DNA of 64,000 nt. It comes from Xiphias gladius (taxonomy: Eukaryota; Chordata; Actinopteri; Istiophoriformes; Xiphiidae). Below the pieces are notes generated by a model. That model worked only from the letters and a program-made list of their open reading frames with translations, ran no database searches and was not told where the DNA came from. The translations under genes were made by a program, and so were the position numbers. The stretch is taken from contig NC_053414.1 of NCBI RefSeq assembly GCF_016859285.1, forward strand, positions 8,630,517-8,694,516. The letters are read 5' to 3'. Positions 1 to 64,000 of the stretch are shown piece by piece. Within the stretch, counting starts at the first letter, position 1, and each line of letters begins with the position of its first letter.

Positions 1-1029
1 TAGCAATAATCGTTTGGTCCTCAAACAATTATTAAAATTCAACCCTCGGAGAAGTTTAGAGGAGAATTCTCTCTGTGGTGAAACTGCTGACAACTCCTAG
101 ACATCTGAATAACAACAAGGGGGCCCATCCAGACACTGCTGTACGTGGACTGTGTAACATTCAGGAAGAGCTGGGCCAGCTGTTTCCAACATTTCTAGTC
201 TTTATGCGAAAAAGCATATTTCCCACAATGTCAAATCTTTTTTTTTTACAGTTGTTATTAAGTGGCTGCAGGGCTGTAAATCAGTCCATTCAGACATTTT
301 TTTTTACCTGAACTTCTCCTACAAACTTTCACTTCTTGTTACATCTTCCCTTCTCTCTATGTTTGAATGAAATTAGAAACAGAAAAAAATGTTGAGCATT
401 ACTGACTGAGAAGTATAGTCTTTACTTGAAAAGTACATTTATTTAAAGTGTCGTGACAGGCCCACCTTACTTTTATCTGTCACTCTGAAGGAAAAGAACC
501 GTAGGTCAGTACTCTGGGAGGCAACTTCTCAATTTTTATCTTTCACACTACAACAGATAGAGAACGTTTCAACTGCAGCAGGAGTCCAAGGTGATCTTGG
601 AGAGGGAAAAATAATGTTCAGTGGCAGAAAAAACTCAAGTAACTAAAAATCCGCGATTTTCATCGTAGTTACAAAACTTTAAAAACTTGATACTAACTCC
701 AGATATGCAGAGCTATTACAGCTCACTGACACATGTTGTGGATTAATCAGAAAGAACAGTCCATTTCATTTGAACTGCTATGTGACATCTTTTTGTTTCT
801 CACATCTCTCACTGGTTATTGGTAACTGGGTATCTGAGATCACTCATCATGATACTGCACTTCTCATCTAAGCAGTCAAACAGGAGAAGAGTGAAACTGG
901 GTCAGAGGAGAATTATTCAGCGTTAATGTTTAAGGTGTGAAACAGCTCTCACTGTTTCTTTACCAGTCTGGGTCTCGCTCTGCACAGTGTGATACTAACT
1001 GTGTACCTCTACATGTGTCTGTGTGGCAG

Positions 1030-4000
1030 GTTATAGACACTTTGTCCATCCTGTCTCATTCGTCCATTGCGATACAAAGAGGACTCCAGTAAGTACTTTC
1101 CTTCCTCTGTTTCATAAATGAGGTGTTAAATCATCCTTGTTGGGCAACACTTTACTTTATCCCCTCCTCTTTAGCATTTATGAGCACGATATAAACATTT
1201 AATAAATGTTTTAAAACACACTATAATGTTGTTGGAAAATTTAGGAAATTTTAAATGTTTATGAACATATAGTTTTTATCAGCAGTTAAACTTTCTTCTA
1301 CGAAGACATATTTTATATTATTAGAACTGAGTTTTATTGTCATTCCTAATCTGTTTATCCACTTGTGGGTGTCCACCGGAGGAGTTATAGTTGTTGACAA
1401 ATACTTAAGTACTTACAACTGTATTATTGTGAGTAACAAACCATTTATTAAATGTTTATATGCTGCTTCAATGCTAAATAGGGCAGGGTTAATGTAACAG
1501 AAGTAGTATAACATAATTAATCACTTGATAAGCGTATTCATGATATTGTCATCCTCACCACAACCTTCCTCCTTTACTGCCGCGCTTACAAACACACACT
1601 CACGCACAGTTTTCCTCCCCTAGGCCTTTTCCTTTGGAAGGGTGTGCTCCTGATGACGAGATCTACAGCGGCCTGTCTGACCAGATAGAGTGAGCCATTT
1701 TTCTCAAAAATGTTATGATGATAAACTTGCTCTGTTACTGTACATAGTTACACCAATGATTCATCCTCCCCCGTACAGAGTGTCCGCTTGCAGTGTCTTT
1801 TCCAAGCACAGTGCATGTCAGCTGCAAGTGAGGGATACACGAATGAGTTTTGTTGTGCAAATTTAAATTCAAAAACAGTTATTAAGCAAGATTTTTCCGA
1901 TTAATCATATGCATCTCGGCCTTTTCTCAGCGTCTGTTTTTACATTTGCGGTTCCCTATAGGGATATTAAGGCAAGACAACGCTTAGAGTGGTAACAATG
2001 CTCTGTGTGTGCGTGTGTGTGTGCGCGCGTGTGTGTTATGTGTTTCAGTGACACAGTGGATGAGGATGACGACTTATACGACTTTGTGGAGGATGAGGAG
2101 AACGAAGGGGATGAGATCTATGAGGACTTGATGCGGACGGATGAACAACCTGAAGCTGTGAGTGGCTCACATGCAACATTATTCCTCAAACAAACAGGAA
2201 GGTTCGGGCTGTCTTGGCAGACGAGCTGTTAAGGTCTGTCATTGATATGTACAGTGGACTACAGTCTAGATGGTTGCCACGCATATCAAACATGTATAAA
2301 ATCCAGAGTCCTGTTTGCGCACGATCATGTAGACAAGAAATTTGATGGTGGAAGGCTGAAAGAAAACAGGACTGTTCTACAAGCCTGCCTGTTTACTTGC
2401 AAGATACAAGTTAGAACAAATTTCAGTGCTACAAATTGTGTCCGTAATGATCGAAATAAATGAATCACACCTCACCTCACATTTTTTGTGTGTGTTTATG
2501 CGGCAGCAGAAGACAGGCGTAGACAAACGAGAGTGCTGCCTGCAGGAGATCAGACAGACAGAAGAGAAATACTCCGATACACTGGAATCTATATTACAGG
2601 TGGGTACACATCCTCAGACTGACCTAAGAAGATCCTGGCATCCATGCAGATCATACACAGACAAGCGTTCAAATGGACATTCATATGTACATTTAAAGAC
2701 AAATGAACAAACATCCCTTCTCTTTTGAGCAGCACTTTATGAAACCTCTTGAAAGGTTTCTGCAGGAACAAGACATTGAGAGTATCTTCATCAACATAGA
2801 GGTACAGTAGCAGATTATCCATACACCCGGTCAAGTTTACAGGTTTAACGTCACGTATTGGCCGTGTTTACATGTTTTCTGTGAATGTGTGTATGTAGGA
2901 GTTGGCCAACACCCATCGTAATTTGTTGGAGGAGGTCCGGAGCTCCATCCTAAATTATGGAGCGAAAAATCTCTACCAGGTTTTTCTCAGCTACAAGGAG
3001 AGGTACACAACACACACACCCACACGCGCATATTTTTTCTGTTATACAGTAACACTAGAGATACATGTATATTATAATACGTTTTTTATATCCTTAACCC
3101 CCTCAGGCTCTTACTGTATGGTCGCTACTGTAGTCAGGTGGAAACGGCGACGAAACACCTCGACAAGCTTTCAAACATGAGGGAGGACATCAGGATGAAA
3201 CTGGAGGTGAGAAAGACACACACTTTCAAAGGCAGAAGCACTTGTGGGGTTTTTGCAATGAAAAGTAAAATTTTGACAGATGTTCTGAAAATTTTCAGAT
3301 GTTCTGAAAATTTTCACAGATGTAAGTGACACATTATGAGCATATGATGTTTACTGGATTTCTTAATAAGGGCACAAGGATGTTTTGTATAGTTTAAGGT
3401 GCAATTTTATGCCACTTCAGTCTGAACTGAAGGTAGAGTGGCTGAAGTCAGCCCAGAGTAGCTTGGCCCCATTGAGCACAGTGGACAGTGTCCGGTGCTG
3501 GGAAGCCCGAGAGGGTTTTTATACTTTCGCCGTTCTGTTTAAAATGTGGCTTGTAATTACTGTAGCGTTTTTAGTAGCTTTAAACTGCCTTTTGTTATTT
3601 TTAACTTGATGCATGTATCAAGAGAGGTGGATACAGTCAGCAGAGTCAGACTTTCTGCCACTTTTTCGCCAGTGGCCAACTGTGGTACTACAACAAGTAA
3701 TTTCTTTGTTAGCTCAGCTTTGTACGGCACACCAGGTCATTTGTTGCACTTTTTCTTCAGATATTTTAAACCACAAAGATTTAATAGTTGTAAAACTTTG
3801 CCGGAGCCTAGGCGAGCTATTTTTTTGAGTGTGATTATGGGATGATTCAGCAGCTTTTGGAAAAGACATACTGATGCACATGTTGAGTCATGGGCTAACA
3901 CAATCCAGAAACAAACCAGGAAGAGAGAAAACATTTGTGGCGTATGTGCTGGCTGTGTAACTTTCACACAAATGAAGGAAAGCCATTATTGACCATGGTG

Positions 4001-7000
4001 TCCTTTTTGTAGTATATCCATGACGCACTCTGAAATAGGTATTTAGCAACAAGAATGACTGAGGAAAAAAGAGAAAAGTAGCATACTGATTTTCTTAATA
4101 TTTCCTAATCATAGGAACATGTTGGTCACTATGGGTACGTAACAGATTTTTTTCGCCAGACTAGGGGCTCTAAGGATGGCAGTGTTGGTCGGTTGGTCCA
4201 CCACTTTGGTCCATACTAAAATATCTCGACAACTGTTGGATTGCCATGAAACTTTGTAAAGAGATTACCCAGAGGATGAATTCCAACAACTCTGGTGGTC
4301 CCCTGACTTTTCATCTAGCACCACCAGCAGATCAAAATTTTCCTTCTTCCAGCGAAATATCTCAGCTTCTATGAGATGGACTGGGACAAAGTTTTGGGAA
4401 ATTTTGGGACAAATTTGCCTGACATTTCCACTGGTGCCTCCATGATGTTGACATTTGTGGTTTCGATTGAAATATCTTGAAAACAATTGGACGGACTGTC
4501 ATGAAATTTGGTTTTCAGACACTGATGTCACGCTGGGGAAGAATGGTAATCACTTTGGTGATCTCTTAATCTTCCATTTCCTGCCATCATCTGGTCAAAA
4601 TTTTAATTTTTCTGATAATTTGGTTAATGACCAAAAAAGTACATAACTAATGACATTCCTATCAGCCACTGCTGTAATGTGGGTTTAGTGTGAATTAACA
4701 AACATTAGCATGCTAAAAGGCTAAACCTTACCTTTAACTGACTATTTTGATGACATTATGCACAAAGAGTATGCTTTCAGTAATAATGACAAATGTTAAA
4801 ACTTAATGGTTTAAAAATTTATAATACAAAGAGTAATAATTGACCTTGCGTGCTGTTTTGAGGTGACCTATGAGCAGTTTTACAAATGTGGCTTTTATAG
4901 TGTTGATGTACAGCAGAAATGCTTTCTGGACCACAGGGTAGGGGGTTGGGTGGTTCGATCCCCAAACTATCAATACTATTGTCAGTTGGATAGACACCGA
5001 CAAAAAAAAAAAAAATGTATCTGTAACATTTTAGATCACATCCTGAGATAACCTCTGTTATGATTTGGCGCTATATAAATAAAACTGAATTGAATTGAAT
5101 TGACTCCTGGTCACAGGAACACTCCTCTTAGTGCTTTAATGTATCCTCTTCATTTCAGAGAATTTACAAAATGAACATTTATTTACAATTAAAAACTGTC
5201 TTGTCTTTAAAAATGGGTGTGATTAAATAATTAACAGAGAATAGAAAGACGAAATGCCTCATGCTTGGAAAATGATTTGGTAGTAATTAAAATATATTCC
5301 TCAGCAGCCTATTAACAATGCATTCTGCTCGTAAATCATAATGTATGATATCGAAACCAGACCTTTTGTTGTATCTGTGTATGTTTTGCTGTTTGTCAGG
5401 TGCATGCATTATTATAGTCATAAAAATCCCCCTTACCACAAAAGGGATTTTTTTTTTACTCAGTACCGCATTTGGTCACTAGGGGAAACTGGCAGGAAGG
5501 TTGAGTCTCCCCAATAACATCCTCGTAACACAGCTGTGGTTTATGCAGATGTTCATCTCCTTCGCTTTCTTTTCAGGAGTGTTCAAAGAGAGCAAATAGT
5601 GGACGTTTTTCTCTCAGAGATTTACTCATGGTCCCTATGCAGAGGGTCCTCAAATATCACCTGCTGTTACAGGTACGTGTGTGTGTGTGTGTGCTTCCAT
5701 TACAGCTTGTTATCTTTTCTCAGTTAGTTTTACCCAACAGCTATAATTTGATGCGGTATGTTTGTTTGCGCAGGAGCTGGTGAAGCACACCACTGACCCA
5801 ACAGACAAGGAAAACCTACGCACAGCTCTCGATGCCATGAGAGTAAGTGTGTGTACTTGTGTGTCTGTCAGTGACTGACTTAAATTCATAATATTTAAAC
5901 ATTCATCTGTTTGTCTTTGTGTGTTCGTGGAGGACTTGGCGCAGTGTGTGAACGAGGTGAAGCGAGACAATGAGATCATCAGACAGATCACCACCTTCCA
6001 GTTGTCCATAGAAAACATGGTGAGGTCACAATTTTAATTTTAATACATTTCTTTTTGTCAGTTATTTTGATTATTCATTCTTTTCTCCTCTGCCCTTTAG
6101 ACTCAGTCTCTAGCTCTCTACGGTCGCCCCAAGATTGATGGAGAGCTGAAGATCTGCAGCTCGGAGAAAAGGTCTAAACAGGACAGGTGTGTGTTGTTCA
6201 TATGTCTCGGTGTATTTTTCAGACGTAAATGCCATGTATCTGACCTTTCGTTGTATCTGTGTATGTTTTGCTGTTTGTCAGGTATGCATTCCTGTTTGAT
6301 AAAGCCATGTTTGTATGTAAGAAGAAGAGTGGAGAGATTTTTGAGTTAAAGGAGATCATTGAACTACAGCACTACCAGATACGAGATGAAACCACAGGAG
6401 AGAAGGACAATAAAAAGGTCTTCTCCTCTGCTTCCTTCAGTCTGTAGCACAAGTTATACCAGATACTACATCTATGAGGCCTCTACAAGGCTGACTGTTT
6501 GTGCTTGTGTGTGTGTGAGCAGTGGTCCTATTTGTTCCTCCTGCTGGACTGCTATGGGAGGTGTGGGTACGATTTATTCTTCAAAACCAGAGAACTGAAG
6601 AAGAAATGGCTGGAGCAGTTTGAGATGGCCCTGTGAGTTACCCTACAGTCACGCACATACACACATGGAAATACACAAACACACAATTTTTGCCAAAGAC
6701 TTAAAAGCAGAGTGCAGAGTGTCTGTATGCATTGATTTAGTGATCTTATGCAGCTACAAAGCTTTGAACAAGCAGTAATTTAGCACCTTTGCTAATTAAT
6801 TACTGGCTTTTGTAAAGCCTGATCATGTTAATAAAGCATCGGATGATGGCTGCAGCCATTCTCCAAGCATTATTTTTAAGAGTCTTATTCCTGCACTATT
6901 CCTGCATAAAAGCTGAAAAGTCTTAGGAATCTTTAAAGTGGCCATATTCAATATTTTTATGATAATAATGGATCAAATGACTATGTGTAAGAAAGGCATC

Positions 7001-10000
7001 ACTTTTGGTGACAAACCCACAGAAAATCACCCGACTCAGTGCTTCCCCTTCAGCTCTGAGCTTTATAGCATCTTTCAGCTAATATCTTTGGTTATCTGGG
7101 CCACAACTTTTTTGGTTCGCTCTCACCGCGCTCATAGCGTCTTTTTTGGCCACAGCAGGCAAAAACTTTAGCAGCTAAATGCTCCACTATGTTCAGATAT
7201 TTTCCTCAGGAGTTGTTAGAGACCAAAAACATAGCTAAAACATGATAAATATTGGATTTAACATTTGCCTGGCGACCAGAAACAGGACTCCATATGAATG
7301 ATTTCTGCTGGATGTGTAATAATTAACGGTTTGCTATCACGTTCACGTACCAACTTAAAAAGTGCTATGTCAGTGTTGTGTCATGGCTCATTTCAAATGA
7401 GCCATGTGAAAAGTAAAACATCAGAAGAGAAGCAGAAGTAAATCGGTTTAGCTGTAGCCACTGGTCATTTATGGTTTTGTGTTGTAGTTTTGCTGAATCG
7501 TCAACCCTATAGGTAATCAGCAGACATCCCACGATTTGGTGATAGTGGTGTTTGCAATCGGATCTGCACTGTGTTGCTGATGCTGTTGGTGTCTTCAGTC
7601 TCAGGAATACCAACACACAGAACTATACTAAATTTGTTACTTTCACCAAAGTCAAACTACCTGCAAGTATTAAAGTGAAAACCAGCTCTGTGACTGCTTG
7701 GTTCACCGGCTTTGGTCAAAACAGCTGTACTTCATGGTTGCAGGTCAAACATGTGTCCAGAGAACTCCACCGCCAACAACCATGATTTCCAGATGCACTG
7801 CTTCGAGGAAACCACCTCCTGCAAGGCCTGCTCAATGCTGTTAAGGTACTTTTGTCTCACCAGCTGTTTCTCTCAGTACCTCTTTTAGCTCCAATTCAAA
7901 AAGAAAAAAGAAAAAAACCAAAGTCTTGTCTGCTGAGGCTGAATCTCTCCATCTGTCGTACACAGAGGGATATTTTTCCAGGGCTATCGCTGCACTCGCT
8001 GTAAAATGGCTGCACATAAAGAGTGTTTAGGCAGAGTCCCTGCCTGCGGACGAAACTCAGGTCTGTGTACATGTTTATATGTGTGTGTCTAAATACTATT
8101 TCTAATCAGTGTAACTATCCTAATCTAGCATAATTATAAATTCTTACTTGGATTATCCTCTTGTAATTACAGATCATGCTGGAACTGTGAGGAAGGTAAG
8201 GCCACATTTTTCTTTGACATTTTGGATATGTTTTACATTATGCTTGTAGAGCGTTTTACACTATTTTACATGCCCCTTCTTAATTTAACTTGTGCAAATA
8301 CACAAAACTTATGTCTTTTGTTCCTCCAGAATAAAACACAGAGGTCCTCCGGACATTCCAGCGTTGGTAAGGAATTCAGGATACAATCGTTTAAACAGGA
8401 CATTTTTTCCTATGAAAAAAAAAAAGCAACCCAAATTTAAAACCTTCCAGTGTTGTGGTCAACCCCCTAAATGTTCAAGAGTAAATGAAATATTTGATGG
8501 AATCAAAGTGCTTTCATGGCCTCTCAGTTCTCCTCCCTAACATCTTAACATCTCAACATCTCCTCTTTCCCCTCCTCACTCTGTCTCTCAGGATTTCCTA
8601 AGATGGAGGTATGTCAGGAGTATTATGGCTTGCCTCCACCTCCTGTGGGCTTCGGCCAACCACTTCACCTCTCCAAAGGTGACATCATTGAGCTGACCCG
8701 GGCTGATGCTGAGCTGCCATGGTGGGAGGTAACATTAAGAAATCAAACTCAAGCAAATACACTCTGCACTCTGAAAACTGAGGGGGTCACACATTTCATT
8801 GTGCTTCAAGCCTTGTTTCCTGTGGTTAATGTGTAGGTGTAAGATGCTGTTGTCTTTTTCAGTCTCTTTTGTCTTTTTCCTTTCTGCATCTCGTTCTCTA
8901 TCTTCCACTTCCTCCCTCGTGCCAAACCTACACTTCTGTCTACCTTCTTTTTGTTGTGTAATTCGTTTGAAAGGTTTTGATTTGGAAAATAAATCAGACC
9001 CTAATGGCTGAAATCCATTTAGCTGCTTCAGTTTCAGGGTCCCGGTATTGTTCATGCTGGCTCACTGTCACACTGTCACGCTTTACCGGGACACTTGACT
9101 AGATGATGTTCACTGATGTTATTAGCAACTCCTGTGCTTTTCCTATTATAACAAGTCAAAATGTTTGCTGTGTAAATGGCTTGTCAGATAACATTTACCT
9201 TGTTGCTGATCATTTTTCCAAATCATACCATACCTTGTAGACTGGTGTATGAATTTTTATTACTTTTCAAGCAGCTGCCAAAATAAAGGTGCCTGTATTT
9301 TTCAGTTATGTAATCATTTAAGTTTGACAATAAAAGGCCTTTTATTTCTTTATTTTTCACTGTGATGATTAGAAATCTAAAATTACTTTCTGTGCAAGTT
9401 GATTTTGAATGGCCCTGAAATGAAAGTACACAAATGGAAGGTAGTAAAGACCCTTTTATTTTCCTAATATCTAAGGTGTGTTCTGGGAAAATCTATGTAA
9501 TACAAAGGCTGTGTACCAAAAGGGCTAAAACATGCAAAACACAGGCTTTGTGCTTTAATCTCTCATCCTGTTGAATTAGAGCCTTGTGGATCCACAATAT
9601 TTAATTAAGCTTTTGCTCTCAAACAATGATGATGGTTACAAGTTTTCACAATAAAAACACTGAGGATTCACACAATCTCTCATATTTTTGTGAATTTCCT
9701 AAGATCAGCATCAACTGCAACTGATTAAATTGTTTTAGGGGAGAGTTTGTTTTTTAAGTTAATTATCCATGTTGATCTGTTTAGTCATATGTTGCAATGA
9801 CTGCTTGGTCCACTCAGTCCGGCTGTGTGGTTTGTTGTTGTGTGTTTCCCTCAGGGAAGAAACCTGACTGTTGGTCAAATGGGCTGGTTCCCCTGCCAAA
9901 AAGTTCAGCCCTACGTCGCTGTGAGTATGATCCATCAGCCAACATGAGCTACTAAACAGCAAACACCCTCACTCAACGTTGAAAAAGCAACATTTTCAAA

Positions 10001-13000
10001 TACCTTTTTTTTTCTAAGAGAGATCAGAGCACAAGCCACAAAAAGAAACAAACAAAAGGCATACATGTTCAGTTTAGTCCAGTGGTATCTGTGCCAGCTG
10101 GCCACCATTTGCTGTGCTGAAGCCATAAATTAGCATTCTAAGGAAGTGAAGAACGGTTACCGCCACGACCACAGGCTTTTGCAAAGTGTTATATGTCTAA
10201 CGTATGATCTCACCCCTTCCCAGAGGACGACCCCCGACTTTACTGGCTTCAATTGGTGAGTACCAGCAGAAACTGGTTTAAATCACTTGCACACCAAGCC
10301 ACGGTCAACCTCATAGCGTTATTTCTTCCTGTACTGCAGTGCACTGCAACACTGACACAGGCACACCACAGAGCTGACACAAAGAATAACTCTAGTGAAC
10401 ACAAAAACGGTAACCAGACACTGAAAAGCACTGGTGCTTTTAAAGCAGCTTTTGAGACATACTGTACACTGTGACACTAATGGGATTTAGCACCTCACAC
10501 CATTGTTTTCCATGTGTAAAATAACATTTAGTTATCAGTGACCTATAGGCAGTGTTCTCTGCCCCTGAGCTCACGATAATAACAACGATGTGCTAACCCC
10601 AGAGGATTCAGAGTGCTGCAAATAACAATCTATAAAATCAAAAACAGCTTGTGAAAATAGCTGTATTGTCCTTTAAGTCATTATATGTAGGATCTGAAAA
10701 TGTCTCACTTTGGCATCACCTGGTGGTGATAGCACACTGACTGCACCAATGTTCATCCAGATAATTTGTAGATTTTCTACAAACTAAACTTTGTGCCATT
10801 ATGATAATTTGATAGATGTGGCGGCAGTCAAATAAAATGCTTACACAAAGCCACTCTGGTAACACTTTCAGTCGCCTTATTTAGCATTTATAAGCGGTAT
10901 ATAAACATTTAATAAATGGTTTACAACAAACTATAATGTAATTGTAAGCCGATATAAGGTTTTTGTTAATGTATTTGTCAACAACTATAACTGCTCCTGA
11001 AGCTGGTGTATAAACAGATAATGAATGACAGTATAGTAAAACATAGATGTAATAATATAAAATTTGTCTTCATAGGAGAGGCTATAATTGCTGACAAATA
11101 CTGTACATTAATAAACACTTAAAACACTATATGCAACTACATTATAGTGTATTAAAAACCATTCATTGATTGTTTGTATACTGCTTATAAATACTAATTA
11201 GGGGTGATGCCACAATTTCAAAGCAAAACTTTTTAAGGGCTATGGATAATGTTAATTGCTAAAACCATTCTGTAACAGTAGCACAAGTAGAGAGGGTCGT
11301 AAAGTCAGGGAACTAACTGACTCGCAGTGAATGGCAGTTACACAGTAATGTCTCTCTTAAGTCTGGGAACATTAGCTAACATAAGCCACCATAAGACACT
11401 TACCAGACCAATTAAGGCTGTAGCAGCAAAACCACTGAGTGTGTTGTACTGAGCAAGGCTGAGTTTTATTGCGAACAAACTCAATTTTCCTTTTGTACAT
11501 TGAAGATTGTGTTATATCCTCTTTCAAAACTCACGTAGTTACTCAAAAGCAACGAACAAGGCTCTGAATCTCGGTTTCATTCAAGGTTTGCTGGGAACAT
11601 GGACAGATCCGCTGCCAAAAACCTGCTAATGTCCCGGTCTGATGGAACCTTCCTCGTGCGGCAGAAAGATGGAGGAGAGTTTGCCATCAGCATCAAGTAA
11701 GCCTTCATCAATTCATCACCAAAGTACTGTTTGATTTTTGGAGAACTGTGTCTACATACCTAGAATTGGACAAATGTTTAGTTTCTTTGATTTTAGGCTT
11801 TTGGTTAGAGGGTGGTCCTCCAAGTAAACAATGATTAACCAGTTGTTATTTGTTATTAATTACTTTTCTTTAGAGTTCTTGGTTATATATAATATAAAAT
11901 AACGTCAGTATATTTTAGTGTAAAAGTAGGTGTGAGGTACATGTTGAAGTATAGTCACTGATATGCTGTCAAAGCAATGGTTGTATGTCAGTGCGATTGA
12001 TCAGTTAGTTGATTGACAGAAAAGTCAGCAACTGTTTTGATAAATGATTAATTGTTTACATAATTTTCAAGCCCAAATGCCCAAAATTCTCTGGTTCCAC
12101 CTTTTTTTAAAACTATGAAGCGTTTCTGCTTTTCTTTGCCATAAATGATAGTAAATTTTAAAAATCTTTGGGGTTTGGACTGTTGGTGAGACTAAACTTG
12201 ACAAATTGTTTGGCCAGGCAGTTTGAAGACATCCCCATGGGCTCTGGAAAATTTTGATGGGCGTTTTCTTCAATTGTATGACTTTTTAAAGACCTAAGAA
12301 TTAATCAATTAATCAAGACAATAGTCAGCAGCTTAATCGATAATGAAAACAATCTTCAGTTGCAGCCCTTTATACAGTATATAAAGCACATGTCTAAAAA
12401 CCTTTGGCTTTCCAACCAATTTTAGCCTGATAGTAACCTAGATGCCTAGATGTCTTTTGTTTACAAATGCTATGTTGAATAACGGTCTTAGCTAAACTTA
12501 AGATAAATTGCTGGATGTGTTTGAGCTCATGTTTCACTTCCTCTCACAACCAGGGAAATTCAACTAGTAGTACATAGTACATGTTCCATTCAGCCATTCG
12601 CCATTCAGCTGTCAAACTAAACACTAAACACGTTGAACATTCAACCTCTTTGTGAGTTTTGTGTGAGCTTTGCCTTTAATGTTATTAATCTCAAAGCATT
12701 TGCAACATCTCTCTGCTCTCCCAGGTTCAACATGGACATCAGGCACATTAAGATCACGTCCACTGAAGGCCTGTACCGCATCAATGAGAAGAAAGCATTC
12801 AAGGGTTTAATTGTAAGTTTAACACCCACTTCAAAACCTTATGAGACTCACACTGACACACACACCAACTGTCTCTGACTTTGTGGATTTACAATTAACT
12901 CACATGCCTCTCACGCTCTCCTTGTCCTGTTACTGTTCTTCGCCCTGTGTTAGGAGATGATTCAGTTTTACCAGCAGAACTCTTTGAAGGAGTATTTCAA

Positions 13001-13992
13001 GGATGTGGACACCACGCTGCGGACGCCTTACAAACAACCAGAGCAAAGCGACTCGTCTAACAACACGGCAACTACCACACCAGGTACAGTACATTTCTGA
13101 CATTTGGTCATAAAACCAAAGTATTGGAAAAATTGAACTGGTGGCCCTAGATAAAAATATCAACCTCATGCTGGCGCTAGAGGAAAAATCAGGGGATTAT
13201 CCAAGTCGGTAGGATTCATCCTCAGGGGGCGATGAATGTCTGTACCAAACTTCTTGGGAATCCATTAAATAGTCGTCAACATATTTCAGTTTGGACATAA
13301 GTGGCGGACCAACCGAACACAGACAGACCAACATTGCCGTTCATAGAGCCGTGGCGCTAGCTAAAAGTCATGCAAGCAGCACCTGTAAAGCTGGAAAATT
13401 GTACGTTATATCTTGTTTCCTTAATCCTTACAAAAACTGAAACATAAAAATCAGAAGCTTTGATTTTTATGGGGGATTATGAAGATTTATTTTTTTTTAC
13501 CCAACTGTTCCCCCGTTCCCAAGCTTTAAGCTCAGCCAACTATCTCCTGGCTGTAGCTCCATATTTAAACCACAGATGAGGGTGGTATCGATCTTCTCAT
13601 CTAACTTTCACAAAGAAAGCAAAAATTTTCCAAAGAATGTCAAACTATTCTTTTAAGTTTACCCGTGCTGCAATGTGGGCTCTGTGTCACAGGGGGCAGC
13701 ATGAGGAGTTTTGGCGTAGCGAGGGCCAGGTACGACTTCTCGGCCAGAGACCGTTCAGAGCTGTCGCTGCGCGAGGGAGACACCATCAAGATCCTCTCCA
13801 AGAAAGGTCACAGTGGTTGGTGGAAAGGAGAAGTGTACGGCCGGGTGAGGAATTTGCAAACATTAAAACAAACACAAAAAAAACATTACTGCTTTTAAGA
13901 CATTTGTTGTCTTACCTGAATTGCTCCTGTTTCTCCAGGTGGGGTTCTTTCCAGCAAACTATGTGGAGGAGGACTACTCTGACTACTGCTGA
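1030..13992 (+). CDS. vav1: Vav1 guanine nucleotide exchange factor (5' end outside window)
   Basis: Vav1 is a haematopoietic Rho/Rac exchange factor acting below antigen receptors. Exons read: 1030-1088, 1624-1689, 2049-2157, 2507-2599, 2730-2801, 2899-3002, 3107-3206, 5577-5672, 5774-5842, 5933-6019, 6101-6186, 6282-6417, 6523-6632, 7744-7845, 7966-8060, 8173-8195, 8330-8366, 8592-8728, 9855-9920, 10224-10255, 11586-11696, 12725-12812, 12954-13083, 13693-13844, 13939-13992. They total 2214 nt (737 residues); with about 107 residues missing upstream this fits the 845-residue human protein. Domain order: end of CH; acidic region with the three regulatory tyrosines ([27 protein letters not shown]); DH ([14 protein letters not shown]); PH; C1 zinc finger (HDFQMHCF, then Cys/His ligands to about 8050); SH3; SH2 with FLVRQ; C-terminal SH3 ending VEEDYSDYC. 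That ending points to Vav1 rather than Vav2 or Vav3. Two exons are tiny (23 and 37 nt) and cover a linker shorter than in mammals. The start of exon 2507 could equally be 2510. Confidence 0.97.
1145..1500. repeat. Dispersed repeat family C, copy 1 (vav1 intron)
   Basis: Shares AACACTTT, then TTTAGCATTTAT, then ATATAAACATTTAATAAATG, and a matching end with 10855-11210, with many differences. It is a non-coding repeat of unknown class. Confidence 0.6.
4186..4660 (+). repeat. Dispersed repeat family A, copy 1 (vav1 intron)
   Basis: Shares the pattern TTGGTCCA..ATATCTC..CAACT..TTGGATTGCCATGAAA, then a GATGAAT and TGGTG(A/G)TCCCCTGACTTTTC block, with copies at 13100-13385 (reverse), 36575-37125 (reverse) and 47075-47730. 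No coding capacity. The family is common in percomorph fishes; its class is unknown to me. Confidence 0.7.
4910..5105 (+). mobile_element. tRNA-derived SINE with GAATT tail (vav1 intron)
   Basis: A B-box-like GGTTCGATCCC (4952-4962) is followed by a weakly conserved body, an A-rich run, the block GGCGCTATATAAATAAAA (from 5067) and a tail of repeated GAATT units (to 5102). Such SINEs with this tail are abundant in teleosts. The A box is weak. Confidence 0.65.
5331..5412 (+). repeat. Duplicated copy of a vav1 splice-acceptor segment
   Basis: 5361-5410 is nearly identical to 6243-6290, the last part of the intron plus the first bases of the exon starting at 6282. The copy lies in the preceding long intron, about 880 bases upstream. 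It carries the same polypyrimidine tract and TTTGTCAG acceptor. Confidence 0.8.
6928..7345 (+). repeat. Dispersed repeat family B, copy 1 (vav1 intron)
   Basis: Starts TCAATATTTTTAT and shares TTTTTGGCCACAGCAGGCA, a GCAGCTAAA block and a CCAGAAAC(A/T) block near its end with copies at 21190-21640 and 55355-55770, all in the same orientation. No coding capacity. Confidence 0.65.
9001..9065. repeat. Short dispersed repeat, copy 1 (vav1 intron)
   Basis: ATTTAGCTGCTTCAGTTTCAG, GGTA and CATGCTGG match 63831-63885 in order. Only these two copies were seen in the window. Confidence 0.6.
10855..11210. repeat. Dispersed repeat family C, copy 2 (vav1 intron)
   Basis: Second copy of the repeat at 1145-1500; shares ATATAAACATTTAATAAATG and the block GCTGACAAATACT near its middle. 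Both copies are in vav1 introns. Confidence 0.6.
11995..12370. repeat. Dispersed repeat family F, copy 1 (vav1 intron)
   Basis: Bounded by GATTAAT/ATTAATCAATTAATC motifs and ending in AATGAAAACAATC..AGTTGCAGCCC, the inverse of AGGGCTGCA at 19795. Related decayed copies: 17755-17960, 19795-20490, 23040-23345, 23375-23620 and 34240-34615. It is typical of a MITE-like fish repeat. Confidence 0.55.
13100..13385 (-). repeat. Dispersed repeat family A, copy 2 (vav1 intron)
   Basis: Reverse-oriented, partial copy: TTTGGTCATAAAACCAAAGTATTGG is the inverse of the family's 3' half, followed by GGCGCTAGAGG, ATTCATCCT and GGACCAACC. Confidence 0.7.
13386..13665 (-). repeat. Dispersed repeat family E (foldback type), copy 1
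   Basis: Contains CTGGCTGTAGCTCCATATTTA, GGTGGTATCGATCTTCTCATC and AATGTCAAACTATTC, the inverse of the start of the element at 38905. It lies directly against the family A copy and ends 28 bases before a vav1 exon. Confidence 0.65.
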
Positions 13993-14150
13993 CGTGGAGC
14001 CAGAGAAAATGTGAGGACCCAAACTATATATGTAGGAGCCTATGTGATACCTAGTTTCCATCGATTGCATTAACCCATATGCACGAGTGTGTCTGTGTGC
14101 GTGTGAGAGAGATGCTGTTACTTGTGATCTAATGAGTGCCTAGTGATGTG

Positions 14151-14156
14151 AATAAA
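14151..14156 (+). terminator. vav1 polyadenylation signal
   Basis: An AATAAA hexamer lies 159 bases after the vav1 stop codon, followed by a T-rich stretch. It is the only perfect hexamer close behind the stop, so a short 3' UTR is inferred. Confidence 0.75.
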
Positions 14157-14199
14157 ACATTTTTTTCAGCTGACCTGTTGATGTCTGGTTTATGTACGT

Positions 14200-14690
14200 A
14201 TAACTAACTTGGAGCAAAGTGTACACTTGAACTTTCCATCCAAAACCATGGGTATCAATCTGCTGCAACAAGAGCCTGCACTCTTCTGGGAAGGTTTCCC
14301 ACAGGATTTTGGTACTTGGCATCAAGAGCATCAGTGAGGTCGACCACTGATGTTTGGTGGTTAAGGCCTGGCTCCAGTTCATCCCAAGGGGGGTTGAGTT
14401 CATGGCTCTGAGCAGGCAACTTCTTCATAGCCAAACTAGGAAAAGCATGTCGTAATGGATCTGGCTTTTTGCATGTGGGGATTGTAATGCTCAGCTTAGC
14501 TTATTTTAGCATAAAGACTGGGGCATTGTAATGTTAAGATCAGGACAGGACTTTCCCAAACTGTTGTCACAAAGCCGGAAGCACATAACTGTCTAAAATA
14601 TCACTGTGTGCTGTAGCAGCAAGGTTTACCTTAACTGGAACTCAGAGGTCTGGTCCAAACTATGAAAAAATAGCACCAAACCAAATAGTG
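14200..14690 (-). mobile_element. Decayed Tc1-type transposon fragment
   Basis: The minus strand reads as a broken Tc1-family transposase end. Plus-strand blocks GGATTTTGGTACTTGGCATC, GCATCAGTGAGGTCGACCAC, TTCATCCCAAGGGG and CCCAAACTGTTGTCACAAAG match, in order, Tc1-type elements common in fish genomes. About 150 bases in the middle look unrelated. It lies just past the vav1 polyadenylation signal. Confidence 0.75.
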
Positions 14691-15165
14691 GTGGAAGAAT
14701 CTTCACAGCTTTCACTCAAGCATCAATACCACAGTGTAAAAATACATCATCACGGGTAGAAATTGTGCATTCAAAATGTTACTTAAAAATAACCTTTAAC
14801 AGTGTTATATTGTTTATATATATTGGATTATTGAATCATTATTGATGCATTAACATGTATGCACGATTTCAGTGTGGCAGCTATTTGAAACTGAACTTTT
14901 TAACAGCTTTATGTACTGCTGGGTAGTTTACAACATGTTGTGTTTTATAAATTGATTATTTTTTAAATGCAAAAGATCTAAAGTAAGTAAAGTAAAAAAA
15001 ACGTGGTGTACTAAAAAGTACGGTATTTCCCTGAAATATAGTGGAGTAGAGGTTTAAAAAAAATAGAACATTGTAATACTAAAGTAATGTATCTCAAGTT
15101 TGTACCTAAATACAGTAACTGAGTAAATGCACTTAGTTACTTCCCACCACCAAACCAAAAGTACA
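14688..15165 (+). repeat. Dispersed repeat family G, copy 1
   Basis: Starts with GTGGTGGAAGAATCTTCA and ATACCACAGTGTAAAAATAC and ends in AGTTACTTCCCACCACC; the ends are inverted relative to each other. A reverse copy is at 35645-36200. Confidence 0.65.
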
Positions 15166-15737
15166 CAAAAATTGCACACAGGGTTGTCCACATACAGCCC
15201 ATAAAGTTTCTATTCAGATGTTATTTCTGTGGTTTAAGACACTTAAACCACTTTTTTGCACATTGTCTTCTAGCTTTGGATGAGATTGGCAAAGACTTGA
15301 TATTTAACACATGCTGTACGAGTGCCAGTAGTGTAATGATCTCTGTAGTGTGAATATTTACGTGTAATTAACATTCATTGGGAGACATGTTACACATAAA
15401 AGAGGGATTTCATTCTCTTCTCACATAAGAAAACAAAACTAATGGACAACAATGACCAGCTCTCAGTCTTGTAGGTAGGTAAATGTCAGCTTTACTTCCA
15501 AAATATCAAAACAAAAATATCTGTAGAACAACATGTCTTTCACATAATGATTTGTGGGCAAAAATGAAAAGCTAAAAACTGGAATCTATGTCACGTGTGT
15601 TTGATTTTCTGCTTTGTAGATACAGCTCCTCTCTTTCAGTTGTGGCTTCCTGCGATAGATTCCATCAGTTCCATCAATTCCATCTGTGTGTGGGTGTGTA
15701 TTATTTGTGTAGCATTGTCCTGTGGTCCTTCTCTGGT
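15166..15737. other. Spacer between vav1 and ubl5 3' ends
   Basis: AT-rich, with no recognisable gene. It must contain the ubl5 3' UTR on the minus strand (from 15737 leftwards). Nothing else was seen. Confidence 0.5.
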
Positions 15738-18435
15738 CTACTGGTAGTACAGCTCCAGGTTCATCCCGTCATGGATTTCATCTGTGCAGAGGTCGTAGTT
15801 AAGTACGACAGATCAGGGCAGGAAAGGTGCTGATTCTTCTTGTTAAAAGTTTATTACCATCAATACGTTAAATGCGTCAGAAAAATGCTCTTGCTGTTTT
15901 CATATGAGAAAATAACTAAAGTTTTAGTTGACAGTTGTATAACAACAACATAGAAATAAATAGTCACTGAAAACCAACAATATCACATCAGAAATAATAA
16001 AGTATTTAGGAAAACAGGATGCTGACTGTAGGCAGTGTGTAAAAGACCGTATTTTTTAGATGCCTGATCAAATAAAATGGATTTTAAAGTGTTAGGATCC
16101 AGTTAGGGATACCTGGTATATTGCTGGTTAATATATTATCCTCAGGGATATAAAATTAAAATCACTGCTATTGTTCCAACAATGTAATTTTAATGATAAT
16201 ATGGAGGCTTTTCTTACAGTTTTCTTCTGTAACAGAGTGAACAGTCTAGGTGTGATAAGAATGTGTGATGTATGTAATGTAGTAACAGTTCGATTCATTT
16301 ATATTAATTGCACTCATACCTGTTACCACTTAAAAGGATGAACATTGTGTCACTAAAAATAGCCCTTTTACAATTTCTACAATTTATTTACAAAAATTGT
16401 TTGAAATAATGAGAAACTGGTCAATCTAAAAAGTTACCCTTAATTGTCCTTTTTTGCTGTTGCAAAAGTAATGTTATTGGTCATTGAATTGGCCATGACA
16501 GATAATTATCAGTTGTTGTTATATCCAATATGTGATATCCACCCCACCCACACCCCTCCTCAGTTTATACAATTTATTGACGTCTGGTACTTAAAATTAT
16601 CTGATGCTTACTTTTAGAGTATGAAAAGTAAGTAGACCTCTGAAGAAATATAAAAACTGTTTACTAAAGTATTATTACTGAGCTATAGATACTGACAGAG
16701 TGATAGTAAAGATTGTTGAAAGGATACAGTCACCCAGAGACACGTGATCCTTGAATATGGTATACCTGTGGGCGCAGAAGAGGAACATTTAGCTGCTAAT
16801 AGAAAACAGCCACTGAAACATTTGTTATGGCCAGGCAGGGCAGAAATCCCAGATGAGAGCTTACCATTTCTTCAATACAATCTTGTCGTGCCGTGTTCCT
16901 GTCTGGGCAGCAATGAGCTTCTTCAGATCTCCAATGGTATCCTCAGAGCTGAAACGTGGGGGTTAAAGAAGGAGCACAATGATGGCATGGGAAAAAATTC
17001 AGAGCCTGGTTCTTCAATGTGGTTTAACAAACCCAGGTTACCAGTATGTTAGCTAAAAATCATCCCGTTACTTCATCATCTAGCTTAATGTGGTTCTTCA
17101 AATGCAACTGGAGAACTGATTTGTTCATCTCGGATGAATTTATCAAGATAACAGTGTGCTCTCATTTTGAAAACGAAGACAACATGAACAGAGAGTGCAT
17201 TGGTGACTGGCTGATATGACACTGTGGCTGCAAACAACATGTTTCTAGTGCAGTTGCACAGTAGTTACATCAAACCTGAGAAACCAACCAACCAAGAATG
17301 CTGGTACCAAGCCAGAGCTTAACCAACAATTAGCCACAGTCATTAGGCTAACATTTGATTCATCTACTGACCTACATTTCTGCAGCCCTCTGAGTTTGTT
17401 TTACAAGCCTTTTGTCACTATGATGGAAAGAGGTTGGTAGAAGGAGGAAGATCTGAATGAAAGCTTTAAATGACAAATCACTACAAAAAAAAATTAGAGC
17501 TCTGTTCATTGTATCCATAACTAAATTCATATTTACTTGCTTTTTACCTGTACTACTTTAATTTATAATATTTAATCTAGTATAGATGCTTCACTCTTTA
17601 TTTTAAATATTAAATGATGACAGACAGATTGTTGATTTGTCAATAATTTACATGTTCACATCAAAATCATAATTGTATCAATCATTTCTCTATTGATGCC
17701 TCCAAAAAAAGGGATCATTGTATCTCAAAATGACTTCATGAACTGGGTTTAAAATTAAAAGGAAAATTAACCTGCAGCTGTTTAGATGATCATTGAATCA
17801 TTTAGGTACATTTAAAGGAAAAATGTTCAACATTCCCTGGGCTTGACTTTTCAAATATGAGGATTTGCTGCTTTTCTTGATCTCACTTGATTGTAAATGG
17901 ATATCTTTGGGTTTTATGAGTATTGAGTAACAGTGACCCACTGAGTTGCAAAATATATAAAAACTAGGGGTTAGTTTCAGTTGATTACATGACACTGAGC
18001 GACAGTAAACAATGTGACCACACTACATATTGTTTGGCGTCTATTTCAGTGATATTTTGGAGGTGAACGACATCTCTAAAGTGCTGCTGTTGGATTAAAA
18101 CTTGTTGTTCCTACTCGCTCCATGGACTATACCTAGGACACTATAGAAAATAGTGTGGGAAACCACCATGTTGAGATGGTCTGTGATGTGAAGGCATCAA
18201 ACACATCAAGTAATAAAGAATTATACAACTGTTATAATTTCCATAAAATCGTAAAGTCCCCTCTGGAGCGCCAGGGAACCGCAATGTCCAGAAAGGGCCC
18301 TGTGAACTTGGGCCCAGGTTTTACAAATGTGGAAGGATGCATTATTCAGCATTATCTGCACAGTTTTAGTGAAGGATACTTGCACTTGACCCGGACTTTC
18401 TTGCCCAGACGGTCGTTGCAGACCACCTCGATCAT
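15738..18435 (-). CDS. ubl5: Ubiquitin-like protein 5 (Hub1 type)
   Basis: UBL5/Hub1 is a ubiquitin-fold protein that binds spliceosome components non-covalently and lacks the C-terminal Gly-Gly needed for conjugation. Coding exons on the minus strand are 18435-18380, 16948-16865, 16765-16728 and 15781-15738; all junctions are GT-AG and phases close. The product is 73 residues, the family's usual length. It begins [18 protein letters not shown], continues through [17 protein letters not shown], and ends [13 protein letters not shown], so the Tyr-Tyr end replaces Gly-Gly as expected. The coding first exon starts after an acceptor at 18445-18446, so a separate 5' UTR exon exists, probably just above 18962, where the minus strand reads AAG|GTAGGAA. 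The gene is convergent with vav1 and divergent from pin1. No perfect AATAAA was found near its 3' end; a variant AGTAAA (minus strand) lies near 15491. Confidence 0.96.
17755..17960. repeat. Dispersed repeat family F, partial copy (ubl5 intron)
   Basis: Contains GATCATTGAATCATTTAGGT and ATATCTTTGGGTTTT, shared with 23040-23345 and 34240-34615. Confidence 0.5.
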
Positions 18436-19288
18436 CTTCGGTTCCTGTCAGCCGAAGGGAACGAGAGAGTTAGCATAACATGTGAGTCGATTTAAACGGT
18501 CCCGACAAAATACTAGCAACACCCGTCAACATAACGCAGTGCCGCTCAACAGTACCACAGACTACATCCTCCAAAATGATCACACAGCTGAATCTACACC
18601 TCTTTAACACAGCTTCAATAAAAACTGAGCACTGGAACCTTAAAGAAGGAAGGACTGTTATATTAGACTGCATTGGTTTTAGCTAAGTCCACCTCATAAA
18701 ATGCCAACTGAGTACATACACTCGTACATATAGTTTGAAGTGATAGTTAATGTGGGCAATTCACATTGGGCCACATGGAGGAAACAGACGCTTTAAAATC
18801 AGGTTGTTTGGTTTAGCTAACATGAGCTAACACCGTCGCATTTTGTTCAGATAAGTGTGCGTAATGTTACAAAGCACACACGTAAAGCTACCTTCTGTCT
18901 CTGAAATGCTGAGCATTAGTTTATATCCATAATTACATTCTGTTAAATGTGACATTCCTACCTTAAAACGCACAAAATTACAAATACTCTCTCCTGTCGC
19001 TGGTATTTTCTGGAACGCTCCTTGCCCCGATTACCGTAAAGCTGATATAATTGGCGAAATACCCTTTCGACCAACAAACGGGCGCACACACATGACTGAC
19101 ATCTCACATCAGCCTATGACTGGACAGAAGACCCCGTCAAAGGCGGGCCGGATTCTAAAAACAACTCGTACCGTAAAGCAGGTTGCTGAGTGTTGTAACT
19201 TGCCTAGCTGCATCCCGGACTGTCACACGGTAGCTACATTGAAATTAAATTTAAAAAACGCAGCTGCAGGAAAATAAATAAATAAATA
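18436..19288. promoter_or_regulatory. Shared ubl5/pin1 divergent promoter region
   Basis: The two start codons face away from each other 854 bases apart. The gap contains the end of the ubl5 coding exon's 5' UTR (to 18444), a likely ubl5 first-exon donor at 18960-18961 (minus strand) and the pin1 5' UTR just before 19289. The 19000-19200 part is more GC-rich than its surroundings and has no clear TATA box, as expected of a housekeeping bidirectional promoter. Transcription start sites cannot be read from the sequence. Confidence 0.6.
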
Positions 19289-26065
<6,777 letters not shown>

Positions 26066-26097
26066 AAGGAGGAAGTCACGTACTGCACTATCCTCTT

Positions 26098-26134
26098 CAC
26101 ACACACACACACACACACACATACATACATACAT
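26098..26134. repeat. CA/CATA microsatellite in pin1 3' UTR
   Basis: (AC)n followed by (ATAC)n, 33 bases after the pin1 stop codon. Confidence 0.9.
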
Positions 26135-26191
26135 ATAGACATAGTCCAACCCAGCCAGTCCATTGATTTATTTTAATGACGCACAGCACCC

Positions 26192-26197
26192 AATAAA
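26192..26197 (+). terminator. pin1 proximal polyadenylation signal
   Basis: AATAAA lies 127 bases after the pin1 stop codon, just past a short CA microsatellite. A second perfect hexamer lies at 26858-26863, so alternative 3' ends about 670 bases apart are possible. Confidence 0.6.
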
Positions 26198-26857
26198 CAA
26201 AGCTTACGGGCTGAATCGCATTGTTTTATGTGGGAACATTTGGTTCCTAGCACTATGAAACATCTATGAATACTCTCATTACAGTTAACATCGAGGCGTA
26301 TTGCAGATTATTCCTGTAAGACCTCAAGCTTTTATTAACCATGGCAATGCCATTATATAAAAATGTGAGTGCCTGTGACTCTGCTGAAGTGACCGACCCA
26401 TGGAGACAGTTTCACATGATGAGCGCAGTTTGAGAAAGCGTCCATAAAAGCTTGTGTTTTTGTATGTGCATGTCTTCAAAAGGACCATTTACTGTACGTT
26501 TCCCTGTTCTGTTTTTCCATTTCTGCAGTATGTGTGCCAAAGCAGTTACTCTATCTGTATTATTGTTTTGCGAAATAGATTCTTAAGATGTTTAAGACAC
26601 TTTCTGGCCATTGCAGACCCCTGCTGGTGAAGAAAGAGCAGTTATTCTGAGTTCCCTACATTTAGCATTGATTTAATTTTTTTTTGTCCCTTGCAGATAT
26701 TCACAAACACAGAATCATTTGTTTTCATTACCCACCATATGCAAAGATGGCACCACCGAAAACTTCCAGGTTTTAATAATCGGCTCCGCAGCTTTTAAAA
26801 GCATCACGGTTCAAATGAACTGTTACACTGTTGTGTCATTGGGGCTTTTCTTCCATC

Positions 26858-26863
26858 AATAAA
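26858..26863 (+). terminator. pin1 distal polyadenylation signal
   Basis: This is a second AATAAA about 800 bases after the pin1 stop, followed by T-rich sequence. Whether the 26066-26857 stretch is 3' UTR depends on which signal is used. Confidence 0.5.
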
Positions 26864-26940
26864 GAAAATTCCTTTTTTGTAAGTTTTTCCTCTTTTTTTG
26901 AGTTCCTCTTTTTAAAAAACACATGGAACCTTACCACAAA

Positions 26941-27023
<83 letters not shown>

Positions 27024-28440
27024 TTGTTAAGGACAAAAAGAAATGATGGACATGCATAATGACCTGTAATTAAATGAGAAGAAAATAATCGTTACAACAC
27101 AAAGAATCCTTCAGATTTGGGTTAAAGGTTAAACGTCCTGTTCGACGTCATAGGAAATAAATACAAGTGAAGGGACTTTATACCATTTCTCAAAGGTTCT
27201 ATATTGGGCACTTTTTTTTAGCAGTGTGGCTCTTGGGATTGTTGTGTCACTTTGGTCCAGAGTATATAATCTCTACAAATATTGAATGGATGGTGCCACG
27301 GGACTCGAACTGCTGTTCACAGCCCGTATCATAATGACTTTGCCTCCACCAGCACCTTCATGTCTTAGGTTCAGTGCAGGATTAAGTCTCTCAACAACTA
27401 ATAGGTGAATTACTTTGTCCTTCGGTGCAGATATTCATGTTCCACAGGAAAAATTGCGACGACTTTTCATCTGACGGAATACAGACACAGCTCTCAGTCC
27501 GGTTATATGGGGACCGAATGGCTCGTAGGAACGGCCCCATGTTCCCGCAGTTTCCCCCACAGGATCCCCATCTAAAACTAAGCACTTAACTCCCATGATC
27601 CCTAGAGTAGCCTAGCAAGGGTAAAGAGTTGGTCCACCTTTCCACGGCCAGGACGGAATTCGCGTTGCTCCTCCTCATGTACTAGCACACGCATTATACT
27701 GGAGAAATGGGTATTATTCCGTTTTTAAAGAGCATTTGAGCTTTTGAGCCACGTAAACACTGTCTTACGTATCCTAAACTGTCCATATTTATCTTAAGTA
27801 TGGCTAAAAACCTGACAATTCCATTCCTAATTTGTGATCATTTGTCACTACAAATTTTAACAGATTCTATATTAAAATGGCAGAAAATGACTTTCAAAAT
27901 CAAAGCGCTTTAATGGTGATTCTTGCCGGTTTATTGTATCCACAGCTCGCTGATTAACACTCGACTGGAAGATAGGAAGCATCTCACAGCTACTGTTGAC
28001 ATGAATTGAATTAGTTGGTATAACTGATTGATCTGTAGACGTAAATAGAAACCACTGGAGTGCTGCCTTTTCTGGAGAGATTAGATTTTAGATGTGGTTA
28101 GATTTGAGGGCGCCTTAAACGAGTGACAGCTCCACGTACCTGTTTGACTTCTCTGAACTGGCTCTCCTCAAATGATGTACATGTAGCACTCAGCTGCATA
28201 TTTGTACACACTCCATATGCACGTGACAGGGGTTTCGAGGGGGGTCCCGAAACAAAACAATACAAAAAGAGTTGCATCCTTAAAAGATAAGAGACTTTGA
28301 ACATTTATAAATAAGCCCGATGGAGACAGAGAACGAATATGTACAGGTGAATTATTTCAGTCTGAAGGAGCCCTAAACACCCATTTCCTTAGAGACATAG
28401 GGGACCATAAAGAGGAGTTGAAGTGCAGTGGCTTCGTTCA
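26864..28440. other. Spacer after pin1
   Basis: Contains a TG microsatellite (26943-27021) and otherwise unique-looking AT-rich sequence. No gene is recognised. A minus-strand stretch at 28145-28205 looks exon-like but has no supporting neighbours. Confidence 0.4.
26943..27021. repeat. TG microsatellite, about 39 units
   Basis: Uninterrupted (TG)n, one of the two longest simple repeats in the window. Confidence 0.95.
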
Positions 28441-28640
28441 GGACCCATCACCTAAACATTTTATTGTTGTAAATTTAATTACAAATGGATAAAATTCCAA
28501 AAGACTGCCTAATCAATAATCCATAATGTCAAAATGAAGAGAGTGTTTCGAAAGGTTGGTACATTTATTTAAATCCAAAACTGAAATCTCAGATTTACAA
28601 AATAATTCAGACCCTGAGAAAAACCAACTCAGTGGAAACC
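28441..28640. mobile_element. Probable Tc1-type terminal remnant
   Basis: Blocks such as CATAATGTCAAAATGAAGAG, ACTGAAATCTCAG and ATTCAGACCCTGAG, in this order, resemble the terminal region of the Tc1 lineage seen better at 32510-32800. Much decayed. Confidence 0.4.
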
Positions 28641-30990
28641 AGTTACCAGAGGTGAGTGAAACTCATCCTCGCATTTTTTTTTACAACACACCACACATTG
28701 ATAGACGCCCTGTCAGTTCTAGCCAGCCCCATTAGCGACCTCAGAATAACATTCTCTGTGATTTGGTCACACACCATCCTTAGAAAAATCTTAGGGGAAA
28801 ATGTAATTGTAATCCAGTGGCGGGTTGCATCTTCGAAGGTATTTTTGCGAGCCCACAGATATGTACTGTTGGCCCAGAACGACTGCAGCGGTTGATGCAG
28901 TCTGTGGAAATGCTTTCACCCTGAGCAAATGTTTTGTCTTTCCATACAGACTGTGGAAATCTGTGAGATCACAAAATGCCTTTGAATATACAATCTGTTA
29001 CTGGATGATGATGATTAAAAAAAAAAAAAAAAAAAAGGTTTTGATTTTGTCCCCAAGGATTTTGCAGAGGAAAGCTGTGTGACCAAATCGAAGGCTTCCT
29101 CCAAAATCACTCCCTCGTTCACTGTGATGGGGGACGTCAGAGCTGCTTGTTGATTGGTCGAATTGCCTCAGAAACCCGCTCAGCCCTCACCTTTCCAGCG
29201 TCAGTTTCTTCCTTCAACCTTCAGAGACCGACAGTCCGACATTCACACCGAGCATAACTGGCTACGACACCCAGTAGTCGCACGATGGCTAATTTTGCCG
29301 TTACTGAAGGCGACAGGTCGCACTGACGGATTGTTTCCCAAAAACCGCGGAAGGCCGCAAACATGATAACTCTTGTTCCATTGTGGAAAATTTTTTTAAG
29401 GGTATCATAGTGGACAATTCTATGCACTCAGAATTTGGACACTCATATAAAAATGGCAGATGATAAATGTAGCGCACTAAATAGTAAATAGTGAGTGATT
29501 TCGGACACGGAGTAACGTCTGGCGTGCTGAGGTCACAAATGGGGCTAAGCATTCACGCTAGCTCACTGCACACATCGAATTCTGGTGAGAAATGGAAGCT
29601 AGTAGCAATAATTAAGATAACCCGGGCCAGTTGAACAACTTGTGAGTCCCAGACTATTAACTGGCAACAGGCATTTCAAGCACAGCCGCCAACCTCCGGC
29701 TAGATATTTCCAATAGTTGTATGAACATGCATTCAATTCCCGCTGCTTGCCATATGGCACATAGAGCGATTGTTCTTTTTAGCCTGAAACTAAAATGTAG
29801 TATCACGGAGTCAAAAACATAAGTGAATACGTCAATAAATAATATTTTAATAAAATAAAGTGAGGTGTAAAAATAGGGGTGAAAAACTGCGGAAAAAGTA
29901 AAAGATATAACAAAGAAGTAAAAGGTATTTAAAAAGTAAGGGCTCGAGCATAGTTACTGGCCTCCATGCTGCTTTCCACTGTCTGCTAGCTTTGTTTTCT
30001 GGCGGGTTCGTGACATACAAAAGAAAAAGAAAAAATACAAAGGCAAACTCATCTGCTGGCAATGGGAAAGGAGTCAACTCAGGTCAAGTCTTTACCCACG
30101 TTTGAAAAAAATCCGCATATACGCACTAATTTTGGTTTAAAAAGTATTATTTTGTCTTTCCACACTGCTGGTTTGTTTGATTTACCCTGCAATTGTGCTT
30201 TTGTAATTAAACAGACTCATTCATTCATTAATGTTTGGAGAAACAAGCCTCACAATTTGAATAAAATTAGTTTATGTAATTCCTCGAGGAGGCTTAAATC
30301 TACTTCATTTAGATTAATCTATTAAAGGTGATCAAATATTTATTCGAAATGCAAATCATTTCTTACACCAGCCTGCAGGTGGATCAAAGGAAAATATTAG
30401 CTACAGTGGACTAACTCAGGTGTACAGAAATTGCACATGAAATAGAAACGTCAGCAGAAGTTATTCCATCGACTAACTCACCGTAAGAAGAATGAAGGTG
30501 TTCAACCTGCTTAACTGAAAATAAATGAAAGTGAAATTGATTATTCATTCATGAGCCAGCTGTCAGAACCAGCCTGTTAACCAGTCAGAACGAATGCTGT
30601 TAATCTGGAATTGCTTTAAAAGAGCCCTTGAGCAAGACAAAAAAAAAAAAAAAAAAAAATTGGCTCTGTTCGCAGAGAGCAGCAGATGGAGTTTACAATA
30701 TTTTCCGGATGATATAAAAAATTAACATAAGTCTGAGGCTGTGACAATGTTTGCCCATTCTCAGTCTCCTCTATTTCATCGATGGAAATTTTGATTGTCC
30801 TAAAAGGCATCCAAAAAAAAAAACTGACTCCCGACCACAGATGTGTTCCTGAAAAAATATTAAACTACTTAGTTAGGCAAATAAATTTCTCTCTCGCCGT
30901 TTTAAAACACATTCATGATGCACAATCACGACGACACCTGCGATCTGTTACGTTTTGTCTCGTCTCCCTTTGAGTATTCCCAGAATCCTA
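28641..30990. other. Spacer, mostly unrecognised
   Basis: AT-rich with A-homopolymers (29016-29036, 30640-30659). The part around 29440-29560 (ATAGTGAGTGATTTCGGACACGG) resembles a dispersed fish repeat. No gene was recognised. Confidence 0.4.
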
Positions 30991-30997
30991 TTTTATA

Positions 30998-31038
30998 GAT
31001 ATTGACGCTCATATATTAGATATGTGAGCGTCAATATC
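30998..31038. repeat. 14-bp perfect inverted repeat (hairpin)
   Basis: GATATTGACGCTCA (30998-31011) is the exact inverse of TGAGCGTCAATATC (31025-31038), with a 13-base loop. Confidence 0.85.
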
Positions 31039-31089
31039 ACTGCACTTTTAGAGGTAGATTTTCTCTTGTCTATTTTAAACGCTACTAGT

Positions 31090-31260
31090 GGGCTATCAAT
31101 CTAAAACTGAGTTGGATAATCTTCAATTAGTGCAGAGTAGAGCAGCACGACTAGCACCCCGCTGTCCAATAAGGGCGACTACGGATAAAATGTATGCCGT
31201 TCTTGCATGGCTGAAAGTAGAAAACTGGATTGTCTTACTTTGTTTAGAAATGTAACGGTT
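31090..31260 (+). mobile_element. LINE reverse-transcriptase C-terminal fragment
   Basis: One plus-strand frame reads GYQSKTELDNLQLVQSRAAR, then RCPIRATTDKMYAVLAWLKVE, the typical tail of non-LTR retrotransposon ORF2 (pattern LQ.(I/V)QN.AAR followed by a GWLKVE-type motif). It is cut off upstream by unrelated sequence and stops at 31254. Confidence 0.65.
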
Positions 31261-31979
31261 TTAAAACAACTTTACTATCTGTATATGTTATGGAAGTAAA
31301 TTTTTGCTGAATAAGTGAAAAGTTTGAACCGCTGGCGGTAATACAGGAAGTCAAAGGATCGCCAAACTCTTTAGAGTTTATCCTCTAAGGACCATGACTA
31401 TTTCTGTACAAAATTCCAGAGGCATCTGGACCAAAGTGGTGCCAGTTCCGCTAGTGTGTCCAGAAAAACACATCCACACCTTTGAAAAGCAGGCTACAGA
31501 TCTGCCCATCTGGCTCTCACCACAGCAGTCAGTGTCTAGCGGCGTCAACGTGGTTGCAAATTCCCCTTGCCCCTACTTTCACTTTTATAATCCAATTGTT
31601 TTTGTGAAGTTTATTTTTCTGCTTCTTGTCAAAACCCATAATAGTAATATAAGATACAGGGATGTAAATATATTTCACTCTATAGCCGTCTTAAAAATCA
31701 CAGCGGTAAACCAAGGGCCTCACGCTGGGTGTTCCACGTTGCTCCTATTTACCAAGCTGAAACTCCCAGGGGCCCTAAACTAAATGAACGCATCTTGTCT
31801 GCAATGCAGCTAGCAGCAGATCATTATGTTTCAGGAAACACGATAAGTTTTTGTCAAGCGAACAGGAAAGGATGTGCCCTTTTTTTTTTTTTTTTTGTTG
31901 CAAATTAGTTTTGTGGCATCTCCTTCCGTGTTTTGTTTTTTTCAAACACCCTACCAAAGTACACACCCACAATCACCTC

Positions 31980-32510
31980 AATAGAGGACATACTGTGAAG
32001 GAACACCTGGAATGTAAAGTATGGAAGTAAGTAGCAATTAAACAATCACACTGATCCCAGAAGGCAGGGACTCAAACCGAGACTCAGAAACGAAACTGGG
32101 TTCCAGAAAGCTCAAGAGTTTTTACTGAGCAAAGGTTTGGTACACATGCAGGCAATCAGGAACAGGCAAACAAAAACCAGAGGGCTAAGCAAAGGCGAGG
32201 GAAAAAAAACAGCCCTAACAAAGTCACGCAGAGAAAGCTAACACTGGGAAATCGCTGGAACACTTGCTGCAGAGAGCGACGACGAACTGGCTAAGAGGGT
32301 AGGGAGCGCAGAGAGAGGGGAAGACAATGAGACACAGGTGAAACACGTTGAGGGGCAGGGTAGCCAATCACAGTGGTGGGAAACACACGAGGGCGGGAAA
32401 GCGGGGGATCTGAAACGAGAGGAAAAAAGGGCAAGGAACACAGAATAAAACAGGAAATGCAACATGAAATCATGGAACTGAGAAATGACCCAGGAAGCAG
32501 AGCTGCACAG
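31980..32510. repeat. Dispersed fish repeat, probably LTR- or DNA-element derived
   Basis: The stretch with AATGAGACACAGGTGAAACAC, AATAAAACAGGAAATGCAACATGAAA and GACCCAGGAAGCAGAGC resembles an abundant non-coding repeat of percomorph genomes. It is more GC-rich than its surroundings and directly abuts the Tc1 remnant at 32510. Confidence 0.5.
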
Positions 32511-32800
32511 GACACAAACCCCTCCAATTTTTTCAGTTTGTTATGTTGCAGCCTTATGCCGAAATAAAAAAAATGAATAACATTTTCCCTCATCAATCTA
32601 CACACAATCTACAATACCCCATAATGACGAAGTAAAAATGGAATTTTTGAATATTTGGCAAATTATAAAGGAAAATGTGGCTATTATCTAAAAAGGAAAA
32701 ACTGAAATATCACATTGACGTTAGTATTCAGACCCTTATCTATGACACTTGAAATGTTTTGCTCAGAGACACAGCAACCAAGTATCCCTATCTGCCGCCT
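32510..32800. mobile_element. Tc1-type transposon terminal remnant
   Basis: TTGTTATGTTGCAGCCTTAT, CCTCATCAATCTACACACAAT, ACCCCATAATGACGAAGT and GTATTCAGACCCTT occur in the order found at the end of a Tc1 lineage best known from salmonids. Only the end region is present. Confidence 0.75.
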
Positions 32801-33464
32801 GTCCGTACATTGACTGGTTGAATGACACCTAAAGTTATCATGAAAGGAAAAAGTGTATCTGTGTGTGTACGTGTGTGTACGCCTGTGCATGAATAGCCTA
32901 CACGCTGTTAGTGTCAGTCGCCGTGTGCAATGATTCAATTGATGGAGAATTCAATGGCTTATCGGCGGTCGAAAAAAGAAGCAAATTTTCCCTCTTTTCT
33001 TCACTGTCCCTCGTTTTGCACCTTCCGTTTTCCACATTTATGCTCAAAAGATTTTTTTTTCAACGTAATCTAGAATTGGGAATCAAAACTTTATACTTTA
33101 TCATTTTTGTTTTTGTAATTAAAGAAGTCTAAATGCAGATGTAATGAATGTCAAAAATTGAAGTCACAGTTTATACTTTTTATAATATGCCAGGATTGAT
33201 TGAGGGTGGAGACTAAATATTTAAATTTCAAGTTCCTTGCAAAAAGAAAATGTTGCCATTCAAGCTTGTCATTACCAATTTGAAGTTTACGGGAAGGTTT
33301 GTGATTTCCGCTGCCCGTTTCCCCGAAATGTAAGATGTGGTTCCTCCTGTTTTTTAAGCTTTGTTTTGTTTTGGTTTTGTTTTTTTTGTTTTTTTGCATT
33401 CATGGCAAGAATTGCTCCCTAGGTGACAATAACAACAGTTCTGTGAGCAGGATTCCTCACATGA
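32801..33464. other. Spacer upstream of perforin
   Basis: AT-rich, with T-homopolymers near 33365-33395 and a short TG stretch at 32860-32885. It may hold distal perforin control sites; none can be singled out. Confidence 0.4.
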
Positions 33465-33603
33465 TGTCATGTATATAAGTGCCGTTACCTGCAGTCTGGA
33501 CGGTGTCACCAAAACCTCGGCTGACACGCTCTCCACATCTCCAGCTCGCGGGGCAGATTCACACGGCAGAAGTATTTCAGAAACTCTGCTGAGGCCTGCA
33601 CAG
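33465..33603 (+). promoter_or_regulatory. Probable perforin core promoter and non-coding first exon
   Basis: A TATA box (TATATAA, 33472-33478) is followed about 25 bases later by exon-like sequence ending at 33603 in CACAG|GTAATC, a good donor. The next acceptor in the right place is at 34905-34906 (TTTCAG), 20 bases before the perforin ATG. The layout of a TATA box, a short untranslated exon, an intron of about 1.3 kb and then the coding exon matches the known arrangement of mammalian perforin genes, which also have a non-coding first exon. A GATTCCTCA (ETS-like, reverse) and an ATGATGTCAT palindrome-like site lie just upstream of the TATA box. The link to the gene is inference; no transcript was seen. 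Confidence 0.55.
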
Positions 33604-34239
33604 GTAATCTTGTTTTCAATAAATCATGCACATAAATTAACATTTCAAGGGTCCTTTCAATACAAAAAGAAGCTTGGTTTGCATGGAAGTCTGTTTTATT
33701 TGCCAAGATTTTGCGATATCCTTTTCTTCATTAGTAAATAATTAATTTTTTTAATCTGCGTCATCTGACCATCGAGGGATTTTTGGATTCTTTTGGAGAC
33801 TAGTGTGGCTGAGAGCTACACAATATGATCACAGACTCTTTTTTTCTATCTATTGTATTTATTTATTTTTAATTGAGTTGCGTGTACCTGATGAAAAATA
33901 GCTGTGTCTGCATCATCATGATACCTCAGCACTCCTTGTATTGACTTAACTGCAGAATCCTTAATCATGCAGCTCAAGCTTTTATGTTTCAGCTTAAATA
34001 TCGTACTTACACCTGCACGGGCACTGCTTGCCATGTCCTAAAACTGAAGAGCCAGGGCTACTGAACATGTGCCAGAAACAGAACATTTGAACATTTTGCA
34101 ATATATCGTCAAAGATTATGCAAACGAATAGAGGGATAGACAAATACAGACAGATACAGACTCCCAGAGCGTCACAGCAAGAGGAGAGGGTCATCTGAGA
34201 GAGCAAAAACAAGTGAACCCAGTTACTGTAAAGTGTTAA

Positions 34240-34615
34240 TATTATTAGAGATGCAATGATTAGTGTATTAATTGATTAGTTAAACAACAGAAATTTAATC
34301 TGCAGGTGTTTTGATAATGGTTGAATCATTTAAGTCATTTTTCAAGCAAAAACCTCCGGATATTCTGTCATTTTAGTTTCTCCAGTCTGAGAATTTTCAG
34401 ATTTCCTCTGTTTCATATCATTAAAAACTGAATATCTTTGGGTTCTGGACTATGGGTCAGACAAAACAACATATTTGAAAACATCAACTTGGATGTTTTC
34501 AAATGGGACTTGGAATATTTTCTGATATCCTATAAACTAAGTGATTAATCGATTCATTTTAAAAAATATTGACAGGTAAATTCATAATGAAAATAATTGG
34601 TAGTTGCATTCTGAA
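34240..34615. repeat. Dispersed repeat family F, copy (perforin 5' intron)
   Basis: Begins AGAGATGCAATGATTAGTG..ATTGATTAG and contains GAATATCTTTGGGTTCTGGAC, AAGTGATTAATCGATTC and AATGAAAATAATTGGTAGTTGCA. This is the best-preserved copy of the family in the window. Confidence 0.65.
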
Positions 34616-34926
34616 ATATTATGACTTTTTGTTAATTATCAAACTCCTTGATCGAATTATTTGTAATTTTGGTGATATATTGAGAAAACATCAACATGCA
34701 CTTAATCCTGGTATCATAGTAAACTAAATATATAACAGATTCATTGCTGTTAAATGGGGAACTGACATTTTTATCCCCATACCGGGTGACGGAAATTGAA
34801 ATTCTTGATTACAAAAAGACATTGTAGTCCTTGTTAACCTCGTTTAATGATGAACGTCACAGCTGAAATGATACTCGCTCATTTCCCATTCTACTCTCTC
34901 GTTTCAGTGCCTCTTTGGCCCCCGCC

Positions 34927-37740
34927 ATGCTCACTCTTTCAACTCCAGTCCCTCTCTGCCTGAGTCTCCTCCTCTTTCTGTCATACCACTCCCCTGTCCT
35001 CTCCTGTCAGACTGGGACCCGCAGCCAGTGTGTGTCCGCTCCCTTCGTACCAGGTTACAACCTGGCTGGGGAGGGCTTCGATGTGGTCACCCTGCGACGG
35101 AAAGGAGCCTACACGGTCGACGTGAGGACCTACCTCACCCCAGAAGGCACCTGTACTCTCTGCTCCAACCCTCTTCAAGGCAACAGGCTGCAGAAAGTAA
35201 TTTATTGTCAGAGAAGCAAAAAGGCAAATTTAAACATACAGCAGCAAATTGTTATATTGTTTGCATGTTAACCGTGGTGGTCTTTATTTTCACCTTTACT
35301 TTCAGCTGCCAGTCTCTGCAGTGGACTGGCGTGTATTCACCCACTGCAGTACTAATCTCTACAGCAGTGCTCACACCTCTGTCAGGTATTCTGTGATATA
35401 GAATCGAAAATACTCATAGTGTTGTGAGCATTTTCATATTTTAGTTTTTTTTTTGGTTTGTTTTATTCCAGTGCCCTAACACAGATCAGTCAATACTTCC
35501 TAACATGCACCCATCTTTACTGCGCTTTGAAATAGTGATTGATCAAAAAATCTTTAAATAGATCATCTTTAAATCTAATTCTTCGAATGCTAGTGTTATT
35601 GCTACATCAGTGTCTCTGGATGATGACTACCATCCAAATTCCAACAGTGGAAATTAACTAAGTACATTTACTCAAGTACTGTACTTGAGTACAATTTTAA
35701 GGTACTTTTACTTCTATTCCATTACATTTTGGGGGCAAATATTGCACTTTTTACTTCACTATTCTGGTTACTTTGCAGATTCAGATTATAAATACAAAAT
35801 ATAATTCATATTATGATGTAAATATTATGATGTATTCACAGCACAGCAAATTTTCCCCCATGGGCCCTTTAACAGGTTAATCACGCCGTGTATCATTATA
35901 TATTTAACTACCCAGCAGTATAAAGTAGTTAAAATGAGCCCCTCCCTTACCAGCTGCAACTTTTAAGTGAAATTGCATCAATACAAGATAATGCAATAAT
36001 ATAATATTCTGAACTGGGCTGCTCTGCATAATGAGTACTTTTGATAATTAAAGAATATTTTGAAGCTAATTCTTTTGTACTTTTAATCGAGTAAAATTTT
36101 GTATGCATGACTTTTTACTCTTAACAGAGTACTTATACACTGTGGTATGGCAACTTTTACTTAAGTAAAAGATGAGAGTTCTTCTTCCCACACTGTCAAT
36201 TTCTCACGTATAACATTAGCAGTGCTAGGACAAGTGACCTTTATGTTTTGAAAACTCAACTCAGTATCTTATGGCTCCACATAGTCAGCTCCCCATTCAT
36301 TGTTTATATTCTAGGATCTGATTTTAAATCACAAGCTTAAAAGTGTTTCATGGTATTTCATGTTACTATGTCCACAGCTCACTGCTTCGGACATACACCA
36401 ACCAGGAAAGCAGCAGCTGGAAGGTATGTAACACTACCTAGAGTTACCTAATTGCACGCAGTTTTATTTTTATTTGCTGAGGTGTCAAGACTTCAGTCAA
36501 TGAAACTTCTGCTGCCAGTAAAATAACGGGAAATGGTGCTGAATGCACTGACAACCTAAATCTAAACAAGACGAAGAGTCTACAGCCATGCTACGTGGCT
36601 CTGGCAGGCTGTGCTTCAGCACAGGGGTGGTCTGAGCTAAATGCTAACTTCAGAATGCTAATATGCTCACAATAACAACGTTAATAAGCTGATGTTTCTT
36701 TTATGTAGTTTAGCTTCTTAGCATAATTACCACAGATATAATGTGCAGCTGAAGCTGATGGGGACATCATTAGTTTTGCAGGTATTTGGTCATAAACCAA
36801 AATATTGGAAAAGTTAAAATTTTGACCTGCTGATGGCGCTAGAGGAAATGTCAAGGGATCACCAAAGTCAGTAGGATTCATCCTGCAGGGAGCATCAAAC
36901 AAATTTCAGTGCAATCCATCCCACAGTTTTTGAGATATTTTATTGAAAACCACCACTATATACTTGCTGGTGGTGCTAGTGTATGTCTGTCCAAATTCCA
37001 TGGCAATCCATCCAATAGTTGTCAGTATATTCCAGTCTGGCCCAAAGTGGTGGACCAACCAGCCAACAATGCCACCCCTGGACCCGCAGCTCTAGTGTGG
37101 CTATTATCTCAACAGCAATAGAGTTAGAGTGAATGATCAAAGCACTAAAAACAAAATTATTGCTGTATTGTCAGCACTGTATGGCAGTGAAGGTCAATGA
37201 CGACAAGGTGGATGGCAGCAAAAATCTCACATAACTCCTAATCAGATAAAACCAAAACTCTGAAAATAAACCTTTATGGTGATTTGGCTAAAATGACCCC
37301 TTAATATATTGCATCGTGGTTGTTTCATTTGGACACCAAAGAGCTCATGCCCTGATTTTTTTTTACAGCTGGGACTAGATTTGAAGAAGTTTAGCAGCCT
37401 GCAGGTCGGGGGAACACGTTCCAGTGCATATAACTTTGCTACAGCCAGGAGCCGAGAGGACCGCTACACCTTCAGCACACACAGGACGACCTGTAGCCGT
37501 TACAGGTGGGGTGTAAACCCGCATCCCCGCAGAGTGTCATATTTATCGTCTAAGTTTGCACACGCAGGTAATTTATTATGCCGTCTTTTTGCATTTAGGT
37601 ACCGTGTGTCAAACAGACCGCCCCTCAGCTCTGGGTTCAGAAGGGATGTGGAAAGGCTGCCCAAATCCTACAGCTACTCATACAGGCCCCAGTACAGACG
37701 GCTGATAGAGACCTACGGCACACATTATATCCGCCAGGTT

Positions 37741-37814
<74 letters not shown>

Positions 37815-40015
37815 TACACACACACACACACACACAGACACACACACACATCAGTTTCATTGTCTTACTTCGCGCGAATAAATGAAACCATATTTCTTTG
37901 TGTAACAACATTTTATTGTCTGTGATTTTAGGTTTATCTTGGGGGGCGATTCAGGCGAGTCACAGCTACACGTACATGTTTGTCCAGACTGAATGGCCTC
38001 TCCTCGTACCAGGTATGTGTAACACATATCTACGGAAGGCAGTAAACACACATTCATAAACTCTGTACCAAAAACAACATCTAATATCCCCTCTTGTCAC
38101 CTAGGTGCACAGATGCATATCACTGGGTCTCACTGTAGGCCTGGGGAAGGCAAAACTGCGCGCTGGTCACAACACCTGCACCAAAGTCCTACAGAACCAG
38201 GATGTCGCTTCCTCATACAGCTCTGGACTTCACCAGCATTACACAGAGGTGGTAGGAGGCACAGGTTGGGGGGGGGCTGTTGCACTCACCCATAACAACT
38301 CCCTGGGCTACCGAAATTGGCTGAAAACCCTCAAGGATGTCCCTGGCGTTGTTGGGTATTCCCTAAGACCACTGCACGAGCTGCTGTCAGACTGGAGACA
38401 AAAGCTGGCACTGAAGGCTGCCATAGAGCAGTACTTAAAAGACAACGCCATCAGGAGGTCAACCAGACAACCATACTGCCGCAGTTACCCTAACCTGGAT
38501 TTCAGGTGCTGTCCTGAAAGGGCCTGGAGGGGAACACTGGTGGTGACCATTGTCCGAGCGTGGCGTCTAAAAGGAGATTTTTGGGGCAAGACTGAGGGGT
38601 ACGTAGAGAACAAGTCAAAATACAGAGAGAGGGCAGGGTAAACGTGATGCAAATACTGATACAGTTATTTGCTTTGCCATGTTTTCCATCTCACAGGTAT
38701 GCCAAAATGTGGTACGGCTCCATCTACCGCAAGACCCGTGTGATCCAATCGAACTACCCTCGCTGGAACGCACGTTACTATCTGGGCAATGTCAGTACTA
38801 ATCTTCTTGTCACAGATCAGCTTCCAAATTTCTCCTCTGACAGTAAAAAGAAATCATTTTAATTCCACATGCAACCTCAAAAACCACTGAGGTCTAAATG
38901 ATTTTTTTAAAGGAATAGTTTGACGTTTTGGGAAATATGCTTATTTGATTTCTTGCAAATAAGAGTTAGATGAAAAAAACTGATACCACTCGTATGTCTA
39001 TCCAATAAATATTAAGCTTCACTGCCCTACAAAGCCAAACCATGGTAACTATTTGGTCAAAACTGAGTTAAGGTACTTACTTTTCAACATCTTACCTAAT
39101 CATAAAAATTATTATACCATGGAATGTATGATTTCTGGGGATAAAACCAGAAAACATATAAAAACCCACCTAGTGGGTTCTGGCTAGTTGAGGCGTGGCA
39201 TAGCTCTAGTTTTTTGTTTAGCTTTTTCCTGTTTCCCTGAAAATGAAAATACATTTTGATTCCCCCAACAGCTTAGTAACTGAGATTGTTACGCAACATA
39301 AACAAGACAGTAGCTGAATCTTAAACCATAATGGAGGAAGAAAGTAACACCAGATAAACTATCGCTGCTAAAAAGCCAACGAGCCTAGCTTAGCATCAAG
39401 GCAGTAACTGCTGTCTCTGCAGCCTCTGACTGTGGTGGAATTCACATGAATTCATGTGGTTAAGCTACTTTTAATTCACATATTTAAAGGTATTTAATTA
39501 AAGATTAATTTATTAATAAATTTAAACTAGCTCATTAGTTCAAATGGACAAGGGAGCTGAAGAAGAAAAAGCTCATTTTTTTTGTAATGTTTTTCCTGCG
39601 CCTGTTAGATTGGTCAAACGTAGAGTGCAGGACTTTTGAAGTTTAGTGTGAGGTCTGTGATACCGATTAATAATCAGTAAAAAGAAAAAACAAAACATAA
39701 AATTAAGATTTTACAGCTTACGCAACTACACCCTTTTTTCTCAACTTCATTCACTGCTCTTTGCTTCTGTAAGGCAGTAAAGTCGGTAGCTTAGTGTTAA
39801 TTAGTTAGTTAGTATATAGGTGCTGGTAGACGGACTTTGTTACCTACGGACAGACCCAGACTGGCTGTTTCCCCCCGTTTTCAGTCTTTGTGCTAAGCTA
39901 AGCTAAATGGCTGGCTGTAGCTTCATATTTATCATGTAGAAATGCGAGTGGTACAGTATCAATATTTTAATGTAAATCTTGGGGGGAAAAAAAAAAAAAT
40001 AATAATAAAAAAAAA

Positions 40016-40069
<54 letters not shown>

Positions 40070-41347
40070 TTTTTAAATTATGTTTAGTTCTCCGAAATTA
40101 AGTACTCAACGTTTAAGTAGTAATACCTTTGTGATGTTAAAAGACCATCAAGCAAATTTGTTTGTATATATTTGTATATATTTTGTATTTATTTGTATAG
40201 CATCTTTTAATTACAGGTCAATTCAGAGTGTTTTACATGAAACATAAAGGCATTCAGAAAAGAAACTCAAGATATTATAAATTTACACACATTTAACTTG
40301 GTTTTTTAAGTGTATAATAAAATTGAAGGTAAAAAATGAGAAAAAATAGAATAAACCAGATTACAAAGGAGGATAAAAGGTACAAAGCAGTTGAAGATAT
40401 GAATAAACAGGCCTAAGTTTAACTCAATAAAATGCAGTGGCAAACAGAAAAGTTTTAAGCGATGATTTAAAAGAACAGAGACTTGGGGCGGATATCAAGT
40501 TTTTCTGGAAGTTTTTTCTAGATATAATGATCATAAAAACAGGTCTCTCCCAGATAATCTGAGAGCCCTCGATGGTTTATAACAGAACAGCAGATTAGAA
40601 ATGTATTTTGGCCCTAAAACACTGAGTGCTTTCTAAACTAACGTGAGAATTTGAAGCGCTGAAAACTGGAGGGACGTGATCCACTTTCCTGGTCTTAGGG
40701 AGAACTCTAGCAGCACATTCAGAAGGCTGTGGCTCTCCTTTCTAGACATGTTTTGACTTTTCCACTTTCCACACTGTTGCTGAATTACTGAATTTTCACT
40801 CATAAACGACTTTTTATATACCTTCTTATGAAACGCTATGTGTCAACTAGCCGGGCTTATCTTGTGGATTGACATGATTAGTCAGTAGTGAAAACCAGCC
40901 TTTATACCTGCAAATTGGTGATCTGCATAGGACACTGAGCAAGTGGACAAAAAAAAAAATTCCATTTGTGAATGTTTATTCAACGCAACACTCAGTGTTG
41001 GCATATTTTTAAAAAGGCACCAATCAGCAAGCATTTTGTAAAAAATGCATGTAAGGTTGACCAAACTGACTTTGGGGTATATAATGTGTTTTGATATTAT
41101 TTTGGTTTAATTTCAACAATTTTTATTCACGAAGGTGGACACACACTTGGGTCTGAAGATTGAAGTCTGGGATGAAGACTGGGGCAGAGACGACCGTCTG
41201 GGATCATGTCTGAGGTACCTGAGACAGGGGACACACAGATTGACCTGCCCAGCCAAGAGAGGCGGCGTCGAGGTCCTGTACACTCTCACCTGCGACCGCC
41301 ACCTGACTGGAGACAGGTGCAACAAGTACAAACCGTCTCCATATTGA
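34927..41347 (+). CDS. Perforin (MACPF-C2 pore-forming immune effector)
   Basis: Perforin is the secreted, calcium-dependent pore protein of cytotoxic lymphocyte granules. Exons: 34927-35196, 35306-35385, 36378-36423, 37369-37505, 37599-37737, 37932-38012, 38105-38598, 38697-38790, 41135-41347; 1554 nt, 517 residues (human 555). ATG 34927 has a good context (CCCGCCATGC) and starts a hydrophobic signal peptide of about 24 residues. The mature N-terminus carries [19 protein letters not shown] and GTCTLC, both strongly perforin-like. The MACPF signature [11 protein letters not shown] lies at about residues 213-223. A short cysteine-bearing linker ([15 protein letters not shown]) stands where mammals have a longer EGF-like module. 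The C2 domain begins near residue 395 ([15 protein letters not shown]) and includes [14 protein letters not shown]. Fish often have several perforin paralogues; which one this is cannot be told here. Confidence 0.94.
35645..36200 (-). repeat. Dispersed repeat family G, copy 2 (perforin intron)
   Basis: Reverse orientation to 14688-15165: AACTAAGTACATTTACTCAAG at the start and ACACTGTGGTATGGCAACTTTTACTTAAGTAAAAG at the end. Confidence 0.7.
36575..37125 (-). repeat. Dispersed repeat family A, copy 3 (perforin intron)
   Basis: Nearly full-length reverse copy: AGAGTCTACAGCCATGCT, GAGCTAAATGCTAAC, TATTTGGTCATAAACCAAAA, GGCGCTAGAGG and AGTGGTGGACCAACC, all in the inverse order of 47075-47730. Confidence 0.8.
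37743..37857. repeat. CA microsatellite at a perforin splice donor
   Basis: (CA)n with two CAGA interruptions, starting five bases after the donor at 37738. Confidence 0.95.
38905..39985. repeat. Dispersed repeat family E (foldback type), interrupted copy
   Basis: The left end (AAGGAATAGTTTGACGTTTTGGGAAATATGC; GATACCACTCGTATGTCTAT) is partly mirrored on the right (GCTGGCTGTAGCTTCATATTTA; GCGAGTGGTACAGTATCAAT). The two halves enclose about 640 bases that look foreign, so another element may have inserted. Confidence 0.6.
40020..40061. repeat. TA microsatellite between A-rich and T-rich runs
   Basis: (TA)n of about 20 units, flanked left by A-rich and right by T-rich homopolymer, together a near-palindrome of about 90 bases. 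Confidence 0.9.
40190..40760. repeat. Dispersed fish repeat (perforin intron)
   Basis: Blocks TTTGTATAGCATCTTTTAATTAC, AGTTTTTCTGGAAGTTTTTTC, GATAATCTGAGAGCCC and TATTTTGGCCCTAAAACACTGAGTGCTTT follow the order of an abundant teleost repeat. No open frame. Confidence 0.5.
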
Positions 41348-41501
41348 GATATGCATTCTGGGTGGCATTCTGTGTGGTTTTTCTTTTAATCAAGTGTGAA
41401 ATCACCGTTTCTTTGATTACTTTTTTTTTTAAATGCAATGAGTCACACAGGTTTTAAGTGAAATGACTGTCCCGCTATTCGGTTTCCTATTTTAAAGATT
41501 C

Positions 41502-41507
41502 AATAAA
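41502..41507 (+). terminator. perforin polyadenylation signal
   Basis: AATAAA lies 155 bases after the perforin stop codon. Others occur further on (near 41755), but this one is nearest. Confidence 0.65.
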
Positions 41508-42599
41508 ATATATCTGGACTATATAAATTAGAGTTGCAGCTATTCACTTATGTAATTTAAGACTACATCCAGCGTAATTCATATGTTCTCTCAACTTAAA
41601 TTCGGTTGTAGTTTAGTGTCAACCAATGTACCGAGCAACTTCTCAGTCAATCTGGGAGAGAAAGTAGTCCTGTTTACTCCTCTTTTAATTCTGGTGGTTA
41701 CGGCCTCTGTCATATTAAGAAGCTGTTGATTATTTTCTGAATTCATGTGTCAAAATAAATATAATAACTATAATTATACGATCACTGTGTTTTGTGTTGT
41801 GCTTCTTGTGCCGATCTAAAACTTTCAGAGCATATTAAGTGTTTTTTTTAAGCTCTTTAAACCACTAATCAGCATTGGTAAGTTCATTTTAGTTAGAAAT
41901 ACAGACATATGAGCACAATGCAAATTCAAATAACAGGGGGCGGTTCTGGGATCAGACCTTTAGGGGGGCTCAGTCCCGAATGAGAATTTGACATGCATAC
42001 AGTGCCTTGCAAAGGTGTTCACCCCCCCGCCATATATTATTATTAATAGTATATAATTAAAAATAATACTTATTAGTATTTTTAGGGGTGCTGATATGAA
42101 ATGTAGGTGTGCTTCAGCACCCCTAATAAGAGTCTAAAATCGCCAGTGGCCCATATTATTTGATATTGCTCTTTGAGCTCTATGCTCTCTGATATAAAGT
42201 GAACCTGGGGCTGTGGGGGCCCCTGGGGGTCTTGGGTCCAGGGGCAGCTGGAAGTTGAAGTTCACCACGTCAATTTAAAAGGCGATGTCGGTGTTGTTTC
42301 CACGGCTTGTTTCTACGGCCCCCATAATGCTTTTGAAAAAAACAATCGGCTACTGGGAGGTTTAACGCATCTATAAGACAGTAATACCTCGGCGCCCTTG
42401 GTGTTTTCGGCTTGTTTTGGAGTAATTCTGCCCCCATGTGGCCAACAAAAAAAAACAACCCAAAAAAAAAGCCTGATACAGCTCTATAAATGATCTTACA
42501 CTGTTAAAAGCGGTGGCCCACAACAAATGTTTGCCCCACAGCAAGTCAACCCGGCCACGTTGCCGTCTGACACGCAGTGGGGTGTAAATTGAAAAGCCC
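41508..42599. other. Spacer between perforin and mucin gene
   Basis: No gene is seen. 42000-42030 (ACAGTGCCTTGCAAAGGTGTTCACC) resembles the terminal inverted repeat of a Tc1-type element, but the rest of the element is absent. The remainder is unique-looking. Confidence 0.45.
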
Positions 42600-43103
42600 T
42601 AACGAAGCGCCCCCGCCTCCGTGTCCTCACGCCTCCTGCGGTCAAGTTGTTCCTGTGTGGCGTTTATGGAGCGCGTAAAAAGCCAGCTCCTGCAGCGACC
42701 GCCGGATTCCTCCCTCTCATCTTTGAAAATGCGGATGGATTCAAACAGACCGGAGGCCCGTGTGAAGCTCTCCCACCGCCGTCTCTCTCTCTCTCCCTCT
42801 CTCTCTCTGTCTGTCCATCCCATCCCACACAGCAGGACACGCCGTCCGACACACGTGTGTCTAATTTGGGCGGCTGTGCGGCGCAGCACCGCTGACAGCG
42901 CAGCGGTTTCCGCTACAAGGAAATGATGGAGAAGGAAAGTTTCTGACGCCTCTCCGCTTTGTTGGGAATGTCCAGGGGAAAACTGGAGATCATTTCACGC
43001 CTTTTTTGCGGACTGCTCGTCCTCACAGTAACGCAAGTCTGAAGAATCTGTATGGATTTGGGATTAAACGGGTCTCCGACACTGAAATGTCTCAGGATTG
43101 GAA
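42600..43103 (+). promoter_or_regulatory. CpG-rich upstream region and 5' UTR of the mucin gene
   Basis: This is the most GC- and CpG-rich stretch between perforin and actin. It includes a CT-rich tract at 42780-42815 and continues into the first coding exon at 43104. It is taken as promoter plus 5' UTR; the start site is unknown, and open frames here on both strands look like by-products of base composition. Confidence 0.45.
42780..42815. repeat. CT-rich tract upstream of the mucin gene
   Basis: (CT)n with few interruptions inside the CpG-rich region; could be GAGA-like promoter sequence or plain simple repeat. Confidence 0.8.
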
Positions 43104-46100
43104 ATGCAGCTCCTCGCCTTTCTGTTGCTTTTTGTTATCACAAGAGGTAAAGAAATGTGCCCGTCACTGGACTCCGCTTGACAGCCTACACATTTTTATT
43201 TAATTGTTATTATTTGAATCTACTATAGATCTCATCATTTACTCCTTTTATTATCACTGAACTTTGTAGTGGACACATGTTTAGCTGAAACTGCTCTTTC
43301 ACCATCTGCTGCTTTTCAGTAAAGTCATAATAGTGCTGCTCTGTTGTCAACATGAAGTCGGTAAGTGAGGGTTTCTGTATACAGAGTTGAGTTATGTGGT
43401 CAACTGAATGCCCCAGCCCAAAACCTTTTTTTTTTCTTTCTTTTTTTTTTTCATGCTTCAAAAATTCTTCAAAAGCAATTATGTCAAAATGAAAAAATAC
43501 CCCTTTGGTCGAACCGTCCACAACTTGTGTCCACAAATGTCTCACTAGTTAAACTGGCTTTCGCTATAACATCACGCAGGAGATGTCAGGAGATTTATTC
43601 CTTTCACCAGCATGTTTTTCTCTTTCCTCAGATAAAACACTGGCCTCGTCGCACCGCCACTGTGGTGGAAATGTCAGCCTGGACCAAGAGCCCGCTGGTA
43701 ACGTCAGTCTCACTTTACCTGGACCTTTTACTGACACCAACAGGACCCACTCCATGAACCACCAGTCTGACAAAACCTTCTCACTATGTACCTGGACGAT
43801 AGATCTTCCCCTGGGTAGGACGGTACTTTTGAGGGTAGTGCGGTTGGAAAGTGGTTCGAGCATATCGGTGCGCTGCGTTCGGAATGAGGAAGGTCACGAT
43901 CAGGTCCTGGAGAGCCCGGGGACGGCTGTGCTCTCCGGCTGCGACAGGAACAAAGCCGCCCTCACTTGGACGGCAGCAGGACACTCCTCAAATGCAATTC
44001 AGCTGTCCTATTACGGTGAGAAAGTTAATGCAGTTACCCAGTTTCATTTATTGCGTCGGTACGGTCCACTCCTGCACTTGCACGCTGATCACGAGACTTT
44101 GATCGAATAGTCTTAATAAGATTTGGGTCAGACTTGTTTTAGACCAGGGCTTTGCTTATGTTGTTGTCTTCTGGGTGAATATGTAAGAAGTGCTATGCTG
44201 AAGAAAAAAGATCTGTTTTACGGTAAAAGACCAATGCTGTGCCTGTGGAAACACACTGTGGGAATGTATTGTTCAAAATGTGCTGTGAGCTGTAAATCTG
44301 TCAGTCGGAAAGTTCTTATCACCCTCACTGCGGTGTGGCAGACAGAGAGGTGTTGTTGTGGTTTCCACTCTGCCTCTCCTCACTCTGTACCTCTCTGTTT
44401 TTGTGTTTGTTCCTGGGCATCCAGTCCAGGAAGATGAGAGGAATTCCTCAGAGGACTACACCAGCCCACATTCAGACACCGCACGTTGGTCGCAGACAGG
44501 AACCAGCTTCACAAGCACAGCTCCTGTTAGTCCAGAGTGGCTGAGAGGGACAGAGGGGGTCAAAGGTCGCCTCTACGAAGGTCTGGAGTGGAGCCCTGGG
44601 CTTCAGTCTGTGTCTGGTCCCTCTTCTCGGGACCAGGGGCCGCTGCACCCCACTTCACCCCTGCAGGGACTCACTGTGGCTGGAAGAGCCGATAGGGAAA
44701 CTCTCGCGCTTCCTGAGGAAGCGACAAACAATGGAGCGGATACATCTGGAGCTGCTCACCTCACTGATGGTCCCATATCTGCCAGAGAGCAAACACGCCC
44801 ATATTTTCAGCATACACTCCATACCGACACATCAAACACCGCAACCACAGAAACAAACTCGAGCGATGAGCTCCCTCAAACCCAGATGGCACTTACAGAA
44901 TCAACGGCCGGTAGCTCCACCACCTTTCTTGGCACATACACATTCAAATATGCAATCAGTCACACATCTAAACACGGAGACAAACATACGCCCACACAGG
45001 CTCACCCCGCTCTGTCGAGCTCCAGTCTCCCGCCTCTCACCTCTTCTCCGCCCGAGCTACTTTCCCCGACAACCTGGGAGAGTGGTACCGTCCTAATCCC
45101 AGGTGGCGGAGCTGTTAGTGGGACACCTGGAGAGAAACAACCCCATTCCTGGAGGAGCCAGAGAAGCACAGACAGACTGAACTCTGATCTGACCTCCGCC
45201 ATCACCTCTGACCCTTTAAAATCGCCCACCGAACTTCCGCAGGATGCCTCGAGCAGTGCACGCTCTGATACTGAACCCACCGAACCATCGACATCCTCAC
45301 AGGCTCCCACCGAGTCTCGTCAGTCATCCATCACCCACATCGCAGAGCTTGACACTGCTGTTAGTACTGTGGCGGCAGGGTCATTTCATCCAAACGTAAG
45401 TCGGACGGACTCATTTGAATCTGCTGCATCAGATGTTTCCAGTCAAACTGCTGCGTTTGAGTCCTCTGATAAATTTGGCGACGCAGTAAAGCTTCGCACT
45501 CCCACTTCTTCCACACAGAGTCGAACAAACTCTCCACAGAGCACAGAGAGCCTCACACACTCTCCTTACACATCCTCTACATTCTCACAGACACAAACAA
45601 CAACGGAAATTAAACACAGGAATTTCATCGATGCATACATGACTGCAACCACTATTCCCTCCTCGTCTGTCATCAGCACAGTTGAAGACCGCACTTCAGG
45701 TTTCACAGCTTCATCTTCCACGCCCAGAGCAGCGCTGACATCGGGAGATGTCGTCCAGAGCTCGGCTGGCACAGGAGCTACCACTGAAACTTATACACTG
45801 CGTCCCACTTACACAATCATACCTGAAAACTCACCCACAAATTCCCCGACTACGGTTCCTCCTTTGCCATTCAGTACATCTCTACACCAATCAGCACCTT
45901 CACACACACTCCAAACACACACTACGGTTCCTGGTAGTTCACACTTCACTCACACACAGATGTCCTCATCCTCCTCCATCACCGAGTCCACCATGCACGA
46001 AGCCTTTGCCGACCACAAACGTGTGCCTACACCCTCGCAAGCATCAACAATTAAATCTCCGCCTTCACGCGCACCTTTGCTGTCTTCCACCGACGTCCCT

Positions 46101-49100
46101 GCTACACATAATCGGCCCCACAGCTACGTCACTACTACGCATACGTCTCTGCTCTCACTCACATCTGCAAAGTCGGATTATGGACACGGAGATAGAGAAG
46201 TAGAAGTGGAGAAAGAGGATGAGTCCTGGCAGCGGTTTTCCAGCAGCGCAACCACGCGCGCTCCCACTTCTGGCGCACCACTGCCACATCCACCCTGGAC
46301 AACCCCATATCCCAGTCAGGAGAACCCTATTGCTCTCACACCTTCTGCTTTAACCTCGGCACCCACCCGGAGCTCCACAACTAGTCAGACACCCAAGTTT
46401 TACATTGTGCCAGACCAGCCTGCAGCTGTTAGAGGTAATGTTTTTGTGTTTCCGTGTGTCATTAATGATCCAGGCCAGTTGTAATGGGATTGTTTGCTTG
46501 TTCTGTACAGTGGAGTTGATTGAGCTGCTGCTGCAGATAATTGTAGAAGAGTCCAGATCGGCTTTTACTGCTGGCCTGGAAGAAGACACGGCTGCCTGGG
46601 TGAGGGATTATGTAGACAAACACACTGGCATGCAGAAACACAATTGTAAACATGTCATTATATACTGTAATAGCTTTAGAGTTTTATGGAGTAATACAAA
46701 GTTCTTACTCCCTGTTTCTTTCAGATGGAGCCATACCTAGAGAAAGCCCCGGGGTTTAGCAGGCTGCTGGGAGTCTGGAGCAGGTGAGGTGGTGTAGAGT
46801 ACACTTGGAGCTAAGCGGCAGTCAGTCCTAGTTTGTCTCTCGCATGTATTACCATTAAATTCAAGTCCCCAAACTCAGCATTAAAATATCTGAAAAATAC
46901 ATAACCAGCAATCTTGAAAAATCCAGAGGGTTGTTTAACAACATATACTGCTATTGTGAAGGTATTTCCAGAATCCTCGAAAACTCTTGTAACTATTGGC
47001 TGCTGCACGCTGAACAAAAATACTACAAACAAAAAAAATTACACCCTTGCTCTTATGTAGCCACGCAAAAAAGTGCCTGGCTCTGGGGTTGGCGATATTG
47101 GACAGACGGTCAGTCCACCACTTTGGTCCAGATGGAAATATCCCAACAAATACTAGATGGATTTCCATGAATTTAGTTACAGATATCCACGGTGCCAAGA
47201 TGATGAATCCTAATGACTTTTGGTGATCCCCTGATTTGTCTGTGGTGCCACCACCCGGTCAAAGTTTTCACGCACTTTGTGTGATATCTCAACTTCTGTT
47301 AGATTGATTGGTACAGAATTTGGTGAAGATGCTCATGTGTTGCTTGGGATGAATAGTAATAACCTTGGTGATTCCCTTAACTTTTCATCTAGCATCTAAC
47401 AGGTCAAAATTTTAATTTGTACAATATTTTGGTTTATGACCAAATACCTGAAAAACTAACAATATTCCCAGCAGTCTCAGCTGTACTTTGTGTTTATTGC
47501 TAATTAGCAAATGTTGCCATGCTAACACACTAAACTAAGATGGTGAACACAGTGAATATTATACTATTATAACATCTTATAACAACAACATTATACTTAC
47601 TAAACAACAGCTTGTTAGAATTGTCTTTGAGACCAGTTAGCATGCTGATGTTAGCATTTAGCTCAAAGCATCTCTGTGCTTACATACAGCCTCAGAAAGC
47701 CGCCAGCATGGCTGTAGACTCTTAATATGTTTGTAAAACACTGGCAAAGCAAAGTCTTTGAGGATTCTGGAAATTCAGTGTTTTTCAAAGGTAGTGCCGG
47801 GTGCCAGGTATTTATTTTTTTGAATATTGGGTTGTTAGTTCAGTGACTGTAATAGTAGTACGTGAGGAGCAGGTACCGTGGCTAGGTAGCAGTGGGTGGT
47901 GTGAAGAACCGTGCAGAAGGTGGTTCTACTGTTCTGCTGTCCCTCCAGTGGCCATGCAGTGCAGAGTCTGGTTGAGTTTAGAACCAGCGGGGCTCTGCAG
48001 TGGCTCAGCGTGACAGGACCCACATCACTCTTGGAGCGAACAGGACTTGCTCAGGCTGTTCGCGAGGGGAGGGGATTCAGATCGTCCAGGATCACCAACA
48101 TCACACTGGGAGGTGAGCCTGTGTTGAGATACTGCTAAGGGTTCTTAACTTTTGGGGTAACCTCGTGGCCAAGTGTTTAAGGGGAGCCCAGGCAGGGACC
48201 TTTTGCTGCCGTTATCCACCTCTGACTCCTGATTTCCTGCAGTCTCTCTACTGTCGACTTCCTAATGAACTCACAAAAATTACTTAAACTGCCAGGTTTG
48301 CGGTCAGTGGCCACATTTACCTGAGAGGGAATTCCCTTCTTGACCTACTTACTTAATAAACCCAGTTACAGACAGCGTTGTGTAAAATTCGTAACTCAGT
48401 TAGATTGACTCAGTTAAACTCGTAATCCAATTATGAGAAATCTGATTAATGCGCTTGGTTTACTCTGATGAGGAATAAAGTGACCTTAGTTGGTCATATT
48501 CTTTACTGTTTGCTGGTGGAAAGATAAGGTTGAAAGGCATATTGTGTTGGTAGATAGGGATACTGCGTTGCAGTGTTTCAAATAAAACAGGTTAAACGAA
48601 AGCCGCCCAACTAAACATACTCTCTAAATTACACTAAATAGACTTCCAAAACCTACAGTATATATTTCTTATTTTATTTGCCAATTTCGGGGAACACATC
48701 CGCCATCATCTGCGAGGTGTTTCAGCTATTGTTTTAACATTGACATGCAAGCAGACACATTGAAAAGATAATGCTGATAATACTATGTTTTTTTACAGTC
48801 AACCCACCCACTGAGAAAAAAAAACAAACCAACAAAAGATTTATTCTACGAACAAGTATTTCCTCTGTAGCCAAAGCCTGATATATCAACCAATGTTATT
48901 CCTCTGTGCCACGGAGCTCCATTGTTGTCCAGCTATTGAAAACACATTAATGAGTCACACTGTTGCGCTGGGTGACAGTACTATTAATGAACATGGCCTC
49001 TGAAGTTTATTTTAAGTCAGTTCCACCTAAAGCGTCCTGCTGCCGTGAATACTTACCAGTGCACCAAATGTGTATTAATCCTCAGCTGAAAATAGTCCCC

Positions 49101-52100
49101 AACAAACGCACTATTTATTCCTGTTCGAGTAACGTTGGCTAAAAACTACAGTGCCCAGTTGTCTCTGGACATTACCTTTATTTTAAAAAAGAACAAACTA
49201 TATATTTGTGTCCTGTTTTTTTTTAAAGATTTACATCTTCAGTTGGTACGAACGGGCAGTCCCGCAGACAGGGAAGGGAATTCACAAACACAGTACAGGT
49301 CTTGGTCTTTTTGTGGGATTTGTCAACAGTGATAAAAATGTAGAATGACACCAACCTTATCCTTGAACACATCCTCCCTCCAGGTCTGCAGGGTGATGTG
49401 TGTGACTGGCTACTGCAGTGCCCAGCAGGCTACAAATGTCTGTCCCATCCTGGCACGGCAAACTATAGCTGTTTCTCGGTCTGTCGCTCTGACTACTGCC
49501 ACAACCACGGCATCTGTACGCACCATCCAGGCCAACTTCCAGTTTGCCGGTGAGAACACACACACACACACACACACACAGAGGCACACATGCTTGTATG
49601 CCAATTACGTGTCTCTTTGTCCATCCAAGACATTTTTTGTGAATTTAAGTGTCTTTATGTTTGTGTATTAGCTGCCTTGTAGGAGAGGACTTCTGGTACA
49701 TGGGTCAGAGGTGTGACGTGAGGATGACTCGAGCGCGGCTCGTCGGCGCATGTCTTGCGATCTTACTCGTCATTGTGACAGTCATCGGCATTTTGGCCTT
49801 TGTGGCAGTGCGACGCTACCGAGCCATTCTGATCCAGGCCAAAGTAGATCAGACTCGCAGCAGGTACGCACTTACTGATGAATACACATATATAATCACT
49901 GCTCACAACATACAACTTGTAATACAAATATTAATATACACAAAGCACAGTAATATAACATGCAGGATTTCTGTAGGGTTCACCTGGTTAAATTTAATAC
50001 ATTTTAATACATTTTTATAATTAAATAAAATGCAATTTAATACCCGTTCCACTGTAATACTGGCAAGAAAGTATGATGAAAAACCAAAAGGGATGATATG
50101 TTGTGCATAATGTACTGTTACAACAATCCCACTTTTAGTTCACAGCTGCATAACAATTCCCAACAGACCACAATCTAATACAAAAACATTTTATAGCTGG
50201 CATTACTGTCAGCAGGCAAGAAAAAAATATCTAAGGCTTTTATGAATTAACTTTACGACTTTTTAAATATCTTCTAAGGCCTTTTTTTCGAGGACAAATT
50301 GAATTCTTTGCTTTTTAAGGCTTTTCAAGACCTGCAAAATCCCTGTACATGAAACGTAATGATTTAAAACAATTGGAGGTTTAGAGGACGATCTAGTTAG
50401 ATCAGTCTCGACATATACTGAAAATTAGTAAAATGGTAGCCTGGGTTTTTGTGCGTAGTGAGCAGTGCAATGAGCCTCTGGTCGGACCTTTTTTAAATAT
50501 CAATATAAAGCACATGTTAACACACATATATATGGTAAACATAATAAGGAATTTGACTAAACATGATTCCAAAGGACTGATTATTTTGGTGGGAGATCAC
50601 GTGTTGTAATCTTTGAAGGGAAAAAACGCTGAGGTCGGGCATAACTGCACGTACAGTAAATGTAATTATAGTAATGTCCACTAGGTGTCATAGACTGGCT
50701 GCCGAAACACAGACTGAGGATGAGGGCTGTGCTGTAGACCGTAGACCGACTCTAAATATCCACCCTCCAGACTTGAAAGCAGCCCTCACGGACCTCAGTC
50801 ATACGCGCTCCGAGCCGTTCACTGTCATCCCACCAAGTCTGTTATGGCGCTGGGCCACAGGGGGGATAAAATGTGTTAGACAGGACTTCAGATCTCACTC
50901 ACTTAAATGGTGATGAATCAAAATGTCTCTTATCCACTGCAAATTACTTTTGTGAGCCCTTTTTAAAAGGTTGGGCCAGTCCATACCAACTCATCAGCAC
51001 CTCCCAATTAATGTCAGCGATTTTCTCTGAAAAAAATCATGTTTTTGAAGGTTTGGCCGTCAGAGCTAAATTTCATCATTTTTGATGAAGCGATTCTTTG
51101 TATGTGTATTTTAAGCAATGGGTTATTTTCTCACCGGATGGGGTTGAAATTTGAACTGAACATCCAAGAAATCCAGAGTATAATTTGCAACATGTGTTCA
51201 TGTATAATAGTTGTTGCTGAACGTTTATATGATTATATGATTACTGTAAATTATTGTAATATACAAAGAATTGCAAAAATAATGAAATTTAGCTCAGAGG
51301 GCCAAACTTTCAAAATTCACAACTAAAAAAGTGTTTGGAGTACAGCTGTAGGATTTTGCAAGGTCCCGTGAATTTAATAGAAGTTTTCACAAGAATGTTT
51401 TTGAGAAAGTCCATGACATGAACTGGGAAAAGTTGTGAATTCTGGGTGAGTTGGCATGGAATGACCCATTGGCAAAAAGATAAACCCCATTACACCAGTA
51501 AGCTTGTACATCAAAAATAAAGATTATGGCTTATAAATTGTGTGCAGCTTACATTATTTAACTGGTTGTTCTGCAATATTATCGTTGTTATCATTAATTT
51601 CCTGTCACACCCATGTTGCTATGAACGATGGATAATTTTTCTAAGCAAAGTCTGGAGAAATCTACACTCCAAGCGGACTCTGGAAGTCCGCTAAAAGTCC
51701 GCTTGAGGACCCGTGTGGACTTAATGAATTGTGGATTTGGACAGCCCTCGGCAAATGCGTTGGATTGCAGACAATTGGATTCAGCCTCTTAAAGGTGCAC
51801 TAGCCAAGATTTTTGTGTTAAAACACTTGTCATCTGAACCTAAATTGCAGAGTGGGACTGCAACAGGGAAGAGTTTATCCACCTGAACTGAGAAGCTTTC
51901 ATCCTATTTCCTAAATTAAACTTGAATATTGGGTACGGACACAGACAGACCAAGTTCACACAGGAAGTGTTAAGTCTGCAGATCTCTCGGGATTTTCCAC
52001 ACACAACAGTGTCTAGTGTTTACTCAGAATGGTGCGTAAAACAAAAAACATCCGGTGAGCAACAGTTCTGCGGGCAGACACACCTTGTTGATGAGACAAG

Positions 52101-54666
52101 TCAGATAATGGCCAGACTGGTTGGAGCAGATTGTGGAAGGCTACAGTAACAGGGATAACCGCACTTTACAACTGTGGTGAGCAGAAAAGCATCTCAGAAT
52201 GCACAACACGTGAAACCTTGAGGCGGATTGGGCACAAAAGCAGAAGACCGCGCCGTGTCAGCCAAGAGCAGAAATCTGAGGCAGACAGAAAAAAACAAAA
52301 TCAAATCAATATTTGTTGTGACCGCCCTATGCCTTATAAAACAACACCATTTCTCCTCAGTACACTTGCACCTGGCAGGTCGGTCGTTCCAAGCATCTTG
52401 GAGAACAGTTCCACAGTTCTCCTGTGGATTTAGGCTGTGTCAGTGTCTTGTGTCTCTTCATGTAATCCCAGGCTGACTCCATGGTGTGGAGATCCGGGCT
52501 CTGTGGGGGCCAGAACCATCTGTAGCAGGACTCCTTGTTCTTCTTGTCACTAAAGACCGTTCTTTATGACTCTGGCTGTATGTTTGGGACTATGTTTGGG
52601 ACTGATCAGATGTCTCCCTGACGGTATTGCTTGATGGATAAGAATTTAAACATCTACAAGCTTTGCACAGTACTGTATATATAAACAATTTTAATGCCAG
52701 TAATTCTAACTATAACCTAGGTCCAACTGAAGCAGATACAACAAATATTGTGTCCCGTGACTATTGAACTTCTCATTATGATTTGTTGTGTGTGCAGTTA
52801 TCGCAGGTTCAACCATTTTGATGAGCTGTCGGGTCGGTTCTGGCTGCGTTCGTGGGCGGGATCGGCAGACTCGATGGACAATCCTGCGTTTACGCGCTCC
52901 GATGAGTTACTGCACCTGCGGGCGCTCGACCGCCCCTGCTGCTACCACGACGACACGCTGTCCCTGGCCTCCACCTGCCCCAGCCACGGAACACACGTCA
53001 ATACAATCTACCCACACAGGTACACGCACATCCGGTGTTACACTTGAAATTGTCAGTGTGCTTCACGGCATCACAATGTTTCAATATTCTGCAGTATTTC
53101 TGCAGATGCTGGAAATGATTAAGAATGCAATTATACCATTGCTTCCAAGAAAATGTTAATTTGGAGTCTGTTGAGCAGCCAAGTAGAAATTAGTTCAATA
53201 GACATATGCACACAAAATTTTGAATTTTTATGTCACTCAAACAAAAATAAAAAAACTGATCACACTTTTTAAATCATATAGGTCGACTTAAATCATTTTA
53301 CTTAATGTATATAAGGACAGAAATTCAACAGAACTTACTTTAAACCTGCATTAAGTTGTTTTTTTGGCCACTTGTGGCAGGGAAACAAGTAAACACGACA
53401 TTGACATTTTAGCAAATGTAAAGTTTTTAATTCTAAATGGGTTAGCAAGCATTTGCTTATTAAAAATCCAGCAGAGACGGAGCATTATTAGTATTCATTT
53501 GAAGTCATGTGGGGCCAAGTGACAAATGTAAATCGGCTCTCATTTTAGCTCTCTTGTGGTCTTGTCTAACTCCCGGGGGAAATGTTTGGCTTTGTAGCTG
53601 CTAAATTGCTCCACTATCTTCACCATCTAGATGTTAACTTTGTCTCTCCAGTTAGAGCTGGGCCGGTACAGTACAGTGGGTTTATCGCTGCTTTTCTGCT
53701 AAACAGCAGCCCGTGTCTGGAACCAATGCCGATAAGAGCAGTAAGACTGAACCCAAAACAGTACAGTTGCTGGCCAGGAAATGAAAACCATAATCTGAAA
53801 GATGCTAAAAGGGCCTGTAGAGTTCAGTGGAGTGATAATTCCTTGGGGTTTTTCCATTGTCTCCAGTCCCTATCATGTTACACATTCATTTCATCCACTG
53901 TTGCTATGAAATATTGATTAGAGCAGTTTTAACTATAGGATTGAGAACTTTATTCAAATCAATGCAAATCAAACAAGTAAATGGGTAAAACAAAAATAAA
54001 AGTTTAACACATTCCAAAAACTAAATTAATGCAATAGTGACATTATAAGTCAATTGATTGATAGGTATTGCCAGTGGAATATTGTAAAAATATTGACCAC
54101 TAATCATTCTCCTAAACTTCTTGTAAAATACAGTGAATCACACAGTAAAACCCAATAATTAAGGAGTAAAACTGCATGCTTTGTCCTCTCCTAATCTTTA
54201 TCTTAAACTATTACTTCAAAATGTAAATATATGTCTATAAGCATTTACACTCATTCAGACATAGGGTTACACGGGCATTGTGTGTCTAACTAGTCCTTTG
54301 GCTCTCTGTATTACTTGTAGCTCTCAGTATGGTTGGAGGGGAAGTGAAATGAGTATGGGGGATGGTGTGTTGGACTCGGGTAAGGCCAGTGACCTCTCAG
54401 TCTGTAGCTGGCCTGTGGAACCCATTCAGTGGACTCCATTCCCGCTTCTGCAGCAACTGGCTTCCCACAGGACACCCACAGTGAGTGTTTGATTATGTGT
54501 GCCTGTGTGCGTGTATGTGTGTGTTTGAAAGAGATGTTTCTGTTTTTTGTTTTTTTTTATGTGATCGTGTGTTGTTCCCGTGTGAAACCAGGTGAGGGTT
54601 TCAAGGCCACGGTCCTACTGTGAAGGCATGGAGCTGGTAGACCTGGGGAAGAGCTGGACTGCTTGA
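43104..54666 (+). CDS. Single-pass membrane mucin with CUB-like, SEA-like and EGF-like domains
   Basis: I do not recognise this as a named gene. Exons: 43104-43146, 43632-44015, 44425-46434, 46511-46599, 46725-46783, 47949-48112, 49384-49549, 49672-49863, 52798-53019, 54321-54480, 54592-54666; 3564 nt, 1187 residues, all phases closing. The first exon encodes a signal peptide (MQLLAFLLLFVIT). Residues about 15-142 look like a CUB domain: four cysteines, CTWTIDLPLG, and ending IQLSYY. Residues 143-812, one exon, are mucin-like (Ser, Thr, Pro). Residues 813-916 resemble a SEA domain, but without the usual GSVVV self-cleavage site. Residues 917-987 are cysteine-rich with an EGF-like module (CHNHGICTHH, then CRC). 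The membrane span is about 995-1018, followed by RRYR and a 169-residue cytoplasmic tail. The layout suggests a shed or signalling surface glycoprotein; function is not known from the sequence. Confidence 0.88.
47075..47730 (+). repeat. Dispersed repeat family A, copy 4 (mucin intron)
   Basis: The longest copy: GTCCACCACTTTGGTCC, TTTGGTTTATGACCAAATACC, AGCTGTACTTTGTGTTTA, GCTAATTAGCAAATGTTG and GCATGGCTGTAGACTCTTAA. Contains imperfect internal inverted repeats; no open frame. Confidence 0.8.
48860..49260 (+). repeat. Dispersed repeat family D, copy 2 (mucin intron)
   Basis: Matches 24960-25330 (CAGCTGAAAATAGTCCCCAA etc.) with an extra insert in the first half. Confidence 0.65.
49557..49582. 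repeat. CA microsatellite at a mucin splice donor
   Basis: (CA)n starting eight bases after the exon end at 49549. Confidence 0.9.
49864..52094. other. Long mucin intron, left part
   Basis: Mostly unrecognised AT-rich sequence. Open frames up to 95 codons here show no recognised domain. Confidence 0.4.
52095..52300 (+). mobile_element. Tc1-type transposase fragment (mucin intron)
   Basis: The plus strand contains AATGGCCAGACTGGTTGGAGC, GAAGGCTACAGTAACAGGGATAACC, GAGCAGAAAAGCATCTCAGAATGC and GCACAACACGTGAAACCTTGAGGCGG. These encode the helix-turn-helix N-terminal part of a fish Tc1 transposase (ARLVGAD.. then ITALYNCGEQKSIS). It is truncated on both sides and frameshifted. Confidence 0.8.
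52301..52685 (-). mobile_element. Second, different Tc1-type remnant (mucin intron)
   Basis: Starts TGTTGTGACCGCCCTATGCCTT and ends CTTTGCACAGTACTGTATATA, the two ends of another fish Tc1 lineage. The inner block GAGATCCGGGCTCTGTGGGGGCC is antisense transposase. Internally deleted to about 380 bases and directly adjoining the preceding fragment. Confidence 0.8.
53020..54320. other. Mucin intron, 1.3 kb
   Basis: No clear element. AT-rich, with a repeat-like stretch at 53640-53880 that is not seen elsewhere in the window. Confidence 0.4.
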
Positions 54667-54742
54667 CACACGTAAAGAAGAATCAAATCTGTTCCGACAC
54701 TGGTATTTTCAGCTCATTTTTTGCATTCTATGGCTTTTTGTT

Positions 54743-54748
54743 AATAAA
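54743..54748 (+). terminator. Mucin gene polyadenylation signal
   Basis: AATAAA lies 76 bases after the mucin stop codon, giving a short 3' UTR. No closer hexamer exists. Confidence 0.65.
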
Positions 54749-56390
54749 AATTGTGAAACAATAAGTGTAAATGTGTAAAAGCATATGTGTTTTTTGTTAA
54801 ATTGTTGCTACATTTTCCCATTTGAATCTGTTTCTGATGCTCATACTAATAGGATGTAGGATAAACGGTAAAGACTTAAAAACAAAGAGGTTGTCTAAAA
54901 GTCCATGGCTCAGAATCCTATATAATTCTTGAATAAATGTGAGTCTTACTCAGGAGATGATTACATTTACTCTATTTTTTGCTTTTTGCAGTTAAACAAA
55001 TGTAAGTCCTTGTGCATTTCAACATACTGAGCTTTCCAGTCTCAGAGGTAATCTCTTAGCAAGGAGAGTTTATTTGTATACATAAAGGTTAAAGTGCTGG
55101 ACATGATACATTAAAACATTTTGCATAAGCCGTTAAAAGATTTGTAGATTTCCCAATATGTCAAAGAATTCCTGTAAGATTCAATCAAATGCAGCAACAT
55201 AACAAGTAATGTAAATATCTTTAACCTGGATTCAAAGGTAGTCAAAGTTTGGGCAAGAATAGAATACAATAGAATAGAAGCAGTTCATTAAAACATACAC
55301 ACAGCACAAAACAACACGGACAGTGTGCAATGTGCAAAATTGAAGGAAACACCTTAACGATCCTATAATCAATATTTTTATAATAACAATGCGACTGTGT
55401 GTAATGTCAAAGGGGTCACTTGTAATGATGGAGCCCTCATAATTATCACCTGACTTCCAGCTCATTGTTTTGGTTTTTCAGCCCCCAACTTTATTGTTCT
55501 GGCTCACTCTCACCACTCCTGTAGAGTTGTTTTTTTGGCTGCAGCAGGCAGCTGTTTTCAGCAAAAAAGCTCTACAAAGCCACTGGACCCTACCTGCCCA
55601 GCAGCACACAGCCAACAAACAAATTAGCGACTAGCTGGTGAACATAGTGGCGCATTTAGCAGCTAAAGAGCCAGAAATTTCCCTCATTCGTAAATATATC
55701 GGCAGCCAGAAACATGTATCCAAATGAATGCTAATGTTGTTCCATATCTCCTAGGTGTGTAAATAAACAACTCTTTCCTAACAAGTTCACCATGTCATAT
55801 CAAGTGACCAAAAAAGCAAGATAAAAATTTGATTGTCTCAGAATTGTGCAAGGTAATTGCCTGTGGGATTAATGTCTCTCTATCCTTCCAAAATATCCTC
55901 TAGCAGATATCTTCTTACCAGACTCCCAGGAGCCCCAGAAGCCCCAGGTTGTTGCTTGTATCTAATTTAATTAATCTCAGATTCGTTTAGGAATTTACAC
56001 AGTACAACACGGTGCAAGCAAGTTGTGTCCTGCATGATTAGTCTTTCTAATCCTTTGGGCCTGCCTTAGAAATGAGCCCGGTGCCAAAATCTAAATAAGA
56101 CTTTATTGACGGTTCTAAGAAATAAGTTCTCCTTTTCCGTGTTTAGTTATGACTCTGGAAAGGGTCACAGACAGGTTTTAGACAAGTCAATAATTTATTT
56201 GGACCTAGACCATAGAAAAGTAGTAATTTTAACTCTATTGTGAAACACACAGTGCAAGGACCTGAGAAATGTTTTGATGTGTTCGCGTGTGAGTTTTATC
56301 TTGAGTATCTTGTAATATTACATTTCTAACAGTATTTCACATAGGTTGTTCCTCTCTCTTTCTCAATTGAGCACACACACACACATACAC
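54749..56390. other. Spacer after the mucin gene, left part
   Basis: No gene is recognised. Contains repeat family B copy 3 (55355-55770) and a short CA stretch at 56371-56390. Confidence 0.45.
55355..55770 (+). repeat. Dispersed repeat family B, copy 3
   Basis: TATAATCAATATTTTTATAAT, CTGCAGCAGGCAGCTGTTTTC, GCAGCTAAAGAGCCAGAAATT and GGTGTGTAAATAA in the family order. Confidence 0.7.
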
Positions 56391-57650
56391 GAGCCACACC
56401 TCCTCTCGATGTTGTGTATGAAGCTCCGCTGGAATGTGATGCCATAAATGACTGAGAAAGACTGGTAGAGAGTGAAACAGGCAGATATGTACACTGACCT
56501 CGTGTTGCACTCCTATAATTGTCCCTATCCTGGGAAACTGAATCCGGGAGTGATTGATTCGGGGGAGAGAGGAAATGTGGCATATAAAGGAAGCTAGTGA
56601 ATGTGTTTAAAAGAGAGAGAGAGTGAGAGAGAGCTAGAGATAGGGAGAGGGATGAGTGAAAAGTTGACAGAAGCTACCTGCCTGCTTCTTCCATATACGG
56701 TCTTAGTCAGAGCCGAGAGCCAGGCCTGTGAGTTTCTCTGACTGTGCGAGTGAGCAATGCAGGGAGGGAGTGCGTACATGTGTGTGCGTGTGTGTTGTAA
56801 TTCATGCTTGAGTCATGCATGCTGCCGAGTTTTGAAAATGACTTGAGAAATGGCAAGAGGGTCCAGAGGAGACAATGAGAAATTATTGCCAGGGGGGGGT
56901 GTTAAAAGTTTTCAAAAAGAAGAAATAAATCTAAAAAATAAATCTGTGAATATGGGTGACGAACACAGAAATCAAGGTGAAAAGCAACATTCATGCACGC
57001 GCACGTACACACACATACACATACACGAGCCACACCTCCTCTCGATGTTGTGTATGAAGCTCCGCTGGAATGTGATGCCATAAATGACTGAGAAAGACTG
57101 GTAGAGAGTGAAACAGGCAGATATGTACACTGACCTCGTGTTGCACTCCTATAATTGTCCCTATCCTGGGAAACTGAATCCGGGAGTGATTGATTCGGGG
57201 GAGAGAGGAAATGTGGCATATAAAGGAAGCTAGTGAATGTGTTTAAAAGAGAGAGAGAGTGAGAGAGAGCTAGAGATAGGGAGAGGGATGAGTGAAAAGT
57301 TGACAGAAGCTACCTGCCTGCTTCTTCCATATACGGTCTTAGTCAGAGCCGAGAGCCAGGCCTGTGAGTTTCTCTGACTGTGCGAGTGAGCAATGCAGGG
57401 AGGGAGTGCGTACATGTGTGTGCGTGTGTGTTGTAATTCATGCTTGAGTCATGCATGCTGCCGAGTTTTGAAAATTACTTGAGAAATGGCAAGAGTGTCA
57501 AGAGGAGACAATGAGAAATTATTGCCGGGGGGGTGTTAAAAGTTTTCAGAAAGAAGAAATAAATCTAAAAAATAAATCTGTGAATATGGGTGACGAACAC
57601 AGAAATCAAGGTGAAAAGCAACATTCATGCACGCGCACGTACACACACAC
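56391..57650. repeat. 636-bp tandem duplication
   Basis: Unit 1 begins GAGCCACACCTCCTCTCGATG at 56391; unit 2 begins with the same bases at 57027, an offset of 636. The units match almost perfectly to about 57640. Only a few differences were seen (for example AGAGGGTCCAGAGG versus AGAGTGTCAAGAGG, and a G-run of different length). Each unit ends in a CA-rich stretch near GCACGCGCACGTACACAC, which probably allowed unequal exchange. No coding content is recognised. Confidence 0.95.
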
Positions 57651-57820
57651 ACAAACACACACACGCCTTAAAAAGGGAGATTCATTCATTTCCTCAGACT
57701 GGTCACATGACCTGAGCAGTGCATTCTTCCCCCCATGTGACTTGCACGAATATCTCCTTATATGGACGTCATCCAAAGGAACTCTTAAAGGGATGGTTGT
57801 CCTTCCCTGGGTCTAAACTT

Positions 57821-57855
<35 letters not shown>
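57821..57855. repeat. GT microsatellite
   Basis: Uninterrupted (GT)n of about 17 units. Confidence 0.9.
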
Positions 57856-57857
<2 letters not shown>

Positions 57858-57959
57858 AGTGTCCATCTAAAGCAGGGTAATGCCAGTCTGACAAGCCAAT
57901 TCCCTGATCAGCTCATTTCATGTTGTCCTTAGCTGCTCTGTACCTGATGGCATATGGCC

Positions 57960-57995
<36 letters not shown>

Positions 57996-58609
57996 AGGTC
58001 TGTGTGGTCACTTCCTGCGTGCATCTGCAGAAGTGAAGCTCTATGGAACCTACTTCCTGTCTCTTTTGGTGAGCCGGCTCCCATATATCCTTATTAGGAA
58101 CACATAGAGCCAGTGAGAATTCCTAGTGTACGTTTATGAGTCTTTGTCCGGTGCCCTTATTGAGTTAAAACAGCACCCCGACCCACCCACTTAGTCTCTG
58201 GTCCATTTGTAAGATGAGCTTTGCACGAAGATTTCCAAGTGTGTGTTCATGAAAATGAAGGTAACATCTCAACAAATATTTCAGGTTGGAGAAGCACAAT
58301 GAGTTAAGTTGTGAAACATCTGGGTGTGTGCATGTACAGGTGTGTACACGCATATCCTAGTGATGACAGTTGTGAAAAACAATTTCATAACAGGCCCTCG
58401 AGTTTCATGTGACACAATACATGTTCTGGAAATTACACACTTGCCTGTTACATCTCACTGAGGGCAAGCAAGGTTAATATGCGCCCTCCACCTACTTAAA
58501 ACATGATCAGACAAGTGAGGAGTGATAAGAGATTTACCCCCTCCCGAGTGTTTGCTTGTAAACATACCTCAGCTTGAACACATGTATCACTGTCACTTTA
58601 CTCTGCAAG

Positions 58610-58675
58610 GGTGTGTGTGTGTGTGTGTGTGTGCGTGTGTGTGCGTGTGTGCGCGCGCGTTTTGTGTGTGTGAAA
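58610..58675. repeat. GT/GC microsatellite
   Basis: (GT)n with GCGC interruptions, alternating purine-pyrimidine throughout. Confidence 0.9.
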
Positions 58676-59395
58676 CACACTGGTATGCCAAAGCCAGACG
58701 TGTCATTTGGGGTGTTAACAGTGCTGTCAGTGACCCTGAGATTGTGACAACCCCATGTTCTGGCACCACTATACACTAGCATCTGTGATGAATGAGAAAA
58801 TTGTGCCTTTGCAACAAATGCATTAGCAGTCCTCAGTGCAATCTAGTTCTGGATTCCCCTTTTGTCCTTCAGTTAAACTGGATGAATTATAGATCCGTTT
58901 GTCAATGCTCTGGACGTAGATATTTCTCCTACGCACAAAGATGGAACAGAAGGACAATGGCATGGGTTAATTTAATCAAATGTGGTTAAGAGTTTGTGTA
59001 ATCGTGATACTATGTAGGCCCCTTCCCTGTTTGAATGATGTCAGGGATTAAAACTAAGACGAATTAAATCAAAATTAGCTCAATGTAGCAATACCCAAAA
59101 AATAAAAGCATGTATTTTAAGTCTGCTGCTTACTCAAGGACCATGTTGTGTGTTTTACTGCAAAAGTTCTGCGATTTGTTGCCCATATGCGTGTCACACT
59201 TGTATATCCTCGCCGTTGCGGTCATAAATAGTGATGAAAAAGAGGTGTGATGAAGTTTTATGCAGCCCTGAACACGGCCACATTGATTATATTTGATAGT
59301 ATATGGGTTAGTGTTCATGTCGCCTGTCCTCCCCGTCTTGTCAGAAGCGCAGAAACCGTTATCTGCATGGGCCACACCCAGTGGATGCGGCAGGA

Positions 59396-59465
59396 CCAAT
59401 CAGAGGGCGCCGTGCGGAAAGTTCTCCTTTTATGGAGAGGGGCTGCAGCACGAGCTCCGATAAAA
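59396..59465 (+). promoter_or_regulatory. beta-actin core promoter (CCAAT, CArG, TATA-like)
   Basis: CCAAT at 59396-59400, a perfect CArG box CCTTTTATGG at 59426-59435 and a TATA-like GATAAAA at 59459-59465 occur in the order and spacing known from vertebrate beta-actin promoters. The CArG box binds serum response factor. Transcription should start near 59490. Confidence 0.85.
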
Positions 59466-59489
59466 TCCTGCAAACCTACTGGCTTTCGT

Positions 59490-59576
59490 TGCAGTCAAGT
59501 TCAGACACTAAATCCTACCGGAGTCTAGCGCTCAGACCATAGTCCTCTCCTAAGGCGATTACCCTCCCTCACACAG
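59490..59576 (+). other. actb: beta-actin non-coding first exon (5' UTR)
   Basis: The sequence ends CACACAG|GTAAGA at 59576/59577, a strong donor. Its acceptor is CTATCTAG at 60672-60673, leaving four bases (60673 excluded) before the ATG at 60677. The start is estimated from the TATA-like box and is uncertain by some bases. Confidence 0.75.
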
Positions 59577-60480
59577 GTAAGACAACTGCTGGAATGAGGC
59601 TCAAAGTTGGGGTTTTTTTGGGAAGGAGGGGTGATATTTTATATACATTTCTTGTATGTTTATATGTTAAGTGAGCAAGCTGAATTTAGCCCGCTGGTTA
59701 AGTTACGATGTGGGGTTTTCTGTGCGACTCCCCCCAAGTTGAAGTAGCCGTTGGAACTTAAATTCACTCCGTCATTTTTTTTTTTTTTTATGGTCTATCT
59801 TCTTCTTTTTCCGCTCAGGCATCCGACCGTTGCCACTTGAGAGGCAGCTGCCACTGAGGCTTAAGAGTAACTAGATATGGGGCTGGCAGGCCGTCGTTTT
59901 ACATTTAACGGCTAGTGTCGAAATGACCCGGCTGCCCCGTGCTGTCAACGCTTCGTCGGTTGCACGAGTCGAACTGCGTCGAAAAAGCCCGACCCTCGCG
60001 AGCTTACATGTAAGCAGCTGCCTTGGCACGGTCGCCGGGTCCGGAGACTCCGATTTCACAGCCGAGGAAGATTATAGCAGATTAGACGGATTGAATTTTA
60101 AGAGACTTAACTAAAACTGTAGGTAGAAGTGTAAAAAAAATTTGGTTGCTGAGACATTAGAGCTCTGCAGTATTTTGACAGTCTAACGGGTCTCAGTCAG
60201 AAGCGTTTTTGTTTTTTCTCCCCATAACCTTGTAATTGTGGTGGTCACGACATAATTATGCACCTGATGACTGGCACGGGATGCAAGTCCGTTCACTTCG
60301 ACTGTTAAAACCCGCTGTCCTTTTAAAGTATACGTTGGCGACATGCGGAGGGGTTAATTCGGTTATGATGAGCCCGGTGAAGGGAGTGGCCGGCTCTCTC
60401 GGTGTCATTTGAGGTTTGGCGACACACGGGGCGGCTTCACTGGCCGGGCCGCCGCCGTCTCTAAGCTGCTCTCACTTTTG

Positions 60481-60490
60481 CCTTATATGG
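60481..60490 (+). promoter_or_regulatory. Intronic CArG box in beta-actin intron 1
   Basis: CCTTATATGG is a perfect CC(A/T)6GG serum response factor site inside intron 1, about 190 bases before the start codon. A conserved CArG element in the first intron is a known feature of vertebrate beta-actin genes and works with the promoter site. Confidence 0.75.
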
Positions 60491-60673
60491 CCATGGCGAG
60501 ACCGAGGGAGAAAACCGCCTGTGTTTCTCTGGAACCTGCGCCACTGCGACATCCAGCGTCTAGTCTCCATAATGACATGGATTTAACCGCGCTGATGCTT
60601 TGCCAGATGTAACGCATAACTGTCACACTGCATCGATTTTAAACACTCTCTCTCTCCCTCTCCATCTATCTAG

Positions 60674-63018
<2,345 letters not shown>

Positions 63019-63564
63019 ACAGACTGTCAGTCCCCTCCCCCAAAACACACACTGCTACAAATCCAAACGACTGGCTCTGCATACACGCCTACACCAACAC
63101 ACTGGTGTATGCTGAGCTCACAACACCTCTTCCCATTTCCCTCATCACTATGGCTATGGCACCATGCCCCCTGATGGGGAGAAACTCTGCTGGAAGTACA
63201 GAGCGTCCCAGGCGGTGTGAATGTGAGGAACATGATGTCCATTGTTGTGTTTGTGTAGGTCATTCCAGATGTCTTTGTTCACCACCTTATTTGCCTCTAT
63301 GAAGGTTTGTTCTCTGGTGGGCCCACTGCCCAACAGACCTGTAGTATTGCTTAATATGTAAATTATGTAATCTGAAACTTGTTTGTTTTTTTTGTTTTTT
63401 GTTTTTTCTTTTTTTTTCTTTTTTTGTACTTTCAGCCTTAAACGATACTTGGTCCAGTTTGTTTTTGTCATTATGCAAAAGACAAAGCTTCTACCTTGTA
63501 TGGAGGTGTATGCAGGTTTGTGCTTGGGGCTTAAAGCCCCTGGTGTACACAACAACCCAATAAA
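63019..63564 (+). other. actb: beta-actin 3' UTR with polyadenylation signal
   Basis: The region runs from the stop codon to AATAAA at 63559-63564. It contains a long T-rich tract (63382-63426) preceding the conserved-looking segment around 63430-63540, as in other vertebrate beta-actin 3' UTRs. A second AATAAA at 63671-63676 could give a longer form. Confidence 0.75.
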
Positions 63565-63676
63565 GCGCACATGTCTGAGATTCCAGTCTGACTACTTGGT
63601 CTTTATTTATCTTGACACACAATCAAAGGAACTTCATTTTGTTATTGTATCCAACTGAACTTTAATGTTTAATAAA

Positions 63677-64000
63677 GGTTAGACAGGGTGCATATTAATA
63701 GGCTTGGAAAAATCACATTCAAGTAAAGCTCCAGGAGTAGTAATGTGTGTGGGTGGAGTGTTTTTTTTTTTTTTTCCCTCCTCCTCCATGGTAGACTGTT
63801 TCACATGTTGCAGTAGGTGACGTTTTACTAACGGCTGAATTCATTTAGCTGCTTCAGTTTCAGAGTCTTGGTACTGTGCATGCTGGGACAAGGGAATAGA
63901 ATGGAGCCATTTCTTAATGTTGAACACCTGTACTTTTACTACTGTGTCAAGTCAATCTGCTGTTTGAAAAAAAAAAAGGGCCTCTAATGAGCATGAATCT
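63677..64000. other. Sequence downstream of beta-actin
   Basis: Holds the second copy of a short dispersed repeat (63831-63885; first copy 9001-9065). No gene was seen before the window ends. Confidence 0.5.

What the first reader, a model, noticed from the sequence alone, without database searches (positions are those of the whole stretch)
43104..54666. Unnamed 1187-residue membrane mucin with CUB-like, SEA-like and EGF-like domains
The spliced frame closes across 11 exons and gives a signal peptide, CUB-like domain, 670-residue Ser/Thr/Pro region from one exon, SEA-like segment, EGF-like module, one membrane span and a 169-residue tail. I could not match the combination to a named family. 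Known SEA/EGF mucins (MUC3/12/17 group, IMPG1/2, HEG1) differ in layout as I know them. The non-mucin exons look under protein-level constraint, so this appears to be a real gene rather than a prediction artefact.
Basis: partly seen in the sequence, partly recalled or inferred. Interest (0 to 1): 0.75.

Follow-up and report, generated by a model that had tools for sequence, protein, structure and literature searches.

The report
Swordfish Vap-type CUB–SEA–EGF membrane mucin
This is a real swordfish gene for a sugar-coated cell-surface protein that jawed vertebrates from sharks to birds share under many wrong names; its part inside the cell has barely changed, and no mammal copy turned up.

Summary
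The 11 exons join into one open frame of 1187 residues with GT–AG junctions. A Xiphias gladius record, 'mucin-5AC isoform X2', is identical apart from an optional 105-nt intron inside the CUB exon. It is neither a gel-forming mucin nor IMPG2, but the swordfish member of the family called si:ch211-14k19.8 or vap in fish records. 'Vap' is a 2012 zebrafish vascular/erythropoiesis gene whose paper I could not read.

Relatives run through sharks, rays, sturgeon, bowfin, teleosts, frogs, lizards, turtles, crocodile and birds, with a gene tree close to the species tree. No listed row names a mammal except one apparent mislabel, but two lists were cut short. Predicted structures support CUB and SEA folds that Pfam misses in teleosts. 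The SEA self-cleavage serine, present in four of four sharks/rays and most sauropsids, is missing in nearly all teleosts. The tail is the most conserved part (91%), with DSGKxS in 263 of 263. Likely role: an uncleaved endothelial mucin-type receptor signalling through its tail; this is inferred.

The parts
43104..43146 (+). exon 1: start codon and signal peptide (aa 1-14)
43632..44015 (+). exon 2: CUB domain (aa 15-142), four cysteines (25, 67, 96, 118), 384 nt, phase 1-1
   Evidence: predicted fold of the Lates orthologue led by a CUB structure
43698..43802 (+). optional 105-nt GT-AG intron inside the CUB exon, spliced out in record isoform X2
44425..46434 (+). exon 3: mucin (Ser/Thr/Pro) region, aa 143-812, 2010 nt, phase 1-1
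46511..46599 (+). exon 4: start of SEA domain
   Evidence: fold from the wrasse orthologue
46725..46783 (+). exon 5: SEA domain
47949..48112 (+). exon 6: end of SEA domain
47950..47955 (+). Gly-His at the SEA self-cleavage position (Gly-Ser in sharks, rays and most sauropsids)
49384..49549 (+). exon 7: cysteine-rich region and first part of EGF-like module
49672..49863 (+). exon 8: end of EGF-like module, membrane span (about aa 998-1018), start of tail
52798..53019 (+). exon 9: cytoplasmic tail with DNPAF and CCYHDD
54321..54480 (+). exon 10: cytoplasmic tail
54373..54390 (+). DSGKAS motif (aa 1128-1133), of the degron type DSGxxS
   Evidence: motif class in PMC7444064 (passage)
54592..54666 (+). 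exon 11: end of tail, C-terminus SWTA, stop

Best explanation
It is the swordfish member of a jawed-vertebrate family of type I membrane glycoproteins, recorded in fish as vap or si:ch211-14k19.8. Shown or strongly supported: the gene model; relatives from sharks to birds; layout CUB - Ser/Thr/Pro stalk - SEA - EGF - membrane span - tail; absence of the SEA self-cleavage serine here; extreme conservation of the tail. Inferred mechanism: on vascular (endothelial) and some other cells the mucin stalk holds the CUB head away from the membrane. The SEA domain, no longer able to cut itself, keeps head and stalk covalently joined to the membrane, so ligand binding or shear is passed to the tail instead of shedding the head. 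The mostly disordered tail recruits cytosolic partners through short motifs, and its level is limited by phosphorylation of DSGKAS and ubiquitination by beta-TrCP. Odds of the parts: identity about 0.9; uncleaved SEA about 0.75; vascular role about 0.6; tail signalling about 0.55; degron about 0.3.
Confidence: 0.62

Rival explanations
1. A passive barrier or lubricating membrane mucin: the glycosylated stalk does the work (repulsion, glycocalyx) and the rest is an anchor.
For: 43% Ser/Thr/Pro over 670 residues; SEA-EGF-membrane layout of known barrier mucins (recalled).
Against: The stalk is the least conserved region (45%) and the tail the most (91%); two shark gene models join CUB directly to SEA without a stalk (P0243, P0246), though these could be isoforms.
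Confidence: 0.15
2. A fish form or paralogue of IMPG2, as many records say: a proteoglycan that is cleaved in its second SEA domain.
For: Names; shared SEA-EGF-membrane order.
Against: IMPG2 has two SEA domains with GSxxV in the second (PMC9478142, passages); here one SEA domain and no serine. Six proteins of the 93-row list that are called IMPG2 and whose sequence I read (P0149, P0163, P0175, P0205, P0244, P0246) carry this family's tail, so the name is no sign of a separate family. No verified IMPG1/2 sequence was compared.
Confidence: 0.06
3. Prediction artefact, pseudogene or chance frame.
For: Automatic names are inconsistent; Pfam finds nothing significant in the swordfish protein.
Against: Relatives throughout jawed vertebrates, 260 of 263 keep the same tail motif, transcript-sized contigs carry the full frame.
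Confidence: 0.01
4. The SEA domain is still cut, by furin or another protease in the same loop as in human GPR126, and the head is shed.
For: Human GPR126 SEA is cut by furin in that loop (PMC6954182, passages).
Against: No basic furin-type site in the swordfish loop LLGVWSSGHAVQ (sequence).
Confidence: 0.16

Closest known systems
Vap / si:ch211-14k19.8 (zebrafish; Kawahara, Endo and Dawid 2012, seen only as a reference entry)
   Same: Stickleback and pipefish records of this family carry the name vap, and many fish records carry si:ch211-14k19.8; both vap-named sequences fall among the teleosts with swordfish in the tree.
   Different: I could not read the paper or obtain the zebrafish sequence; whether it describes CUB, SEA or the wider family is unknown to me.
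SEA-type membrane mucins (MUC1, MUC3/12/17, MUC13, MUC16)
   Same: Ser/Thr/Pro region, SEA, membrane span, tail; EGF as in MUC3/12/17 and MUC13 (recalled, except MUC13: PMC1552070).
   Different: N-terminal CUB; no self-cleavage serine in nearly all teleosts; own tail; no class I PDZ end.
IMPG2
   Same: Membrane-bound, SEA next to EGF (EGF recalled); source of many wrong names.
   Different: One SEA domain instead of two; no GSxxV in swordfish.
HEG1
   Same: Works alike in outline: vascular mucin-type protein with EGF and a conserved tail (recalled).
   Different: HEG lacks a SEA domain (PMC1552070, passage); sequences were not compared.
ADGRG6/Gpr126 extracellular region
   Same: CUB and SEA in one ectodomain (PMC6954182, passages); first structural row for the SEA model and third for the full model.
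   Different: Seven-span GPCR with GAIN domain; no mucin stalk of this type.

Membership tests
Vap / si:ch211-14k19.8 group | Match over the whole SEA-EGF-membrane-tail part, grouping in one tree | tested here: met
   P0067 and P0139 named vap
Vap / si:ch211-14k19.8 group | Identity with the zebrafish protein of the 2012 paper | not testable with these tools
   paper not held; no zebrafish protein in the listed rows
SEA-type membrane mucin | Ser/Thr/Pro region plus SEA domain plus membrane span | tested here: met
SEA-type membrane mucin | GSxxV self-cleavage motif (present in many, not all) | tested here: not met
   GHAVQ in swordfish; motif from PMC9478142 (passage)
MUC3/12/17 cluster | Class I PDZ C-terminus | tested here: not met
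   C-terminus SWTA; cluster feature in PMC9578598 (passage); motif rule recalled
IMPG1/IMPG2 | Two SEA domains | tested here: not met
   one SEA-like fold in the models and one Pfam stretch per relative; definition in PMC9478142 (passage)
IMPG1/IMPG2 | Tree placement with true IMPG sequences | not tested
   no verified IMPG1/2 sequence was obtained
Gel-forming mucins (MUC5AC, MUC2), the record's name | VWD domains | tested here: not met
   no VWD model in Pfam scans of 14 members at E up to 10
HEG1 | EGF mucin-type protein without SEA domain | tested here: not met
   SEA present; HEG lacks it (PMC1552070, passage)
CUB domain | Beta-sandwich fold and four cysteines | tested here: met
   unrelated beta folds score close behind
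CUB domain | Pfam CUB score above cut-off | tested here: not met
   best is shark P0246, 19.3 against 21.4; none in 14 teleosts, of which 3 match CUB_2, best E 0.0017

The most novel reading that the evidence does not exclude
A whole family of membrane mucins, as old as jawed vertebrates, has been hidden under wrong names and is absent from mammals. Its ancestor cut itself in the SEA domain and could shed its CUB head; bowfin and teleosts, and separately frogs, lost the cutting serine, turning a sheddable mucin into a permanently tethered receptor while keeping the same signalling tail with a beta-TrCP switch.
Probability: 0.35. Interest if true: 0.68.

Novelty: new member of a known kind. Interest (0 to 1): 0.45.

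Why it matters
Many fish, frog, reptile and bird records of one gene carry unrelated names (mucin-5AC, FLO11, IMPG2, MUC17, collagen, MEP1B), which hides it from study. A tail that stays about 90% identical across teleosts under a fast-changing ectodomain points to an undescribed partner inside the cell. If the family was really lost in mammals, it is a natural case of a vascular surface gene that mammals do without, and the presence or absence of one serine makes the purpose of SEA self-cleavage directly testable.

Tried and rejected
Viral-contig scan with a translation of the exon 7 region: nothing, as expected. Pfam on the swordfish protein and PDB sequence searches: only weak EGF matches and chance rows. 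Foldseek on the C-terminal model gave mostly ferredoxin-like folds, none with E of 0.001 or less; the aligner's second look put SEA domains on top. In the look-up with the 1156-residue model the CUB part filled the list. 'Mucin-5AC', 'IMPG2' and 'artefact' were considered and rejected as above. Literature: seven searches listed nothing that looked like a description of this CUB-SEA-EGF family; I saw listings and, for nine papers, passages, and only open-licence papers are held. The 2006 chicken mucin inventory (PMC1552070, passages) mentions one unassigned SEA-plus-PTS protein; whether it is this gene was not tested.

Full report
What was checked. The window was read directly and the exon chain rebuilt from splice sites. 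Exons 2 (384 nt) and 3 (2010 nt) both begin and end in phase 1 and are multiples of three, so the CUB and the mucin region are cassettes that could be dropped without a frame shift.

Where it comes from. The best protein match, P0001, is a Xiphias gladius record called 'mucin-5AC isoform X2'. It is identical to the model except that 35 residues of the CUB are missing, explained by an optional 105-nt GT-AG intron at 43698-43802. The gene is therefore in the databases already, under a misleading name: none of 14 family members matches a VWD model in Pfam at E up to 10.

Family. Three protein searches gave 404 hits (120 listed), 180 hits (120 listed) and 93 hits up to E = 1 (all listed). In the last two only the candidates sharing most words (7994 and 7997) were scored, and each search sees a limited range of lengths. 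The 93 rows include teleosts, bowfin, sturgeon, sharks and rays, frogs, lizards, turtles, a crocodile and birds. 75 of the 93 carry a species name and none is a mammal; 18 are unnamed, and 284 and 60 rows of the other two searches were not shown, so absence in mammals is likely, not proven. One contrary label exists: P0059, listed under tilapia, also carries a ferret label in one source; at 87% identity to swordfish it can hardly be a mammal protein and is probably a mislabelled record. A tree of 40 chosen sequences has sharks and rays, frogs, sauropsids, and bowfin plus teleosts as supported groups, with sturgeon unresolved, close to the species tree; 8 of its 37 inner branches are open. Copy number was not tested. 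Names in these lists include mucin-5AC, mucin-2, FLO11, IMPG2, MUC17, MEP1B, CSPG5 and collagen; 'vap' appears for stickleback (P0067) and a pipefish (P0139).

Link to Vap. [quoted passage not shown] the paper itself is not held. Under the name si:ch211-14k19.8 the zebrafish gene is mentioned within a blood-vasculature gene set (PMC11968557, one passage) and listed among iridophore-enriched genes (PMC3706446, one table passage).

Constraint. Mean identity to P0001 across the other rows of a 14-teleost alignment is 91% in the tail, 79% in the cysteine/EGF part, 78% in the membrane span, 77% in SEA, 45% in the mucin exon (13 rows each) and 61% in CUB (10 rows; P0001 lacks 35 residues there). Of 263 proteins with the tail, 260 have DSGKAS and the other three DSGKVS or DSGKDS; 237 end in SWTA; 242 have DNPxF. 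DSGxxS is a phosphorylation-dependent degron described in growth-hormone and prolactin receptors (PMC7444064, passages); a beta-TrCP paper on the erythropoietin receptor is among the references cited there. A shuffled tail contains DSGxxS in 258 of 20000 trials, so the motif alone is weak evidence; its conservation is the point.

Cleavage serine. SEA domains that cut themselves carry GSxxV (PMC9478142, passages). At this place 90 of 263 proteins have GS; 88 of these have ids from P0159 up (birds, a turtle, lizards, sharks and rays, sturgeon), and two are teleosts (Mugilogobius P0098, Albula P0142). Four rows read exactly GSVVV, and Anolis P0250 is one. Swordfish has GHAVQ; 91 rows share GHA-VQ. 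The named frogs have AGAAL, AGTVV and SDRTL; the crocodile and the turtle P0173 have GG; 16 rows have no letters there. The most economical reading is an ancestral serine lost in bowfin plus teleosts, in frogs, and in a few sauropsids. Most birds have GSVVL rather than GSVVV, and whether that is cut is unknown. The alignment in that script was made by adding sequences to a fixed frame, so single rows may be misplaced.

Modules that come and go. By blastp 94 of 120 listed proteins have the CUB region. Several of the other 26 look like truncated models, but in a cod and a burbot (P0095, P0096) and eight pipefish or seahorses the N-terminus runs straight into the mucin region, as if the CUB exon were lost; Nerophis pipefishes keep it. 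Two shark proteins (P0243, P0246) join CUB to SEA with no mucin region. These are gene predictions and could be isoforms.

Transcript support. Twelve rows from the source 'lgn' have contigs of 3164-4054 bases that encode the whole protein and align through all ten junctions, with gaps of one or two residues mainly at the first and last junction and weaker identity in the two most distant rows. I read them as spliced transcripts of other fishes; the tool does not define the source.

Surroundings. Upstream lie vav-like exons and a MACPF/perforin-like gene, downstream an actin gene. Records P0006 (Pfam MACPF) and P0109 (Pfam actin) look like fusions with the same neighbours in other fish.

Conclusion. 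A real, ancient and poorly described membrane glycoprotein, the swordfish member of the fish Vap/si:ch211-14k19.8 family, not a new kind of mucin. The most interesting parts are its near-frozen tail, its apparent absence from mammals and the missing SEA serine in teleosts. The mechanism given is inference from anatomy.

Noticed in passing
window 1996-2229 (+) and 2360-2725 (+): Exons that look like a vav gene (vav1 by recall); the first matches proto-oncogene vav in the PDB (E 1.6e-7).
   Followed up: partly
window 37297-38638 (+), perhaps from 34920: MACPF/perforin-like gene directly upstream; a Symphorus record (P0006) seems to fuse it with this gene's homologue.
   Followed up: partly
window about 60890-63015 (+): Actin gene downstream; a turbot record (P0109) seems to fuse it with this gene's homologue.
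   Followed up: partly
window 56372-57660: Recent duplication between this gene and actin: 300 bases at 56372-56671 and 57008-57307 identical, and 134 bases at 56893-57026 and 57527-57660 97% identical.
   Followed up: no
P0095, P0096; P0102, P0104, P0107, P0108, P0110, P0113, P0114, P0119: Cod, burbot and eight pipefish/seahorse proteins seem to lack the CUB exon, a possible natural deletion.
   Followed up: partly
P0059: A tilapia record also bears a ferret (Mustela) label in one source, probably a mislabelled record.
   Followed up: no
PMC1552070: The 2006 chicken mucin inventory left one SEA-plus-PTS protein unassigned; it might be the chicken member of this family.
   Followed up: no
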